NCBI GenBank assembly: GCA_015069695.1 | Contig: JADCRZ010000005.1 | Location: 1 to 64,000, forward strand | Direction: 5' to 3' | Length of the DNA: 64,000 nucleotides | Source of the DNA: Williamsia sp. | GTDB taxonomy: Bacteria > Bacteroidota > Bacteroidia > Chitinophagales > Chitinophagaceae | Shown here: piece by piece, positions 1 to 64,000 of the stretch | Numbering within the stretch: position 1 is the first letter of the stretch | How the letters are laid out: every line of letters begins with the position of its first letter | Made by a program: the position numbers and the translations under genes | Notes under the pieces: model-generated | Told to the model about the DNA's origin: nothing | The model's input: the letters and a program-made list of their open reading frames with translations, nothing else | The model's database searches: none

Positions 1-1
1 C

Positions 2-397
2 TTAGTAAACGATATCTATGTCAACGGCACACTCATACCTCGTGGCACGCCGGTATTCGGAGCGGCATCGCTCAGCGAGGAACGGCTAAAGATCAGCATC
101 GGTTCCATCCGGTTCCGCAGTTCTCTCTATCTAGTCTCCTTATCTGTTTATGATTTAGATGGCATGGAAGGAATTTTCGTTCCGGGCACAATTTCCAGGG
201 ATGTCGCCAAAGAATCGGCAGGCCAGGCTTTACAGGGTATCGGCCTAACAACACTGGACCCTTCCCTTTCCGCCCAGGCAGCAAGTGCCGGCATACAGGC
301 GGCCAAGTCGCTGCTGACGCGCAAAGCAAAGTTGGTAAGGGTATCGGTAAAGGCGGGTTACCGGGTCTTATTAAAGGACGCCAGCTTGAAAAATTAA
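2..397 (+). CDS. traM: Conjugative transposon protein TraM, C-terminal part
   Basis: The frame is open from the window edge, so only about 131 C-terminal residues are visible. They include NDIYVNGTLIPRGTPVFG near the edge, and then SIRFRSSLYLVSLSVYDLDG followed by a GIFVPGTISRDVAKES stretch. This pattern is characteristic of the C-terminal domain of Bacteroidetes TraM, a VirB10-like component of the conjugative type IV secretion channel that spans the periplasm. traN begins 31 bases downstream on the same strand, the normal order in these elements. The N-terminal membrane segment lies outside the window. The family call is confident; that the element still transfers is not shown. Confidence 0.9.
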   Translation, partial: LVNDIYVNGTLIPRGTPVFGAASLSEERLKISIGSIRFRSSLYLVSLSVYDLDGMEGIFVPGTISRDVAKESAGQALQGIGLTTLDPSLSAQAASAGIQAAKSLLTRKAKLVRVSVKAGYRVLLKDASLKN

Positions 398-428
398 TCA
401 ATCTTTTCCAACCAAAAAATAGGTACGT

Positions 429-1310
429 ATGAAAAAAGTAAGTATAACGCTCGCGGCAGCTTTGTTTTTGATCTGGATATCCGGTGTTGCCCAGGTGAAA
501 GACACCATCAAAGGTTCAGTTATTTCATCTTATCGCTTGCTGGTCACTACCGGAAAAACAACGAACCTAGTCTTCCCGCATGCAATAAAAAGTGCGGACA
601 GAGGCAGCAGTGATGTGATCGCTCAGCAGGTGAAAGGTGTTGAAAATATATTGCAGGTAAAGGCAGGTGTCAGGAATTTCCCTGAAACCAACCTAACTGT
701 GATTACTGCGGATGGAAGCCTGTATTCGTTCCTGGTTAGTTACAGCGCAAATCCCTCAGATCTCAATATCCATTTGAGCAGGGATACCGTAAAGGAGGAA
801 ACTCATCATGATAAGGATCCAGGTTCACTTCCAGTCTCTTTTACAGATGCAAAAAACAATATTGCTGAGGTTGAACGCGCTGCCGCATTGCTATCCAATA
901 AAAGGACCAGAACAATTCATGGAGTCAAAGACAGCAAATATGCGATTCGGGTGCGATTGATTAGTATATACGTAAAGGAAAACGTGCTTTACTTCCAGTT
1001 ACAGCTCTGCAATGTTTCCAACCTCAATTACGATGTGGATATGATCCGCTTTTACATACAGGATGATAAGCGCACGAAACGCAGTGCGATACAAATTTTA
1101 GAAATAATGCCAATCTGTATCACGGGTAATCCTACTCTGATCAGCGCTCATTCCAAAGGCATGTATGTTTTCGCTTTTGACAAATTTACCATTGCTGATA
1201 AAAAACACCTTGTATGTGAAATCAGAGAGAAAAACGGAGGAAGGAATCTGTCCATCCAGGTACGAAACAAGCACATCATACACGCCCGTATGATCAGGTC
1301 AACAAAATAA
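429..1310 (+). CDS. traN: Conjugative transposon protein TraN (DUF4138)
   Basis: This 293-residue protein opens with a signal peptide (MKKVSITLAAALFLIWISGVAQ). An early segment SYRLLVTTGKTTNLVFPHAI is typical of Bacteroidetes TraN, a VirB9-like periplasmic or outer-membrane part of the conjugative mating channel. The middle section KYAIRVRLISIYVKENVLYF and the later FAFDKFTIADKKHLVCEI match the beta-rich body of DUF4138 proteins. Length is normal for the family. It follows traM after 31 bases and is presumably co-transcribed with it. No frameshift or missing segment is visible. Confidence 0.92.
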   Translation: MKKVSITLAAALFLIWISGVAQVKDTIKGSVISSYRLLVTTGKTTNLVFPHAIKSADRGSSDVIAQQVKGVENILQVKAGVRNFPETNLTVITADGSLYSFLVSYSANPSDLNIHLSRDTVKEETHHDKDPGSLPVSFTDAKNNIAEVERAAALLSNKRTRTIHGVKDSKYAIRVRLISIYVKENVLYFQLQLCNVSNLNYDVDMIRFYIQDDKRTKRSAIQILEIMPICITGNPTLISAHSKGMYVFAFDKFTIADKKHLVCEIREKNGGRNLSIQVRNKHIIHARMIRSTK

Positions 1311-1420
1311 GAAAGTTTCAAGTATTCGATACGCCTGATGGTGAGTAAAAAATAATCAGCCTAGCGTAAACAATCATAGAAACAATTAGAAAGCATTTAT
1401 TCATTTTAAACTCAATAAGT

Positions 1421-2215
1421 ATGAACGAAAAAAATTTAGAGTATCTCAAAGACCAGTTGAAGTATACAGGTTTTGGAGAATCATATAACAGCTATCTGAA
1501 GGAGAAGATCGAACAGCAAATTCCGGAATTCAAGATTTTCCACAAACAGGATTTCGGGCAGGATCATGCCGTAGCTACGCTTCACTTGAAGCGGTCGGAT
1601 CAGAGTGATATGTATTTTTTCAACAAGTACGATCTGCACCTGAAAAATGAGAAAACGGATCATGTGGCCAAGCAGACTTTCTATATGGGAAAAGGTAACA
1701 ACATCACTTTTAAAGAAGGATACAATCTCCTGAGTGGAAGGGCTGTAAACAAAGACCTTACCAGTAAAGAAGGGCAAATATATAACGCCTGGGTACAACT
1801 GAACTTCAAGGAAACGGATGCAGCGGGAAATTACCAGATAAACAAGTTTCACCAGAACTACGGTTTCGACCTCAAAAAGGAACTGGCAAGGCACCCAATC
1901 AAAGAGCTGAGCAATGATCAGGACAAAGCAAGGCTGATAGAATCTTTACAAAGGGGCAACCGGCAAGCTGTAACGGTTACAAAAGAGGGCAGTGATCAAC
2001 GGATATTTATCGAAGCTAACCCCAAGTTCAAAACCATCAATCTGTATGACCATAATATGCAACGGATCCAAAGCCAATCGCAGAAAGAAAAGAACGTGCA
2101 GCAACAATCTGTGACTGCGGAAGCGGGCAAAAAGACTCAAAAACAGGATGATGACATGGAAGGAGCCCCCAAAACTAATCAGAAAAGAAAGAAACAGACA
2201 AAGCAGTCAATTTAA
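1421..2215 (+). CDS. Conserved hypothetical protein of Bacteroidetes conjugative elements
   Basis: The 264-residue protein begins MNEKNLEYLKDQLKYTGFGE, a start I recognise from uncharacterised proteins that recur in Bacteroidetes conjugative and integrative elements. It has no signal peptide or membrane segment, so it should be cytoplasmic. The middle is rich in charged and aromatic residues (QSDMYFFNKYDL, FHQNYGFDL). The last 50 residues are a low-complexity, Lys/Gln-rich tail (for example KTNQKRKKQTKQSI) that could bind nucleic acid. It sits 110 bases after traN in the same direction. Its function is unknown. Confidence 0.75.
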   Translation: MNEKNLEYLKDQLKYTGFGESYNSYLKEKIEQQIPEFKIFHKQDFGQDHAVATLHLKRSDQSDMYFFNKYDLHLKNEKTDHVAKQTFYMGKGNNITFKEGYNLLSGRAVNKDLTSKEGQIYNAWVQLNFKETDAAGNYQINKFHQNYGFDLKKELARHPIKELSNDQDKARLIESLQRGNRQAVTVTKEGSDQRIFIEANPKFKTINLYDHNMQRIQSQSQKEKNVQQQSVTAEAGKKTQKQDDDMEGAPKTNQKRKKQTKQSI

Positions 2216-2255
2216 TACGAAGGATATTCCAGAGTAACTAATAAATGTGTAATGT

Positions 2256-2603
2256 ATGTTTGATCTGCAACCTGTAAATGATTTTTTTTCGGCGATTGAC
2301 ACTGATGCCCGGATTAGCCCCACGCACATAAGCTTGTATATGACTTTACTCATGCTATGGAATGAAAACGGTGGGCAAAGCCCTATCCGGATTTTTAGTA
2401 AAAGTGTCATGCAAATAAGCAAGATTTCCGGTGTGGCAACCTATCATAAAGGTATGAGAGAACTGCACGAGTATGGTTATATTCAGTATAGTCCATCCTA
2501 TTACCGGTTCGTGGGAAGTATGGTAACCATAAAACCCTTGAACAGTTTACACTTAGAAGAAAGGATTCAACCAAGAAGAAATGAAAGAGCAAATAAACGG
2601 TAA
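2256..2603 (+). CDS. Small winged-helix-like mobile-element protein
   Basis: The 115-residue protein starts MFDLQPVNDFFSAIDTDARI and continues ISPTHISLYMTLLMLWNENGG. This resembles short proteins in Bacteroidetes mobile elements that look like the helix-turn-helix domain of replication initiators. The segment SKISGVATYHKGMRELHEYG reads as a recognition-helix region: an alternation of small residues followed by a charged helix and a YGYIQYSPSYYRF wing. The end overlaps the next gene by 23 bases, suggesting translational coupling. I infer DNA binding, but the target and role (replication or regulation of the element) cannot be told from sequence. Confidence 0.65.
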   Translation: MFDLQPVNDFFSAIDTDARISPTHISLYMTLLMLWNENGGQSPIRIFSKSVMQISKISGVATYHKGMRELHEYGYIQYSPSYYRFVGSMVTIKPLNSLHLEERIQPRRNERANKR

Positions 2604-2913
2604 CACTCTGGTTACTCCGATATTGTTCCCCTTCGAGCCGGAAACATTCTGGAAAGTTATTCGTCAAATCGTTCGAGAGGAGCTGGAACTAGTGAAAATA
2701 CAAAGTCCCATGTCCAGTTCATCCGAAACCCATGGTATGAGCAATAAGCCGCTATATAAAATTTCAGAGGTTTGCGAGCTATTCCGTGTAACGAAACCGA
2801 CTATATATGATTGGATGCGGCATGGGAAACTTAAACCTTTGAAAATTCGTTCAAGGGTTTATTTTTTATCGCAAGATATTCAAAAACTTATGCAATCATA
2901 TAAACCCAAGTAA
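2581..2913 (+). CDS. Excisionase-family helix-turn-helix protein (HTH_17 type)
   Basis: This is a 110-residue protein whose C-terminal half (KISEVCELFRVTKPTIYDWM, then RHGKLKPLKI and VYFLSQDIQKLM) is a MerR/excisionase-like helix-turn-helix with its beta wing. Such proteins act as recombination directionality factors or as regulators of excision and transfer genes in Bacteroidetes elements. The N-terminal 45 residues (FPFEPETFWKVIRQIVREEL) are a short helical region. It overlaps the previous gene by 23 bases and is the last intact mobile-element gene before unrelated minus-strand genes. A partner integrase would be expected nearby; only a decayed one (8.9-9.3 kb) is seen. Confidence 0.8.
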   Translation: MKEQINGNTLVTPILFPFEPETFWKVIRQIVREELELVKIQSPMSSSSETHGMSNKPLYKISEVCELFRVTKPTIYDWMRHGKLKPLKIRSRVYFLSQDIQKLMQSYKPK

Positions 2914-2950
2914 GCCCATAGGATGGATGATGATCTTTCTACCGATACAT

Positions 2951-3190
2951 TTAAATATAAAATTGAAACTGTCTTCTTTCTTCTTTCCAATTTTCTGTAG
3001 CGGTAAGAATACTGCCGATTGTATTAGAAAATCTTAAAATCAACGGTTTGCCATCACTATGAATGCAAATATTATAATTGAGCTTGGTTAAATGGAAAAA
3101 ACACTCTTTTTGAACCCCACTGCGCCATTTCTCTAATTCTCGCTATATAAAATTGTTTATCATCATTTAAAAGGGGCGGCACAAATCGAC
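2951..3190 (-). pseudogene. Remnant of an unidentified protein, C-terminal end
   Basis: In this otherwise gene-free stretch the minus strand carries a protein-like reading frame ending at 2951. It reads WKEERRQFQFYI at the end and, before that, HSDGKPLILRFSNTIG. The frame is closed upstream by a stop, but a second frame (DDKQFYIARIRE) runs into it at about 3135, as if one base had been lost. There is no start codon in frame. I do not recognise the family. Coding character is judged by eye only, so this is a weak call. Confidence 0.25.
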
Positions 3191-3238
3191 GAAGAGGGGG
3201 CTATAGATAGTGTTTTCTCTACTTTGCCGAAGTTCAGC

Positions 3239-4171
3239 TTACAATTCACGTAGATTTGCATCAGCTTTCAATTTAACAAGTTTGCCAAGTAATTTTGTAT
3301 TATTCACGGTGTATGCTGTATGTATATTTTCAGCAATATGTACTATCTCAAGATTCAATGTATCTATTTCCGTTCTTCTTTTATTGAAGATATCTTGTAA
3401 GGTAGATATAATTTGCCCATCTGAGGATTTGCTGATCTTCAACAGGCTCTCTTCAACTTCGTCTGTATCGATCATGATACCTTTAATCTTTGCAACAGCG
3501 ACACATTCCGAAATTATCGTCCGGGCAATCTCCAAAGCATCTGCGTTCCTTTGAAATATACCGTTATCAACTTCAAGCAGCGGGCAGACGGAGTTGAACA
3601 CACTATTGACAATTGCTTTCCTCCATATAATTTGCTGGATATCTTCTTCACTTCTGAATCTGAAATATGGTGTACTAAGTTCTTGAACAATACGGGCTAA
3701 AGTATCTGTATTCCCTTTTTCTATCCCTATTGGGCATGTATCAACAGGTTTAAATCGAATAAAAGTTTGATCTATTGACTGGCTTGTTACAAATAATACA
3801 CAACGGTAAATCTCCTTAAACTCATCAGTCATAAACGGTTTCTCTACACCTAAGCCATTTTGAAACAGAACGACCGGGGAAGAACCTGCCTTGGATTGTA
3901 AAATAGTAGCCAACCGTTCGTTTCCGTATGACTTGTTTGCCAATACAATAATGCCTTGCAAGCAATCGAAAGAGCTTAACGTCGCTACTTCTATTTCGGC
4001 TTCATGTATGCCATCTGCCGCTTCTACCCGGATTCGTTCTGTTTGAGAACTTCCGTCATCAACACTTCCTCTTAAAATGAGGACCTGTTTTGCAGCTTCT
4101 TTTAGAAAAACCGCCAGGGACTTTCCAATAGCTCCGGCACCAATTATGTAAATCGTATTCTGAACTTTCAT
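3239..4171 (-). CDS. Ketopantoate reductase-like NADP-dependent dehydrogenase (ApbA/PanE family)
   Basis: From the ATG at 4171 the protein starts MKVQNTIYIIGAGAIGKSLA, a Rossmann GxGxxG nucleotide site at residues 11-16. A C-terminal helical domain includes WRKAIVNSVFNSVCPLLEVD, the region that holds the catalytic Lys and substrate-binding Asn in ketopantoate reductases. Length (310 residues) suits the family, which reduces 2-oxo acids such as 2-dehydropantoate with NADPH in the cytoplasm. The open frame extends 27 bases further upstream, but the internal ATG places the Rossmann strand at the usual distance from the N-terminus. Whether it serves pantothenate synthesis or another 2-keto acid is not clear, since no panB or panC is nearby. 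Confidence 0.82.
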   Translation of the reverse strand: MKVQNTIYIIGAGAIGKSLAVFLKEAAKQVLILRGSVDDGSSQTERIRVEAADGIHEAEIEVATLSSFDCLQGIIVLANKSYGNERLATILQSKAGSSPVVLFQNGLGVEKPFMTDEFKEIYRCVLFVTSQSIDQTFIRFKPVDTCPIGIEKGNTDTLARIVQELSTPYFRFRSEEDIQQIIWRKAIVNSVFNSVCPLLEVDNGIFQRNADALEIARTIISECVAVAKIKGIMIDTDEVEESLLKISKSSDGQIISTLQDIFNKRRTEIDTLNLEIVHIAENIHTAYTVNNTKLLGKLVKLKADANLREL

Positions 4172-4415
4172 GAGATTATTTTTTAAATGCAGCGTCAAAA
4201 GTCCGATTGCAAATCATAGGCCCGGCATTCTGAAGGAGAATGTGCTGCAAAAATCTATCAGCAAGGATTTCAGGGTGCAGTTAAATTCTTTGATAAGCTC
4301 ATCATTTCTTTTTGGAGAACGAACTTTCGCAAACTCTATTGGTCAGATAAATCATTACAGTTCTAAGTGAAATCCATCACCTCTGCAAGTTCAACGGATT
4401 CACTGGGAGTGAATT

Positions 4416-5168
4416 TCATTGCTTTACAGCCATTATTCTTAATCTTACATAGTCTGCATGCCAGGTATCATTTTTAAAATTTGAGTTTCTTATTTGCTCT
4501 TCAACTTGCTTTATTATCGCTTCCGTCTCATCACTACCGATATCCTTCAGATAGGACTGCCCAAACATCTTCAGCCAATTTCTGATCCCACCGTCATCTT
4601 CTAAAAGTGTTTCTCTGTCGAAATGGGACGCAAATATTACCCTGAATCCATTGTGTTCAAGTAATGAGGTGTATTCCGAGAGTGAAGGAAAATACCATAC
4701 TGATTTATTTGCCACCTGTGTATATCCGTTTTGTTCCAGGCTTTTCTTTAAAGCTTCCCTGATGTTTGAAACATTTCCCTTACCGCCAAATTCGGCTATA
4801 AACCGTCCAGCCGGTTTGAGGGCTCTATGAATGCATCGGACGGCGCCCGTATAATCCAAAACCCAGTGAAGCGCTGCATTGGAAAAAACTGCATCAAATT
4901 GTTCTGCGTAGCTAAAGTTTTCAGCAGATTTAACATCAAACACAATAAAGGGATATTTATCCCTTGCAGCTGCGATCATTTCCCTTGAACTATCCATCCC
5001 TGTAACTTTTGCTCCATGGCGGGCAATTAAATAAGCCAGATCGCCCGTACCGCAGCCAACATCTAAAATATGCTCACCTGCTTTTGGAGCCAATAAATCA
5101 ATAACCCCTGCTCCGTATTTCGAAACAAAGCCATGATGGTTGTCGTATAACTTGGTATCCCAGTTCAT
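4416..5168 (-). CDS. Class I SAM-dependent methyltransferase
   Basis: The 250-residue protein carries a class I methyltransferase fold: motif I HILDVGCGTGDLAYLIA at about residues 33-49, the acidic loop VTGMDSSREMI, motif II-like DAVFSNAALHWV and a post-motif GRFIAEFGGKGN. It resembles the trans-aconitate 2-methyltransferase/UbiE-like group that methylates small molecules in the cytoplasm. It begins MNWDTKLYDNHHGFVSKYG, typical for this subgroup. It lies in a leftward run with the racemase, GNAT and DinB-like genes but is separated from them by about 220 bases, so it may have its own promoter. The substrate cannot be predicted. Confidence 0.88.
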   Translation of the reverse strand: MNWDTKLYDNHHGFVSKYGAGVIDLLAPKAGEHILDVGCGTGDLAYLIARHGAKVTGMDSSREMIAAARDKYPFIVFDVKSAENFSYAEQFDAVFSNAALHWVLDYTGAVRCIHRALKPAGRFIAEFGGKGNVSNIREALKKSLEQNGYTQVANKSVWYFPSLSEYTSLLEHNGFRVIFASHFDRETLLEDDGGIRNWLKMFGQSYLKDIGSDETEAIIKQVEEQIRNSNFKNDTWHADYVRLRIMAVKQ

Positions 5169-5390
5169 ACTTTGGATTATGGTTGTCAGATAAAATTGTT
5201 CTTCGTTCCTTTACATTCTTCTATAAAAATACTGCAGCACCAGGCATTTCTTCCAAACCCATCATACCATAGCATATGCTTCCGGAGCACTTATTCAAAC
5301 TTCTCACCTATTTTTCCGGTGGCCCTGGTATTGCCCATATAACAATTGTCGCTTATTGAAAATATGTCCATGCTTTTTCCAATTGGTGTT

Positions 5391-5837
5391 CTAAATATCA
5401 ATCAACCGTCTGTGATAATTGATCTGGCCCAGATGGTATGTTAGATGTGTGGCAAGATGAATCAACAAATAGCCTGTGGAGGTTTTCTTATCAAATACAC
5501 AGAGCGGGTATTCATTTTCCAGCATAGCATCGTTGAGATCATCCAAGGATGTAATTACAGTTTTTATCGTCTCCCTGAGCTGATCAAGCAGCTGTTCTCT
5601 CGGAATATTATTTTTAGAAAATTCAGCCTCCCTGTTTCTTATATATCCGGTATTGCCGATTTCCCTGCCAATATAAGTATTCAAATTTCCCATCAAATGC
5701 AGGCAAAGGTTTCCTGCTGAATTCGAAATCCGCTTGTCAGTTTTCCAAATGCTTTTTTCCTCATTGTACAATTGTATTTCATCATACAATTTATTCAAGT
5801 CTCGTATAAAAAGCGATTTTAATGTTTCTATTACCAT
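5391..5837 (-). CDS. DinB-superfamily protein (DUF1572-like)
   Basis: The 148-residue, mostly helical protein has the pattern of a DinB four-helix bundle: SAGNLCLHLMGNLNTYIG near residue 45, and a late helix GYLLIHLATHLTYHLGQINY with His residues placed to bind a divalent metal together with the first His. DUF1572 members are usually thiol-transferase-like or unassigned metalloproteins. Its ATG lies one base after the stop of the upstream GNAT gene, so the two are surely co-transcribed and probably translationally coupled. The actual reaction is unknown. Confidence 0.8.
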   Translation of the reverse strand: MVIETLKSLFIRDLNKLYDEIQLYNEEKSIWKTDKRISNSAGNLCLHLMGNLNTYIGREIGNTGYIRNREAEFSKNNIPREQLLDQLRETIKTVITSLDDLNDAMLENEYPLCVFDKKTSTGYLLIHLATHLTYHLGQINYHRRLIDI

Positions 5838-5838
5838 G

Positions 5839-6417
5839 TTAGTCTATTTTTGAAACACCATCCATTGTTATTACACCTTCACCGTAAATAGGAACCTTGT
5901 CGTTCATAACCTCCTTCTCCAATAATGCCACATGAAGGTTTCTGTGCTGCACAGGCAAATCCTCCGTTCCTGGTGTCGTGTAATTTTCTATAAACAAAAA
6001 ACCGTAGCTTTTATAATAAGCGATAATCCTATCATTTTCCGCCCAGGTGTCCATGCGGATGTAATTCAACCCTCTGCTTTTTGCGAGCTGTATTGCCCCT
6101 GCAAGAACCTTATTAAACATTTTTCGACCTGCGAACTTTCTATTTATTACAATGCGGTGCAGGTAGACAGCATTGCCGGTTTCCCTTTCACGCCATATCA
6201 AGGCATCGCTGAAGCAAATACTAAAAACACCTGCTGTTTCATTGTGGCATATTAGCTTGAACAAAAGCCCGTTTTTGATATCAGCCTTTATCCATTCCTT
6301 GTCATAGTTATTCCACCCGATATAATTGTTTGCCTTCTGGAACCGGATCGCTTCCTCAAACAGAAGATAGATTTCCGGCAGATCGCTAGGGGCGGCATTG
6401 GTTATTACATAACACAT
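5839..6417 (-). CDS. GNAT-family N-acetyltransferase
   Basis: The protein of 192 residues fits the Gcn5-related acetyltransferase fold. It has an N-terminal strand-helix (YVITNAAPSDLPEIYLLFEE), a central VYLHRIVINRKFAGRKMFNK covering the beta4 strand and the acetyl-CoA pyrophosphate loop (R/Q-x-x-G/A variant RKFAGRK), and RMDTWAENDRIIAYYKSYGF, the classic beta5/alpha4 end with the N-x-x-x-x-x-Y-x-x-x-G-F motif. It probably acetylates a small amine using acetyl-CoA. It follows the racemase after 29 bases and runs directly into the DinB-like gene, forming a three-gene operon. Confidence 0.87.
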   Translation of the reverse strand: MCYVITNAAPSDLPEIYLLFEEAIRFQKANNYIGWNNYDKEWIKADIKNGLLFKLICHNETAGVFSICFSDALIWRERETGNAVYLHRIVINRKFAGRKMFNKVLAGAIQLAKSRGLNYIRMDTWAENDRIIAYYKSYGFLFIENYTTPGTEDLPVQHRNLHVALLEKEVMNDKVPIYGEGVITMDGVSKID

Positions 6418-6446
6418 AGCGGCTTAATTATACAGCCTTGTACATG

Positions 6447-7160
6447 CTATTCAAAAGTGCTTTCCCTGTCGGACAAAGCATATTCCACGGCAGCTTGTAC
6501 ATGAATAAGTGTGGTATTAAAAACAGGTACCGGAACATCGTTCTGGCTTATGATAAGCGGTATTTCTGTGCAACCTAAAATAACGCCCTCTGCACCTTGT
6601 TCAATAAGCCTATTGATGATCGCGAGGTATTCCAGCTTTGTTTCCGGGAGAACGATACCCTTGCTCAATTCTTGTGCAAGTGATTTTTCGATGAACTTTA
6701 TTTCATCCTTTGTCTGAGGTATGGAAACTTCTAATCCTTCCTGCGCAAGCTTGCTCTTATAAAAGTCAAGTTCCATTGTATATACCGTTCCGAGCAGGGC
6801 AACTCTTTTTAAGCCTTGTTTTTTAATGGCGTTCACAGTGGCAACCCTTATATCGATAAGCGGCAAGCCAACGCTGTTGCTTACCCTTTCTGCAACTATA
6901 TGTGCAGTGTTTGCCCCCAGCATGATAACATCGGCACCGGCATCTTTCAATCTATGTGCAGCATCTGCCAATAGTTCAAAGGTTGCATTCCAATCATGTG
7001 CAGCATTATATTTCCTGAAACGCTCAAAGTTTACCGAGTAAATGATGCATTCAGCAAAATTCAAATTACCCAGTCTTTTATTGGTTTCTTGGTTTATAAA
7101 CTTATAGTAGTCTATAGTTGAAGCCCAGCTTGTACCACCAACTAATCCGATTTTTTTCAT
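6447..7160 (-). CDS. Aspartate/glutamate racemase family protein
   Basis: From the ATG at 7160 the 237-residue protein begins MKKIGLVGGTSWASTIDYYK, the standard start of Asp/Glu/hydantoin racemases. The first catalytic site reads LGANTAH with Thr85 where many members have Cys, and the second is GVILGCTEIP with Cys197. This Thr/Cys combination is known from the broad-specificity amino-acid racemase of Escherichia coli (YgeA type), so interconversion of L- and D-Asp or Glu is a reasonable inference. The longer open frame upstream of 7160 has no family similarity and runs towards the divergent MocR gene, so I reject it as start. First gene of the racemase-GNAT-DinB operon. Confidence 0.87.
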   Translation of the reverse strand: MKKIGLVGGTSWASTIDYYKFINQETNKRLGNLNFAECIIYSVNFERFRKYNAAHDWNATFELLADAAHRLKDAGADVIMLGANTAHIVAERVSNSVGLPLIDIRVATVNAIKKQGLKRVALLGTVYTMELDFYKSKLAQEGLEVSIPQTKDEIKFIEKSLAQELSKGIVLPETKLEYLAIINRLIEQGAEGVILGCTEIPLIISQNDVPVPVFNTTLIHVQAAVEYALSDRESTFE

Positions 7161-7465
7161 CTGTTTGCTTTTTAGTATTCCAAGGAGTGCGCAAATGAAC
7201 CGCTCCACTGTAGCATTGTTTTGGCCAATACCATCCCACTTGTGAAGCACGACCAGCGTCCCTATCTTAAGATTCATCAAGATCCGCATAGATAACAGAC
7301 TTGTCAAGCTGAGAAATCGTATTTTCCCGCTGCTTCCGGCTTTCCCAACACCAATCGTTCTTCGCTACCATCATCCAGTGGCAAAATTCATGAAAATAGT
7401 CAAATGATAGCAGATGCAGTTTTAATATATTTGATGGTTGCAGATTAATCATTGAAAATAGTATA

Positions 7466-8890
7466 ATGCATAATAAAGATTTCTTGTACTTGAGAATAGC
7501 GGGAATTATTAAGCAGCAGATCGTGAACAATACCTTGCTTCCGGGAGATAAATTGCCATCGTTAAGGACAATTTGCCGGGAGTACGGTGTTAGCCAGAAC
7601 ACAGCACTCAACGCCTATTTCTGGTTAGAAAGGCGAATGCTCATAGAAACCCGTCCTAAATCCGGGTACTATGTAAGATATGCGCACATACGTATTCCCG
7701 CTATTCCTGATGTTACCCGTCCATCTGGCATTGCAGATTATGGCTATAACGAATTGCTGGTAAGTAAGGTATATAAAAACCTTGGTGAGGACACTTACGC
7801 GCAGCTTTCCTTGGGTACACCTGCAAACGAATTATTGCCTGTAGCAAAACTCAATAAAGGGTTGATCCAGGCCACCCGGGAATTACAAGGCAGCGGCGTA
7901 ACTTACGATAAAGTTGAAGGCAATGAACGACTTCGCCGCCAGATTGCTCGTTGGGCATTTACCATGCAAGGTAGCCTATCAAAAGATGATATTATTACTA
8001 CGAGCGGGTGCCTGAATGCAATTTCGTATTGTATGATGGCAGTTACAGAGAGAGGCGATACCGTCGCTATGGAAAGTCCGGTGTCGTTCGGGATGCTTCA
8101 GCTTGCAAAGGTGCTTGACCTAAAAGTCATGGAATTGCCTACTCACCCCCAGACAGGCGTTGACCTGAATGCGCTTGAAGATGCACTGAAAAGCAACCGG
8201 GTAAAAGCCTTTTTACTGATCAGCAATTTCAGCAATCCCTTGGGGAGTTGTATGCCAGACGAGCATAAAAAAGCCGCCGTCCTGTTGGCTGAAAAGTACC
8301 ATGTGCCATTGATAGAAAATGATCTTAATGGAGATGTATACTTCGGCCAGTACCGTCCTAAGTCATGCAAAACTTATGATACCAACGGCATGGTCTTGTG
8401 GTGCAGTTCGGTATCCAAAACACTTGCACCTGGTTACCGGGTCGGCTGGGTGGCTGCAGGCAAATTCAGCGAAAGGGTGATAAGAATGAAGCTGTATCAT
8501 TCCATTTCGTCCACTTCCATTACCCAGGAAGTGATCGCTGGTTTTCTTGAAACAGGCAGATACGAAAATCACCTGCGAAAATTAAGACATACGCTTCATG
8601 GCAACCTGCTTAACTATTTGAGAGCCGTTGCTGATTATTTCCCTGAAGGAACGATGGCCAGCAGGCCTCAAGGCGGGTTTGTTCTTTGGATTGAGCTTCC
8701 CAAATCCATGAATACGATGGATCTGTATGAAAAAGCAGTTGCCAGGAAAATTAGTTTTGCCCCCGGCAGGATATTTACCTTGCAAAATCAATATCATAAT
8801 TGTATGCGCCTGAATTATGGACTGTCGTGGAATGACAGGATAGAAGCCAATTTGAAGTTCTTGGGCAATCTGGCAAAAGTAAAGGTGTAG
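7466..8890 (+). CDS. MocR-type regulator: GntR helix-turn-helix fused to a PLP aminotransferase domain
   Basis: Residues 1-75 are a GntR-type winged helix (LLPGDKLPSLRTICREYGVS, then LIETRPKSGYYV). Residues 95-470 are a fold-type I aminotransferase domain with the PLP lysine in SSVSKTLAPGYRVGW (Lys318) and the conserved NFSNPLG and ENDLNGD elements. At 474 residues it is a full-length MocR protein. These bind pyridoxal phosphate or an amino-acid aldimine and switch transcription, usually of divergent genes. Here the divergent neighbour, 305 bases away, is the amino-acid racemase operon, so control of that operon is the likeliest role. No intact recognition repeat was identified. Confidence 0.92.
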   Translation: MHNKDFLYLRIAGIIKQQIVNNTLLPGDKLPSLRTICREYGVSQNTALNAYFWLERRMLIETRPKSGYYVRYAHIRIPAIPDVTRPSGIADYGYNELLVSKVYKNLGEDTYAQLSLGTPANELLPVAKLNKGLIQATRELQGSGVTYDKVEGNERLRRQIARWAFTMQGSLSKDDIITTSGCLNAISYCMMAVTERGDTVAMESPVSFGMLQLAKVLDLKVMELPTHPQTGVDLNALEDALKSNRVKAFLLISNFSNPLGSCMPDEHKKAAVLLAEKYHVPLIENDLNGDVYFGQYRPKSCKTYDTNGMVLWCSSVSKTLAPGYRVGWVAAGKFSERVIRMKLYHSISSTSITQEVIAGFLETGRYENHLRKLRHTLHGNLLNYLRAVADYFPEGTMASRPQGGFVLWIELPKSMNTMDLYEKAVARKISFAPGRIFTLQNQYHNCMRLNYGLSWNDRIEANLKFLGNLAKVKV

Positions 8891-8920
8891 AGTGGATACA
8901 CGTTTCTTAGCTCCCGGGGG

Positions 8921-9317
8921 GGGGGGCTTGATCTCATCGCCCGTTCCGTCTTAGCTCTCTCAAACGCAATAAAATCACTCTATAGATTCTTTGGTACTGA
9001 AACAGCCTAGATGTGGGGCCTTTACCGGTAAATTTTAGAAAGAATCGTTTTTCGAATGAAGCAAAGTTGAAAGGCTTAAGTGTTTTAATAACCTCTACGA
9101 CCTTTGCCTGGAAGAAGCCTAAAATCGTTGTTGATAGCAGTACTTTCCCAGCTAAGTCGCTTGGCTAAGAATCGAATCCGGCTTTTGTCAGATCAATACC
9201 GGTAATGTATTACTTGGTAGTGATGATATGGTTTACGCAGAGCTTGACCGGGTATTTACTATTCTTTTTCCGTCTTCGTGTATCGAGGCTTATACTAGCG
9301 ATAGCAGATTCTTTCAT
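8921..9317 (-). pseudogene. Decayed tyrosine recombinase (integrase), internally deleted
   Basis: Read on the minus strand from 9317 the sequence gives MKESAIASISLDTRRRKK and then YPVKLCVNHIITTK, the N-terminal arm-binding domain of a Bacteroidetes integrase. An in-frame stop (9210-9212) follows, then TGIDLTKAG and another stop. Sequence at 9021-9233 aligns base for base with 63785-63997 of the intact integrase at the window end, and 8921-8995 aligns with about 63246-63320. About 460 bases in between and the whole catalytic C-terminus are missing. It is clearly dead. It may have been the integrase of the conjugative element at 1-2.9 kb. Confidence 0.85.
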
Positions 9318-9637
9318 AAATTGGATTTAACGCAGAATTTCCTTACAATTAATGCCCTAATTGAAGAATCGGGATATGCTTTCTCTATTCATTAATGCTT
9401 AAATATTAATAGAATAAGTCGATGGATTTAATAAGAATTTTCTTTAAAAGTAAATTTGTTGGATTAGGATAACCGTTACCTTTCTATACAGGCCATCTGA
9501 CTACTTATCTATGGCAGTTACTTGATTAGAGCAGACTTATCTGATCTTTAAGTTCGATTTCCCGCAATAAGTTTGGTGGTCATTTTTCTATCCGTTTGCT
9601 TAATCTGCTTACAGCCGATGTATCACAATTCACGTTC
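9318..9637. other. Gene-free stretch between decayed integrase and permease
   Basis: I find no open frame with protein-like content, no hairpin terminator and no recognisable insertion-sequence end here. The composition is AT-rich. It lies upstream of the decayed integrase start and downstream of the leftward permease gene, so it could contain the old integrase promoter or an attachment site, but nothing in it proves that. Confidence 0.4.
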
Positions 9638-12019
9638 TTATTCCGTTCTCAAACTCTTCACGGGGTTTGCAATGGCCGCTTTTACTGATTGAAAACTGAT
9701 GGTAATTATAGTTATTACAATTGCCGCCATGCCTGCTGCAATAAATACAAATGGACTTATAGAAATCCTGTAATCATATTTTTGCAACCAGTTAGATGAA
9801 AAATATAGGGCAATAGGAGACGCAATAAAGCAGCTTACTAATACGAGTAGTATAAAATCTTTTGAAAGTAACAGCCATACCTGCTGCATTGATGCACCTA
9901 ATACTTTGCGTATGCCTATCTCTTTAGTTCTTTGTTCTGCCATGTACGCTGCAAGGCCAAACAAGCCCAGGCATGAAATAAAGATGGCTAGGGTCGCGAA
10001 TAATCCTGCAAGCTTTCCTATAAGTACTTCCTGTTTGAACTTAGCAGCGTAGCTGTCATCGGCAAATGTATATGTGAAAGGATAAGCTGGATTATACTTG
10101 TTAAAAATGGCCTTAAGCGCTGTAATAGCATCCTGTGTTTTTATGCCGGCAGTTAATCTATACATCATTACATTTTGAGGACTGGTTTCATACATAAACG
10201 TCGTTGGGTCAGCAGGTGCATAAGGAGAGGCCATTATTGCGTCTTTTACTACACCAATTATTTTTAAGCGGGTATCAATAAAAGTAATCACCTGGTTTAC
10301 CGGATTGGTTAGCCGCAACAACTTAACTGCAGCTTCATTAAGTATCACATTTAATGTATCTAAATTGCTGGAGAAATTTCTTCCTTCTTTCATGGTCATG
10401 CCAGCAGTGTTAAAGTAATCTTCGGATACATGTATGTAGCCCATATTTATAAACTCGCCCGGCCTTTTGCCTGGCCAGTCCTCCAGATCTCTGTGATTGC
10501 CACCGGTAGTAACATTACTTGATGCTGTCGTTATCATCCCGGCAATACCTTTTTGCTTTATTTCATTCCTGATAGCGATATAGTTCCGGGCCAAATCTTC
10601 ATTCATATCCGTCATCATGAGCCTGTTTTTATCGTAGCCAGAAGGCCTGTTCTTAGCATATTGAACCTGTTGGTAAATAATGAACGTGCTTATTATAAGT
10701 GCTATGGAACAACTGAATTGAAGAACCGCCAGCATTTTTCGGGGCAGCGAGGCGGCTTTGCCGGCCTGCAAGCTGCCTTTTAGCACTTTTACCGGATTAA
10801 AGGAAGAAAGATAGAATGCCGGCCGACTTCCGGCAGCCAATGCGGTAAACAGCACACAACACAATGTAATTATCCAAAAAGGCACATTTGTGAAAGGAAT
10901 TTTTATTGCATCGCCTGTCAGTTTATTAAATGCTGGCAAAGCAAATTGCACAAAAATGATGGAAAATATAAATGCAATAAAAGTCAGGCTAATGGATTCA
11001 ATAAGAAATTGAGATATCAGTTCTTTTTTACTGGAGCCGATTGCCTTTCTTACAGCAACTTCTTTTGCTCTTTTTTCTGATCTGGCTGTGGTAAGATTGA
11101 CAAAATTAATGCAGGCAATCACCAACACCAGTATGCCTACAACACTGAATATGCGGACATATTCAATAAAACCAGCAGCAGGTTTGCCATTATTAAAGTT
11201 ATCATATAAATGCCAGCGTTCCACCGGATCAAGAACAATATTTGTCGCCATTGACATACTGTTGTCTCTTTCGGACTTTTGTATGTCTTTTATTTTGGCA
11301 GCCACCTGCGTATAAGCGATCCCGGGTTTTACTTTCACGTATGTTATAAAATTGGTCCAACCAAATCCTTTAGAACGCGCCACTTTTACAAAGCTGTCGG
11401 TGGATTCCAGGAAGCCGAACGGCACTAAATAGTTGAATTTCAAAGTCGAGTTGGCAGGGACATCCTTTAGAATACCGGTGACCTTTAAATCGCTCTTATT
11501 GTCGTAACGAACCGTTTTGCTCAGTGGCTCTTCATTACCAAATAAAGCTTTTGCAATACTCTCCGTAAGCACAATGCTATAAGGATCGCTCAACACATTT
11601 TCTGCATGACCCTGTAGTGACGGAAACTGAAACATGGTGAGAAAACCAGTAGCCACTGCATTTCCCTTTACATACAACTTCTTGTCACCAACCATTAGTC
11701 CGTGCATCCCACCGCCATCCGTTTCGACAACTGATTCCAGCTCCGGTATTTGATTTCGCAGGATGTCCGCTAGCTTCAAAGAACTTCCCCCATAACGAAG
11801 TGTATCACCATTACCATAAAAATCCCGGGTTACCTGGTATAGTTGCTTATAATCGGGAAGAAATCTATCATATGAGTATTGATTACATACCCAAAGCCCA
11901 ATTATCAATGCAACAGCTATACCTATTGCTAGCCCGATAATGTTGAGAGCGCTATGGCTTCTGCCTCGTGCGATGTTGCGCCATGCGGTTTTAAAATAGT
12001 TTCGTAGCATAATTTTCAC
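9638..12019 (-). CDS. MacB/FtsX-type ABC transporter permease (paralogue 1)
   Basis: The 793-residue protein has duplicated permease architecture: an N-terminal membrane helix (ALNIIGLAIGIAVALIIGLW, residues 24-43), a periplasmic MacB_PCD-like domain to about 280, and an FtsX domain at 285-415 with the cytoplasmic coupling segment TTARSEKRAKEVAVRKAIGS. A second helix lies at about 430-450, followed by a second periplasmic domain and a second FtsX domain starting with EQRTKEIGIRKVLGAS near 710. Such Bacteroidetes permeases work with a separate ATPase, as in MacB or lipoprotein-type transporters; none is encoded here. The fourth codon (Met) aligns with the start of the paralogues and may be the true start. 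Confidence 0.92.
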   Translation of the reverse strand: MKIMLRNYFKTAWRNIARGRSHSALNIIGLAIGIAVALIIGLWVCNQYSYDRFLPDYKQLYQVTRDFYGNGDTLRYGGSSLKLADILRNQIPELESVVETDGGGMHGLMVGDKKLYVKGNAVATGFLTMFQFPSLQGHAENVLSDPYSIVLTESIAKALFGNEEPLSKTVRYDNKSDLKVTGILKDVPANSTLKFNYLVPFGFLESTDSFVKVARSKGFGWTNFITYVKVKPGIAYTQVAAKIKDIQKSERDNSMSMATNIVLDPVERWHLYDNFNNGKPAAGFIEYVRIFSVVGILVLVIACINFVNLTTARSEKRAKEVAVRKAIGSSKKELISQFLIESISLTFIAFIFSIIFVQFALPAFNKLTGDAIKIPFTNVPFWIITLCCVLFTALAAGSRPAFYLSSFNPVKVLKGSLQAGKAASLPRKMLAVLQFSCSIALIISTFIIYQQVQYAKNRPSGYDKNRLMMTDMNEDLARNYIAIRNEIKQKGIAGMITTASSNVTTGGNHRDLEDWPGKRPGEFINMGYIHVSEDYFNTAGMTMKEGRNFSSNLDTLNVILNEAAVKLLRLTNPVNQVITFIDTRLKIIGVVKDAIMASPYAPADPTTFMYETSPQNVMMYRLTAGIKTQDAITALKAIFNKYNPAYPFTYTFADDSYAAKFKQEVLIGKLAGLFATLAIFISCLGLFGLAAYMAEQRTKEIGIRKVLGASMQQVWLLLSKDFILLVLVSCFIASPIALYFSSNWLQKYDYRISISPFVFIAAGMAAIVITIITISFQSVKAAIANPVKSLRTE

Positions 12020-12224
12020 TTCAACAGACTAATAAAGCGATTCGGATTCGATAAAGGACGATATACACTGCATCGAAAGTCCCCAACGATATACCATATT
12101 AGCATATGTTTAATAATCAAACTGTTATGTTAACTGTAGAATGAGATAGTGTTCGATTTCAGTACACAGGTGTGTTTAATAAGACAACGATTTTCCGGTT
12201 TATGACCATAAAAGAACAATCGGA

Positions 12225-12615
12225 CATTCGCAAAAACTTAAAGTCCTTAACCACGCTAAATAAGGAGGCAATGTTTCCAAAACCTATCATCACTTTGGCG
12301 TATTCAGGGAAATTTATTACTAATGGAAACGCGCCTATGCGGCCAAAGGTGAATCGGCTCTCATTAACAACGAACCCTGTACGCAGAATCCTACAATCAG
12401 GGTAGCTGCTGATATAGAAGAGAAAATCTTATCCTTACGAAAACATTACTACTTAGGTCAACAACGCATATCCTGGTATCTGCTGCACTACTACAACATG
12501 AAAGTCTCTCCTGGTGGTGTCTACAGTGTGCTGAAGCGACATAGCTTGAACAAACTGCCTTAGAATCAGCGTAAAAGATTTATGGAGCAGTTTAAACGAT
12601 ATGAAAAGACACTCC
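12225..12615 (+). pseudogene. IS481-family transposase remnant (N-terminal part)
   Basis: On the plus strand one frame reads RAYAAKGESALINN, then VAADIEEKILSLRKHYYLGQ and ISWYLLHYYNMKVSPGGVYS, and then VLKRHSLNKLP followed by a stop and NQRKRFMEQFKRYEK. This matches the helix-turn-helix region of IS481-type integrase-like transposases. The start region is out of frame, there is an internal stop, and the DDE catalytic half is absent after about 12615, where the sequence switches to something unrelated. It is an inactive fragment; no inverted repeat was found. Confidence 0.75.
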
Positions 12616-12627
12616 CCGTTCCTTCCA

Positions 12628-12825
12628 TCACCTGAATAGATCCGCTACCATTGGTACCGGTGAGCCTGACGAACTGTTCTTCACTTTGACGCTGTCGATG
12701 ATGGCGCGTGCTACGTCGACGATCTGTGCGGCCGTTTCTACACTGATTGTACTGGCCTCCAAGCCGTCCATGGTCCGGAGTTGTATAAGCACATCAGCAA
12801 GCCGGAAATCAGCATCAAAGATCAA
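12628..12825 (-). pseudogene. Unassigned short coding remnant, possibly phage-derived
   Basis: A 65-codon minus-strand frame contains RLADVLIQLRTMDGLEASTI followed by ETAAQIVDVARAIIDSVKVK. This is helical and reminiscent of small phage proteins of the type found next to replication or packaging genes, but I cannot name a family. The GC-rich composition differs from the flanks. The upstream end has no clear start beyond MIFDADF, and the fragment abuts the IS481 remnant directly, as expected for debris. Confidence 0.3.
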
Positions 12826-12882
12826 AATTGATTACCTTCCCCTAAGCGGCTGTATACGAATAATACACGCTACAAAATTTTT

Positions 12883-13356
12883 ATGAACCAATTATTCGCC
12901 CTTTTCATACTAATCGTTGTACTGCTTTCATGTAACAAAGAGTCTTCATCAAAGAAATACCCATATTACAATCTTAACGTGAATGGAAGTAAACAACCCG
13001 TTGGTGCTTGTGGCACAAGCGCTCCGGTGGCGGAATACCTGGCAGACACGGCTATTTTTGTCAGTTTGGAATGTGGCGGACGGAACGCTGGCTTTTCCCT
13101 GAAAGGGAAAACTACGGATGGTACCTACTACTTGGATCATAAAAACCATGCGTGGTACGGCGAATATCCAGAGAGTTATTTAACTGACAGCCTTCATCGG
13201 GGGATACTCTCCTTACACACAGGGTATCAGCCAGCATCAGCCGGTTCCGCCCCGTATATTGAAGGGGAAATAGCTTTTGAAGCCATTGACAAAAGAACAG
13301 GAAAATCGATACAGGTAACCAAAGGAAAATTCTTACTTAATAAATACCAGTATTGA
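12883..13356 (+). CDS. Hypothetical lipoprotein
   Basis: The 157-residue protein begins MNQLFALFILIVVLLSCNKE, a lipoprotein signal with lipobox LLSC (Cys17) followed by a Ser/Lys-rich linker. The mature part is short, beta-rich and contains two Cys (GACGTS and SLECGG) that could form a disulfide. It ends IQVTKGKFLLNKYQY, the kind of final strand seen in small Bacteroidetes lipoproteins of unknown role (for example those with DUF6252-like folds). It is probably attached to the inner or outer membrane facing the periplasm. It is flanked by remnants on both sides and appears intact itself. Confidence 0.75.
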   Translation: MNQLFALFILIVVLLSCNKESSSKKYPYYNLNVNGSKQPVGACGTSAPVAEYLADTAIFVSLECGGRNAGFSLKGKTTDGTYYLDHKNHAWYGEYPESYLTDSLHRGILSLHTGYQPASAGSAPYIEGEIAFEAIDKRTGKSIQVTKGKFLLNKYQY

Positions 13357-13787
13357 TATACAGCCCTTTCTTGCCTTTGTGTTCTGAGTAATATGTTTAG
13401 TGTAATATTTGACGTAAGAAAACATTACAAAGGAATCTTGAGTTTTATTCTTAGCACACTTGTGGTAGATCGTCCACGAAATAAATATGGCTCTGAAATT
13501 CTCTTTATAGCATACAGCTGATCGCTGACCTTGTAAGCTTGGCCGGAGTGTATGAGCAAGCCGTAGAAGCTGTAGTACACCAGGGACAGGCCCTCGCACT
13601 GCCTGCATACCTCCTGCAGGTGGCCATCAGCTTCCGTTCGTTACACCAGGTAGTCTGGGCATAGTGCGAATGTTAAGGTAGCAAGGTTTGGTTGCCTCCC
13701 TTGGCACCTCTGGCTGGATTCGTCTACCCTTCCTTCCGGAACTTGTTTATCCAGATCAGCTTGCGGTCCATGAACGCCTGAATACTT
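13357..13787 (-). other. Stretch with minus-strand coding debris
   Basis: No intact gene. Two short protein-like pieces lie on the minus strand. One at about 13530-13640 reads EVCRQCEGLSLVYYSFYGLL. The other at about 13731-13776 reads MDRKLIWINKFRKEG and then stops. The second shares LIWINxFxKxG with the terminase-small-subunit-like remnant at 32.4 kb and about 20 bases of near-identity (TGGACCGCAAGCTGATCT) with 20.45 kb. I interpret the stretch as decayed accessory, perhaps phage, DNA. Confidence 0.35.
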
Positions 13788-15431
13788 TTAATTGTTATTA
13801 CTAACGGTAATATAGAAATTTCTGTCAACACGAAAGTCTTTTGGACTGTTCATGGAAACTTTAAAAGTTTGCCATCGTGTTGACGGGAAAATGAATTGAT
13901 AGTTTTTTCCGTCAAATGTTATTCTCACAGGCATCGAAAAATCTTCTATACAATTTTCCCAACGGTACTGGAATATACTGTCTTTAAAAGAATAGCTAAG
14001 CCTGGGTATCTGGATTGTTTTTAAATATTGATCAAATATTTTTGTAAAATCTTTTCTTGTATAGTTATTGAAAAAATTTAGTATTTGATCTGTACTTACT
14101 GATTGGTGATAAAATTCTTTACTCAATCCTGTCAAAACTTTTTTAAACAAATCATCTCCAGTTATTTGTCTTATCATATGAAGCATTGCGCTTCCTTTAT
14201 AATATTGGTCTGTAGTAGTAGTGCCAAAAATTGGCTCGTCATTTTTTATTCTTTTCCATGTTCCGAGTGCATAATCATTGCCTGCTTCGACCCCAAAAAT
14301 ATATGACGTATAAAGTGTTTCCAGATATTTTGCAAAGCCCTCATGTATCCAACTATGAGTGCCATCAATTGCAGTAACACTGTTGCCAAACCATTCGTGT
14401 CCACTTTCATGTACAATTATAAAGTCAAACTTAAGACCCCAACCACTTCCTGAAATTAGATCCTTTCCATGCAAGCCATTGGTAAATCCATTGCCATATG
14501 CTAATGCGCTTTGGTGTTCCATGCCATCCATAGGAGCATCCACCAATTTATAACTGTCCTCATAAAAAGGGTAAGCTCCAGCCCAATATTCGAAAGCTTT
14601 CAACAATGAGTCAACCTGTTTAAAATGTTTTTTTGCTTTAGCAAGGTTATAGTCTAATACCCAATAATAACAGTCAAGTTTTCCCTTCGATCCGGCAAAA
14701 TTCTCTTGCCAGGTGACATATTTTCCAATGTAGGGGATGATGTTATAGTTGTTGATCGGGTTTATCACCTGCCATGTAAAAGTAGTTGTTTGCTGTTTAT
14801 TAGTTGATCTCTTAGTAAGTCTGCCATTGGAAACAGCTACTAGCGAATCAGCGACTGTGATGCTGAATGAAACACCATTGTCAGGTTTATCATATAGCAC
14901 TTCTTTGCAAGGAAGCCAGATGCTTGCGCCTGAACCTTCGCAAGCGACGCTAATGAACGGTCGTCCTTTTACATCTTTAGCCCATATCCAACCATTGTCA
15001 TAAGGAGGCTTTAATGATTCTTTCGGCTCGCCTTCAAAATCAATTGAAATTGTTTGCCGGTCACCAGCTTTGATAACTGTTGGAAAAACTATTGCGTAAC
15101 TGCCTGCTTTACTACGTTTGAAAATAAGACTTTTGCCTTTCCAATTGACATTATTAATTCGCATGGGATCTTGCAATTCAATTTGTATTATCGTATCAGA
15201 TTGCAAGGCAGAAAATGTTATGCTGTTCGTTCCGGCTATGTACTTCTTTTTATAATCAGGAGTGATATCAATTTTGTAATGTAATAAGTTCCACCACTTT
15301 TGTGCTTGGTTGATATTTTCCGAAAGCGTTTCTTTATTGCCTTGCTTTTGTGTTGAAAGAGTTTGCCCATGCGCAAAAATTGATAGAATTACTCCAACCA
15401 ATATAAGTTTAGGCTGCTTGTAAGTCATCAT
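13788..15431 (-). CDS. Secreted M1-family aminopeptidase
   Basis: The protein has a signal peptide (MMTYKQPKLILVGVILSIFA) if started at 15431; the frame is open to 15470, with another ATG there. Zinc site HESGHEW (residues 354-358 in the longer numbering) and the third ligand in WIHEGFAKYLE (Glu377) give HExxH-x18-E, and the exopeptidase-type motif is present as GMEHQ at 316-320 in place of the usual GAMEN. The N-terminal beta-sandwich domain precedes the catalytic domain, and a short C-terminal part follows. At about 550 residues it lacks the large helical ERAP-like domain, like other Bacteroidetes M1 peptidases. It should cleave N-terminal residues from peptides outside the inner membrane. 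Confidence 0.9.
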   Translation of the reverse strand: MMTYKQPKLILVGVILSIFAHGQTLSTQKQGNKETLSENINQAQKWWNLLHYKIDITPDYKKKYIAGTNSITFSALQSDTIIQIELQDPMRINNVNWKGKSLIFKRSKAGSYAIVFPTVIKAGDRQTISIDFEGEPKESLKPPYDNGWIWAKDVKGRPFISVACEGSGASIWLPCKEVLYDKPDNGVSFSITVADSLVAVSNGRLTKRSTNKQQTTTFTWQVINPINNYNIIPYIGKYVTWQENFAGSKGKLDCYYWVLDYNLAKAKKHFKQVDSLLKAFEYWAGAYPFYEDSYKLVDAPMDGMEHQSALAYGNGFTNGLHGKDLISGSGWGLKFDFIIVHESGHEWFGNSVTAIDGTHSWIHEGFAKYLETLYTSYIFGVEAGNDYALGTWKRIKNDEPIFGTTTTDQYYKGSAMLHMIRQITGDDLFKKVLTGLSKEFYHQSVSTDQILNFFNNYTRKDFTKIFDQYLKTIQIPRLSYSFKDSIFQYRWENCIEDFSMPVRITFDGKNYQFIFPSTRWQTFKVSMNSPKDFRVDRNFYITVSNNN

Positions 15432-15470
15432 AAAAGAAGGAAGAATACGATTTTTTTGCTCAATAATCAT

Positions 15471-16438
15471 CGGGCAGTCTCAAATGACGCACAATGTATG
15501 GATTGCCGATACTTCTCTAAAATTCGCAAAAACAAATTGCTATTGAAAATAATTTCACGTTGATTCACTTTCCAGAACACTTACCTGGTTAAGGACATCA
15601 GCTTAACGGACGCAGGGCACCATCGGCAAAGCAATTACCGGCACACTTGATGTACTTCCTTTCCTGGCCCACAAATGCCGGGTTCCGCTGATAGATGCTG
15701 GCGAACCAGTTATATGTGGTATTTACAGGAACTTAGGAAGATGGGCACATGCGATTTTAATATACGGCTATGAATTAAAAAATGTAGCTAATGGTATACA
15801 AGAAAATTTTGTCTGATAGGAGATGTCCCTTTTTAGCTCGTTGAACTCAACCCGAGTGATGTAAATACCTTCTCATGCTATTTCGCTCGAAAGTTACACC
15901 TGACTTTTTATCTTGCTTTTTAATATGTCCTCTTCCTTTTAACAGCAAATTCAGCAAGTATCCGCTCCATGTTCACCCACTTTTTGCTCGGTTTTCTGTG
16001 TATCCTGGCCAGCAGGTTGTCAGCCTGCTGGAATAGGACGGCTGCTGATGCGCACGGGGCCAGCACTTCATCGCGTGTTTCATCATATGATAGTATGACA
16101 GCTCTAAGATAAGCTGGAACAATATGACCACAATCAATCCCCGAACATGGGCGGCAGCTCTGTATCATACAGACCTTTCAGGTTGTACACCAGCTGGGCC
16201 CATAACAGAAATAAAATTCAACACTTGCCAGAGAAGTACAAGAGGCGTATATTCGCGATGTATGCCATCCTATTGCAAAGCCTGAATATAATCACCTGTA
16301 TCTTATCGGAATATCGAATTAAGTAATGCCTGCGCGTGAGGATTACTACCCACGAAAAAGAGAGAACGATTCACCTATTTGTTATTCATTGACTAAACGT
16401 CATTATCCATTTATTTATCGACATATCAAACACGCAAA
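15471..16438 (-). other. 968-base stretch with two minus-strand coding remnants
   Basis: No intact gene. At about 15610-15730 the minus strand reads YNWFASIYQRNPAFVGQERK followed by YIKCAGNCFADGALRPLS and a stop. At 15920-16200 it reads QLVYNLKGLYDTELPPMFGD, a stop, then in another frame SYDETRDEVLAPCASAAVLF and NMERILAEFAVKRKRTY. These look like true protein sequence with frame breaks, GC-richer than the intergenic DNA around them. I cannot assign families; a decayed prophage or transposon is the simplest source. The last 200 bases before 16439 hold the upstream region of the metalloprotease gene. Confidence 0.35.
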
Positions 16439-18421
16439 ATGAAAGCAATTTCTTTTCTCACGTTTATATTTAGCATTCATTACTTTACAGGACAGGCTCA
16501 AACTATTTTGAGAGACGCCTTTGGACGTAACCTGTCAGGTCATACTATCACTATTGTTGATTGGGAAGGTTACATGGCAAATCCATCTATCAAGCTAACA
16601 GTGGAATCATCTTTTTTCCCTGGCGCGGTATCTATCAGTGTAAACGGTGCAAGACTGTACATGAATACCTTCTCATCTGCCGGAAGTAGCGGTCCCTCCA
16701 AAGCCATCACCTTAAACGATGCCGGCCAAAAGGAATTTTACCTCTCCATATTTCCTGACAGAGGAGGTGGTGATGAAGACTATACCCTCACGCTTAGAAG
16801 CAGTTTGGGCACTGAGACGTTTCCCGTTCATGTAATTGACCAGGACGCAAATAAGTCGGTAATTGATTACAATATAGCAATAGACTACTCGCAGGATAAA
16901 CCGGCTTACAACTTTTTTGCAGACCAGACCCATAGAAGCATTGTCCGACAAGCAGCCGATGACTGGGCATTTTTCTTGCAGAATATGGACTTTGATACCA
17001 TAAAGGCTAACACACAACAGTCGTACATATGGAATGATGACTTTGCAGGTGGCATGTACATACCTAACTCTACCGCATTTAACGGGTTCCTGCTGTATGC
17101 TTATGGTTTTCATTGCGCTCCGCACCGGTCCGGGGGAGAGGGACAAACCTACTCATTTCAAACTATAAAAGGAGTTCAAACAAAGCTCAGGCCTGTCGGC
17201 GGATATGTAGCCGAAGTGCATGGCAACTACAACACATTAGGATATGGTACTTATACCGATAGTACCTGGTTTGATGCTACCAACTTTGGTGATAAACAAA
17301 ACGATTTATACTCAATTGCTATACATGAAATAGGGCATGCAATAGGTTTTAACCCGGCATATCCCAATTTTCTGGCCTATAAAAACAAGGGTTATATAGA
17401 TGATCCTGATGTGGTTGCTTACCAAGGAACTACCGTTCCGGTAGATGCAAGTGATCATATGTCCAACGGTCAGTCAGACGATCTGCTGAAGGTGGTGGAC
17501 AGGATCAGTAAAAAGGGCGTTTTTGGCAGCGAGTATGCTTCTGCCATGCCTTATGGAAGGTGGCTGATCACCAAACTAAACCTGTTGGTGTTAAAGGCAA
17601 TTGGATACAACCTCAAACTGACGTCGGCTTTCAAAGAGACTACTATACTAAACTCATCATTGCCAAACGGAAACGCCGGACAAAGTTATTCAGCAGGTGT
17701 AATAGCAGATGGAGGGATTCCATTTTATAAGTTTGAGGTGTTCGCTGGTGCATTGCCGGCAGGACTCAGCCTTGATTCATTCAACGGCCAGATATTGGGA
17801 ACGGCAACGCAAACAGGAACGTTTACATTTACAGTCAGGGTTACTGACTATGATAACAAATATGCTGACCGCTCATTTACGATCAATATACTTTCAGTGC
17901 TTCCTGCCGCTTTAGTTAGTTTCAGCTCTTCTGCCCAAGACTGTAATACTCTTAAGCTAAGTTGGAAGATCTATGAGGGACAAAACAACAAAGGTTACGA
18001 TATAGAACAAAGCACTGATGGAAATAATTTTTATAAGATCGGCTTTGTAGCAGGCAAATCAAGCAGCAATACCTTCCAAGCATACGATTTTGTAAAAAGC
18101 GGTTTAAATCAAGGAATCAGCTATTTCAGGTTGAAACAAATGGATGATGGCAATCACTACAATTATTCGCCCGTTATAACATCTCAAAATATATGTAACA
18201 CCAGTTCACTTGTTATATCTCCCAATCCTGTTTCAAATTGGCTGCATATAAAAGGGTTGAGCAATGGCCAGAACACGATCAAGTTAGTGGATGTTTCGGG
18301 CAAGGTAGTGGCGTACTGGTCAAAAACAATTCAAACAGATTTCAATATCAGCCATGTTTCGAAGGGTATTTATTTCATGCTGATTAATGGAAGCGGAAAG
18401 TTCAAGATAATTAAGGAGTAA
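16439..18421 (+). CDS. Secreted zinc metalloprotease with Ig-like domain and T9SS sorting tail
   Basis: The 660-residue protein has a signal peptide (MKAISFLTFIFSIHYFTGQA) and a protease domain with HEIGHAIGF at residues 296-304. A later DHMSNG segment and SAMPYG near 365 could supply the third ligand and the Met-turn of a metzincin-like fold. A putative Ig domain (about 415-490: GIPFYKFEVF, LPAGLSLDS, TGTFTFTVRVTD) follows, then a fibronectin-like segment and a type IX C-terminal domain (ISPNPVSNWLHIKG, ending SKGIYFMLINGSGKFKIIKE). It should be exported by T9SS and act at or outside the cell surface. The canonical HExxHxxGxxH third His is replaced by Pro. Confidence 0.87.
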   Translation: MKAISFLTFIFSIHYFTGQAQTILRDAFGRNLSGHTITIVDWEGYMANPSIKLTVESSFFPGAVSISVNGARLYMNTFSSAGSSGPSKAITLNDAGQKEFYLSIFPDRGGGDEDYTLTLRSSLGTETFPVHVIDQDANKSVIDYNIAIDYSQDKPAYNFFADQTHRSIVRQAADDWAFFLQNMDFDTIKANTQQSYIWNDDFAGGMYIPNSTAFNGFLLYAYGFHCAPHRSGGEGQTYSFQTIKGVQTKLRPVGGYVAEVHGNYNTLGYGTYTDSTWFDATNFGDKQNDLYSIAIHEIGHAIGFNPAYPNFLAYKNKGYIDDPDVVAYQGTTVPVDASDHMSNGQSDDLLKVVDRISKKGVFGSEYASAMPYGRWLITKLNLLVLKAIGYNLKLTSAFKETTILNSSLPNGNAGQSYSAGVIADGGIPFYKFEVFAGALPAGLSLDSFNGQILGTATQTGTFTFTVRVTDYDNKYADRSFTINILSVLPAALVSFSSSAQDCNTLKLSWKIYEGQNNKGYDIEQSTDGNNFYKIGFVAGKSSSNTFQAYDFVKSGLNQGISYFRLKQMDDGNHYNYSPVITSQNICNTSSLVISPNPVSNWLHIKGLSNGQNTIKLVDVSGKVVAYWSKTIQTDFNISHVSKGIYFMLINGSGKFKIIKE

Positions 18422-18449
18422 GGCCTTCTGGCCTGAGCATCCCCCCCCC

Positions 18450-18640
18450 AGCTTGCCCCATAACATATGCCTGCTCCTGCAGCTGCTAGTCCGTCACCTC
18501 CTCGAACTTCTTCTAGCCAGGTGTTGCATCGTACACGATATAGCTCCAGGTAAAGCTCAGCTTGCCGAAGCGATCGATCTGCAGCACCGGTTCTATCTTC
18601 ACCGGGAGCCATCAGGGCGTGCATGCAGTTGTTGGAAAGG
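18450..18640 (-). pseudogene. Unassigned coding remnant
   Basis: The minus strand reads KIEPVLQIDRFGKLSFTWSY and IVYDATPG, then stop, KKFEEVTD, stop, QLQEQAYVMGQA in one continuous frame interrupted only by two stops. The amino-acid content is protein-like and the DNA is GC-rich compared with neighbours. I do not recognise the family. It lies between the T9SS metalloprotease and the TlpA-like lipoprotein and belongs with the other minus-strand debris in this region. Confidence 0.35.
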
Positions 18641-18711
18641 CATAGGCTAATTTTCTTAGAAGGTAGCATCACCGGCCACCATACGGCAGGGTGTTTTCAC
18701 CCTTTGTGATT

Positions 18712-20157
18712 TCATTTGCTAGTTAGCAGTTTATCAATCAGCTCTGCCAAAGAGGTATCGCTTGGAGCAGGCGCATCTGCATTTATTACCTGCCCATCTT
18801 TTCCAATAAGTAGATATCGTGGAATAGTGGTAAGTTTATACTGCTTGTAAAATGATGTTTTACTTGCGTTTAACAGTAAATAATTTTTCGCTTCTTTTAG
18901 ATCCTTTAAAGCGATGGTTTCCCGCCAAGATGCCGTTTCTCTGTCAAGGGAAATAGCTATAAAAGAAATTTGGTCTTGCGAGTATTTTTGAATAAGCTTT
19001 TTCAAATATGGCACTTCTTGAAGGCAAGGTATGCACCAGCTCGCCCAGAAATCGACAAGGACCAACTTACCTCTGTGTTGAGCTAAAATATCTTCCAGAT
19101 GAACTTGTTTGTTATCCGAAGCTGTTAATAATTGATTCGGCAATCCCTTGCGGTCCTTCATATTTTTGCGACGCTCTTTTAGTGCGTTTTTCACTATTTT
19201 TCTATATGTGAAATTGCCAGAATACTCTTTATACTGTCTATCATACTCGGAAGGCACGGCAACTCCAAGTGAGTTCGCGCGGTACATAATACGGCTTAAC
19301 AGATAATCTCTTGATAATCCAGTGAAGTTTTCCGCCACACTATCAAAGCATCTTTTGAACTCTTCTGTATTGTGCAAGCTCCACATGTGATTGCCAGGAA
19401 ACAACTCACGTATCACCTCGTTCAAACAGCTTCGTACATTACTGTTGAAACTCGATCTTTCAATAATTACATTAAAAGCCGGGATCAGTGCCCTTAACTT
19501 ATTACTATATAGATTATTTGCAACCAATGTGTCTTTATACCGCCTATACAGCTGTATAAGGCTCATATCATACATGTTTTTTGCATACGTCTCGGCCACT
19601 TCCCTAAATTTACTGCTTATCTTAAAGGCTTGTGCAAGAGAATCAAACAAAATTTTGCCTGCAACATTTGCTTTGACAATCTGATCTTTCTGTATCTGTT
19701 CCAGTTTTAATATTGTGTCCAGCGATGAATCCAAAATATATTCCGACAAGTAAGGATACTTTTGCATCTTATCGAAGGTTTGGAAGAATATCAATTCATT
19801 ATCTCTTTGTTTGCTGCCGCGGGAAGTTACAATTATTGGTGAATCGTTGGATCCTTTAATTGTGATTCGTTCGTTGGGGTAAGCAATAAATCTACTTGAG
19901 TGATAATAGAAGAGTGTTGGCTCATGGATAAGTGATTTGTTTTTTTCTTTCCCACGTAGTTCAGTTACTTCTACAAGATCGCCTTTTAAACCCTGCAGAG
20001 TAGCATACACAACTTTCGTAACATCTTCAAGAGAGTCCTGGGGTATACCTTCTGTTGTGGAAATGTAAATTGGTTTTGCCTTTCCTTCCAACGTATGATA
20101 GCTACGGCAACCAGCGAAACAGAGAAATATAGGAATGGGAATCATTAGCTTAAACAT
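18712..20157 (-). CDS. TlpA-like thioredoxin-fold lipoprotein
   Basis: The 481-residue protein starts MFKLMIPIPIFLCFAGCRSY, a lipoprotein signal with Cys17. A long helical middle part (about 120-330) of unknown fold is followed by a C-terminal thioredoxin-like domain with VDFWASWCIPC (Cys375 and Cys378), then FIAISLDRE and the cis-Pro region TTIPRYLLIGKDG. Such Bacteroidetes TlpA/ResA-like proteins reduce or exchange disulfides in the periplasm. The large N-terminal part is longer than the common DUF4369 domain. It is a single gene flanked by remnants, with no obvious operon partner. Confidence 0.88.
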   Translation of the reverse strand: MFKLMIPIPIFLCFAGCRSYHTLEGKAKPIYISTTEGIPQDSLEDVTKVVYATLQGLKGDLVEVTELRGKEKNKSLIHEPTLFYYHSSRFIAYPNERITIKGSNDSPIIVTSRGSKQRDNELIFFQTFDKMQKYPYLSEYILDSSLDTILKLEQIQKDQIVKANVAGKILFDSLAQAFKISSKFREVAETYAKNMYDMSLIQLYRRYKDTLVANNLYSNKLRALIPAFNVIIERSSFNSNVRSCLNEVIRELFPGNHMWSLHNTEEFKRCFDSVAENFTGLSRDYLLSRIMYRANSLGVAVPSEYDRQYKEYSGNFTYRKIVKNALKERRKNMKDRKGLPNQLLTASDNKQVHLEDILAQHRGKLVLVDFWASWCIPCLQEVPYLKKLIQKYSQDQISFIAISLDRETASWRETIALKDLKEAKNYLLLNASKTSFYKQYKLTTIPRYLLIGKDGQVINADAPAPSDTSLAELIDKLLTSK

Positions 20158-20344
20158 CTATCCAAGTTTTATTACTCTGATGGAGGCTGGTCTGGACATT
20201 AAAGCAATCTTGCAAAGACGATGCCTCATTATGTGTTTTCAAGTTAGGAAGAAAAATGCAGATATTCTTCCTAACAGGTCGCGTCCCTTGATTACAAGAC
20301 CTGATTTCAATCAGTTTCCCTTTATTCCCTTTTACAGTGTCGGC

Positions 20345-20830
20345 CGCTGTGAGCTGGCAGGTTCAGCAAGCTTTCCATAATATTCCTTGTACCGGATGAC
20401 CTCTGCAATGACATTGACGCAAAGCTGAGTCATCTACCCTGAGATCAGCTTGTGGTCCAGGCTTATTGTCACCGACCGGCTCCGACCAAAAACCACATAA
20501 CGGCCTATGCCCATCTGCCTTACCCGGCACCGGCATATCTTCTCTCCAAAAGCAACGGTTATCTGAAAGTCTTTCCTATCCATCGTTAATAATTTTCAAT
20601 GTCTGCAAATTTTATCCGCATCTGCTGGGTCTGGATTTTCACAACGATAAACAGCTCGCCGAAGATCAGCTGTATCCGCGGCCGCAGGCTGGCGTCCATG
20701 TTCACCCGCCGGCTCGTGTGCCGGTCGATGTACGGCCTGGGCTTATGCGCATACTGTCTGTTCAGAATTTCCTACAGCGGCGGCTCGCCCCGCACCATAT
20801 TGGAGAATGCCGTGTAGAAGAATATAGTAT
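20345..20830 (-). pseudogene. Two adjacent decayed genes of unknown (possibly phage) origin
   Basis: On the minus strand a first frame reads NMDASLRPRIQLIFGELFIV and ends IKFADIENY, with an upstream internal stop. Two bases after its stop (20586) an ATG at 20583 begins MDRKDFQITVAFGEKICRCR, continues to SVTISLDHKLISG, hits a stop, and goes on as MTQLCVNVIAEVIRYKEYYG. The tight gene-to-gene spacing is what a real operon looks like, so these were genes once. No family recognised. The rest of 20158-20907 (both ends) shows nothing I can call. Confidence 0.4.
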
Positions 20831-21522
20831 CCTGCCGCCGATAATTGCATCCGATATTTACTCTAATTTAATAATGCGTTCCCCTTCTTAAACTTCAATT
20901 CTTATATATGACAGTAAGAGGTTGCTTGTTAATACTGCTGTTTTGCATGATTGCGAAACCCATTTATGCAGACTTCAATTACAAGGTTCGCATGCAGTTC
21001 CAGTCCTTCGAAGCCGGCAGCAAATTTTATCTGGTAAATACATTGAATGGCGAAATTACCGACAGTCTCATGTATAATGGGAAGGAATTAATGTTCACTG
21101 GACGCAGCTCCGAAATTTCTTGTAGACGGGTTGAAAGATCGAATCGTAAATTCATGGTCTCCTTTATTGTGGAGCCGGCTTGATCACGATTACAGAAAAC
21201 AATGGTGTTTACGTGTTACGAGGAGGCGTACAGAATAAACTATTTGAGGAACGCCTAAAGAATACATCACCAGTGGTCAAGCAAGGGCGTTCGTGCGCTT
21301 ATACAAATCTATTTAGCCTGTGGGGTGAGAAAAATACGCTTTCCTCACATAAAATTGACAGTGTTTACCGGACGTTGTCGCCAGCCTTGCAGTCTCACCG
21401 AATAAGAAGATTGCTTAAATCTTGCATTCGCTCTGATTCCATGAAACAGGCAATCACCTTAATGCAGAATGACAGCAGTGGCAATGTTGTTAGAATTACA
21501 TTTCCTAGTAGTAATTATATAC

Positions 21523-22589
21523 GGCTTTTTTGCATGAATAATTAAGCGGCTCTTACTTTGATGGCCACAGGCATTCCTATACTGGCCATCTTATTCAATA
21601 CGTAACATCTGATGCTTACTTCCACTTTCTGCTGCTCGATGTCTCTGCAGGCAAGTTTTTCTCCAAACTGGGTCTTTAATCTGAACATGGTGTATTCCGC
21701 TACACTGCGCCTGTGATAGCCTACCTGCTTCTTCCAACGCTTTCTACCCACTTTCCTGATCTGGCGAATCGTTCTGTCTCTAGGCAACTCTACGCCCCGG
21801 CTGTTCCCATGTTTTTTGATCCGTGCATTTTTGCGTGGCGGGATTACCGCCTTTATCTTTCTTTTCTTCAACTGCTCATACACCTTCTTCCTGTCATAAG
21901 CGCCATCGGTTGCCAGTTTCTTCACCTTGCCTTCCACTGCATCCAGCAAAGTGCCCACCATGGCTGCATCATCCACACTGTTAGTGGTCATCGCACAGCT
22001 TTCTATCTCTCCAGTACTTTCATCCACTGCCAGGTGTATCTTTCTCCAGGTGCGGTGCTTCGACCAACCATGTTGCCGTACTTTCCATTCCCCTTCTCCA
22101 TACACCTTTGCTCCCGTGCTGTCGATAACAATGTACTTGTCCGGGCCGGCAGTACCTTTAACTTCCGGATGCAGTCTTTTATGCCTGCGGTTTATCACAC
22201 TATAATCTGGCACTTTCACCTTCCAGCCCCTGAAGGCTACCAATGATTCCAGGAATCCTTGTGTCTGCCGGTAACCAAGATGGTATACTTCCTTGACAAT
22301 ACAGGCCATTTCAATGCAGTTGTCTGAATACAGATACTGAGCACCTCTTTGAGTTTCTCCCTGGTAGTACCACTGGTTTTCCAGTTCTTCGGGCATCCAT
22401 ATGTGCAAAGAGCCTCTCTGCTTGAGTGCTTGGTTATATAGGGGCCAGTTTGTAATTTTATACCGGCTACGTTTCGTGGCCTTTGGGCGGTTTGTTTTTT
22501 GTTGCTTCACATCTCAAAATTCCGACCGTCCTTCTTATTTCCCTCCCTCCTCGACTGTTATTTCTTTCCTATATTCATGCAACAAAGCC
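21523..22589. mobile_element. IS5-family, IS903-group insertion sequence, 1067 bp
   Basis: The ends are inverted repeats: left GGCTTTTTTGCATGAATA at 21523, and right, read inward on the minus strand, GGCTTTGTTGCATGAATA from 22589. They differ at one of 18 positions and resemble the IS903 type. They are bordered by 9-base target repeats ATTATATAC (21514-21522) and ATTATATAT (22590-22598), matching at 8 of 9. Nine-base duplication is the rule for IS903-group elements. The element contains one full transposase gene on the minus strand and looks complete, so the insertion is probably recent. Confidence 0.93.
21542..22510 (-). CDS. IS5-family (IS903 group) transposase
   Basis: The 322-residue protein fits the IS903-type DDE transposase. 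An N-terminal DUF4372-like helical part (NWPLYNQALKQRGSLHIWMP) is followed by the RNase-H-like core: YIVIDSTGAKVYGEGEWKVR carries the first Asp, KLATDGAYDRKKVYEQL the second, and GYHRRSVAEYTMFRLKTQFG the Y-(2)-R-(3)-E-(6)-K signature with the catalytic Glu. It covers almost the whole element between the terminal repeats and has no frameshift, so it may be active. It is transcribed against the gene it interrupts. Confidence 0.95.
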   Translation of the reverse strand: MKQQKTNRPKATKRSRYKITNWPLYNQALKQRGSLHIWMPEELENQWYYQGETQRGAQYLYSDNCIEMACIVKEVYHLGYRQTQGFLESLVAFRGWKVKVPDYSVINRRHKRLHPEVKGTAGPDKYIVIDSTGAKVYGEGEWKVRQHGWSKHRTWRKIHLAVDESTGEIESCAMTTNSVDDAAMVGTLLDAVEGKVKKLATDGAYDRKKVYEQLKKRKIKAVIPPRKNARIKKHGNSRGVELPRDRTIRQIRKVGRKRWKKQVGYHRRSVAEYTMFRLKTQFGEKLACRDIEQQKVEVSIRCYVLNKMASIGMPVAIKVRAA

Positions 22590-22993
22590 ATTATATATTG
22601 TTAGATTTTTGGGCAAGTTGGTGCGGTCCCTGCAGGCAAAATAACCCATCCTTAAGGTCGACTTCTGACCTACTTAAATCGAAGAATTTCAGAATAGTAA
22701 GTATTTCCGGTGATGATGACATAAAAGCATGGAAGGCAGCTATCAGGAAGGACAGCTTGAACTGGATCCATGTTTCTGACCTGAAAGGATGGAATAACCA
22801 ATACATAATAGAATATGGTGTTCGGGCACTTCCGACTTATGTCTTAATTTCTCCTGAGGGGAAAATCTTATTTCGTTCAGTGAATGAAATTGAGAAGATT
22901 ATTAGCATTGTGAAGGAGATCTATAGCATGCAGTGATTTCTGAATGCTGTTCCTTTTAACCATTTTTGTGTTAATAGAAAACACATAGCACCT

Positions 22994-23105
22994 AATCATC
23001 GAGAGCAGCTTCAATGAACGGTTCTATCCTGTTGCAAGTACTACCGGTCAGGCCGCAGTCGATCTTGGGAACGCGGATGTAGGGCCTCCACATAACTTAT
23101 AAATG
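22994..23105 (-). pseudogene. Short unassigned coding remnant
   Basis: The minus strand reads MWRPYIRVPKIDCGLTGSTC followed by NRIEPFIEAALDD and a stop at 22994. It is a plausible protein C-terminus but the start is lost within about 110 bases. Same strand and GC-rich character as the other debris between 12.6 and 32.5 kb. No family recognised. Confidence 0.3.
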
Positions 23106-23137
23106 GTGTGGCGCTAATCGATTACTGAAAGGCGTGA

Positions 23138-23758
23138 TTATTCAACTTCAATTTTCTCTTCTTTCCTATTTTTCAAACTGTATAAGCAGCCAATGGTAAC
23201 AACCAAAAAAAGACTGATTATGCTCATGAAAATTCCAGAAGTAACCGCCCATTTCCATGGCCTTTGAAAAGTATCTGTTAATTCTGTTTGTCCAGCTATT
23301 GCCTCCTTTGTATAATCATTGATTGTCCATTTCCCCTGAGAGGCTTGCAATGAGCTTTGAGCCCAATTTGTGTCTATATAAGTGGCGTTTATATAATGAA
23401 TAAGCCCTTCGATAGTTCCAATTGTTAATGAAAAGAAGATGCCAGCTAGCGCAAATTGTCCAATAGTAGGTCTGTCAAGTTGAGCAATCCTGTTAAGCAT
23501 TTTATAAGAAAGTATAATACCACATATCAAGATACCGAATGTTAAAGCGGTAGTCAACGAATTGCTTGAGTATTTTGTGTTGCTATTTAACGTACACAGA
23601 CTGCTTATCCAAATGGCTACAGTAGAAATCAAACCATAAAATATTCCAGTCTTTATCGATTGTGTGTTGCTTAAATTCTGGACATTCATAATATTCTTTA
23701 TAACAGGAGGATGAATCATTTGTAATAAGCTTTCAATATATGTATTTGAGTTGCACAC
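23138..23758 (-). CDS. DUF4199-like integral membrane protein
   Basis: The 206-residue protein has four predicted membrane segments: GIFYGLISTVAIWISSLCTL, ALTFGILICGIILSY, FALAGIFFSLTIGTIEGLIH and AVTSGIFMSIISLFLVVTIG, with a polar loop before the last one. This layout, plus YKMLNRIAQLDRPTIGQFAL after helix 2, fits the DUF4199 family of small Bacteroidetes membrane proteins of unknown function. An internal ATG at 23689 (MNVQNLSNTQS) is an equally plausible start because the first 23 residues are polar and unlike the family start. It stands alone. Confidence 0.7.
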   Translation of the reverse strand: MCNSNTYIESLLQMIHPPVIKNIMNVQNLSNTQSIKTGIFYGLISTVAIWISSLCTLNSNTKYSSNSLTTALTFGILICGIILSYKMLNRIAQLDRPTIGQFALAGIFFSLTIGTIEGLIHYINATYIDTNWAQSSLQASQGKWTINDYTKEAIAGQTELTDTFQRPWKWAVTSGIFMSIISLFLVVTIGCLYSLKNRKEEKIEVE

Positions 23759-24465
23759 CGAATATACAAAAATCTATTGAACAGCGACAGGCTCAGGATT
23801 CTCCTTCTTTAATTGTATGGCATGGCTGTCAATTCTTCCTCTCTTATTACCGACACTAGATGGCAGAATAGAATCTCTGGTGTATATACAATTTCGCTGT
23901 TCGTAATACCGTCAAGCTTCGATAGTCATGCCAAATAAAAAAGCCTCAAAAGAGGCTTTTCAAGTTTATGCTTTTGCGATTCACAGGTGAACGGTAACTA
24001 ACTGGCGTGAAACATTCAATTAATCATTATCCAAAGCATAACCATCCACAATTTAACCAAAAGCCCGTTTCAGCACTATAAGGGTTTTCTCCTATCGCCA
24101 GCAAATAGTTTATACCATCTGCTGGTGATAATGTAAATGCTTTGCAGCAAACAATCAACCCCATTAAAGGGGTATGATTCATTCAAATCAATTAATACCT
24201 TGATCATGTAATTCTGTTCCTGTTTCCCTTTTCAAAAGGCAAGTGCAGCGTGATATGTGATCCTATGAGCCTCGTTTTGGTTATACTGAGAAAGCTTCAC
24301 CTCTGGTTTATCTGGCATTCGTCCATTCCTCCATAGAACAGTCCACCCTCCTAAAAGTTAGTTCATACATTGTCTTACCTCAACACTTATTTTATGCAAT
24401 ACGATCCTATATAAAACCATCTACGCTTTTTCTATTACCGACTGGTCATTTTCACAGGCACAGCA
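23759..24465. other. Gene-free stretch, about 700 bases
   Basis: I see no intact gene. The stretch contains a small terminator-like hairpin (23937-23960). At about 24190-24260 the minus strand can be read as GSHITLHLPFEKGNRNRIT followed, one base overlapped, by MIKVLIDLNES. That looks like a histidine-kinase tail next to a response-regulator start, but the similarity is too short to call. The final 60 bases probably hold the true signal-peptide start of the next gene. Confidence 0.35.
23937..23960. terminator. Rho-independent terminator-like hairpin
   Basis: AAAAGCCTC, a loop of AAAA, then GAGGCTTTT: a short GC stem with A-run and T-run flanks that would work in both directions. No gene ends close by on either strand, so it may be left over from lost DNA. 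Confidence 0.5.
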
Positions 24466-25548
24466 ATGATGCTGTCAAACCCAACTACCGCACAGTCTTA
24501 CTACTCAGGCTTTTCTTCCACCAGCGGCAATTACAGCTCTACTTCACCTTCTGGCTTGTTATGCCTGTCACCTTCCTTCAGCAACGATCAGAACATCGCT
24601 ACCGCAGACCTGACCGATTACGCGCAAGTTGCCGGAACGCTCAGCGTGGCGCTGACCTGTAACACTTCAGATTACTCCATCAGGGCAGCCTTGAACCTGC
24701 CTGCTGGTACCACAGAGGTGCCGGCCGGATACAGTGCGGGATTTCATGTCCAGTTCGGTTCCGTTGCAAGTCTGGCATTGCTGCAGAGCAACCTCAGTCT
24801 TAAAACTTACTTTGCGGGCGTTCCCAGGGAAACGGTTCCTGCGGCTAACCTGGCCGGGATATCAATACTGACCGGGGGATCGCCGACAGATATATTTTTC
24901 ACGGCTACTTTGTCCTTCGATGAAGTGGAGCTGGACTTCAATACATCCGTCTTACCGCTGGGAGCAGCCTTCGATTACCGCTTTTTTTATGCCTTTGCCG
25001 CTCCCGCCACATTGCCTGTCAAGCTTACTACTGTCACCGCTTCAGGGCAGGCAAGTAGCCTTACGCTTACCTGGACCACAACTTCAGAAACGGGCACAGA
25101 TCGTTTCGAAGTGCAAAGGAACAGCGGAAATGATATATATGTTACTATCGGTGTGATCAGGGCTGCAGCGGCTGTCGGTTCCCTGGCAACTTATACGTAT
25201 GTAGACAAATCAGCTTATGGCAGTAGTAAACAGACATACCGGTTGAAAATCGTGGATCGGAACGGCAGTGTGGCGTACTCAAAGGTCATCTCCATTGCAG
25301 GTAGCGATGCCCCCGGCATCAGAGTATATCCAAGTTATGTTTCCAAAGGACAAGCCATTACTGTTACGGCTAACGGCAATAACTTGATGTATGCCTGTTT
25401 GCTTGACGCTACAGGCAGAGCGGTAAGCAGTTACATGATCAAAGCCAAGACGTTGGTGCCAACCGATCATCTAAACCATGGAATGTATCTGCTTAAAGTA
25501 ACCAATGGAAAAAACGCAATCCTGACACAAAAATTGATCGTGCAATAG
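24466..25548 (+). CDS. Secreted protein with T9SS C-terminal sorting domain
   Basis: The N-terminal third (YYSGFSSTSGNYSSTSPSGL) begins a Ser/Thr-rich beta domain, a fibronectin-III-like segment follows at about 190-280 (TLPVKLTTVTASGQASSLTL, SETGTDRFEVQR), and the last 80 residues (IRVYPSYVSKGQAITV to GMYLLKVTNGKNAILTQKLI) are a type IX secretion sorting domain. The codons just upstream of the first ATG (24466) encode RLVIFTG before TAMML and TTAQS, which look like the front of the signal peptide, but a stop precedes them and no ATG is in frame. The start is therefore uncertain and may be mutated. Function unknown; probably cell-surface. Confidence 0.75.
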   Translation: MMLSNPTTAQSYYSGFSSTSGNYSSTSPSGLLCLSPSFSNDQNIATADLTDYAQVAGTLSVALTCNTSDYSIRAALNLPAGTTEVPAGYSAGFHVQFGSVASLALLQSNLSLKTYFAGVPRETVPAANLAGISILTGGSPTDIFFTATLSFDEVELDFNTSVLPLGAAFDYRFFYAFAAPATLPVKLTTVTASGQASSLTLTWTTTSETGTDRFEVQRNSGNDIYVTIGVIRAAAAVGSLATYTYVDKSAYGSSKQTYRLKIVDRNGSVAYSKVISIAGSDAPGIRVYPSYVSKGQAITVTANGNNLMYACLLDATGRAVSSYMIKAKTLVPTDHLNHGMYLLKVTNGKNAILTQKLIVQ

Positions 25549-25630
25549 CAGTTGTATCAGGGGCACGCCATACGAATCATGCTGATGGCAAAGGTCGTTT
25601 CCCTCATTTGATGCACCCAATAACCCGGAC

Positions 25631-25673
25631 AAACAAAAAGGCCTGCACTTAGCCGGTGCAGGCCTTTTTGTTT
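25631..25673. terminator. Strong bidirectional rho-independent terminator
   Basis: A perfect 18-bp stem: AAACAAAAAGGCCTGCAC at 25631-25648 pairs with 25656-25673 across a 7-base loop TTAGCCG. A-run on one side and T-run on the other allow it to stop transcription of both the rightward T9SS protein gene (ends 25548) and the leftward exported-protein gene (ends 25716). Confidence 0.93.
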
Positions 25674-25715
25674 ATATTTTATTATTGATGGCCAGATCTT
25701 TAGTAGAGGGGGGGA

Positions 25716-26204
25716 TTATTGTTGTGTGGCAGTGTAAACAACACTCAGGGTGTATGTACCTGCATCGTAACTGAAACCAGGGTTGGCATTGTAATCCACG
25801 CTGAACGAGCTTGATCCCCTTGATCCGCTGGTCAGCGATGCAGCCGTTGTAGACAGCGAGTTGAAAGAAGACCCACCGTTCAAGCGTACACCCAGTACGG
25901 AGGATGGCATCTGTGTGGCAGGAGCAGCCGGGCCGGTGAAGGTAGCAGCGGCAGCTTTTACGGTTACAGCCCAAGGGCGGTTGGATTTTACCTGGAAGGT
26001 AGAGGCATTGCTGTTGGTCAGGCCGTTCTGATATTCGCTTACATCATTGAAGAGAAAGGAAGTACCAGTAGCGGAAGAAACCGAGATGTTGATGGCATTC
26101 TGCAGGGTCAGGGTAACGGTCTGGCTGGCAGCGGAAGTCGATTGAGCGTTAGCGGCTGTGAAGGCGGCGAAGAGAACAACTGCGAGGGTAAGGATCTTTT
26201 TCAT
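25716..26204 (-). CDS. Small exported beta-rich protein
   Basis: The 162-residue protein has a clear signal peptide (MKKILTLAVVLFAAFTAANA, cleaved before QSTSA). The mature part is Ser/Thr/Ala-rich with alternating strands: VTLTLQNAINISVSS, FQVKSNRPWAVTVKA, and a final YDAGTYTLSVVYTATQQ. This pattern occurs in small Bacteroidetes exported proteins related to spore-coat-U or fimbrial-type beta-sandwiches, but I cannot assign a family with confidence. The shape of the last strand suggests an immunoglobulin-like fold. It converges on the T9SS gene with a shared terminator. Role unknown, perhaps a surface or fibre component. Confidence 0.75.
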   Translation of the reverse strand: MKKILTLAVVLFAAFTAANAQSTSAASQTVTLTLQNAINISVSSATGTSFLFNDVSEYQNGLTNSNASTFQVKSNRPWAVTVKAAAATFTGPAAPATQMPSSVLGVRLNGGSSFNSLSTTAASLTSGSRGSSSFSVDYNANPGFSYDAGTYTLSVVYTATQQ

Positions 26205-26464
26205 GGTATCAGATTTTTTAGATTTTTTCTTTTGTGTGTTATGCTCCTATAGTTTCCAACGCCGTGCCGGAATGGCAACCGGTTGATTGTGAGGCAAAAG
26301 CCCTTCGGCATGCCCTGACTTCCTTCCCAAAGCTGGAAAACGGTTCCAAAAATCGGCTAATGACTGTTAAACGAAGGCCGAACACCGGAGGGTAAGAAGG
26401 ATAAAAGGATATCGCTACTGGTGGTTCGAATCTCCTGCAAAAAATGCGCACCCGCCACCTTATA

Positions 26465-27600
26465 CCAACTTGCTAACAAGGTGTTACATTTAGCCAACTG
26501 AAGTTACACATGCTCTTTATAACGTCGTTTTCTCTATTGATCTCCCTGAGTGCTTTTGACAGCTGCCCCTCTACCTGATAAATGGAAGTGAAAACATGGT
26601 TGTTGAACCCCTTTTGCTCCCGGATGTAATCCCATAGGTGCTCCGTAGGGTTGAGCTGCGGTGAGTAAGGAGGCAACAATAGTAACCGGATATCTTGCGG
26701 CACTTCAAGCGTCCCGCTGGTATGCCAGCCTGCCGAATCCAAACATAATATAATCCTGTACTTGCCGTATACTCTGCCCAATGCCCTCAAAAATATGTTC
26801 ATGATCTGTGTATTGGTCAAGGGTGCTATGATCGAATAGTTTTCCCCTGTATCGGGCATACGGCCGTGTATGCATACAGGTACTCTCTTATCATCTGCTG
26901 GCCTATCCCGGCTCTGCTGCCTGCAGGTACCCAGCATCTGCTTACGTTGTTTATACGCCCGAACCTGGCTTCATCCTCAAAGAACAGCTTGACGGGTCTG
27001 GAGTCCTTTACTTTTCCGTAGCAGGCTGCCAGTAGCCGCGGAAGTTTTTTTTAAACGCTTGCTGCGCCTCTACATCCTGGCTGGGATGCTTGGGCCGGGG
27101 CGCTTTCTTGCTCCATGCGTGCCGCCTGAACAGATCCCAGATATAATCGTTGGAAACTACACCACCCAGCTTCTTTTCTACTACATCCTTTATGTCATGG
27201 AAGGTCAGCATAGCTCCCTTGAGTGCCTTGGATTGCAATTGCTTCATCACGACTGCTTCCTGCTCCAGGCTCATGAACGACGTAGCCTGTCTGCAACCGC
27301 CTCACTGCAGCGCTTTATCAAAGTCAGCTCCCTTGGTATTATAAGTACGTACAATACGTTTCACTATGGTGGCTGTCGTGCCTAACATGTCAGCTATTTC
27401 CTGGGCCCTCTTACCCGGACCATTGGCAACGGCGTGGAGGATTTGCCAGTAAGTGTGCAGGCGTATCTGTTTCTGTTGTGTCATTCGGGCTTTTAGCTCT
27501 TCGAGGCTAAGATGAGCACGAAGGGTAAGATGACACATAGTGATTGTTGTCACCTAAATGTACTTATTATTTATTAAATATCAACTTGTTAGCAAGTTGG
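26465..27600. mobile_element. IS630-family element with decayed transposase
   Basis: The ends are inverted repeats: CCAACTTGCTAACAAG at 26465 and CTTGTTAGCAAGTTGG ending at 27600. Each is bordered by TA (26463-26464 and 27601-27602), the usual IS630 target. Inside, the minus strand encodes the pieces of an IS630-type transposase. The ends look well preserved while the gene is broken, so the copy could be moved only if a transposase were supplied in trans. Confidence 0.87.
26473..27553 (-). pseudogene. IS630-family transposase, broken by a stop and frameshifts
   Basis: The N-terminal piece (from 27553) has the helix-turn-helix segment EIADMLGTTATIVKRIVRTY and ends ALQ at a stop (27302). The same frame resumes with SLEQEAVVMKQLQ and a second HTH-like KKLGGVVSNDYIWDLFRRH. 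At about 27045 the frame shifts: LLAACYGKVKDSRPVKLFFE and DEARFGRINN, carrying the first catalytic Asp, are in another frame. At about 26850 it shifts again into DTGENYSIIAPLTNTQIM, IILCLDSAGWHTS and LLPPYSPQLNPTEHLWDYIR, the second Asp and the final Glu of the DDE triad. At least three lesions, so not functional. Confidence 0.88.
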
Positions 27601-27602
27601 TA

Positions 27603-28061
27603 TTACTTGTGGATGTATATGGCTCTAACAGTATTTAAAACCCCATTGACTCTATAGTGCTTTAACTCATTGTAACACGATTCCCCGTCCAAAGCCAGGC
27701 AGGTTTTTTGCTTTGAATTTGTCTCTTCAATGTCCGTTACTCTTGCGACCGTGTTTGCGCCCGGAACCTCGATTTCATACTCGAAACCTGATATAATAGG
27801 AAACGGATAGACACCGTTTGTAAAAAGAAATGTAGTATCGCTACTTGTAAATGTAGTTCGTAAGTTGAATGGCTCTATTAACAAGGTATCGATGGGATTT
27901 CGAAAGTTTGAATGAATTTTATACTTCCTGAATATTATCGTATCGAGCTCGGGAGTAGAGAAGGCGATGAATGAAGGATTAAGATAAACCCCTACACACT
28001 TCTTGATGTAACAACAAGAGTGTAAATTGAATGCGCAAACAAATAGAATGAGATATTTCAT
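27603..28061 (-). CDS. Hypothetical lipoprotein
   Basis: The 152-residue protein starts MKYLILFVCAFNLHSCCYIK with lipobox LHSC (Cys16). The mature domain is beta-rich (IIFRKYKIHSNF, IISGFEYEIEVPGANTVARV) with further Cys residues in KTCLALDGESCYNELKHY. No family recognised. The stop lies just beyond the right end of the IS630 element (TA at 27601), so the IS has inserted right at the gene end and may even have supplied the stop region. Its start overlaps the small upstream frame (28058-28273) as ATGA, which hints at an operon. Confidence 0.65.
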   Translation of the reverse strand: MKYLILFVCAFNLHSCCYIKKCVGVYLNPSFIAFSTPELDTIIFRKYKIHSNFRNPIDTLLIEPFNLRTTFTSSDTTFLFTNGVYPFPIISGFEYEIEVPGANTVARVTDIEETNSKQKTCLALDGESCYNELKHYRVNGVLNTVRAIYIHK

Positions 28062-28273
28062 TGTCGCAATGGTTTTGGCGGTGATTCAATTTGAGGTTTC
28101 AATACCGAACATGCACGATCAAAAACAGCCACAACTTGAAAATTAAAATCTCTAAAAGTGACCCACAGATTTGCAGCAATTAGTGATCTAATAGCTTTGT
28201 TTGGACCGGTTAGTAATATAAATATTGGCTGCAAATCTAAATACCCCATAAATGGGGTGGCGTCGGCATGCAA
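28058..28273 (-). CDS. Possible small protein or gene remnant upstream of lipoprotein
   Basis: A 71-codon frame (IFILLTGPNKAIRSLIAANL, FRDFNFQVVAVFDRACSVLK, ending PQIESPPKPLRQ) overlaps the following lipoprotein start by ATGA, a typical coupling arrangement. The content is protein-like but the start region (MHADATPFMGYL) overlaps a GGGGT hairpin, so this may be the tail of a longer gene whose front is lost. No family recognised. Confidence 0.3.
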   Translation of the reverse strand: MHADATPFMGYLDLQPIFILLTGPNKAIRSLIAANLWVTFRDFNFQVVAVFDRACSVLKPQIESPPKPLRQ

Positions 28274-28434
28274 AACATCATTATTTTCCGATCTGTTTTG
28301 TTTCCCCCCATTCCATTATTCCTCGACAAAACAATAACCCCTCTTCCCTATGGTATATTCTATGCCAGACTATACCAGGCATGACGTGCCAGCCTCCAGC
28401 ACCGGCATCAGACACCAAACAAAACCAGCACTCC

Positions 28435-28581
28435 ATGGGATTCAGATACTCCAGACGATACAGCGGCTCCAAAGGTTGGGACCTGAACGTCGGCAGCGGC
28501 GCTATGTCTAGCAGCTACCGGGGTAAGTACGGATCGATCGGATCCCGGGGTTTCTCCACCAGGACGAAGATGTTTTTTTGA
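28435..28581 (+). CDS. Very small Gly/Ser-rich protein resembling DUF4236
   Basis: A 48-codon frame starting MGFRYSRRYSGSKGWDLNVG and continuing MSSSYRGKYGSIGSRGFSTR. The repeated S-R/G-F-S pattern and the MGFRxRxS start resemble DUF4236 N-terminal proteins, which are short and of unknown role. It sits in a stretch rich in remnants, with weak support from upstream signals. It may be a fragment of a longer gene. Confidence 0.3.
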   Translation: MGFRYSRRYSGSKGWDLNVGSGAMSSSYRGKYGSIGSRGFSTRTKMFF

Positions 28582-28633
28582 GCTATTAATAAGCAGCATA
28601 TTGTTGGATAATTTTCCGATTGCGGTAATTTTA

Positions 28634-29045
28634 TCAATAACTGTCAATAATATTGAACCTGCCTTTTTTCATTTCCTGCAGTCTTTGTTCTGTCCAAGGA
28701 TCGTTGTCGGTAGCCCAGAAATAAGGGGCACTTCTCATTCTACTGCCGGATGTCAATTCCCTTATTGCAACTGTAACGCCTTGGTATTTGTCGGTTATAT
28801 TTTTCTCGGTCGAAATCTTTACGATTTGCTGGTCATGCGAAAAAACAATTCCTTTCAAGGCATCCAATAGACTTTTGAGAAGGTTGTCAATGTCTTTCAC
28901 GTAAACATCGCTTTTGGTTCCGAATGTCCGATAGCAACATACAGATCGTTTCTATAAGGCCAATTGGGCTTCAATTTTGCACGCAGGCTATTTTGTACCG
29001 CATTCCTGAATTCTGTGACGTTTTGCTTTTCATGCCATTTAAACA
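28634..29045 (-). pseudogene. RusA-like Holliday-junction resolvase, frameshifted
   Basis: The 3-prime part reads KDIDNLLKSLLDALKGIVFS and HDQQIVKISTEK, the diagnostic active-site region of RusA endonucleases with its paired Asp residues. The 5-prime part in another frame reads WHEKQNVTEFRNAVQNSLRA and PNWPYRNDLYVAIGH. The two join at about 28925 by a single-base shift. No start codon is evident at the front. RusA genes are typical of phage and integrated-element replication modules, so this is probably prophage debris. Confidence 0.7.
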
Positions 29046-29439
29046 AATTCTCCCTCCCCTTCTAAAAATATGGCTTGTACTTGTCCTAGGATGAAGGAAC
29101 GGTTTTATCGAAGATAAGTAGTTCGTTGTAAAAAGGATTTGGATAAGCTGTCAATTTGGGAATCTCTTCATTTTTTTTTCTGTTCCATGATTATAACGCT
29201 TGGTTCGCTCATGATGCCACAATCTCTGGACCAGAATGCCAAAATGAAAATCAAGATGTATTTACTCAATCACATCTTGTTGCGAAATGGCGCCGTTGAG
29301 GTGTAATTAATTCCAGGGCCATAACCCTTCTTCTTTTATGAAATCTGAATAATCGGATTTTGTCCCTTTTTACCTGTACCATTGTCCCATTTTCCTACTG
29401 GCTGAGCAGCCTTTTTCCCGAGCAGGACCCATTTATGGA
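29046..29439. other. Gene-free stretch
   Basis: No intact gene, terminator or repeat recognised. AT-rich sequence between the RusA-like remnant and the IS3 remnant. Confidence 0.4.
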
Positions 29440-29696
29440 ATATTTTTTCCTATACCGATGTTTTGCGGATCTTCCGGCCGTTTCCATAACAGACGCTTTT
29501 GCCGAATTCAGCCTGGTGATCGGTTGCACTGTAGTACGCTCTTGCACCGCTGAGCACTTATAGAATTATGATCTCCAACCCAGGGTCTTGTGCTGTACAT
29601 ATCAATGATCATCGTCAGATACATGAACCCTCTTTTCAACGGAACATATATAATATCGGTACACCATACCGGGGTTGCACTGGTGATGGCATTCAA
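29440..29696 (-). pseudogene. IS3-family transposase (OrfB) remnant
   Basis: The minus strand reads VWCTDIIYVPLKRGFMYLTM and IIDMYST, the strand around the first catalytic Asp of the IS3-type integrase core. After this the frame degenerates (stop at 29508; later pieces only dimly similar). It ends close to the stop of the following permease gene. Inactive fragment; no inverted repeats identified. Confidence 0.75.
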
Positions 29697-29730
29697 GACA
29701 ACATCCCTTAAAGCCGCCTCCGGCTATTCC

Positions 29731-32106
29731 TTATTCTGATCGGAGAGAATTAATCGGATTAATCAGCGCTGCTTTGAACGACTGGAAGCTGACCGTAGCA
29801 AGCGTTATCAGTAAGGAAAGTACGCCCGCCAGCACAAACACAAGCCAACTGATTTCAATCCGGTATTCATATTGTGCCAGCCAGTGTTGCATGACCCAGA
29901 AAGCCAGAGGAGCTGCAATGACACAGGCTAATATGACCAGCATAACAAACTCTTTGGATAACAACAGCCATAAATTGGCGATGGAAGCGCCGAGCACCTT
30001 TCGGATGCCAATCTCTTTGGCACGACACTCTGCCATAAAAGACGCCAGTCCCAACAAACCCAGACACGAGATGAAGATGGCAAGTACGGCAAAGACAGCG
30101 GCCAGCTTACCGGTTTGGTTTTCTATAGTGAACTTCCTGGCGAACTCTTCATCCACAAAGCTATATTCAAAGGGTACAGCCGGATTGTTCCTTTCAATAA
30201 TCGGTTGAATAGCTGCCAGAGAACTTTGGAAGCGACGCTGCTCTTTAAGCCTGACAAGTAAATGTGATGAAGTACTGGAATTGAAAAGGAAGACCGTCGG
30301 CGTAAAAGATTGAAAAGGATCCTTCGTGACCATATTCCGTGTGACGCCGATAATAGTGAGAGGCTGGTTATTTAGTTTGATGACTTTTCCAACGGGATGC
30401 TGGTAGCCAATAACTTTCAGAGCAGCCTCATTCAGTATCACTGCGGATGAATCTGTCAGGTGATCCCGCGAAAAAGGCCTTCCTACTATAAATTGCAGGC
30501 CGGCCGTCTTTTCATAATCAAGGTCTGTCATGATCACATCAAATATGGCGTCTGCAGATGCAGTCGGGGTACTGCCTTCCCAAGAAAATCCGTTCCAACT
30601 GCTGTTGATGCCGGTCATCGGACTGGAAGAACGGGATACGGAATTGATATATCCTGTGCTTAAGAGTTCTTGCTTCAAAGCCTGGTAATTTTTTTGGATG
30701 TCGTTGGTAATTGTAAGGGTGATCAAATTATTGGGCTCATACCCCAGAGCACGATCTTTGGCATGACGGATCTGTTGGAAGACGATCACTGTACTGATGA
30801 TAAGGGAAATGGAAATGACAAATTGGGAAACGACCAATACCTTGCGGAATGTGGTGCCGCCCTTACCTTGCTTCAATCTTCCCTTTAAGGCCTTTAAGGG
30901 CATGAAAGAAGAGAGATAAAATGCCGGGTAACTGCCGGCAATAATCCCGGTGATAAAACAGATAGCCAGTAGACTGCCGATAAGGCGAACATCGCTGAAA
31001 TCAAAACGGATGTGTTCAAACCCAAGTTCTTTTAACAGAGGCAATATTAATTGGATCATTGCCAGGCTGAACAGGAATGCAAAAAAAGTGGTAAGGATGG
31101 ATTCGGTTAAGAATTGGACGATCAATTCACCACGACGTGAACCAACCGCTTTACGGATGCCTACTTCTTTGGCCCTTTTTTCCGAATGGGCGGTTGAAAG
31201 GTTCATAAAGTTAATGCAGGCGATCAGCAGGACAAAAATGCCAAGGACGCCAAACAACCGTACATATTCAATCCGCCCACCTGCGTTCGCCCAGTTTTTA
31301 TAGTCGCCATGGAGGTGTACCTTTTTCAGCGGTTGCAGGAACAGATGCTGATTTTTCAGAGTATTGTCCCTTTGCATAATCAGCGGCCCTATTTTTTTGG
31401 ACAGAGCCTCCAGCGAAGCCCCTTCCTGTGCTTCCACCAGGCAGGTCAAAAAGTTATTTCCCCATCGTGTACGGGCCCATCGCACAAAATCGGAATGCTG
31501 CACCTGGAATTCAAAAGGAGCCAGGAATTCAAATTGAAACGAAGAATTATGGGGAACATCTTCAGCAACGGCCGTCACCATGACACTGTATTGGTTGTCT
31601 ATCTTGATTGTCTTTCCAATCGCGTTCTCCGACCCAAATAATGCTTTGGCCAGCGACCGGCTCAGGACGATGGAATTGGGCTCTTTCAGTGCGCTCTCCA
31701 CATTGCCTTCGACGAGCGGGAAACTGAACATCTTCAGAAAATCTGGATCTACATAGGATCCGGTCTTGCTAAACTTCTTTTCTCCTGCTACCAAGCTATG
31801 CGGAGTTGCAAAATCCATCCGGGTCACCCGCCTCACTTCTGGATAGTTAGTTTTTAGCTCATCGTACAAGGGCATAGGAATCGCCGTCGTCGTACCTTTT
31901 TCGTTATTGAAAAGCGTATGCTTCCTCACCAGCCCGATGCGGTTTGCATGCTGGTGAAAGCCATCGAAACTGCGCTCATACTGAACCCATAACCCGATAA
32001 CGATCGCAAAGGCCAGGCCGATACCCAGACCAAGAATATTGATAGCAGAGAGTCCTTTGTTTTTTAAGAGCGTGCGCCACGCAATTTTAAGATGGTTCTT
32101 TAACAT
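29731..32106 (-). CDS. MacB/FtsX-type ABC transporter permease (paralogue 2)
   Basis: The 791-residue protein begins MLKNHLKIAWRTLLKNKGLS and has the same two-module layout as the permease at 9.6 kb: an N-terminal helix (AINILGLGIGLAFAIVIGLW), a periplasmic domain, an FtsX domain with STAHSEKRAKEVGIRKAVGS near residue 310, a second helix (VVSQFVISISLIISTVIVFQ), a second periplasmic domain, and a C-terminal FtsX domain with CRAKEIGIRKVLGASIANLW. It ends NPINSLRSE, close to the NPVKSLRTE and NPVNSLKAE ends of its relatives. It needs an ATPase subunit, not found here. Possible roles include export of peptides or lipids, but the substrate is unknown. Confidence 0.92.
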   Translation of the reverse strand: MLKNHLKIAWRTLLKNKGLSAINILGLGIGLAFAIVIGLWVQYERSFDGFHQHANRIGLVRKHTLFNNEKGTTTAIPMPLYDELKTNYPEVRRVTRMDFATPHSLVAGEKKFSKTGSYVDPDFLKMFSFPLVEGNVESALKEPNSIVLSRSLAKALFGSENAIGKTIKIDNQYSVMVTAVAEDVPHNSSFQFEFLAPFEFQVQHSDFVRWARTRWGNNFLTCLVEAQEGASLEALSKKIGPLIMQRDNTLKNQHLFLQPLKKVHLHGDYKNWANAGGRIEYVRLFGVLGIFVLLIACINFMNLSTAHSEKRAKEVGIRKAVGSRRGELIVQFLTESILTTFFAFLFSLAMIQLILPLLKELGFEHIRFDFSDVRLIGSLLAICFITGIIAGSYPAFYLSSFMPLKALKGRLKQGKGGTTFRKVLVVSQFVISISLIISTVIVFQQIRHAKDRALGYEPNNLITLTITNDIQKNYQALKQELLSTGYINSVSRSSSPMTGINSSWNGFSWEGSTPTASADAIFDVIMTDLDYEKTAGLQFIVGRPFSRDHLTDSSAVILNEAALKVIGYQHPVGKVIKLNNQPLTIIGVTRNMVTKDPFQSFTPTVFLFNSSTSSHLLVRLKEQRRFQSSLAAIQPIIERNNPAVPFEYSFVDEEFARKFTIENQTGKLAAVFAVLAIFISCLGLLGLASFMAECRAKEIGIRKVLGASIANLWLLLSKEFVMLVILACVIAAPLAFWVMQHWLAQYEYRIEISWLVFVLAGVLSLLITLATVSFQSFKAALINPINSLRSE

Positions 32107-32154
32107 GTGACCAGCGGCAACTAAAATGGCGCCATTCTCGTTACCGTGTGTAAA

Positions 32155-32522
32155 TCAGTCCAAAATAAATATACTGAAAGTCTTTATGTGTGCGGGTTCG
32201 GACAATTGCTGTCCGCTATTGCAACGCCATAACTCTCCTCCTTGTTCTCTCTTGTTTTCCTCATCTATCATCCGGATCAGTTTCTCTGTTGAGTACTCGA
32301 CAAGATCGATCACTGTTAAATCGAGTGGTTTGTCGTCCAGGTTGCCCAGCTCAATCGCCTGATCAGCTTTGCCTTCATACCGATCCAACAGCTCCTTGAA
32401 GGCCGCCGTATCCCCTTTTTCTGAAACTCGTTTATCCAAATCAGCCTAAGATCCTTCATACCCTGGCCTCCTATCTGTGGTCTTCTCGCAAAAACCGTCC
32501 AGTTTTTAGGGGGTTGATACAT
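32155..32522 (-). pseudogene. Terminase-small-subunit-like (DUF5681-type) gene, frameshifted
   Basis: The front half (from 32522) reads MYQPPKNWTVF and MKDLRLIWINEFQKKG. At about 32423 the frame shifts by one base in a G run, and the other frame continues GDTAAFKELLDRYEGKADQA and IELGNLDDKPL. The phrase GD-x-x-A-x-KEL-x-DR-x-EGK-x-x-QxIEL is typical of phage terminase small-subunit-like proteins. The C-terminus (ELWRCNSGQQLSEPAHIK) looks like read-through. Inactive, and probably part of the same debris as the RusA-like remnant. Confidence 0.6.
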
Positions 32523-32537
32523 TACTTCCCGTCCCTG

Positions 32538-34985
32538 TCAGTTCACTCTGCCTTTCTCTTCATCAGCAGCATTGTCGGTGTGCCGGCGTTTCTTTGCATT
32601 GTCATCCCTGCCAAAGCGATACGTGAATGCAATGCCCGCCCGCTGCGTATCTGATTCACTTACCTGGAAATACTGCGCCTGTTTTACACTGACGGATCTG
32701 TTGTGGTATACCCAGGAATGAAACAGGTCGTCCACGCTCAAACGGAGGCTGCCCCTGTCTTTCAAAATCTTTTTTTGCATGCCTGCATTTATGCGGTACA
32801 TGCCGGATGTAAAAGCCTGCCCGTTCAGATCGATACTGGCATAGTAACCGCCCAGCTCCGCGCTCCATCCGTTGCTGAAACCCCATTGGTTGAGCACATT
32901 GATCCTGGCTACATAAGCATCGGGCGTAAGATCTTCCGAATAAGCTTTTCCTTTCAATCCCATGTGTGAGAGCAGTATGTCCGCATTCAGGTTCCACCAG
33001 CTGGCCAGAGATAAAGACAGACCCGTATTCAGCAACAGCATATATCCTTTAGCGATGTTCTGGGGCCTTGTGATGAATAGTTCGTTAACGGCCTCGGTTG
33101 TCTGGAATATCACGTCCGTAAACCTGTTGTAACTCAGTGCCATCCGGAGGAATTGTTTGTGCTGATACCGTAATTCATACCGGTACTGGTACTGCGGATT
33201 CAGCAATGGGTTGCCCGCCGTGTAAGAGTAGTTATCGCGAAAAAAAACAAAAGGGTTCAGGTACTGGTAATTGGGGCGGTTGATCCTGCGGGTGATGCTC
33301 AGGTTCAGAGAGTTTTTGCCTGTGCTGTCTAACTTGTAATTCAGATACAGACCCGGGAACAGCCATGTATAGTTTTTTGCCTGCCTGCTGGCCGGCACCG
33401 AATCATTGCCCAGCTGGTTACCGTTCGACTGCGTGTTCTCTATCCTCAGTCCCAGCTGTGTTCCAAAACGCTTCCAGCTTTTTGTGGCGTTTACATAAGC
33501 CGCGTTGATATTTTCATGATACACGAAATGATTCGACCTGCGGTAGTCGATCGTTCTTGTGTCGCCTGTAACGGAATAATAATCGGCGATACTGTTGTTA
33601 TCCACCACGCTTGATTTGATACCTGCTTCCAGTTTCGCCTGATTTTTGATGGGGTGAACATAATCAGCCCTGAACGTATAGATGGTAATGCCTGACGGTA
33701 AAAGATACAGGAAACGGCCGTTACTGACCGGCGTGCCATCTGGCTGATAAAGATCATTTTGTAAAGCCATGTCAGCATTGGTATGGTATTTCAGGTAATT
33801 TATGTCGGCGGAAAGTTCCTTTCCTGTTTTTCCGAACCTGTGCAGGAAATTTATGGCGGCGCCGGGATTTATTTTGCTGTCGGTGCTTTTGTTTAACCCT
33901 TTACCGTATGATACATGCTGTCCATTTGCACCGTAATTGTCACTGGAATAACCAAGCAAGCCCCTCCTGTTGCTTTGGATGAGGTTGAACTGAAATCCGA
34001 CTGATGTACTGGTTGAAGCTGAATAATCGATTCCTGCGCCTGCATTCAGGCCATAGCCTTTATTCTGCTGCCTGTTAAGAAGCGATAGCATGGACGTGAG
34101 TTGATTTCCGGCGTTATAGAACAGCCTCTTATACCTGTCATCCGTATAGTTCTTTTCCCTGTTGTAACTTAAGCTACTGGAAAAGTTCAGCTTTTTGCGG
34201 TTGTAACTGATATTGGCGGCATCGTTGTTCCGCCCATACCTGCCCTGTGTGTATCCTGTTGAAAGGCTGCCTGTAATACCGGCATTCCTGTTTTTCTTCA
34301 AGCGGATGTTGATGATGCCGTTCCCTGAAGCATCATACCGGGCGGGAGGATTGTCCATCAGCTCGATCTTATCGAGCAAACTGCCGGGTAGCGATTTCAG
34401 GTAAGCTGCCAGGTCCTGCCCCGACAGGTAGGTAGGGCGGCCATCGATCAGCAGCAGGATGCTTCCCCTTCCGTTGAGGCTGATGTCGCCACCAGCATTG
34501 ACTGTTACCCCTGGCGTTTTCTCCAGTACTTCCAGCGTATTGCCGGCCGCACTGCTGATCATGGAAGCCACATTGACAACCGTTTTGTCTATCTCCTGTT
34601 CAATCAATGGCCGTTTGGCTTTCACAATCACTTCGGCCATTGCAACAGTGCTGGATGGCCCCATAATAATGGGCGGAAGTATGACATTGCCATGTTTCTC
34701 ATTAAAGCTCACGGGCATGCCGGTATACTGGTTGAAGCCGATCGCCGTAACCCTCAGCAGGTAAGCGCCGGATGCGACCCTGGTAAACTGATACTGTCCG
34801 TCCTCATCCGTTCTGGTTGAATATACAAGGGCCGAATCGCTGGCTTTTAGCAACGTTACCGTAACTGCGGTTATCACTTCATTTTTTGAGTTTTTTACAA
34901 TTCCTGTTATCATACCGGAAGCAGGTTGTGAGAAGCCGGTGGTTGAAAAAATCAGCATCAAAATAATTGTACTCAGTAATTTCAT
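32538..34985 (-). CDS. TonB-dependent receptor, outer-membrane beta-barrel family
   Basis: From the ATG at 34985 the protein has a signal peptide (MKLLSTIILMLIFSTTGFSQ), a carboxypeptidase-regulatory-like domain (GMITGIVKNSKNEVITAVTV, then GQYQFTRVASGAYLLRVTAI), a TonB plug (VVNVASMISSAAGNTLEVLE, GSILLLIDGRPTYLSGQDLA, IELMDNPPARYDASGNGIIN) and a C-terminal barrel ending IAFTYRFGRDDNAKKR. At about 815 residues it fits the CirA-like outer-membrane beta-barrel group. The frame is open for 255 more bases upstream, but these lack any signal-peptide character. It is divergent from the LytS/LytTR pair, which likely regulates it. The substrate is unknown. Confidence 0.92.
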   Translation of the reverse strand: MKLLSTIILMLIFSTTGFSQPASGMITGIVKNSKNEVITAVTVTLLKASDSALVYSTRTDEDGQYQFTRVASGAYLLRVTAIGFNQYTGMPVSFNEKHGNVILPPIIMGPSSTVAMAEVIVKAKRPLIEQEIDKTVVNVASMISSAAGNTLEVLEKTPGVTVNAGGDISLNGRGSILLLIDGRPTYLSGQDLAAYLKSLPGSLLDKIELMDNPPARYDASGNGIINIRLKKNRNAGITGSLSTGYTQGRYGRNNDAANISYNRKKLNFSSSLSYNREKNYTDDRYKRLFYNAGNQLTSMLSLLNRQQNKGYGLNAGAGIDYSASTSTSVGFQFNLIQSNRRGLLGYSSDNYGANGQHVSYGKGLNKSTDSKINPGAAINFLHRFGKTGKELSADINYLKYHTNADMALQNDLYQPDGTPVSNGRFLYLLPSGITIYTFRADYVHPIKNQAKLEAGIKSSVVDNNSIADYYSVTGDTRTIDYRRSNHFVYHENINAAYVNATKSWKRFGTQLGLRIENTQSNGNQLGNDSVPASRQAKNYTWLFPGLYLNYKLDSTGKNSLNLSITRRINRPNYQYLNPFVFFRDNYSYTAGNPLLNPQYQYRYELRYQHKQFLRMALSYNRFTDVIFQTTEAVNELFITRPQNIAKGYMLLLNTGLSLSLASWWNLNADILLSHMGLKGKAYSEDLTPDAYVARINVLNQWGFSNGWSAELGGYYASIDLNGQAFTSGMYRINAGMQKKILKDRGSLRLSVDDLFHSWVYHNRSVSVKQAQYFQVSESDTQRAGIAFTYRFGRDDNAKKRRHTDNAADEEKGRVN

Positions 34986-35229
34986 CTGTTTTGTTTTGCG
35001 GTGATCTGCTGGTAATGAAGGGTAAATATTGAAAGGTTCGGGCGCAGCATAAAAAGTTTGTGTTGTACCTTGGCAGCCGGCTGATGGAACGCCGGACACG
35101 GGGGGCAAAACAGCGGAATGCCCGTACAAGGCTTCCGTCAGCCGGTTGCATTTGTTCGTCAGGTGGGGGAAAGTATCCAGAATTAGTTGCTCAAATTTGT
35201 AGAGAATCGTAAAGAGCAAACACTTCATT

Positions 35230-36267
35230 ATGAGCACCACCAGGAATATATTACCAGGAGTATTTTTCGGAAAGAGCCTGTATCTCTATCTGGCGCTGGT
35301 TATCTCTTTGCCATTGTACCTGATGATCCATTCATATGTGGAAGCGATCGACGTACATGAAGACGAAGCCGTGGCTGCCGCTGCTACCGCATGTTTTATG
35401 GCCGGTATATTTGCAGGAAGGTATATTGCGCAATTCTGGTCCTCAGGGTACCAATCCCTCCATGTGGGCAGGGTGGTCCTGCTTGTAACGGTCATCATCG
35501 TCTGCATTTCCTGGTTGTTCTTTCATGCGGATTTTCCATTACAAAAAAGAGCGGCCATCAATCTACTATTGTTCTGGCTGCCTTTTATGGTTGTAAGCCT
35601 TGCGCTTGGCATGCTGGTCAAAATGATCAGTTCCAATAACCAGTATCAACTAAAAGAAGCGCAGGCATCTGCAGCAACCAGCAAAAGCGAATTGCATCTG
35701 CTGCAGTCGCAGTTAAGTCCGCACTTTTTATTCAATACGCTCAATAACCTCTATGGCCTGTCAATTTCACAGCATGAAAAGATACCCGGGCTGCTGCTGA
35801 AGCTGTCTGAACTGCTGCGGTATACCGTGTATCAAGCCAATGAAATATATGTACCGTTGAAAGACGAGTTGTCATACATCAACAATTATATCGATTTTGA
35901 AAAAATACGGATAGGAGAGAGGCTGGTGCTTACTGCTGAACTGGAAAACATCCAGCATACGGATATAAGGATCGCGCCCATGCTGCTGATCGTATTTATT
36001 GAAAATGCGTTCAAACATTCGAAGAACACGCCGGAACAGCAGATCTTCATTGATATTGTTGTAAGAACATGGGGAACTTCCATCCTCTTTTCCGTGAAGA
36101 ATTCATTCAGTAAAACGGAGGAAACAGCCCTGGTTCATAAAAGCAGCGGCTTCGGGCTTGCGAGCGTGCGAAAAAGGCTGGAACTATTATACCCTGGCGC
36201 ATATGAACTCACCATACAGCATGAGGAGCCGATGTATACAGTGCTCTTACAGCTGAAAATGAAATAG
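35230..36267 (+). CDS. LytS-type sensor histidine kinase (PF06580)
   Basis: The 345-residue protein has four membrane helices in the first 130 residues (YLYLALVISLPLYLMIHSYV, AAATACFMAGIFAGRYIA, VVLLVTVIIVCISWLFFHA, LLLFWLPFMVVSLALGMLV), a short coiled linker, the His_kinase motif QLSPHFLFNTLNNLYGLS with the phospho-acceptor His165, and the HATPase N-box IENAFKHSKN plus GFGLASVRKRLELLY. It lacks an extracellular sensor domain, as is usual in this Bacteroidetes group. The LytTR regulator gene starts one base after the stop codon. The TonB-dependent receptor is divergent, 244 bases away. Confidence 0.93.
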   Translation: MSTTRNILPGVFFGKSLYLYLALVISLPLYLMIHSYVEAIDVHEDEAVAAAATACFMAGIFAGRYIAQFWSSGYQSLHVGRVVLLVTVIIVCISWLFFHADFPLQKRAAINLLLFWLPFMVVSLALGMLVKMISSNNQYQLKEAQASAATSKSELHLLQSQLSPHFLFNTLNNLYGLSISQHEKIPGLLLKLSELLRYTVYQANEIYVPLKDELSYINNYIDFEKIRIGERLVLTAELENIQHTDIRIAPMLLIVFIENAFKHSKNTPEQQIFIDIVVRTWGTSILFSVKNSFSKTEETALVHKSSGFGLASVRKRLELLYPGAYELTIQHEEPMYTVLLQLKMK

Positions 36268-36268
36268 C

Positions 36269-36985
36269 ATGAACACCTTATCCTGTCTGATCGTTGATGA
36301 CGAGCCTATTGCAAGAGAGATCATACAAACCTATTGCAGTCACCTGGAACAGCTCAAGGTGGTCGCTTCATGCGGTAATGCATTGGACGCAAAAGCGGTC
36401 ATGCAACAGAAGAAGGTGGATATTCTATTCCTCGATATCAACATGCCGGTGATAGATGGCATATCGTTTCTCAAAACGATCAAAAGCCAGCCACAGGTCA
36501 TATTCACAACAGCGTACAAGGAGTACGCCCTCGACGCGTTCGATCTGTCAGCCTGCGATTATCTGCTCAAGCCTTTTTCTTTTGACCGGTTCATAATAGC
36601 CGTTGACAAAGCAGTAGAAAGGCTGCAACTGCAAACGGGTGAGGGAGAAGCAACCAGTGAGCCCAAAACAGAAAATTATATTTTTATTAAAACGAATGGG
36701 AAAATATTCAAGATAGGCCACGATGATCTTCTCTATGCAGAAGCCAGGGGCAACAATATACGCATAGTGACCAACCAGCATGTACTGTTACCCAGCATGA
36801 CCTTTTCAGGTTTTGAAGACACGCTGCCGAAGGCCCTTTTCCTGCGGGTGCACAGGTCGTTTATCATCAACAAATCGAAGATCAGCCATATAGAAGGAAA
36901 CCGTGTATTCGTCGGCAATACTGAAATTCCGATCGGAAGCAATTACAAAGAGCAGTTCCTGAAGCAGCTGGGGTTTTCTTCATAG
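36269..36985 (+). CDS. LytTR-family response regulator
   Basis: The 238-residue protein has a receiver domain (MNTLSCLIVDDEPIAREIIQ, phospho-acceptor Asp56 in LFLDINMP, Lys in YLLKPFSFDRF) and a C-terminal LytTR DNA-binding domain (IFIKTNGKIFKIGHDDLLYA, EARGNNIRIVT, FLRVHRSFIINKSKISHIEG, ending IPIGSNYKEQFLKQL). It forms a one-base-spaced operon with the LytS-type kinase and should receive phosphate from it. The obvious candidate target is the divergent TonB-dependent receptor gene. Confidence 0.95.
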   Translation: MNTLSCLIVDDEPIAREIIQTYCSHLEQLKVVASCGNALDAKAVMQQKKVDILFLDINMPVIDGISFLKTIKSQPQVIFTTAYKEYALDAFDLSACDYLLKPFSFDRFIIAVDKAVERLQLQTGEGEATSEPKTENYIFIKTNGKIFKIGHDDLLYAEARGNNIRIVTNQHVLLPSMTFSGFEDTLPKALFLRVHRSFIINKSKISHIEGNRVFVGNTEIPIGSNYKEQFLKQLGFSS

Positions 36986-37039
36986 GTGTTGGCTTTCGTC
37001 TGAACCATAATCATGGCAGAGCCTGGTTTGGCTAGAAAT

Positions 37040-37150
37040 ACTTTAGTGCTGGTTGAAATCTTTCTGCCGCATGCCACTAGCTTTCCATTGTTCAATCATG
37101 GCCATCATGGCTGTACGATCCGTTGAGTTAATCGCATGCAGGTGATTTTT
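37040..37150 (-). pseudogene. Possible IS66-type accessory protein (TnpA) remnant
   Basis: The minus strand reads STDRTAMMAMIEQWKASGMR and QKDFNQH before a stop. IEQWKxSGxxQKxF resembles the N-terminal HTH of IS66-family TnpA proteins. Only about 30 codons are recognisable, so this is a weak call. Confidence 0.35.
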
Positions 37151-37584
37151 GTCTCACAAAGCTTGCAGTCGTTTAACTTCAAAGCAATAGGAGGTTGCTC
37201 GATGACTCATGGTAAAAAGGGGTTTGGAAGTGGATTGGCTGTGGTGGATGTCGAAGACTCGACGCAGGCTATAGTATGGAAGTAGTGCAGACAATCGTGA
37301 GCAAGGAAAAGAAAGGGTTCATGAAGCACTATCCAATATGAGAGAGGGGAAAGAGTTTTTAAATAGTATTTAAAGATCCGCGACTGTTTCTCTTTTTGCT
37401 GAATCAATGCACATACTGAAATCAAAAATTATAGACCACAATTACATGTTCAAGTGCAAAAGCAAATATCGATGCAAGCAATGAAATTTTACTTTAAATT
37501 TGGCTTAGGGGCAAAATGCTACACTGCCTGCACTGCATGCGTTTTGCAATGTGTTAGCCTGGTAGCTGGATGCTGGAAATTGAT
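37151..37584. other. Gene-free stretch
   Basis: No protein-like frame and no convincing terminator or repeat. It lies between transposase remnants. Confidence 0.4.
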
Positions 37585-37870
37585 ATCAAGTGCCTGAAGT
37601 ATTCCGGGTACGTTTTGTAGTGGGCGTGCGCAAAGCGCTGCAACAGGAATTCAAAGCTTACTTTGATCATTTGTTCAGAACACGATGGGTGATATATGCC
37701 AAATGTCCGTTCGGTAGGCTATTGCAGGTAATAGAATATCTGGCGGATATCCCCACAAAATCGCCATCAGCAATCACCGGCTGGATAACATGGACCATAG
37801 GATGGTGATCTTTCGCTATAAGGATTACTGGCATGGTGCCAGTTTTTCTTTGTCCAATAAACATCACTTA
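37585..37870 (+). pseudogene. IS91-family transposase fragment
   Basis: The plus strand reads EVFRVRFVVGVRKALQQEFK, then TRWVIYAKCPFGRLLQVIEY, then shifts frame by one at about 37742 and continues PHKIAISNHRLDNMDHRMVI and FRYKDYWHGA. The W-V-x-YAK-x-PFG and HKIAISNHRL phrases are typical of the IS91 (Y2-type) transposase region upstream of the catalytic tyrosines. The ends are missing and no element boundary is visible. It abuts the stop of the following permease. Confidence 0.75.
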
Positions 37871-37876
37871 CTATAA

Positions 37877-40249
37877 TTACTCCGCCTTTAAACTATTCAC
37901 AGGGTTTGCTCGTGCAGCATGTATTGCTTGCGAGCTTACAGTAATAAAAGCGATAAACAAGATGAGTATGGCTACAATAACAAAAACATACCAGCTGATA
38001 TTTATCCTATAGGCATAACCCTGCAGCCAATTATGCATAAGCCAATAACCGATAGGTAATGCAATGATAAATGCGATGCTTACTAATTTTAAAAACTCTT
38101 TCGACAACAAAGTAGTAATAGATGTTACAGAAGCGCCCAGCATTTTGCGTACGCCGATTTCTTTTGTTCTTTGCTCTGCCATGAAGGCAGATAAGCCAAA
38201 TAAACCAAGGCAAGAAATAAAAATTGCCAAAGCGCCAAATATCGTTGCCAGCGAACCGGTAAATTGTATAACTTTAAATTTTTGTTCGAAATCTTTATCT
38301 ATAAAATGATAATCGAAAGGAACGGTTTCATCTGCATTTTTGAATAGGGATTGAATTTTTGGAATAACATTTCCTATATTGGTGGTGGGCTTTAAACGAA
38401 TAAAAATTGAATTGGCATTTTTGGGGTGATTTACAAATAATAATGGGGCAGGATGGTCTTCCATCATATTATTATACACAAAATCTTTTGTAATGCCGAT
38501 AATAGTAGAAGCCTGATTTCTATTGTCACTGCTCCATATCCGCTTGCCAATATTACCCTGCTTGCCCATTATTTTGGCAAGCGATTCATTAATGATAATG
38601 TTTGAACTGTCTGCTTGCGGATTTTCAGAAAAATCTCTTCCTTCTTTTAATGTGATATCAAATGTTTTAAGATAATCATTATCGGTGTTAACGAAAGTAA
38701 TCAAAACATCTTCATTTGCATTCTTGCCTTCCCAGTTCAAACCACCGCCATTTGCCCACATGCTTAAAGGTGAATGAGAACCCAGTGAAACAGCACTTAC
38801 ATCGCCGATGTTTAATAGATTTTGTTTTAAAGAAGGAAAGCCTTTTAGCAGCGACGGAGTAATATTTACATACATCACATCGTCTTTATTAAAACCCAGG
38901 TCTCTGCTCCTGGTATGTTGTATTTGCTGATAAATCAATATAACGGCGATTATGATGATAGTGGAAATAACAAACTGCACCACCACCAAACCTTTTCTCA
39001 CAAAACTTACATTGCCTGCATTTTTTGTTATCTGGTTTTTTAAAGCACAGATAGGATTGAAAGAAGATAAATACAAAGCAGGATAGCTGCCGGCAATGAG
39101 TCCGCAAACAGCACCAATGAGGATTAAAAATGAAATATGCTGCGGATTAAAAAGATTAAGCTGTAAATGAATGCCAATTAAAGTATTAAATGCCGGTAAC
39201 ATAATTGATACGAGCACCACAGCAATAACAACAGCTGTGTACGAGACAACTAAAGATTCAGATAAAAGCCTTGCAATTAAATCTGTTCTTACCGAACCCA
39301 ATGCTTTTCGTAATCCAATTTCTTTGGCACGTTTCTCACTTTTTGCAGTAGATAAGTTCATAAAATTAATGCAGGCAATAAGCAGAATAATGAATGCAAC
39401 AATAGAAAACATTCTTACATATTTTATTTGCCCTATGGATGTATCTTCTTTTCCATTCACAAACCGGTTGTGCAAAATCATCCTTTTTAAAGGATATAAA
39501 AAAAGCTCGTTGTTCGACTGGGGATTGTTTTGTTTTACTATTTTTTTAAGTTTTGCATTAATCGCATTTACGTTTGCTTTTGAATTGAGCTGTACCCAGG
39601 TGTCAGTATAATTCGTTCCCCATGAATCTCCGTTTTTATTTTGCTCATAAAAAATTTGGAAAGGCAACAAAAAATCAATTCCATTGAATTGCATATTTTC
39701 AGGAATGTCTTTGTATACCGCAGCAATTTTGAAAGGATGATTATCAACTGTCAAAGTTTTGTTTATCGCATCTTTATTGCCGAAATAGGTTTTTGCGAGT
39801 TTTTCTGAAATAGCTATTTGTGAAATATCATTCAAAGCAGTGCTAGCATTACCTTTCACCATAATTAAACCAAACATTTTTAAAAAGCTTGCATCAACAT
39901 AGGAGCCTTGTTGTGATAAATATTTATCACCCAGCGAAATGGTCGATGTAATGTCGTCAACCCGTGCAGCATTCTCTACTCCAGGGAATTGTTGTAGCAA
40001 AGCATCTTTTGCTTTGAAAGGCGTTACAGAAAGTGTAACTATATTTTCGTCATAGGATTGAATGTTTTTTATATTGTAAATTTTATTGAGATTGGGTATA
40101 GAATGATTGAATGAAGCATAATATTCTATCCACAAAAAGATCAGCGCTGAGCAGGCAACTCCCACTGCAAGACCTGCAATATTCAATATGCTGAAAGTTC
40201 TGTTCTTGCTGAGGCTCCTCCATGCTGTTTTAAAATAATTCTTATACAT
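37877..40249 (-). CDS. MacB/FtsX-type ABC transporter permease (paralogue 3)
   Basis: The 790-residue protein begins MYKNYFKTAWRSLSKNRTFS and shares the duplicated layout of the other three permeases: an N-terminal helix (ILNIAGLAVGVACSALIFLW), a periplasmic domain, FtsX 1 with STAKSEKRAKEIGLRKALGS, a second helix (VVVQFVISTIIIIAVILIYQ), a second periplasmic domain, and FtsX 2 with EQRTKEIGVRKMLGASVTSI. It ends NPVNSLKAE. By eye its codons are more AT-rich than those of paralogues 2 and 4, which suggests a separate origin rather than recent tandem duplication. It would need an ATPase from elsewhere. Confidence 0.92.
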   Translation of the reverse strand: MYKNYFKTAWRSLSKNRTFSILNIAGLAVGVACSALIFLWIEYYASFNHSIPNLNKIYNIKNIQSYDENIVTLSVTPFKAKDALLQQFPGVENAARVDDITSTISLGDKYLSQQGSYVDASFLKMFGLIMVKGNASTALNDISQIAISEKLAKTYFGNKDAINKTLTVDNHPFKIAAVYKDIPENMQFNGIDFLLPFQIFYEQNKNGDSWGTNYTDTWVQLNSKANVNAINAKLKKIVKQNNPQSNNELFLYPLKRMILHNRFVNGKEDTSIGQIKYVRMFSIVAFIILLIACINFMNLSTAKSEKRAKEIGLRKALGSVRTDLIARLLSESLVVSYTAVVIAVVLVSIMLPAFNTLIGIHLQLNLFNPQHISFLILIGAVCGLIAGSYPALYLSSFNPICALKNQITKNAGNVSFVRKGLVVVQFVISTIIIIAVILIYQQIQHTRSRDLGFNKDDVMYVNITPSLLKGFPSLKQNLLNIGDVSAVSLGSHSPLSMWANGGGLNWEGKNANEDVLITFVNTDNDYLKTFDITLKEGRDFSENPQADSSNIIINESLAKIMGKQGNIGKRIWSSDNRNQASTIIGITKDFVYNNMMEDHPAPLLFVNHPKNANSIFIRLKPTTNIGNVIPKIQSLFKNADETVPFDYHFIDKDFEQKFKVIQFTGSLATIFGALAIFISCLGLFGLSAFMAEQRTKEIGVRKMLGASVTSITTLLSKEFLKLVSIAFIIALPIGYWLMHNWLQGYAYRINISWYVFVIVAILILFIAFITVSSQAIHAARANPVNSLKAE

Positions 40250-41032
40250 TTTAGGTTACTTAATTTAAGCCATCGGCTACTTGAATGCCATATTCTTTAT
40301 TTAATGGTAATCAATAAGTTAGGGAATTGTTTGAACTGGTGAGTGTACGTTTTTGACACCGTGTTGTCTGCTTTCGCTACAAAACTGAAATGAAATTTAA
40401 CGAGATAGATGATTATTTAGAAGTGTCCAAATAAAATTGCCACCAACGTTAAATCATTGCTGTCAGGTGTGGCATTGGCAGCAGTGCAGATGAGTAAAGA
40501 TAATCGGATGCCGTTTTGTTCGTCAAGCTAAATAGAATTACGTCCTGCCACGCTCGCAACAATGCCGTGTTGCATGCCGTTTATTTTGCAGGATAGGGTT
40601 TTAAATATGTGTTGAAGAAAGGTAATAACATGAATAGTGGTGTGATAAAAGATCAAATGGCATACAACATATAAAAAAGTATCCAAAGAGCCCCCTGAAG
40701 AAGCTCCGCAGCTTATGACTGATGCGGGGCTGTGTGGTATGCTTTTCAGTGTGTGCCCTGAATGGTAAATATAGTTTTTTCAAATGAAGCCAGAGCTTTT
40801 CAAGTCTCTTATGTGTAGGGATTAGTCACCCCGAAGCATTAGCAAGCTGGCCGAGGTGGTATGGCGTAATCCATGCACTTGAAGTAAGCCCGACTGCAAA
40901 AGATTGCACTGACGGACAGAAACTGCATATTAGGTATGCCTGAATGGATGAGTAACGCATCATCGTAAATTCCTAAATGATTGGTTCAGCCATGTAGATG
41001 CGGCAGCGGTCATATTAGTTGTGGTAACGAGT
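40250..41032. other. Gene-free stretch
   Basis: No convincing coding frame. A 60-codon minus frame (40601-40783) is Phe/His/Cys-rich and unlike a protein. AGCCCC at 40690 and GGGGCT at 40731 could pair over a 30-base loop, but this is weak. Upstream region of the leftward permease gene lies at the left end. Confidence 0.4.
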
Positions 41033-41085
41033 TGTCACCTAAATGTACTTATTATTAATTACATGTTAACTTGTTAGCAAGTTGG
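41033..41085. repeat. Solitary IS630 end
   Basis: GTTGTCACCTAAATGTACTT and then AACTTGTTAGCAAGTTGGTA match, with few differences, the right end of the IS630 element at about 27548-27602. There is no transposase or second end nearby. It is a remnant of a second copy of the same element. Confidence 0.85.
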
Positions 41086-41633
41086 TATAAAGAGAAGATT
41101 TCTGATAAACATCTGCAGGTGCCGGTGAAGGGGAAGCGGATAAATCTCAAAGAACTGGTTGGTTTGCTCAAGGTAATTGTTGGTAGCTTGAATGGAGGGA
41201 GGCAAATACCAAGGGAACTGTTATACTAAAAGATCCTTTTATATCCCGGTCATGCTGTATATAATTGAATTGATTATTATTCTTCTGAACGGAACAACTG
41301 CATGCTGAGCATCTACCACAATATAGCTGTGCGTTGAGTAGAAAGCCTGAACACATTCGGGCACGGACAACCACATTGATTACAATGGAATACTCCGATC
41401 TATTTGAATGGAATTTCCGGATAAGCTGATCAGGGATGTCATACGCCATGGGAGAGGTACACGCCTTACAAGGCCCAAGCCAATTATCGTATACTGATCT
41501 ATGCATTTTGAATACGGGCTGCGCAGTTCATTGTTGTTGATCTTCTTTATTTACCTGCTGGTCTATACTTCTCATTAGAAAAACCTATCGAACGTCTTAA
41601 AACTTCCTGCCTGACTCATAACATACGATACTG
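41086..41633. other. Stretch with weak coding debris
   Basis: The first 150 bases can be read on the plus strand as KISDKHLQVPVKGKRINLKE and LVGLLKVIVGSLNGGRQIPR, which might be a gene tail. The last 100 bases read SLLLIFFIYLLVYTS and, in another frame, EKPIERLK, faintly like an acyltransferase C-terminus. Neither is certain. Confidence 0.25.
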
Positions 41634-43178
41634 TCATAACGACTGACTGCTTACGAAATAGTTGTTCTTATCCCAACGTCTCTTTGTCTTTTTAAGACGA
41701 TCAAGATTTATACCGAAGTAAAGCCCGAGGGCTTTTCCCTTATCATTGTCCCGCCCGTTTAAATCTATATCGGGGTAATTGTAATAACACCCATCTACGT
41801 TTTTTGTACTATCATTATTAGGATCGGGAACACCTCCTGTATGTTTGTAAACATCCGTATAAAAACCTCTTATCCAATCAAGATGGTATTGATCATAACG
41901 CTCCTGACTCCAGTAGGTTTGATATTGTAGCTTCAGGATAGAAGAGCGTTGGGGAATAGCTGTGTCTCCTGCGTTCATAAGGTTAATTCTACCACCATAA
42001 CTGTCAACCTGCAATAAGCTTTGTTGCATACCATCTGAAGGTAGGCCTTCCGGGACCATAGTCAGCCATTTGTAAATCGCTGCAACCTGATCTTCGGGGA
42101 AGGGTTTTCTCATATAAGCGGATTTGTACTTGCCCCTTTGATTTGTACCGGAACCGTTGAGTAATTGAACTGCTTCATAAAATGTATAAAGTACCGTATC
42201 TGCAGAGTTACGGAGTAAATAGCTATGTTGTGCGATTCCGGGTTTTGTTATCAACTGATAAGGATGTATAGCGCGCAAAGCGGTTAATAAAGGGTTCACG
42301 TATTGTTTGTTAATCGTTTCTGCGTCCTCATCAGGCAGAACAACAGTCTGGAAGGTTAAATGCATTTCCCCGGCAGCCTTGTGGTTCAATGCAAATATGC
42401 CAAACTGCCGCCAATTGTCTGTTCGTCGGGAGAAATCTGCAAAAAAGTCCAGCAATTTTTGAAGCAATGATGGGGTAAGCTCATCCCAAGAATAAGCAAT
42501 TCCCGTTATGAAAGCTGCTTTTGGTGCGGTGGGCAAATCTCTGAAATAGTATTTAGTGATGACGCCGAAGTTCCCTCCTCCGCCTCCACGGTGGGCCCAG
42601 TATAGGTCTAGTTCCTCGGAGTTTGTCGAATCGGAAGAAACATAGATCGGATAGGCATTGCCTTTTGCTTCGTCTTTGACTACTACTTCAACTCCGGTAA
42701 GCCAATCGACTGTCAATCCGTTTAAACGGGATAATAATCCATAGCCGCCTCCGCAGATGTGTCCTCCAAGGCCAACCGAATAACATGATCCCGCAGGAAG
42801 AACTTTACCATAATCGCGGAAGAGCCCCTGAAAAGCAGTCCAGTTAGTACCTCCCGATTCTAGATAAAACCCCTTTTTTTCATCATAATTATGTGCTGCC
42901 ATAGGTGTTACATCAATTATAGCGCGCGTGTCTTCATTGAATACAAAGTTTTCATAACAATGCCCGCCACTTTTTATTTTTATCTGGTGGTGATAAAGAG
43001 CAAATGCATCATCAAGGGCATGGGCAGTGCCTTCAGGCGTATGGCACAAGTAAATGGCTTGGCAGTTTTCGGCAGCCCATCTTCTGTTGAACCCTTGAAG
43101 AAAGCTGGGAAAACGGGCATCTCCGGTTGAAGGAGTAATTTTTATATATCCTGGTTGCTGGTTTGCACTTCTGTTCAT
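41634..43178 (-). CDS. Berberine-bridge-type FAD-binding oxidoreductase
   Basis: The 514-residue protein has an FAD_binding_4 (PCMH) domain: IKIKSGGHCYENF with His73 and LPAGSCYSVGLGGHICGGGY with Cys132 are the two positions that hold a bicovalent FAD in berberine-bridge and glucooligosaccharide-oxidase-type enzymes. AHRGGGGGNFGVIT follows. The C-terminal BBE domain is present (CYYNYPDIDLNGRD, then LGLYFGINLDRLKKTKRRWD). Such enzymes oxidise sugars or secondary metabolites with oxygen as acceptor. There is no classical signal peptide, so it may be cytoplasmic or exported by another route. Substrate unknown; neighbours give no hint. Confidence 0.9.
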   Translation of the reverse strand: MNRSANQQPGYIKITPSTGDARFPSFLQGFNRRWAAENCQAIYLCHTPEGTAHALDDAFALYHHQIKIKSGGHCYENFVFNEDTRAIIDVTPMAAHNYDEKKGFYLESGGTNWTAFQGLFRDYGKVLPAGSCYSVGLGGHICGGGYGLLSRLNGLTVDWLTGVEVVVKDEAKGNAYPIYVSSDSTNSEELDLYWAHRGGGGGNFGVITKYYFRDLPTAPKAAFITGIAYSWDELTPSLLQKLLDFFADFSRRTDNWRQFGIFALNHKAAGEMHLTFQTVVLPDEDAETINKQYVNPLLTALRAIHPYQLITKPGIAQHSYLLRNSADTVLYTFYEAVQLLNGSGTNQRGKYKSAYMRKPFPEDQVAAIYKWLTMVPEGLPSDGMQQSLLQVDSYGGRINLMNAGDTAIPQRSSILKLQYQTYWSQERYDQYHLDWIRGFYTDVYKHTGGVPDPNNDSTKNVDGCYYNYPDIDLNGRDNDKGKALGLYFGINLDRLKKTKRRWDKNNYFVSSQSL

Positions 43179-43271
43179 AGTTATTGCGGTTGATACTATT
43201 TCAGCAACATTAATTCTTCAAGGCGGTTTTATTTGAAAAAGCCTAGAAAATTTTTCAGATAATCGTATTAA

Positions 43272-45638
43272 TTACTCTATTCTTAAACTTTTTACCGGAT
43301 TGGCAACGGCGGCTTTTATGGCCTGAAAACTAATGGTGAGCAAAGCAATGAAAACGGCGGCAATACCCGCCAATAAAAATAGTATCCAGCTCACCTCTGT
43401 TTTATAAGCAAAATCCTGCAGCCATTTGTTCATGGCCCACCAGGCAACGGGTGACGCAATGATAAAAGCGACCATCACCAGCAGTAATAAGTCTTTAGAA
43501 AGCAGCACCACAATTTTCGTTACTGAGGCCCCGACCACTTTTCGAATACCAATTTCTTTGGTACGCTGCCCGGCCATGAACATCGACAGCCCAAACAGAC
43601 CCATGCATGAAATGAAAACAGCAATAAATGCAAAAGCATACGAAAGTTGACCTACAATCATTTCGCTGTGGTATTGCCGGTTTAAATCATCATCCACAAA
43701 CAGGTAGTCGAACGGATATTTGGGGTTGTATTTCTTACACGCCGCTTCTATTACAGCGAGCGTTTGCTTTGTTTTAGACGGCAATGCCCGTATAATGGCC
43801 ACGCCCTCTTCCGGTTCCGGGGCGAGGTTGATAAAGGCCGGTGCAATAGCACGATGCAGCGATTGAAAGTTATAATCCTTTATGAGGCCGATTATTTTGC
43901 CTTTCATAGCTCCATGCGAAAAGGATGCGCCTACCGGATTGTTCAGGTGCATATAGTTTGCGGCGGCTTCATTGATAATGAAATTGGAAGAATCGGTCGG
44001 AAGCAGCGTCGAAAAATCCCGGCCGGCAATCAGTGGTATCTTCACTGTTTTTAAAAAGTCATAGCTTACCTCGATCTGGGCAAAAAGCGTTTTGTCGTTG
44101 GGATCTTTACCTTCCCATTGCATGCCGGGCGACCACCAGCCTACATTAGTTGGGGCCGTACCGCAAAAAGTAATATTTTCAATGGCGCCGGAGGCCAAGG
44201 CGTCATTTTTAAAGTTTGTATAGTTCCTTACAAGGTCGCCCTCCACACGAGTGTAGATAAGATTGGAATGGTCAAGCCCCAGGTTTTTGGTTTGCACAAA
44301 ATTCATCTGCTTGTATACGACTACCGTGCAAATAGTCAGCACAATAGATAATGTGAATTGGAAAACAACCAGTCCTTTGCGGAAAACTGCATTGCCGCTT
44401 TTAAACTTCAGGGTACCTTTCAGAACCGAGGTGGGCTTTAGGGAAGAGAGAAACAAAGACGGATAACCTCCGGCTGCAAAGCCCGTAAGCAAAGTGAGCG
44501 AAAGCAATGTGACGAATAGGGACGGATCGGTCAGGTGCAATTCCAGGCTTTTCTCCGTAAGCTGGTTGAACAGCGGCAACACCAGCAGCACCAACGCGAT
44601 CGCCAGCACCATGGCAAAAAATGCCGTTAGCATGGCCTCCAGCAAAAACTGTCCGAACAACCTGGTTTTCATAGCTCCCACCACCTTGCGTACACCTACT
44701 TCTTTGGCGCGTTTTATAGAACGCGCCGTAGACAGGTTCGTGAAATTGATGCAAGCAATCAGTAAAATAAAAATGGCAATAAGCGAAAAAAGATGCACGT
44801 ATTCAATGCGGCCGCCATCGGGAATGCCATTGCTGAAATTGGAATGCAAGTACCGGTCTTTAAACAACTGAAGTGATACTACTTTGTTATTTAAAACCGT
44901 GTCCTGCATATACAGAAAGTTGTGCAATTTTTTATTGACCGCCGTAAGGGAAGCATCCTTCCGCAGTCTGATATAGGTGGCCGGGCCAAAGTGGTTCCAG
45001 CCGTCAATCATCCAGTGACTATCTTCAAAGCCGTGTTGGATGGGCATTATGTAGTCAAATTTGATCGTGGAATTTTGGAGCACATCCGCCGCAACGCCGC
45101 TTACAATATAATCGCGTTTATCACCTACCCTGACAGTTTTACCAACCGGATTGTGATTGCCGAAGTACTTAGTAGCAAGTTTTTGGGAAAGCACGATATT
45201 ATCTGGCGATGCCAGCGCAGTACTTGCATTTCCGTTTACCAAGGGAAAAGTGAACAGCGCCAGAAAATCTGTACCAACGTACCTGCCTTTTTCCTTGCCG
45301 ATTTTATCACCTGCGGTAAACAAAAAATCCCCCTCCCAGAGCACGGTTGCTGCATGGGTGATTTCAGGTATCTGTTTTTTTAACGCGTCCGCTAGTAATC
45401 CGGGTGTATTGTCATTGCTGTTAGACAGCGCACCGGTTTTATCCTTATCACTTACTATTACCGTATAGAGCTGGTCGCTGTTTGTGTGAAAGTTGTCGAT
45501 GCTGCGTTCATCCTGAGCCCACAAGTAAATAAGCAGGCTACAGGCAATGCCAAGCCCTAATCCAACGATATTGATAGATGAGAACGTTTTGTTCCGTGCC
45601 AAATTACGAAAGGCAATTTTGAAGTAATTTTTGAACAT
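43272..45638 (-). CDS. MacB/FtsX-type ABC transporter permease (paralogue 4)
   Basis: The 788-residue protein starts MFKNYFKIAFRNLARNKTFS with helix SINIVGLGLGIACSLLIYLW. The first FtsX domain contains STARSIKRAKEVGVRKVVGA, the second helix is VVFQFTLSIVLTICTVVVYK, and the C-terminal FtsX domain contains GQRTKEIGIRKVVGASVTKI. It ends NPVKSLRIE. It has the standard two periplasmic MacB_PCD-like modules. It is transcribed in the same direction as the flavoprotein gene, with 93 bases between, but a functional link is not evident. Like the other three copies it has no partner ATPase or adaptor in the window. Confidence 0.92.
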   Translation of the reverse strand: MFKNYFKIAFRNLARNKTFSSINIVGLGLGIACSLLIYLWAQDERSIDNFHTNSDQLYTVIVSDKDKTGALSNSNDNTPGLLADALKKQIPEITHAATVLWEGDFLFTAGDKIGKEKGRYVGTDFLALFTFPLVNGNASTALASPDNIVLSQKLATKYFGNHNPVGKTVRVGDKRDYIVSGVAADVLQNSTIKFDYIMPIQHGFEDSHWMIDGWNHFGPATYIRLRKDASLTAVNKKLHNFLYMQDTVLNNKVVSLQLFKDRYLHSNFSNGIPDGGRIEYVHLFSLIAIFILLIACINFTNLSTARSIKRAKEVGVRKVVGAMKTRLFGQFLLEAMLTAFFAMVLAIALVLLVLPLFNQLTEKSLELHLTDPSLFVTLLSLTLLTGFAAGGYPSLFLSSLKPTSVLKGTLKFKSGNAVFRKGLVVFQFTLSIVLTICTVVVYKQMNFVQTKNLGLDHSNLIYTRVEGDLVRNYTNFKNDALASGAIENITFCGTAPTNVGWWSPGMQWEGKDPNDKTLFAQIEVSYDFLKTVKIPLIAGRDFSTLLPTDSSNFIINEAAANYMHLNNPVGASFSHGAMKGKIIGLIKDYNFQSLHRAIAPAFINLAPEPEEGVAIIRALPSKTKQTLAVIEAACKKYNPKYPFDYLFVDDDLNRQYHSEMIVGQLSYAFAFIAVFISCMGLFGLSMFMAGQRTKEIGIRKVVGASVTKIVVLLSKDLLLLVMVAFIIASPVAWWAMNKWLQDFAYKTEVSWILFLLAGIAAVFIALLTISFQAIKAAVANPVKSLRIE

Positions 45639-45986
45639 GGCATATTCCTTTATTGGTTTTATACGAGTTTCAAAAAAGTTCGAACATTATGCGCTTACAC
45701 CGTCAGCGGAAGCAGACAATTAAATTGCAAATGAAACTCCTGGTCTTTTTCAAAATCGCCTATCACCTGAACGTTTTCTTTGTTTATTAAAAGTGGGCCG
45801 TCTACCGGATTTTGACTCCTGCAAAAGCGAATAGCCATTTCGTCGATCAGTACAATCTCATGCCTGATTAACCTGATGATAAACATCGCGCTAAACGTGT
45901 CCTGAATAAGAATACCAAGCAAAAAAAGGGATCACTAATAGTGCCACACAATTAACGTTTTGAAAGGCAAACAGTTGTAGTTTTTC
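45639..45986. other. Gene-free stretch upstream of permease 4
   Basis: A 75-codon minus frame (45695-45922, containing ENVQVIGDFEKDQEFHLQFN) is present, but it has no recognisable family or good start. I treat it as chance or debris. Promoter elements for the leftward permease should lie in the first 100 bases. Confidence 0.3.
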
Positions 45987-46030
45987 TTGCGCACGATAGG
46001 TGTTCGTTAACGAACACCTATCGTGCGCAA
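45987..46030. repeat. Perfect 44-bp palindrome
   Basis: TTGCGCACGATAGGTGTTCG, TTAA, then the exact reverse complement, centred between 46008 and 46009, with no loop. It is preceded by a T run and followed by non-matching sequence. It lies between the divergent permease 4 start and a permease fragment. As a terminator it would be unusual because it has no loop, although the central TTCGTTAACGAA could open into one. Confidence 0.95.
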
Positions 46031-46159
46031 CTGAGGCTAAAAAATCAAAGAACCTTTAAAGCTGACCCGCAAAACACGGTAACAATCCTGCCGTCAATGA
46101 CAACTTCGTACTGCAAGGAGAAATGATCGTACGGCGGAAACGGCAGACTGGTTATCAGC

Positions 46160-46459
46160 TCAGCGCACCAAATAGATCGGCGTGCGGAAAGTATTAGGCG
46201 CTTCTGCGTTTACCTTGTGGAAGCTCTGTTGTCTGAAGCGTTTGTCATGATTGTGCTGCTGGCCTGCCTCGCTGCTATTCCTGTGACAAATTATTTTTTA
46301 CATCAATGGTTACAGAAATATGCATGCCGGGTTCCGGTCACCTGGTGGATTTTTGCAGCTGCTGTAGCGGGTGCCTTGTCTATCACATTATTAACCGTGA
46401 GTTATCAAACCATCAGGGCTGACAGGATCAATCTCGTAAAGAGTTTGAAAACAGAATAA
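46160..46459 (+). pseudogene. C-terminal fragment of a MacB/FtsX permease
   Basis: The plus strand reads IGVRKVLGASAFTLWKL and then, after a 2-base shift at about 46228, LLSEAFVMIVLLACLAAIPV, NYFLHQWLQKYACRVPVTWW and INLVKSLKTE at the end. This is the last FtsX domain of a permease of the same family as the four complete copies, but on the opposite strand. Everything before the coupling helix is missing. Not functional. Confidence 0.85.
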
Positions 46460-46504
46460 ACACGACCAACGTTGGCGCCAACTTCTGGAGAACACCAAAT
46501 GAAT

Positions 46505-48637
46505 TCAATTATTGCTAAGCTGTTTAAGCTGGATGTATTTATCCAGCGATGTAAAGTCGAAGCCCTTTTGCTTCATGGAAGAAATATAGTCCGGTGTTAC
46601 ACCGGTGGTTTTTGCGGCACCCAGTTCATGTATAGAAATATTGTCGAACCCGGCTGCATTGTACCGCTTTATCAGATCACTTGTGATGCCCAGCGACCGG
46701 AGCATAAACAGTTCCGAAAAAGAAATATTTTTGTAACCAACCGCCTGAAAGCTCTTTATAAGCTCCGGGGTGACACCCTGCGTCTTTAAGGCGACCAGTT
46801 CCATAGGCGGAATATCCGTATAGCCAATGGCCTGAAAGCTTTTAATGTAGCCGGGCTGTATCTTCAGGGATTTAAACATGAACAATTGTTGGGAAGTGAG
46901 GTCGTTATAGCCTAATGCTTGAAAGGATTGGATATACTGCGAATCTACCTGCAACGCTTTGGTCATCACGAGTTCATCGGGGGAAACCGTTTTAGCTGTG
47001 TCTTCAGTTCCCTTTTTTGTGCGAGCCTGGCTCATCTGCCGGATGTAAGCTGCGTCAACATTTTGCGATTTCAATTGGATCAGTTGGGTGATAGATATGT
47101 TGTTCAAACCAGCATTGCGTATCTCGGTTAAATACGATGGCTCAATGCGCAAGGCTTTTAACGTAACCAATTCCTGGAGCGAGGCATTCTTGTAACCGGC
47201 TTCTTTCCAGGAGCGGATGAATGGTTCATCAATTTTAAGGGCGCTAAAGGTCGTCAGGTTGCCCTTGTCCAGGTGGCTGTAGCCGTTCTTTTTCAGCACT
47301 TCTACCAGATTTTTACGCACATTAATAAAAAAGAACGGTAACAGGTCGCGCGTTCCCACACCGGTGACGCCTTGTTGTTCCAAATATGTTTGATAGGTTT
47401 TATCCGGCGCAAATTTGTAATGCCCCATACCCTGGTCGCCTTCAAATTTACCTGTAAAGTGCATGGTGCCGGCTTCACGCTTCAAGGTAAATTCGCCTTG
47501 TCCGTTTTTAGGCAAGGGTGAAAACTCATCGAGTAAAAATGTGGAGTTGTTGAACGCACTCCGGTCGTCTTCGCTTTTAAACTGCATGCTCACTGTATCT
47601 CTTTTGATAGTAGCAAACCAGGAGCCTTCGTTTAAGTCATCAACATTACTGCTGTTCTTGCTGCTGTTTTGAGCTGTTTTCCGGACCGGATCTGCTGTAG
47701 TTTGACTGAGTGCTGCCGGTTTGTTCAGCAGGCAGATAAACAAAAGAAGCATGGGAAACAGAAAGCCATACTTCCAGGCGGTATGGACGTTTGATTTTTT
47801 AGTGTTCATCATAACGATTCGTTTTTTAAGAAGCGATTGATTGTAATTGGTAGTAAGCCGGAGCGGTACTTGATATGTGGAGACCTTCAGCAGACTCAAC
47901 TGGTACCCCGTTTTTTCCACCGCTTTCTGCTGCAACAGGGCATCATCGGCAAGGTATTCCAGGTTCGTTTCCATGGCTTGGCGGTACAACCAGGCAAAGG
48001 GATTGAACCATTGAAAGACCAACGCCAGTTCCGCAAAGATCAGATCAAAAGTGTGCCCCTGGCGGATGTGCACCTTTTCATGCAACAGGATCTGGTTGTA
48101 GGTCTCCCAATCGTATTTCTCCGGATTGATGAAAATGGTATTGCCAAATGAACAGGGTGCCTTGTCGCTGCTTACCTCTACGATCCGGTACCGGCCGTCT
48201 TTGATAAAAGGCTTGGAATAAGCCTGGTACATCAATATGATCACCTGCAGTAAAAAATTTAATCCGAATGCAATCACGCCAAACCAGTAGAGAAACATAC
48301 ACCATTGTAACAACACCTGGAAGCCGCTGACCGCAGGCGTCACTTTAGCCGAAACAGGGTGTGCTTCTCCTGGCGCCCGTGTGAGGGACAATGGTGCTTC
48401 CATCGTGGCGGGCTGTGCTTGCGGAAGGTCAGTGTGAGTAACAATGGGAACGTGCACAGCTTTTCCAAAGTCCCATTGTGCCGGTTTGGGAACCAGCGGC
48501 AGGCAAAATGAAAGCAGCAGGCACAGCAGCAATACAAAGCGGTTCAGCCGGTAAAAGGTTTCCCGTTGCAGCAGCGCCTTGTAAAAAAGCAAACAACCCG
48601 AAAGAACCAGGGCTACATGGATGCTATAGGGGATCAT
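46505..48637 (-). CDS. BlaR1-type M56 membrane metallopeptidase with C-terminal 29-residue repeats
   Basis: The 710-residue protein has membrane helices at about 5-22, 33-50 and 112-138, then the M56 zinc site ILLHEKVHIRQGH (His186, Glu187, His190) with the downstream ligand region METNLEYLADDALL, and a helix at about 290 (FLFPMLLLFICLLNKPAAL). After a linker, residues about 465-705 form eight repeats on the pattern KSLKIQPGYIKSFQAIGYTD followed by I-x-x-x-EL-x-x-L. M56 proteins cleave a BlaI-type repressor after sensing an outside signal. It overlaps the upstream BlaI gene by four bases. No beta-lactamase gene is near, so the signal and target are unknown. Confidence 0.9.
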   Translation of the reverse strand: MIPYSIHVALVLSGCLLFYKALLQRETFYRLNRFVLLLCLLLSFCLPLVPKPAQWDFGKAVHVPIVTHTDLPQAQPATMEAPLSLTRAPGEAHPVSAKVTPAVSGFQVLLQWCMFLYWFGVIAFGLNFLLQVIILMYQAYSKPFIKDGRYRIVEVSSDKAPCSFGNTIFINPEKYDWETYNQILLHEKVHIRQGHTFDLIFAELALVFQWFNPFAWLYRQAMETNLEYLADDALLQQKAVEKTGYQLSLLKVSTYQVPLRLTTNYNQSLLKKRIVMMNTKKSNVHTAWKYGFLFPMLLLFICLLNKPAALSQTTADPVRKTAQNSSKNSSNVDDLNEGSWFATIKRDTVSMQFKSEDDRSAFNNSTFLLDEFSPLPKNGQGEFTLKREAGTMHFTGKFEGDQGMGHYKFAPDKTYQTYLEQQGVTGVGTRDLLPFFFINVRKNLVEVLKKNGYSHLDKGNLTTFSALKIDEPFIRSWKEAGYKNASLQELVTLKALRIEPSYLTEIRNAGLNNISITQLIQLKSQNVDAAYIRQMSQARTKKGTEDTAKTVSPDELVMTKALQVDSQYIQSFQALGYNDLTSQQLFMFKSLKIQPGYIKSFQAIGYTDIPPMELVALKTQGVTPELIKSFQAVGYKNISFSELFMLRSLGITSDLIKRYNAAGFDNISIHELGAAKTTGVTPDYISSMKQKGFDFTSLDKYIQLKQLSNN

Positions 48638-48996
48638 TTTTTGCCGGATTTAATGAGTTCCAGAATTTCATTCAGCTCTGCTTCCGAAAGTTGCTGTTCT
48701 TTGGCAAAATAGGCCAGCATGCGCGGATATGAGTTATTAAAGTATTGGCTGACGATATCTTTCAGGGCGTGTTTTTGATAAGCTTCTTTGGAGATCAGGG
48801 GAAAATACTGGTACATATTACCTAGCACATCGTGATCTAAAAAACCTTTCTCCTCCAGAATTTTCACGATGGTGGCCACGCTGTTGTAATGGGGCTTGGG
48901 GTCGGGCAGGTGCGGAATCACGTCACGTATAAAGGATTTGCCCAGTTCCCAAAAAGCCTGCATGATCTGTTCTTCGCGTTTTGCCAGCTTTAGCAT
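48634..48996 (-). CDS. BlaI/MecI/CopY-family transcriptional repressor
   Basis: The 120-residue protein has the winged-helix fold of BlaI/MecI: LAKREEQIMQAFWELGKSFI, DPKPHYNSVATIVKILEEKG and FLDHDVLGNMYQYFPLISKE, then the helical dimerisation end FAKEQQLSEAELNEILELIK. It binds palindromic operators as a dimer until cleaved in response to its BlaR1 partner, whose gene overlaps it by four bases. An 18-bp palindrome lies 24 bases upstream of its start. Autoregulation of the pair is the expected behaviour. Confidence 0.93.
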   Translation of the reverse strand: MLKLAKREEQIMQAFWELGKSFIRDVIPHLPDPKPHYNSVATIVKILEEKGFLDHDVLGNMYQYFPLISKEAYQKHALKDIVSQYFNNSYPRMLAYFAKEQQLSEAELNEILELIKSGKK

Positions 48997-49019
48997 TGCG
49001 GTTATTTTACCGCAACTTA

Positions 49020-49037
49020 CTACTAATTTATTAGTAG
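49020..49037. promoter_or_regulatory. Probable BlaI-type operator
   Basis: CTACTAAT, TT, ATTAGTAG: an 18-base palindrome with 8-base arms, 24 bases upstream of the BlaI start at 48996. The core TACT/AGTA arrangement is like known BlaI/MecI boxes (TACA-type arms). A second half-like element AACTAATTTTTTAG follows at 49041. Position and symmetry suggest the autoregulatory site. Confidence 0.6.
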
Positions 49038-49308
49038 ATAAACTAATTTTTTAGGAGTGACTCCTTGAAGGGATAAATGGGAAATTATGGATGAGCCCGT
49101 CATGTTGTTCAGTTCTTTCGCTTCTGACCATACCTGCTTATTTCTAAAAAGTGGGGCGGATCATCCATTTTTATGAAGGATATAATGGCGCGCTTTTTAT
49201 CAGTTAAACTATTTCAGTGGCCGTCTTCCTGTTTATTTGTTTAACCTTATTCTAAAGTGCATCAGATCGTGAAGTTTTCGAGCTAATGTATGGCGATGAG
49301 GAAAAGGA

Positions 49309-50784
49309 TTATAAGCTGTTCAACAGTTGGGTTGCCTCTGGATAATGAGGCCGCTCGTCCAGTGCTTTTTGTAGATACGTTTTAGCATTGGCTTTGTCTT
49401 TTAGCAGAAAGTAACTTTTGCCAATCATGTAATAGACATCATACCCGTTGATACTCCAAGTTTTGGCATCCGCCTTGCTGGATAGAAAGAAGAGCAAATG
49501 CTTTAGTCCTTCCTTTACCTGATAATCGTTCGTGGCAGCAAACCTTCCAACATAGAAATGAATGACCGGGTCCTTGACTGCCGTATCTTTTAATGCTTCC
49601 TGCAAAACGGACCAACCTTTGGCCTTATCATCTTTGTACGCATTGAAGGCAAGCCTCCGGTAAGACATAACAAGATTGAAGGCGCCTTGCACCGTATTCA
49701 TTTCGTCCTTTTTGCTTTTTTCGATGGCTTTTCTATAATACTCAACGGCTTTTGCGGGAAACGGAAACTGGTCGCAGAAATATGCGAAGTTGACAAAATC
49801 CAATCCTTTGGTAGAAGGTGCTGTAAAATAACTGAGCGCTTTTAACAGGCCGGCCGTATCCTTGCTTTTTACAGCAAGTGATAAAAAGTGACCGTAGTTA
49901 GTAGAATTTTTCTCGAGCGGCAGTCCATACAGCTGCTTCAGCATTTTCTCTACCCGCTCCAATTCCTCTGTTACATTTCCTACACTGTCAATATCCAGAT
50001 AAGAAGTAAAGGGCCGGTATATGTATTCCAGTGCTGCAGGAAGGGCTTTTATAGCAATATCCATGTGATCAACCGCTATATAGCGGTCGTATTTAGAACG
50101 TATTTTGGTACTGTCGATCTGCTTGAGCTTTTTGAAAATCTCTTCTCCATAATCTTGCCGCCGCCCCAGGTCGTAAGAGCCTGTTGCAATATAGTAAGAT
50201 GTTGTTGTGGTATTGTAATGGTCAATGATTTTCTGATCAGGTTCAAACAGCGGATCGGCAGGTTCCAGTTTTTCTGGCGCCATAACGATGTAGCCGTTGA
50301 ACAGGCCGGGTTCATGAAGAAAAAGATAATTGGCATAGCTGGCCGAATAAGAATGACCAGCATACGTTCTTGAAGCGGAGGCTTTAAATTTTTGTTCCAC
50401 CAATGGTATGATTTCTTGTTTTAAACAACGCAGAAAGAGGAGCCCACTTTTGCCCAGCTGTCCAGTTTTATAGTCATAGTCGATCCGGTTTTTATTCAGC
50501 AGTAAGCTAACGACGATGGTTTTGGGTATTTTTTGCAAAACATCGCTGTAATACTCTACATCTGTTACCATCAGATTTTCTCCCAGTTCGTCAAACCCGA
50601 GTGCTCCGTAGTTGTACAGATAAAGGCAAGGGTATTGCTGGTTGCTGTTCCAGCCTTCGGGTAACCAAACGTTGTACGCTACAGTATCCTGCAAAACGGA
50701 TGATACGTATTTTTCACTGATTTTCTTTTGGGCAGCGGCAGTAACAACCATCATTACCGCTGCCGTTAAAACAGGCAGTCTCAT
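49309..50784 (-). CDS. Exported alpha/beta hydrolase (esterase-D-like) with TPR tail
   Basis: The 491-residue protein has a signal peptide (MRLPVLTAAVMMVVTAAAQK), an esterase-D-type alpha/beta hydrolase domain (YNVWLPEGWNSNQQYPCLYL, nucleophile elbow YAGHSYSASYA with the Ser, and a VDHMDIA segment with the late Asp/His), then from about residue 280 a helical part that ends in tetratricopeptide-like units (GYDVYYMIGKSYFLLKDKAN, YLQKALDERPHYPEATQLL). It starts 11 bases after the BlaR1-type gene at 50796, so it is the last gene of a BlaI-BlaR1-hydrolase operon. A periplasmic esterase as output of the module is an inference. Confidence 0.83.
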   Translation of the reverse strand: MRLPVLTAAVMMVVTAAAQKKISEKYVSSVLQDTVAYNVWLPEGWNSNQQYPCLYLYNYGALGFDELGENLMVTDVEYYSDVLQKIPKTIVVSLLLNKNRIDYDYKTGQLGKSGLLFLRCLKQEIIPLVEQKFKASASRTYAGHSYSASYANYLFLHEPGLFNGYIVMAPEKLEPADPLFEPDQKIIDHYNTTTTSYYIATGSYDLGRRQDYGEEIFKKLKQIDSTKIRSKYDRYIAVDHMDIAIKALPAALEYIYRPFTSYLDIDSVGNVTEELERVEKMLKQLYGLPLEKNSTNYGHFLSLAVKSKDTAGLLKALSYFTAPSTKGLDFVNFAYFCDQFPFPAKAVEYYRKAIEKSKKDEMNTVQGAFNLVMSYRRLAFNAYKDDKAKGWSVLQEALKDTAVKDPVIHFYVGRFAATNDYQVKEGLKHLLFFLSSKADAKTWSINGYDVYYMIGKSYFLLKDKANAKTYLQKALDERPHYPEATQLLNSL

Positions 50785-50795
50785 AGCCGGATTAT

Positions 50796-52559
50796 TTAGA
50801 GAATTGTTTTTTGTTGCAGAGAGACGGTATAATTGTACTCCCCTTTGAATTTCCTCGCTTGTTCTTCGAACAGCGCTGATCTTTTTTTGAACTGCTTTCT
50901 TTGTTCTTCAAACAGGGCCTGCTGTTTCTTCCATTCAGCTTTTTGCTGTTGCCATTCCAGCGAAGCAGCCTGCCGGTTTTGCAGCTCATGCTGCTGTCTT
51001 ACCCGGATACTATCCGGTTCTTGCGACAGGGCCTTCTGCTCTTCTGACGCAGGCAGCCATATGTTGTCCGTTCCGGAAACCGGCTTAAGCCAGAGTTCAA
51101 GTACCGGTTGGCTCAATCCATACTTTCTTTGAGCATCCTGGCCTGCTGTTGCACCAATGCGCCTGATCGAAGCTTTCCTGATGGTGCCGTTTACTTCATC
51201 GGGCGTCATGCGCTTTCCGTCGACAAAAATGATACTTGTCGAATCGCCATGGGTGGCCCAGCCGAACTGGCTTACTACAAAAGATTTGCCATTGATAAGC
51301 TGGTATATTTTATCTGAATCCGCAGATGCTGAGGGAAACTTTCTTATGGTGTCAGTGTAATTCTTTTTTTTCTTAATTCCTGAATGAGCTTCTTTACGGC
51401 GTGGTAGAGTGTCTGACACATAACCGGCAAACGGGGAATTGCTGTTGGCCCCAGTTGATGAGGGAGTGGAAAAGGAGATGATTTGCGGCACAGGAACAGG
51501 TGGAGGTTCCATTTTTGAAATAAAGCTTACAGATGCGGTGGCTAAGATGCCCAACACAAGAAGAAATTTTTCTGCCCCGTTTAATCTATGATTCTCATGC
51601 GTGAGCATCCGGTTGATGCGCCGGAACAGGTCGTTTTTCCGGGAGATAAATGCCATGGCAGCACCTGCCTGCGTCAGGGAGCGTTCCTGAAAAGAAACAA
51701 GGGCTTCGAGATAAGTGTGTTTGTGAGGTAAATGCGCCAATACCATATCGTCACAGCAAGCTTCTCTTTCCCGCCGGATAAGAGCTGAAATCCACAGAAA
51801 AGCGGGGTTAAAGAAAAATACGGTTTCGGCAAGGCTTTGCAGAAGATTGACCAAGTAATCGTTGCGACGGATATGCGCCAGCTCATGCATCAGCACTGCT
51901 TTTACCTGCTCAGGGGGCAGGTTGGTAAACAAGCCTGCAGGCACCAAAATGGCCGATCTTAAAAATCCGACAACAATTGGTGCATGTACAAGGCGGGATT
52001 CTAGCAATACCGGCATCTTTCTGATACCCAATTTCCTACTGAGCTGTTCCGTCATTATAATCCAGTCTTTCCCCGGAGGAAAGACCCATAGCTTTCTGAG
52101 CTGCCTGATACGGTGTAAGCCGTAAGCAAGCTGCAGACATTTGAATGTAAAAAATATAAACCACAACAAAACTGCCAGGCCAGCATACCGGTTGCAGAAA
52201 GCAATGAGCTGTGCTGTCAAAGTGTTTTTTTTAAATGCTTGAAAAGAAGAACTTTCCGGGAGAGGAATGGTCGCTGCACTACGCTGGTTTACCGTTGTAT
52301 AGAAAGTCAGGTTTTTTGTGCGGCCGCTGAAGTGAGACAAGGCCAAAAAGAAGCTAACGCCTGCAATGAGTAAAAAGGAGGCAAAAAGGATAACCAGCAA
52401 ATTGTACCGCAGCGAAGCCTTTGCCTTCCGTGTACTGCTTATGATAACAGCAGCTGCAATCGCTGCCAACAGTCCTTGCCAGAATGAATGGATAAAGGTC
52501 CAGCACAGGGCTTTCGGAACAGGTTCGGGAATCCATTGATAGAGCAAGATAAAGGGCAT
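50796..52559 (-). CDS. BlaR1-type M56 membrane metallopeptidase with plug-like and coiled-coil tail
   Basis: The 587-residue protein has four helices in the M56 domain and the zinc site VLMHELAHIRRNDYL (His225, Glu226, His229), followed by REREACCDDMVLA with the third ligand. A helix at about 325 (LLVLGILATASVSFI) precedes an extracytoplasmic part. There, residues about 430-500 (IIFVDGKRMTPDEVNGTIRK, then ASIRRIGATAGQDAQRKYG) resemble the plug motif that occurs in Bacteroidetes BlaR1 proteins, and the last 70 residues are a Gln/Glu/Lys-rich coiled coil (EWQQQKAEWKKQQALFEEQR). It follows the BlaI gene after five bases. It probably senses an envelope signal and inactivates BlaI. Confidence 0.9.
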   Translation of the reverse strand: MPFILLYQWIPEPVPKALCWTFIHSFWQGLLAAIAAAVIISSTRKAKASLRYNLLVILFASFLLIAGVSFFLALSHFSGRTKNLTFYTTVNQRSAATIPLPESSSFQAFKKNTLTAQLIAFCNRYAGLAVLLWFIFFTFKCLQLAYGLHRIRQLRKLWVFPPGKDWIIMTEQLSRKLGIRKMPVLLESRLVHAPIVVGFLRSAILVPAGLFTNLPPEQVKAVLMHELAHIRRNDYLVNLLQSLAETVFFFNPAFLWISALIRREREACCDDMVLAHLPHKHTYLEALVSFQERSLTQAGAAMAFISRKNDLFRRINRMLTHENHRLNGAEKFLLVLGILATASVSFISKMEPPPVPVPQIISFSTPSSTGANSNSPFAGYVSDTLPRRKEAHSGIKKKKNYTDTIRKFPSASADSDKIYQLINGKSFVVSQFGWATHGDSTSIIFVDGKRMTPDEVNGTIRKASIRRIGATAGQDAQRKYGLSQPVLELWLKPVSGTDNIWLPASEEQKALSQEPDSIRVRQQHELQNRQAASLEWQQQKAEWKKQQALFEEQRKQFKKRSALFEEQARKFKGEYNYTVSLQQKTIL

Positions 52560-52564
52560 ATAAT

Positions 52565-52966
52565 TTATTTTTTGTCAAACTTGTCAAGTAGTTCGCGGAT
52601 TTGTTCCAGCTCTTTTTTAGAAGGTTTTTTCGAACCCAGTAACTGCATCATCAGTTTGGTGGCCGAACCATTGTACAGTGTATCCACGAACCGGTTCAGC
52701 AGAACAGTTTTGGTTTTACTTTCTTCATGGGCTGCACTGTAGACGTGCTTCATCTGGGACTCATCCCGTGTGAGTAGTCCCTTCTCAGCCATGATTTGCA
52801 TAAGCTTCAAGGTAGAAGTGTATTGCACTTCCCTTTTTGCCTCGTTCAACCGGTCATTTACAAATCGAACGGTTGAAGGCCCATGCTGCCAGAGTACCTG
52901 TAAAATTTCCAGCTCAGATTTGGTAGGCGTTATATCATTGAAACCTTCCTGCTTTTTTGACTTCAT
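52565..52966 (-). CDS. BlaI/MecI/CopY-family transcriptional repressor
   Basis: The 133-residue protein fits the family: LTPTKSELEILQVLW-like start (ITPTKSELEILQVLWQHGPS), VNDRLNEAKREVQYTSTLKL for the recognition helix, MQIMAEKGLLTRDESQMKHV for the wing, and a helical end TKLMMQLLGSKKPSKKELEQ. It is the first gene of the operon with the BlaR1 at 50796 and the hydrolase at 49309. Its sequence differs clearly from the second BlaI at 48634, and so does its upstream palindrome. Confidence 0.94.
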   Translation of the reverse strand: MKSKKQEGFNDITPTKSELEILQVLWQHGPSTVRFVNDRLNEAKREVQYTSTLKLMQIMAEKGLLTRDESQMKHVYSAAHEESKTKTVLLNRFVDTLYNGSATKLMMQLLGSKKPSKKELEQIRELLDKFDKK

Positions 52967-52981
52967 GCATTAAAGGTAGGA

Positions 52982-53005
52982 AAATATTCGTACGAAAAAA
53001 TATTT
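52982..53005. promoter_or_regulatory. Candidate operator of the second BlaI-type repressor
   Basis: TTCGTACGAA (52987-52996) is a perfect palindrome, lying within a wider AAATATT/AATATTT inverted pair (52982-52988 and 52999-53005), 16-40 bases upstream of the BlaI start. It is unlike the TACTAAT/ATTAGTA site of the other module. Confidence 0.45.
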
Positions 53006-53238
53006 ATGTTATAGCGCTCAAATAACGCTTCTTATATATCGATTGTAACTTTGGCCTTAAAGCGGCTGAACTCCAAGGTTTCGGGATATCTGCTAGGAAT
53101 TTGAAATTCGGTTTCTTTGATCGGAAGTACTTACCAACCTGCTCTTGTGGAGTACAATAAATCTACTGCGGCTTACAAAATGTCTTTGTCAAGGTAAAAT
53201 GAAATAGTGGTACTTTTAGTTTTCTACAACCGTGTTAC

Positions 53239-53904
53239 ATGCTTAGACAAAACTGGTGGAAGGGGCTTTGCATCGTTTTGCTCACATCAACAGTGATAAC
53301 CGGTTTGTTGATACCCGTACCTGCCCGGCCAAATTTAAACGAATCCATAAGAAATTACTTTTTTCATCCGCCGCTGTGGATCGTGATGATGGTGCAATTC
53401 ACGGTCTCTGTAGTTTATTCTATAAAATATCTGAGGAGTTCAAGTCTTCGCCATGATCTGGTTGCAAGAGAGTTTGCAATTACAGGGCTATTTTTTGGCT
53501 TGTTAGGCATTTGTACCGGAATGTTCTGGGCAAATTTTACATGGGGTGCGTTTTGGACGGGCGACCCCAAGTTAACCGGTACGGCTATCGGATTGTTGAT
53601 TTACTCCGCCTATCTTGTTTTAAGGGGTTCGTTAACGGACATCGATAAGCGGGCAAGAATGGCTGCCGTTTATAATATTTTTGCTTATGCCATGCTCTTT
53701 CCTACCATATTCATCATACCAAGGATGGTGGAAAGTCTTCATCCCGGTGGAACCGGTAACCCGGTCATAAGTCCTAAAGATGTAGATCCCAGAATGTTCC
53801 TGATATTCTGGACGCTTGCTGCGCCGGGATGGATATTGTTGGGATTGTGGATAACTTCATTAAGGATCCGTATTGCAAAAATTTATCTCAATGACATACA
53901 GTAG
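53239..53904 (+). CDS. ccsA: Haem exporter / cytochrome c biogenesis membrane protein, CcmC type
   Basis: The 221-residue membrane protein has six predicted helices and the CcmC/CcsA features: FFHPPLWIVMMVQFTVS with the first His, the tryptophan-rich loop ANFTWGAFWTGDPKLT, and a second His in VESLHPGGTGNPV. These handle haem for periplasmic cytochrome c maturation. It overlaps by 14 bases with a CcmD-like gene, as expected. No other ccm genes (ccmB, ccmE, ccmF) are visible on either side. A weak promoter-like TTTG (53185) and TACTTTTA (53211) precede it. Confidence 0.88.
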   Translation: MLRQNWWKGLCIVLLTSTVITGLLIPVPARPNLNESIRNYFFHPPLWIVMMVQFTVSVVYSIKYLRSSSLRHDLVAREFAITGLFFGLLGICTGMFWANFTWGAFWTGDPKLTGTAIGLLIYSAYLVLRGSLTDIDKRARMAAVYNIFAYAMLFPTIFIIPRMVESLHPGGTGNPVISPKDVDPRMFLIFWTLAAPGWILLGLWITSLRIRIAKIYLNDIQ

Positions 53905-54133
53905 TTTATCTAAATACGTTTTGTTCTTTTTGACCGCGTTTTTATTTTGTATCTCGTTATATAGTCAGCCACTTCCCTCTTCTGCAAAGAGAACTTCCGA
54001 CTTCTTTCATTCGAACGGAAAGTTTTTTGTGGTAGTTGGCGTGCTGTCAATTCTTTTCCTCGGAATCTATATTTTCCTGTTCAGCATTAACCGGTGGGTA
54101 TTAAAACTTGAAAAGGGTAAACTTGGGCGGTGA
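53891..54133 (+). CDS. CcmD-family small membrane protein
   Basis: Started at 53891, within the end of the ccmC gene, the 80-residue protein has a signal-like helix (SLSKYVLFFLTAFLFCISLY), then DFFHSNGKFFVVVGVLSILF and LGIYIFLFSINRWVLKLEKG. The xFFxSNGKxxVV...L-x-R-x-x-x-LE layout is typical of Bacteroidetes CcmD-like proteins, which stabilise the haem-handling CcmC complex. The longer open frame starting at 53873 adds six residues that lie entirely within ccmC codons. Co-transcription with ccmC is evident from the overlap. Confidence 0.8.
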   Translation: MTYSSLSKYVLFFLTAFLFCISLYSQPLPSSAKRTSDFFHSNGKFFVVVGVLSILFLGIYIFLFSINRWVLKLEKGKLGR

Positions 54134-54191
54134 TGCAAAAGTACGCTGCCATCAGCCAGCGTAACGATAAATCAGGTGTTGTATCTTCTTG

Positions 54192-54713
54192 TCAAATCGC
54201 ATTGCCTTTCATCAGTGACAGGCTTATTAAAACAATTGTTGGAAGCAACAAGATTCCCAATGCAAACGGTAAGAACCAACTTCCCAATCCATTTGCCACA
54301 CCAATTGTTGTCAAATAGGTAAAAAGGATAATCAAAGAAAGAATGATTAAAACTGCCACCTTTATGAACCTCAACATCCTTGTAGCAAGGGTATATTGTC
54401 TCAGGGCATTGTTTACAGTGATTTTTACCGGGTAATTGAGAATATGGGGACGCTTGTTCAGTTGAGTCATCCCAAAATAAATGACTGTCGCTAATACTGG
54501 CAAAAATAGAATGGTTGTTTTATTCCCATAACCGTCTGCCTGCCCGGTGCTGCCGAAATGAATTGGAATTACAGCCGGTAATTTAAAAAAAATGTAAAGC
54601 ATCAGTACCCACATGATAGCCAAGACTATCTTGCTTGTAATTTCCAAGATGTGGTCAAGTCTTGAAAGCGTGAGTTTTACTTTGGGTCTTACTTCCATCT
54701 TTTTAAGGACCAT
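54192..54713 (-). CDS. DUF1648-domain membrane protein
   Basis: The 173-residue protein has four helices: ITSKIVLAIMWVLMLYIFFK, ILFLPVLATVIYFGMTQL, MLRFIKVAVLIILSLIILFT and WFLPFALGILLLPTIVLISL. Between the first two it has LPAVIPIHFGSTGQADGYGN, the P-x-x-IPxHFxxxGxADxxG signature of DUF1648. Family members are small membrane proteins related to the immunity-protein SdpI; some protect against membrane-active toxins. That role is not shown here. It converges with the ccmCD genes. Confidence 0.85.
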   Translation of the reverse strand: MVLKKMEVRPKVKLTLSRLDHILEITSKIVLAIMWVLMLYIFFKLPAVIPIHFGSTGQADGYGNKTTILFLPVLATVIYFGMTQLNKRPHILNYPVKITVNNALRQYTLATRMLRFIKVAVLIILSLIILFTYLTTIGVANGLGSWFLPFALGILLLPTIVLISLSLMKGNAI

Positions 54714-54938
54714 TGTATAGTGTATAACAGTTTCCGGCTCTTAGAAAGCTGAGATTTCTGAGTTTGAGCTAATCCTTTTAATAAAGATATAAAAACGATA
54801 GTAAGAGTTTCGGTATTCATTGTGAATTTAAAAGGATAGACTATAAAAGTGCCTTGGAGTGTTCAGACATGTAAACATATTCCTCTAACCGTACCCAGAT
54901 CCACCTGGAGGTGAAATATTGGGCTTAATACTAAAAAA

Positions 54939-57383
54939 CTAACGGGACGATTGGATTGAATTGATCGTAACTTTCTTTGAAGGCAGACCCGGCGAATCTA
55001 TGGTGACCGTTATCTTTCCGGGCTTTCCGTCCGACTGGATATAGGCAAGCAATTGCCCGTTGTACATGGCTCGTTTGGTTGAGCTATAGTCTTCATGACT
55101 GGCGGGATCGCCGCTTTCCATACCCAGTAATCTGGCAGGTCCCTGTACGGTGAGGGTTATGGAGCTGGCCGCATCATATACCGGATTGCCTTTCTGGTCA
55201 TGAAGTGTGATCTCAATGTGTGCCAGCTCTTTTTTGCCTTCCCTGAACTGGGTTTTGTCTGCCACAACCCAAATTGTCGCGGGCCCGCCTGAGGTCATCA
55301 GGGTATCGCTGCTTACCTCTCCGTTGATATAACCCCTCGCAACCAACTTGCCGGGCTCGTAGGCAATGTTCCAGGAAAACCGGTTTGCGCCTGTATCCTG
55401 TTTTGATCTTTTCCCCAGCGACTTCCCATTTAAAAAGAGCTCGGCTTCCTGCGTGTTGGTGATGCAATCGACCCGGACGGTATCGCCGGCATTCCAATTC
55501 CATGTATGCTTCAACATGCGGCGGCCTCGTGGCGCCTGATCCCCTCTTTGCCGGGATGCTACCAGGTACATCACCGGTTTTTTTACCCACAGGGCCTGCC
55601 GGGCGTAAAATTCCGTCTTGGGAAAACCGGCCAGGTTTAATAAGCCGGCGCCGCTGCTTCTGACAGGCCAGCGCCCCGCTTCGCCCATAAAGTCAAAGCC
55701 CGTCCAGAGAAACTGGCCGAAAATGTTTTTACTGGTGTCTACCGCCGTCCAAGCCTCCCCACTTTTTCCGTTTTCACTTCCATAGATGATCCTGTCTGCA
55801 TACGTTTTGTGGTCATCCGCATAGCGATACTCCTGGTAGTTATAACCCACCACATCCAAATTCCCGGGATAGTCACTGGTATTGGACATGACCACTCCTG
55901 CGAGTGCAGCGGTAACCGGCCTGGTTGTATCACACCGCTTTGCTGCAGCGACCAGTTGTTTTGAGATCTCTCCCAGCCGCCTGGCCGGCGGATGATCAGG
56001 CAGATAGCCTTTGCCGTATATCTGCGGGTTGCGGCCGGTATTCAGGATCTCGTGTGTGTAGGGATCGTTGGGATAGTCAATCTCATTGCCAATGCTCCAC
56101 ATGATGATGGAAGGATGATTTTTATTGCGCCGGATCATATCGCTCAAATCTCTTTCCGCCCATTCCTGAAAATATTCATGATACCCGTCTTTTCCGGGTG
56201 TGCCCACATTCCAGCCTTCTATCCATTTGTTCTTACCCGCTTCCCATTCATCAAACGCTTCGTCCTGTACAAGGAAGCCCATTTCATCACAGAGTTCATA
56301 GAGGTAGTCCTGGTGCGGATAGTGGCTCATCCGGATCGCATTGCACCCGACTTCTTTCAACTTGACCAGCCTTCGTTGCCATACTTCGCGGGGTACCGCT
56401 GCACCCAGGGCGCCGGCATCATGGTGAATACACACACCTTTCAACTTCATATTCTCACCGTTGAGATAAAAACCGGTGTTTGCATCAAATCTTATAGACC
56501 GGATGCCTGCCTTCTCGCTGTATTCGTCGACCTTTCTGCCGTTCTGATAAACTGTGGTGGTCAAGGTATACAGGTTTGGTTGTTCAACCGACCAAAGCAG
56601 CGGCTGACTCACCATGAAAGAAAGCCTGGTGTCCTGGGTTGCTTTGCCGGCCAGGGAAGTTTTTTTCCTGGCCGAAGCGACTACCGTGGTACCCTGAAGC
56701 AGCCTGGCTTCCACAACTATATTGGCAGGGGTAGCCAGGGTATTGTTTATGGAGACCGTCACCTCTGCGGCAGCGTTTTGTTCAGATACCTGTGGGGTGA
56801 CAAAGCGGGTACCCCACAAGCCGATATGTACAGGATCTTTTGTTATCAGGTATACATTGCGATAGATGCCTGAACCCGGATACCAGCGAGAGTCGGCAAA
56901 TTTGGAATGATCCACCTTTACGGCAAATGTGTTTTTCCCTTTTTGCAGGTAAGGCGTCAGTTCATATTGAAAGGGGATGTAGCCATTGGGCCTCCTGCCA
57001 AGCAAATGACCGTTCAACCAGACTTCACTGTTCTTATAAACACCATCGAAATAAATAAAAATTTTTTTGCCGGGGTCCGGATTGTTTATTTGGAATATTT
57101 TCCTGTACCAGCCGATACCGCCGGGCAGAAAGCCGGTTCCGCTGGCCCATTGCTGGCTGAAAGGCCCTTCTATGCTCCAATCATGCGGCAACTCTACAGG
57201 CCTCCAGTCATGATCGTCAAAGTTTTCGGTTTGTCCGTCCGGAACATCCCCTTTGTGAAATTTCCAGTCATCGGTGAACAGGACCGTTTGTCTGGGGGAT
57301 TGAGATAAGCCTTGTAATGCTACACCCAGCAAGCATATGCAAACCAGACAGAATCTGTACGTGACGTTCGTTTTCGTTCGCAT
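54939..57383 (-). CDS. Glycoside hydrolase family 2 (beta-galactosidase-like), secreted
   Basis: The 814-residue protein has a signal peptide (RFCLVCICLLGVALQGLSQS), an N-terminal GH2 sugar-binding jelly roll (LPHDWSIEGPF, IFIYFDGVYKNSEVWLNGHL), an Ig-like domain, the TIM barrel with the acid/base Glu434 in MWSIGNEIDYPND and the nucleophile Glu537 in IIYGSENGKSG, and C-terminal Ig-like domains (DUF4982-like LKHTWNWNAGDTVRVDCITN; last one AHIEITLHDQKGNPVYDAAS). It should hydrolyse beta-galactosides or related glycans in the periplasm or at the surface. It is not part of a PUL here; no SusC/SusD pair is adjacent. Confidence 0.93.
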   Translation of the reverse strand: MRTKTNVTYRFCLVCICLLGVALQGLSQSPRQTVLFTDDWKFHKGDVPDGQTENFDDHDWRPVELPHDWSIEGPFSQQWASGTGFLPGGIGWYRKIFQINNPDPGKKIFIYFDGVYKNSEVWLNGHLLGRRPNGYIPFQYELTPYLQKGKNTFAVKVDHSKFADSRWYPGSGIYRNVYLITKDPVHIGLWGTRFVTPQVSEQNAAAEVTVSINNTLATPANIVVEARLLQGTTVVASARKKTSLAGKATQDTRLSFMVSQPLLWSVEQPNLYTLTTTVYQNGRKVDEYSEKAGIRSIRFDANTGFYLNGENMKLKGVCIHHDAGALGAAVPREVWQRRLVKLKEVGCNAIRMSHYPHQDYLYELCDEMGFLVQDEAFDEWEAGKNKWIEGWNVGTPGKDGYHEYFQEWAERDLSDMIRRNKNHPSIIMWSIGNEIDYPNDPYTHEILNTGRNPQIYGKGYLPDHPPARRLGEISKQLVAAAKRCDTTRPVTAALAGVVMSNTSDYPGNLDVVGYNYQEYRYADDHKTYADRIIYGSENGKSGEAWTAVDTSKNIFGQFLWTGFDFMGEAGRWPVRSSGAGLLNLAGFPKTEFYARQALWVKKPVMYLVASRQRGDQAPRGRRMLKHTWNWNAGDTVRVDCITNTQEAELFLNGKSLGKRSKQDTGANRFSWNIAYEPGKLVARGYINGEVSSDTLMTSGGPATIWVVADKTQFREGKKELAHIEITLHDQKGNPVYDAASSITLTVQGPARLLGMESGDPASHEDYSSTKRAMYNGQLLAYIQSDGKPGKITVTIDSPGLPSKKVTINSIQSSR

Positions 57384-57492
57384 GTATCTAATTTAGGACA
57401 GAAACAAAAACCAAGTGCATAATTTGTATGGCTTTGTCAGATTTTTGATCACCTGCATCCGATCATTGTTTTTATAATTAAACAGAGTGGGC

Positions 57493-58491
57493 TCACTGAA
57501 ACCGGTGTCCGATCCTGAGGGCCAGCTGATCGGGAATATGGTTGCTGTTGTAATGCTCATATTTCAACCCGATGTCGGTAGCATCACTGACGTGTAATCC
57601 TGCCGACGGCGAAAAAACAAACGAGGCTCCCCAATGAGCAGCTAATGCCGCACCTGCTTCACATCCTACATAAAACCGGTTGACGGTATGTATCCTGAGG
57701 CCGGCTTTTAAAGGTATTGCCGCCCGTGTAGTATGGTCGATTGTAACGCTTGGTGCGTTTATTTCATTAACCTGGAGGTAATAAAGCGGGTACGAATGGA
57801 AATAGTAGTTGATTCCCCCCGTGAGAGAAGCTTCCAGGTGGTTTGTTACGTGCTTGTAAATACTCATTTCGCCTCCTAGCACCATGTGTGCAAAGGGGGT
57901 AACTGTTATCCCTGGATTGATATTAACGCCCAGTTGCCAGCTTTTGATTTGAGCTTTTTGCTGTTGGACAATGGATTTCGCTGGTACGAGTCTGTAAGCG
58001 ATCCGCAGGGCAAGCGTTTTTGTAGCTGCGCTTCTGATGTAGTCTTCCCACTTCAAACTTATGTCAAGATGGTTATTTAAAGCCAGCCCGACGGATGGAG
58101 ACCAGACAAAGGAAGTACCCCATTGCTCAAAAGCAAAACCCACTCCTGCTTCCCCTCCCACATAGAATTTGTCTGATAAAAAGATCAATATACCTGCCTT
58201 TACCGGAATTACATTGTAAGGACTGCCATACTGCGGATATGTTGCAAAGTGGTCTTTTTCAAAGAAGTGGGTGAATCCTGCCGTCAGTGTGCCCGATACG
58301 GATCGTCCGAAGCGCTTTTGTAAGCTGAGGTCTCCTCCCAGTGAGTGCGTAAAAGGCCCGGTGGGGGAAACGCCGGGGTTTACGCCGGCACTGATTTGCC
58401 AGTTACTTGTACGCTGCCCATATGTAAACGCTGTAATAAGTAACATCCCTGCTGTAAACAAGGCTCTGAACATGGCTGTTGTTCGCATCAT
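57493..58491 (-). CDS. Outer-membrane barrel protein made of two repeated modules
   Basis: Started at one of the tandem ATGs at 58488-58491, the protein has a signal peptide (MMRTTAMFRALFTAGMLLIT, cleaved after YGQ). Two halves are clearly homologous: ISAGVNPGVSPTGPFTHSLG with FYVGGEAGVGFAFEQWGTSF, and LGVNINPGITVTPFAHMVLG with FYVGCEAGAALAAHWGASFV. Each ends in LALRIAYRL or LALRIGHRF. Alternating strands and the terminal aromatic residue indicate an outer-membrane beta-barrel. It lies 59 bases after the STN-domain gene, whose C-terminus contains a third copy of the module. Function unknown; probably the last gene of the sigma-factor operon. Confidence 0.77.
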   Translation of the reverse strand: MMRTTAMFRALFTAGMLLITAFTYGQRTSNWQISAGVNPGVSPTGPFTHSLGGDLSLQKRFGRSVSGTLTAGFTHFFEKDHFATYPQYGSPYNVIPVKAGILIFLSDKFYVGGEAGVGFAFEQWGTSFVWSPSVGLALNNHLDISLKWEDYIRSAATKTLALRIAYRLVPAKSIVQQQKAQIKSWQLGVNINPGITVTPFAHMVLGGEMSIYKHVTNHLEASLTGGINYYFHSYPLYYLQVNEINAPSVTIDHTTRAAIPLKAGLRIHTVNRFYVGCEAGAALAAHWGASFVFSPSAGLHVSDATDIGLKYEHYNSNHIPDQLALRIGHRFQ

Positions 58492-58550
58492 GGTAATCAT
58501 TTCCGGTAAAGACAACCAATGTGCCATTTACCCCTATCATCAAACGTACA

Positions 58551-60725
58551 TTACTGTTTGCTTAGCCTGATCCTGTACGCTAGCCGCAATGCAAATTGCT
58601 TATAAGTCCTTTGAATGGCGTAATCTTCAAACTTGATACCGGCATCCAGGCCGTTGGCAAAATCAAAACCTGCTGAAAGGGAATACAGGAAAGAGTAAGG
58701 GGAGAATCGCTGAACCGCAGAGGTTACTGCATTGCTGCTGCTGTTCACGCTCCGGTAGTATCTGGGTGAGCTGTACCCCGCTCCCAGCTCACCGCCGATA
58801 TACAAGCGCCGGCCTGTTTGCAGCCTTACACCGGCTTTTACAGGAATGGCTCTGTAAGAATGGTATACGAAATGATCGTATAGTCCGTTCACGTAACCAA
58901 GAGAGGAGATGGCATGATGGTTCAGTGTGAAATAAGTATACCCAGCAGACAGAGATGCGCGGAGGCCCGCTCCCATATCACGTTGTACGAACACCTCTAT
59001 GCCGTAAACCCGCTGGTGCACTTGATCCCACCCAATGCCGCCGGTTACAGCAACCCCCATGTACCATGCCCGGGAGTAATCAGTTGTTTTTTTGACAGGT
59101 TTAAAGACCGAATTGTAAGCTAGCCCAGCTTCCCATCCCATCCATCTTTGAACGGGATTGGACTTGGATCCAAACGGGGTCGGTTTGCTAAATCTTGATT
59201 GATACCCAGGCTGACTGCCTGTGTAAGAATACCGGTTGTACGTGGGGCCTGCAACCAGGCTGAGGTTCTTAAGAAGCTGTATATTGATGAGCAGCTTCAG
59301 CTGGGCCCAGCGGTCGTCCCACAAACCGGTATAAGCAAACTGGTAGTCTATTTCGGCAGACAGGTATGCCTTGCTGGTTAGTATGATGTCGTGGCCTATA
59401 CCCAGTCCGAAGCTGTACATTTTATCACGTTCTGACAGATTGATGCCGGTGAGCAGGCTGCTGTAAAAGCGGTGCGTACCTGTTTTTAAAGAGAGGTTTA
59501 TATTTGTCAGGCTGCCGGTGGACAGGGTTGCTTTGTAAAAACCATTGCCTATAATATTTATCAATCCGATGCTGGCGCCCCTAGAAGTGTCGGCCACGTT
59601 CACCAGGCCTACCTGGATGCCTTTGAGCATACGCGCTTGGTTGTGTAAAGCCGACAACTGTACACCCGACACCTGCGATGCTGCTGCATTGATGAATCCG
59701 GCCAGTTGCATGCCTTTCACCGTATCCAGGGCCCTGTTGTGCACACCTGCTGCCTGCAAACCGGTAACCTTGCCACCCACCAGGTTGAATACACCGGCAA
59801 GCTGTACATACCGGGCGTCTCTTCTATTGATGTTGAACAATCCGCCTGTCTCCAGGCCGTTTACCCCTGCCGTATATCCTCCGGCCAGGTTGAGAGAAAG
59901 CCTATTCACTATCTGAGGGCTGAACATTCCATGGGAGCTCAGGCCGGGAGCCAAAGAGACCTGGAAAGGACGTCTTGCAAAAAAGCCGGGTATGTTCACG
60001 CTTTGCATCATTTGCCTGGCGGATATAAACATCCGGCCGAGGTAGGTGCTTTCCACCCGGCCACCATCATTCTTTGCTTCTGTATAGGCTTCCCTGTTAT
60101 CGCGTGAACCGACGAGCACCGGTTGAAGAAAATGAATCGCCGTATCGCTGTATAATCTTTTGCTGGCTGTAATGTCGATGGAACCCGGATGACCGGTTGT
60201 AAATTTCAGCCTGAAGTAGCCATGTTCATCTGTTAAGGCTGATGTCAACCGGCGTTTTTCATACACACTGACGTTCATCAGGCGTTCACCCGTCCGTCCG
60301 TCTGTTACAAAACCGCTTATCGAACAGGCATGGTCATCACATGTCAGATCAACATTGATCAAGGAGAGAGGCGCCGGTGGCGCCAGCGTGGCGGGGGTGA
60401 TAATCACATAATTTTTCTGTTCTCCGTATTCGTATCTATCCCCCAGTAACTGAGCCAGCACCATACGTGCCGGCTGGTTGTTTGAAGCAATGCTGACCAG
60501 GCTGTCTTTTGATAATATATTGCCATTGTAGGAAAAGTAAAATCCACCTTTCTGACTGATCTTGCCCAGCGCATCTTCCAACCGCTCATGAGAGAGATGA
60601 ACAGAGATCCGCTTGTCGAGCAGCGCCTGCGCAGAAGCCCGGGCTGCAAAGCATGATACCAGAATAACGGTTTGCAGGAACAGTTTAACCGGGGTGATTG
60701 AACGGGAATCGATCATAACAGGCAT
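58551..60725 (-). CDS. STN-domain protein with peptidase-regulatory-like domain and beta-barrel
   Basis: The 724-residue protein has a signal peptide (KLFLQTVILVSCFAARASAQ), an STN domain at about 36-110 (ISVHLSHERLEDALGKISQK, FYFSYNGNILSK), and a carboxypeptidase-regulatory-like domain at about 130-200 (CSISGFVTDGRTGERLMNVS). From about 300 to 400 there are G-x-Q-x-AG-x-x-N repeats (VQLAGVFNLV, MQLAGFINAAASQVSGVQLS), as in LA_2272-type surface proteins, and then a barrel that ends with a module shared with the next gene (AIPVKAGVRLQTGRRLYIGG to FALRLAYRIRL). There is no TonB plug. STN domains pass signals from the outer membrane to a FecR partner, and the fecR gene is 8 bases upstream. Function inferred as a surface signal transducer. 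Confidence 0.83.
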   Translation of the reverse strand: MPVMIDSRSITPVKLFLQTVILVSCFAARASAQALLDKRISVHLSHERLEDALGKISQKGGFYFSYNGNILSKDSLVSIASNNQPARMVLAQLLGDRYEYGEQKNYVIITPATLAPPAPLSLINVDLTCDDHACSISGFVTDGRTGERLMNVSVYEKRRLTSALTDEHGYFRLKFTTGHPGSIDITASKRLYSDTAIHFLQPVLVGSRDNREAYTEAKNDGGRVESTYLGRMFISARQMMQSVNIPGFFARRPFQVSLAPGLSSHGMFSPQIVNRLSLNLAGGYTAGVNGLETGGLFNINRRDARYVQLAGVFNLVGGKVTGLQAAGVHNRALDTVKGMQLAGFINAAASQVSGVQLSALHNQARMLKGIQVGLVNVADTSRGASIGLINIIGNGFYKATLSTGSLTNINLSLKTGTHRFYSSLLTGINLSERDKMYSFGLGIGHDIILTSKAYLSAEIDYQFAYTGLWDDRWAQLKLLINIQLLKNLSLVAGPTYNRYSYTGSQPGYQSRFSKPTPFGSKSNPVQRWMGWEAGLAYNSVFKPVKKTTDYSRAWYMGVAVTGGIGWDQVHQRVYGIEVFVQRDMGAGLRASLSAGYTYFTLNHHAISSLGYVNGLYDHFVYHSYRAIPVKAGVRLQTGRRLYIGGELGAGYSSPRYYRSVNSSSNAVTSAVQRFSPYSFLYSLSAGFDFANGLDAGIKFEDYAIQRTYKQFALRLAYRIRLSKQ

Positions 60726-60733
60726 GCAAATGA

Positions 60734-61696
60734 TTACTGTAGAATGATTTGGTCTTGCGTCTTTTTCACTGTGATCCTGAATGTCCGGCTGATCACCTGC
60801 AAGATATCGTTCAAAGAGTCATTTTTAAATATGATGTTCAGAGGCAGGTTCCTGAGCGACGGCCTTCCAATGATGATATGGCTGTCATAGGCTTCATTGA
60901 GCACTTCCACCATCCGCCACAGGGGTGTGTCATCTGCAATAAATTCTCTGGTGCGGTAATAAGCGTATAGCTGATCCCGGGTCCTTTCTTTGATTAATTC
61001 GTTTGTGTTGTGTTTTACAGTTACTTTTTGGCCGGGAACCACTGCAGTCTGATTGCCGTTTGTGCTCACCTGTACGGTTCCTGTTTCCACGATCACCTCT
61101 ACATCACCGTCCTTGTTCTTCACATTGAAAGAAGTGCCTGTCACTTTGATGGTTATGGTTCCTGCCTCTATGAGAAAAGGATTGGCTTTATCAGGCGCGA
61201 TGTTAAAAAAAACCTCCCCGTTATGCAGTGATACATGGCGCTGATGAGACGCAAATCTTCCGGGAACTGTAACGGTTGTCTTTCTGTTCAGAATTAGGAC
61301 TGAACCGTCCGGCAAAGTGTCTGTCTTTACAGCTTGCCGGGTTGATAAGAGGACGTCCGGTACGGATCGCTGCGCCATATAAAACCAGGTTGCTCCAACG
61401 AGAAGAAGTACAGCCGCAGCAATCTTTGTCCACGCGTTCCTGTGAGGAGAGATGGTGATTTCGATCTGTTGGGCTTTTCGTTCCCCGGCTTTTTGCTTTA
61501 GCCTGGCCAGGGAAGCGAGGGCATCGGGCTCGCCATTAAATTTCAGCTGCCTGCTTGTTTCCCAGATCTGCTGGAACTGCTGATAACGGGCCTCGTGAGC
61601 CCTGTCTTCAGCCCGCCATTTTTCTACCCTTGCTGCTTCTTCGGCCGAAGCTTCTCCAAGCAGGTAACTGATCAGCGTGTCATCCTTCATTTCCAT
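60734..61696 (-). CDS. FecR-family anti-sigma factor (FecR/DUF4974)
   Basis: Started at the ATG 61696 (MEMKDDTLISYLLGEASAEE), the protein has a cytoplasmic anti-sigma part, a membrane helix (WTKIAAAVLLLVGATWFYMA), the FecR domain (TRQAVKTDTLPDGSVLILNR, HVSLHNGEVFFNIAPDKANP, TGTSFNVKNKDGDVEVIVET, TVQVSTNGNQTAVVPGQKV) and a C-terminal DUF4974/STN-like domain (PLWRMVEVLNEAYDSHIIIG, LNIIFKNDSLNDILQVISRT). About 320 residues, complete. It should hold the ECF sigma factor until signalled by an STN partner. The sigma gene ends 17 bases upstream. Confidence 0.94.
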   Translation of the reverse strand: MEMKDDTLISYLLGEASAEEAARVEKWRAEDRAHEARYQQFQQIWETSRQLKFNGEPDALASLARLKQKAGERKAQQIEITISPHRNAWTKIAAAVLLLVGATWFYMAQRSVPDVLLSTRQAVKTDTLPDGSVLILNRKTTVTVPGRFASHQRHVSLHNGEVFFNIAPDKANPFLIEAGTITIKVTGTSFNVKNKDGDVEVIVETGTVQVSTNGNQTAVVPGQKVTVKHNTNELIKERTRDQLYAYYRTREFIADDTPLWRMVEVLNEAYDSHIIIGRPSLRNLPLNIIFKNDSLNDILQVISRTFRITVKKTQDQIILQ

Positions 61697-61712
61697 ATAC
61701 AAGTATTTACTT

Positions 61713-62294
61713 TCAAGACATCATGCGTATGAACAGCAAAAGAGTCGGTATAAGCAGACCGCCGAGATGTTCGCGGATTCTTTTGAGCGCCTTGCTGATC
61801 TGGTTTTCCACTGTTTTTACAGACAAACCCAGTTGACTTGCAATCTCCGCATATTTAAGTTCTTCATACCGGCTCAGTTGAAAGATCGTACGGCATTGTT
61901 CCGGCAGCCTGTTCATTGCTTCTCTCAGCCGGTGTTCCAATTCTCTGTAATCCAGGTTAGAAGAAGGAGTTGCCGGTTGCCGGTTTGAGGTATATGCCGC
62001 GTGCGCCTGGTAATCCTGTTTCACCTTCTGGTGCTTCAGGTGGTTGAGGCTTTCATTGTTCACCGAACGGTACAGGTAGGCTTTCAGGGATGTATGAATG
62101 GCAACGGGCTCTTTCTTTTCAAGTATCCTTAAAAAGACCTGGTGGATCATTTCTTCTGCCAGCGACTCGTCGTTAAGGATGGTAAAAGCATATTGATACA
62201 ATCCGGTGTAATTTTCAAGATATATCCTGTCCCAATCATATGTATCTCCGCCGGGATGTGGCCCGGGATACCTGGAGTCATTATCCGTCTGCAA
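61713..62294 (-). CDS. ECF-type RNA polymerase sigma factor
   Basis: The 193-residue protein has sigma region 2 (YTGLYQYAFTILNDESLAEE, MIHQVFLRILEKKEPV, LKAYLYRSVNNESLNHLKHQ) and region 4 (MNRLPEQCRTIFQLSRYEEL, KYAEIASQLGLSVKTVENQI, SKALKRIREHL). It lacks region 1.1 and 3, as ECF factors do. The final hydrophobic tail (LLIPTLLLFIRMMS) is common in Bacteroidetes FecI-like factors. It heads the operon with fecR and the STN-domain protein, which it probably transcribes itself when released. Confidence 0.95.
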   Translation of the reverse strand: MQTDNDSRYPGPHPGGDTYDWDRIYLENYTGLYQYAFTILNDESLAEEMIHQVFLRILEKKEPVAIHTSLKAYLYRSVNNESLNHLKHQKVKQDYQAHAAYTSNRQPATPSSNLDYRELEHRLREAMNRLPEQCRTIFQLSRYEELKYAEIASQLGLSVKTVENQISKALKRIREHLGGLLIPTLLLFIRMMS

Positions 62295-62337
62295 TGTGTT
62301 GTTCGGTTTTTAAAAATATTTTACTCTTCGCATCTGT

Positions 62338-62571
62338 TTGATACAGACAACTGAGACCAAGCTTAACCCCTATTTTGCCAATAAACAAATCAAAAATACA
62401 GAGATCAAAAAAGGGTTCACGCTAAACTCATCTGCAAAAGACGCTGTTTGTGTCATGAAGGAAGCCCTGGAGGAACAAAAAAGAAAAAGTTTTCCCCTTA
62501 GCCGAACGACGGCGGAACCCGGTTCAGACAAAAGCACCCGGAGTGTTATGTCCCAAGTGTTTTGTTATTGA
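62338..62571 (+). CDS. Doubtful small open frame
   Basis: A 77-codon frame (KLNPYFANKQIKNTEIKKGF, SAKDAVCVMKEALEEQKRKS) is divergent from the sigma gene. The first 55 residues look protein-like and helical, the end less so. No family recognised and no clear ribosome site. It may be a remnant. Confidence 0.2.
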   Translation: MIQTTETKLNPYFANKQIKNTEIKKGFTLNSSAKDAVCVMKEALEEQKRKSFPLSRTTAEPGSDKSTRSVMSQVFCY

Positions 62572-62839
62572 TATAAATTACTATTGATGGCCAGATCCTT
62601 GGTAGCAGGGTGGGTCCGATTCCTATTGGGTTGAAACATGCTATCGATTCCTATATTTTGCCAAACGTGGGTAAATTAGTGAAGTTTTGGTGACATTAGT
62701 ACACTTGCCATTTTGCGAAACATTCCTTGGAAAAACGGCTTTATCGAAACATAATTGCTATTGAAGCATATTTGTAATACTTACCATCATCGGGACCAAA
62801 GAGTCTATTTTGATTAAGATCAAAACGTGGTTGAAATTA
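62572..62839. other. Gene-free stretch bordering the integrase
   Basis: No coding frame. At 62578-62612 it holds a near-copy of the sequence at 25679-25714 (TATTGATGGCCAGATC core). Being next to the end of an integrase gene, it is where an attachment site might be expected, but none can be defined from one end. Confidence 0.35.
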
Positions 62840-64000
62840 TCATTGGTTTACATCTTTCTTAAACATAGATAGATATGACGCAAACTGTTTCTTCATGTCG
62901 TTTTCAAAACTATCAAGATAGTTTTCTGTAGTCTTGACATCCGTATGCCCTAACGCCTCTGATATGAACTCAGTGCTGGCACCAGACCGTTTTAGAACCG
63001 TGGAAAAGGAATGCCTGGCTGTATAAGTGGTAATCTTGAACGGAATGTTCAGCTTCTCAGCTATCCGCTTCGTCCACTTGTTTATGTTCTTAATGAACTG
63101 ATGAATAAGCTCTTCCTTTCTTATAGCAGATATACTCGGTTCCAGGATGGGAAAGATATACTCATCTCCGGTTTTAGCACGATTGCCTCTCTTTTCAATT
63201 ATCTCACGCATCTCTGAGGTAACGTAAATAGTGATAGGCTTGGGGCTTGACCTTCTCGTCCGTTCTGTCTTGGCCCTCTCAAATACAATGAAATCACCCT
63301 GCAGGTTCTTGTACTTTAGCAGCGCCACATCTTTCATGTTGATGCCATTGCCAAAGTAACTGAACAGCCAGAAATCTTTAGCTTTCGCCTCTCCTTCATT
63401 AGACTCGTCCGGTTCGTAATAATAAAATTTACTAATGTCATCCATGGAAAGCGCTTTTTTAATATTGCGTCCTGTAGGTATCTGGTACTTTTTCTTTCCA
63501 AATGGATAATTTTCTTTGGAAATAATGCCCCGTTCTATGGCTTCATTCATCACTGCTCTAAGAGCTCTGGCATAGATTCCAACAGTTGTTTTTGAAGCAT
63601 TCTTTATACCGGTCATCCACTGTTCATAGGCATGTAGAAAATCAGGTGTAATGCTTTCCAAAAGGAGGTTGTCTTTGAATGAAAGCAGGCTGTTGATACT
63701 GCATTGGTAGCTGGATGCAGTTCCTATCCGCTCCTGCCTGGTGAGTTCATCGATTTGTTGCTGAAACAGCGTGGAAAGGGAACCTTTACCTGTGGATTTC
63801 TGAAAGAAGCGCTTTTCAAATGAAGTAAAGCTGAACGGTTTAAGTGTTTTGATGATCTCTACTGCTTTTGCCTGGAAGAAGCCCAGATCGTTGTTGATGG
63901 CAGTACTTTCCCGACTGAGCCGTTTGGATGAGAGGGAGTCGAACCCAGCTTTTGTCAGGTCGATACCGGTAGCATAATACTTGGCGGTAGTGATATGATT
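62840..64000 (-). CDS. Tyrosine recombinase (Bacteroidetes-type integrase), N-terminus beyond window
   Basis: The frame is open from the window edge. It shows the arm-binding domain end (ATGIDLTKAGFDSLSSKRLS), a SAM-like core-binding domain (SSYQCSINSLLSFKDNLLLE, SITPDFLHAYEQWM) and the catalytic domain with TARHSFSTVLKRSG (His and Arg), EALGHTDVKTTENYLDSF (second His and Tyr nucleophile) and FERAKTERTRR (Lys region). The first catalytic Arg position, in FSYFGNGINMKDVALLKY, appears to be non-Arg, as in several Bacteroidetes integrases. By comparison with the decayed copy at 8.9-9.3 kb, about 28 N-terminal residues are missing. It belongs to an element extending to the right or to one already lost on the left. 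Confidence 0.92.
   Translation of the reverse strand, partial: NHITTAKYYATGIDLTKAGFDSLSSKRLSRESTAINNDLGFFQAKAVEIIKTLKPFSFTSFEKRFFQKSTGKGSLSTLFQQQIDELTRQERIGTASSYQCSINSLLSFKDNLLLESITPDFLHAYEQWMTGIKNASKTTVGIYARALRAVMNEAIERGIISKENYPFGKKKYQIPTGRNIKKALSMDDISKFYYYEPDESNEGEAKAKDFWLFSYFGNGINMKDVALLKYKNLQGDFIVFERAKTERTRRSSPKPITIYVTSEMREIIEKRGNRAKTGDEYIFPILEPSISAIRKEELIHQFIKNINKWTKRIAEKLNIPFKITTYTARHSFSTVLKRSGASTEFISEALGHTDVKTTENYLDSFENDMKKQFASYLSMFKKDVNQ

Follow-up and report, generated by a model that had tools for sequence, protein, structure and literature searches.

A Plug-less STN-Barrel Protein Usually Takes Third Place in a Group of Sigma-FecR Operons and Is a Candidate Sensor Uncoupled from Transport

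Introduction

FecA-type systems rely on one set of parts for both signalling and transport. FecI/FecR/FecA, PupI/PupR/PupB and FoxI/FoxR/FoxA have in common with the operon described here an ECF sigma factor, a FecR protein with a C-terminal STN-like domain and an outer-membrane protein that carries an STN domain; the last of these is a plugged, 22-stranded transporter in FecA, PupB and FoxA, whereas here it has no plug and is predicted to have one or two 8-stranded barrels. OmpA-like 8-stranded barrels have no pore wide enough for nutrient import. The SusC-type sigma/FecR operons of Bacteroidota show the same gene order and the same STN-CpdR N-terminus, but SusC has a plug and a large barrel, and the sampled SusC-type FecRs fall outside the clade of FecRs linked to the protein studied here.

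Two described systems come closer in other respects. In VreA/VreI/VreR (PUMA3) of P. aeruginosa, VreA is described as a mostly soluble periplasmic protein with an STN domain and a TolA-like part and no barrel (PMC2729926). The STN component is not a TonB-dependent transporter in either system; here, in contrast, the STN domain sits on an outer-membrane barrel family, the C-terminal domains of which model as barrels and not as a soluble TolA-like protein. In the Dma/Das system of B. thetaiotaomicron, the anti-sigma factors span both membranes, so that an outer-membrane barrel controls an ECF sigma factor, a cognate one of group ECF21, with no transporter (PMC13088901). Control of this kind would be shared with the operon described here, and the difference is that a single chain runs there from the cytoplasm to the outer membrane, whereas the FecR and the STN-barrel protein of the window are products of two genes. 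A Parabacteroides gene has been annotated in print as "STN and carboxypeptidase regulatory-like domain-containing protein" (PMC12893687). No description of the STN-solenoid-barrel family was recognised in searches of the open-licence PMC literature.

Results

The operon lies on the minus strand of the window (the whole stretch of 64,000 nucleotides that was analysed), and all features given below are on that strand. The ORF list places an ECF sigma factor, a FecR, an STN protein and a barrel protein in succession, in the order and at the places proposed in the preliminary description. The FecI-like sigma factor (61713-62294, 193 aa; Sig70_bacteroi1 TIGR02985 E 2e-46, Pfam Sigma70_r2 and r4) and the FecR-type anti-sigma regulator (60734-61702, 322 aa; FecR E 2e-19, FecR_C E 2e-9) are adjacent, as in FecI/FecR cell-surface signalling. 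They are separated by 10 nt if FecR starts at its first start codon (TTG) and by 16 nt if it starts at the next ATG, in place of the 17 bases proposed earlier; the 8 nt between FecR and the third gene are as proposed. The third gene encodes a protein of 724 aa (58551-60725), called the sensor here for the role discussed below. A second barrel protein does follow it: bar2 (57493-58527, 344 aa as listed) matches OMP_b-brl at 20.9 bits, below the cut-off of 28.7, and consists of two homologous halves that match each other at E 2e-30 (BLASTP). Its gene probably starts near 58488, since the ORF as listed opens with a start codon that falls within a promoter-like motif described below. A bar2 homologue lies downstream of the sensor in five of the six closest relatives.

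The ORF, Pfam, family models and a predicted structure of middling global confidence (pTM 0.53) together define the anatomy of the sensor. A predicted signal peptide occupies residues 1-32 (60630-60725), with a hydrophobic stretch at 9-28, a model helix at 12-27 and a cleavage site placed by eye (...ASA/QA). The STN domain follows at residues 38-118 (60372-60614). Although Pfam STN finds no match in the window's protein at E<=1, it matches 12 of 13 (E<=0.1) and 48 of 61 (E<=0.01) aligned family members, and the modelled segment superposes by VIA on 6ovm_B, the PupB signalling domain in its complex with PupR (Z 9.0, 2.5 Å over 78 residues), and on FecA 2d1u (Z 8.0, 2.2 Å over 73), which together settle its identity as an STN domain. 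Furthermore, its residues F64 and Y66 are invariant across 61 sequences. The next domain, residues 119-202 (60120-60371), is the carboxypeptidase-regulatory-like, transthyretin-like CpdR domain expected from the earlier reading; CarbopepD_reg_2 scores E 5e-5 in the window, under the curated cut-off, the fold resembles 5aq0_B (Z 8.4), and Pfam matches the domain in all 61 aligned members at E<=0.01.

Residues 276-393 (59547-59900) contain repeats with a period of 16 residues, spaced by 16 or its multiples with occasional 15s. Described at first as surface repeats, they model as a β-solenoid ahead of the barrels, which makes a surface location doubtful, and the model suggests that they are probably a periplasmic solenoid instead. 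Bactofilin (6rib_A, Z 9.1, 1.7 Å over 90) was kept as a likeness of the solenoid alone, and the likeness to LpxA/GlmU-type helices returned by VIA was discounted, with an rmsd near 10 Å. Foldseek with the solenoid alone returned no match at E<=0.001, and with the whole chain mostly generic barrels at mostly low TM-scores. Two NCBIfam families match the repeat stretch weakly, well under their curated cut-offs: VC2662 (NF047437) at 24.9 of the 140 bits required and the LA_2272 repeat (NF047436) at 14.7 of 25. The preliminary description had a single smaller barrel at the C-terminus. The small type is borne out, but the model has two barrels, each 8-stranded, at residues 394-540 (59106-59546; 6x9z, Z 15.2, 1.7 Å over 111) and 550-721 (58563-59078; PagL 2erv_B, Z 15.7; OmpA 1qjp, Z 15.2). 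The second barrel is homologous to both halves of bar2 (BLASTP E 2e-18 and 9e-18).

The absence of a plug, also proposed at the outset, held up in HMM search and structure prediction alike. Pfam finds no PF07715 in the window's protein, in 13 members at E<=0.1 or in 61 at E<=0.01, and plug models built for the family loci match none of 80 sensors; with an 8-stranded model besides, the STN component does not have the plug and large barrel of a TonB-dependent transporter. A strict TonB-box pattern is found in 0 of 81 sensors, but true receptors also show it in only 1 of 37 and 2 of 13 cases, which makes the pattern uninformative.

To place the operon among its relatives we used the best 80 of 385 confirmed matches, so that every count out of 80 describes the best-matching part of the family, and the loci come from related species and are not independent events. 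Alignment A4 (61 sequences) holds the window and 60 of these loci, and A5 holds 56 of the 61. In this best-matching set of 80, the family STN model matches every focal ORF, and in 75 loci the two genes immediately ahead of it, in the same orientation, encode sigma factor and FecR; three Flavobacterium loci keep the STN domain with sigma-FecR not adjacent. The arrangement thus recurs in other genomes as anticipated, and the third place in such sigma-FecR operons is usually taken by a plug-less protein with an STN domain and a small barrel. All 76 FecRs beside a sensor form one clade (support 99/99, stem 0.97) and the 16 true non-partner FecRs, sampled SusC-type ones included, all lie outside it, in a tree that is midpoint-rooted and has several very long outgroup branches; a FecR labelled SusC-type in locus L048 is the same sequence as the sensor-linked FecR of L099. 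The 60 A4 loci divide into two halves of the family, 30 loci each, one mostly from Chitinophagaceae and the other with the window's relatives.

Genes close to the sensor often resemble it. A twin of the sensor that has no STN domain is present in 38 of the best 80 loci (the twin tree comprises all 38 twins and 49 of 81 STN proteins), and the tail barrel and bar2 occur together in 6 of 7 as compared with 1 of 73, for which the Fisher p of 1.6e-7 is inflated by shared ancestry. The expected output genes are absent within 6 kb in 9 of the 80.

A promoter-like motif, first found upstream of sigma genes, occurs twice in the window, where shuffles give 0.10 matches on average and 1 of 100 reaches 2. 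Both copies are at expected promoter places: TAGGGG-N15-GTTGT at 62347-62372, 52 nt before the sigma start codon, and TAGGGG-N14-GTTGT at 58512-58536, before the bar2 gene. The gap is thus 15 in the window's sigma copy and 14 in all 70 exact copies of the relatives' 80 loci; all 70 are on the operon strand, and a backward control gives 3. Of 75 sigma genes, 24 are preceded by an exact copy and 51 are not; so are 24 of the 38 STN-less twins and 12 of 22 TonB receptors on the same strand. By comparison, none of 75 FecR genes and none of 79 sensors has a copy upstream, and only one ORF does among 804 others, in counts that left out ORFs too near locus ends and other ORFs of <150 aa. With one mismatch per half allowed, the motif also precedes 16 of these 804 and, among 21 distant TonB receptors, 6. 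The whole genome of the window (7.66 Mb) has 4 matches against 18 for the backward pattern, and of the two outside the operon one falls inside a coding region and the other ahead of a rhamnosidase gene. Nine other whole genomes give 22 occurrences, 11 of them in sensor loci, against 14 for the control (one genome, G803, has none), and distant targets are therefore indistinguishable from chance. We do not claim a distant regulon; we infer that the motif may mark genes of the sigma factor's own locus, where the sigma factor would recognise it.

Discussion

We consider it fairly probable that these operons form a circuit for cell-surface signalling that separates sensing from transport and has outputs that resemble the sensor. 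The third protein would be anchored in the outer membrane by its one or two 8-stranded barrels and would display the STN domain in the periplasm on the transthyretin-like domain and the β-solenoid rod. By analogy with PupB-PupR and FoxA-FoxR, the STN domain would dock on the C-terminal domain of the dedicated FecR, and this contact may shield FecR from proteolysis. A change in the state of the barrel, whether through a ligand, a partner or a failure of assembly, would then lead to FecR being cut and the sigma factor released, which would transcribe its own operon and adjacent outer-membrane genes. The output would be the double-barrel protein bar2 in the window and, elsewhere, the STN-less twin, a DUF2807 lipoprotein or, in Chitinophagaceae, a plug-bearing TonB receptor. 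The separate FecR clade and the recurrence in 75 of the best 80 loci fit both parts of the original proposal, that the receptor senses without transporting and that it represents a distinct class. The STN domain and the missing plug agree with this as well, but the proposal needs tempering for Chitinophagaceae, where a transporter can be an output.

A variant compatible with this circuit, possible although on balance improbable, is that the protein senses outer-membrane assembly or integrity with no external ligand: FecR would stay protected as long as the sensor is properly inserted, whereas failed insertion would leave FecR to be degraded and the sigma factor would restore barrels and lipoprotein. 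STN binding is reported to protect FoxR (PMC11637429) and to stabilise PupR (PMC7186176), and mutation of dma1 or dma2 to raise vesicle production (PMC13088901). The outputs resemble the sensor, as the twins in 38 of 80 loci and the co-occurrence of tail barrel and bar2 illustrate, and a single-chain, Dma-like form exists. However, the extracellular loops could bind a ligand, and nutrient sensing is a better match for outputs that include a TonB receptor.

The neighbouring receptors bear on a further explanation, in which a TonB receptor binds and moves the ligand and the STN-barrel, as its accessory subunit, only relays the signal, with signalling coupled to transport. In the mostly Chitinophagaceae half, 20 of 30 loci have a same-strand, plug-bearing receptor beside the sensor (21 if L136 is counted, the receptor of which was flagged by an earlier plug model only; the model was rebuilt iteratively after the small first one had missed cases, and the rebuilt one drops L136). 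Many of these are CpdR-plug-barrel proteins of ~780 aa that follow the sensor with no detected STN domain. Eight were scanned: all match CpdR and plug (3 above the curated cut-off) and none matches STN at E<=0.01, nor does any receptor labelled in the named loci match the STN model. These receptors can therefore be discounted as the STN partner of FecR. The same motif precedes 12 of 22 of them on the operon strand, so that the circuit can include a transporter among its outputs, and from sequence the receptors beside the sensor in Chitinophagaceae look like outputs. Against this explanation, in the other half, where the window's relatives are placed, only 1 of 30 loci has a same-strand receptor within 3.5 kb, and 9 of 30 have any plug ORF; for the best 80 of 385 relatives these counts are 24 and 42. 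Nine large unlabelled ORFs show no Plug match in Pfam at E<=0.001, one of them (L062) being an OMP_b-brl_4/TonB_dep_Rec barrel protein. The window's operon has no plug-bearing receptor and its genome no close receptor orthologue (the nearest match has 25% identity across query residues 12-294). The preliminary description had named as evidence against it a SusC-type receptor nearby that the same FecR controls; a neighbouring TonB receptor that may be controlled in this way is found in some of the relatives and not in the window. Coupling to transport is possible where a receptor adjoins the sensor, but as a general account the accessory subunit is unlikely. That the STN domain is a leftover on a protein with merely a structural or adhesive role in the outer membrane, the gene of which is cotranscribed with sigma-FecR, as its weakness in the window (no Pfam match) and the three Flavobacterium loci might suggest, is very improbable given the STN model match in 80 of 80 loci, the invariant F64 and Y66 in 61 sequences and the co-inherited FecR clade.

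Returning to the transport-free circuit, a sister family (f3), encoded next to a sigma gene, has the same solenoid-barrel fused to a chain that resembles an anti-sigma factor, judged by hydropathy and a repeat-barrel model, in a single-chain layout like that of the Bacteroides Dma proteins. This wiring of the same module makes the barrel module itself look like the sensing part. It is tempting, if rather doubtful, to go further: the STN-tagged twin would monitor the untagged barrel, giving FecR feedback on barrel production, in a general transport-free class in Bacteroidota whose sensing barrel is connected to sigma factors either through STN-FecR contact or through fusion to an anti-sigma-like membrane chain.

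Separating signalling from transport is difficult experimentally, according to a review (PMC9249621). A natural receptor with neither a plug nor room for a pore would separate the two and make the requirements of the STN-FecR contact testable. Furthermore, it would link FecR signalling with the single-chain Dma layout, and would explain how many Pedobacter, Mucilaginibacter and Chitinophagaceae regulate barrels at their surface together with a DUF2807 lipoprotein and, in some loci, a TonB receptor.

A Recurrent Sigma-FecR Operon with an STN-Bearing, Plug-less Candidate Sensor

The ORF listing confirms the four reverse-strand genes of the preliminary description, encoding a sigma factor (61713-62294), a FecR (60734-61702), a 724-residue sensor (58551-60725) and bar2, a barrel protein of two homologous halves (57493-58527). 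The first belongs to the Bacteroidota subfamily of FecI-like ECF sigma factors (TIGR02985, E 2e-46), and the second matches the Pfam FecR and FecR_C domains. In the window's sensor itself, Pfam gave a below-threshold match to CpdR and no match to either the plug or the STN domain. Aligned family members nevertheless bear out the earlier reading of an STN-bearing, plug-less protein, since Pfam finds STN in 12 of 13 (E ≤ 0.1) and 48 of 61 (E ≤ 0.01) of them, and the plug in 0/13 and 0/61 at the same thresholds.

The family was searched with the repeat-barrel part alone, lacking STN, and the best 80 of 385 relatives, from Pedobacter, Mucilaginibacter, Chitinophagaceae and some Flavobacterium, were used. 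Among these 80, the family STN model matches every focal ORF (80/80) and the plug models none (0/80), and FecR and sigma genes are the next two upstream, on the same strand, in 75. The operon is real and recurrent. The five exceptions are L069, L075, which sits where its contig ends, and three loci of Flavobacterium (L124, L131, L133), whose sensors keep STN, yet do not adjoin a sigma-FecR pair. In further genomes, the repeat-barrel model, with or without STN, matched 146 of 394 from the window's family (E ≤ 0.001) and 83 of 395 from the phylum (E ≤ 1e-10). Repeat-barrel proteins that lack STN, measure ~420-525 aa and have a hydrophobic N-terminus (L162-L164, L166, L168-L175) are abundant in one family of the phylum, f43.

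The window genome has 13 FecR loci and one repeat-barrel protein, the remaining matches being the two bar2 halves. At another of its loci (L057:5680-9310, contig C156), the gene after FecR encodes 860 aa with CpdR and a weak plug score of 18.1 bits, short of the cut-off; this locus also gave a weak match in the STN search. The window itself also holds a penicillinase-repressor and BlaR1/M56 peptidase pair (50796-52966).

Predicted Anatomy of the Sensor

An AlphaFold2 model built from an alignment of 61 sequences (mean pLDDT 81.3, pTM 0.53) was compared with known structures by VIA-align. Residues 38-118 are predicted to adopt the STN fold, resembling the PupB signalling domain in its PupR complex (6ovm_B, Z 9.0, 2.5 Å over 78 residues) and FecA (2d1u, Z 8.0), and are followed by a probable transthyretin-like domain at 118-202 (5aq0_B, Z 8.4). 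Two 8-stranded barrels are modelled, one at 394-539 (6x9z, Z 15.2, 1.7 Å over 111) and a second, the tail barrel, at 550-721, which resembles PagL (2erv_B, Z 15.7, 1.8 Å over 125) and OmpA (1qjp, Z 15.2). The tail barrel is homologous to both halves of bar2 (E 2e-18 and 9e-18), which match each other at 2e-30.

Residues 276-393 form repeats with a 16-residue period; in almost every one of the 61 sequences the spacings are 16 or multiples thereof, with occasional 15s. Modelled alone (mean pLDDT 75.3, pTM 0.68), this piece is predicted to resemble a beta-solenoid (bactofilin 6rib_A, Z 9.1, 1.7 Å over 90). The stretch containing it is 198 residues long in the window's protein and in the six relatives closest to it; elsewhere its length ranges from 183 to 264. 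Because an 8-stranded barrel has its N-terminus on the periplasmic side, the solenoid probably forms a rod in the periplasm rather than the surface repeats originally proposed.

Sensor and FecR Probably Share a History

In a midpoint-rooted tree of 93 FecRs, several outgroup rows of which are very long, all 76 sensor-linked proteins (75 plus the window's) fall in one clade (99/99, stem 0.97), and the 16 true non-partner FecRs lie outside it. The one remaining row, also inside the clade, is itself a sensor-linked FecR. Sensor and FecR seem to have stayed together. The window's sensor and FecR each group with six Sphingobacteriaceae sequences (100/100), whereas the window genome belongs to Chitinophagaceae, suggesting that it likely gained the operon horizontally. 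A tyrosine recombinase (Phage_int_SAM_5, Phage_integrase; 62840-64000, complete in L185:2841-4085 as 414 aa) lies 0.5 kb upstream of the operon, in keeping with such an arrival.

A Promoter-like Motif Marks Candidate Outputs

A gapped-word search upstream of sigma genes gave TAGGGG...GTTGT. Counted exactly, with gaps of 13-16 and within -200 to +90 of ORF starts, it precedes 24/75 sigma genes, 24/38 twins (sensor homologues without STN) and 12/22 same-strand TonB receptors within 5 kb, as well as 3/44 DUF2807 genes, 1/8 bar2-like ORFs and 1/804 other ORFs; it was found before none of the adjacent FecRs (0/75), sensors (0/79) or other TonB receptors (0/21). The reversed pattern, used as control, occurs before 1/804 other ORFs and in no other class. 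Allowing one mismatch per half raises the counts to 34/75 sigma genes and 31/38 twins, but also to 6/21 other receptors and 16/804 other ORFs. A scan of the 80 loci (1.58 Mb) on both strands gave 70 exact copies, all on the operon strand and with a gap of 14, against three of the control. Four copies occur in the window's whole genome. Just two of them are in the window, one ahead of sigma (gap 15) and one ahead of bar2 (gap 14). Across nine other genomes, the sensor locus accounts for 11 of the 22 copies. We infer that the motif is read by the local sigma factor. One copy in the window genome (L179:1501-1526, contig C146), ~134 bp before a likely alpha-L-rhamnosidase gene named by inspection of its sequence rather than by family search, could be due to chance.

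Twins, with the same repeats and barrel and a median ORF of 382 aa, occur in 38/80 loci. All but two form one old clade (36/38); L099 and L118 lie inside the STN clade. The best twin tree has two changes, and none of 200 bootstrap trees (0%) has a single one; the strongly supported branches taken alone, however, require just one. In the window's subfamily, the tail barrel is an addition to the sensor, and the gene with the motif encodes a pair of barrels of this kind. Loci whose sensor has the tail also carry bar2 in 6/7 cases, versus 1/73 of the others (window excluded; Fisher p 1.6e-7, which is too small because six of the seven form one clade). The twin tree and this pairing suggest that twin formation may have happened more than once, and that the outputs would resemble the sensor. 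A glycoside hydrolase family 2 gene (54939-57383) lies ~110 bp downstream of bar2 on the same strand.

Same-strand TonB receptors lie within 3.5 kb of the sensor in 20/30 loci of the mostly Chitinophagaceae half of the sensor tree (21 with L136), 1/30 of the other half and 24/80 overall; the corresponding counts for any plug ORF at the locus are 23/30, 9/30 and 42/80. In many Chitinophagaceae loci the sensor is followed by a ~780-aa CpdR-plug-barrel protein in which STN was not detected, and a close orthologue of which was not found in the window genome. These receptors look like outputs rather than partners of FecR. Nine of the 80 loci have no twin, bar2, DUF2807 or same-strand TonB receptor within 6 kb.

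A Single-Chain Arrangement

In family f3, 10/16 genomes encode the repeat-barrel; the family belongs to the same order as the window. The eight chains with a complete N-terminus (G037, G813, G810, G814, G817, G815, G819, G818) begin with a short N-terminal segment, followed by a hydrophobic stretch from about residues 48-55, and continue through a long tether into the repeat-barrel; none has STN. In 7/8 the gene directly upstream encodes a sigma factor (none was seen for G814), and 5/8 have DUF2807 farther upstream, some loci being too short to show it. The chain itself has no Pfam name at E ≤ 1, its neighbours being sigma-70 and DUF2807, and the TAGGGG motif is absent from these loci. The order DUF2807, sigma, single-chain anti-sigma-like protein is seen at L055:6358-10019 and L209-L219. 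The layout, with a putative anti-sigma part, is shared with Bacteroides Dma proteins, described as N-terminal anti-sigma, helix, tether and barrel (PMC13088901). A P. gingivalis DUF2807 protein may be an adhesin (PMC10949514).

A Proposed Mode of Signalling

Literature searches, covering mainly open-licence and few subscription journals, found no description of this sensor family. It is reported that PupR is stabilised by the STN of PupB (PMC7186176) and that, without signal, the FoxA signalling domain shields FoxR from proteolysis (PMC11637429). By analogy, the small barrel would keep the FecR guard in place through its STN, and a change in the barrel, triggered by a ligand or by the outer-membrane assembly state, would free the sigma factor. 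The family would then work in the manner of cell-surface signalling, a putative function, rather than as a TonB-dependent transducer.
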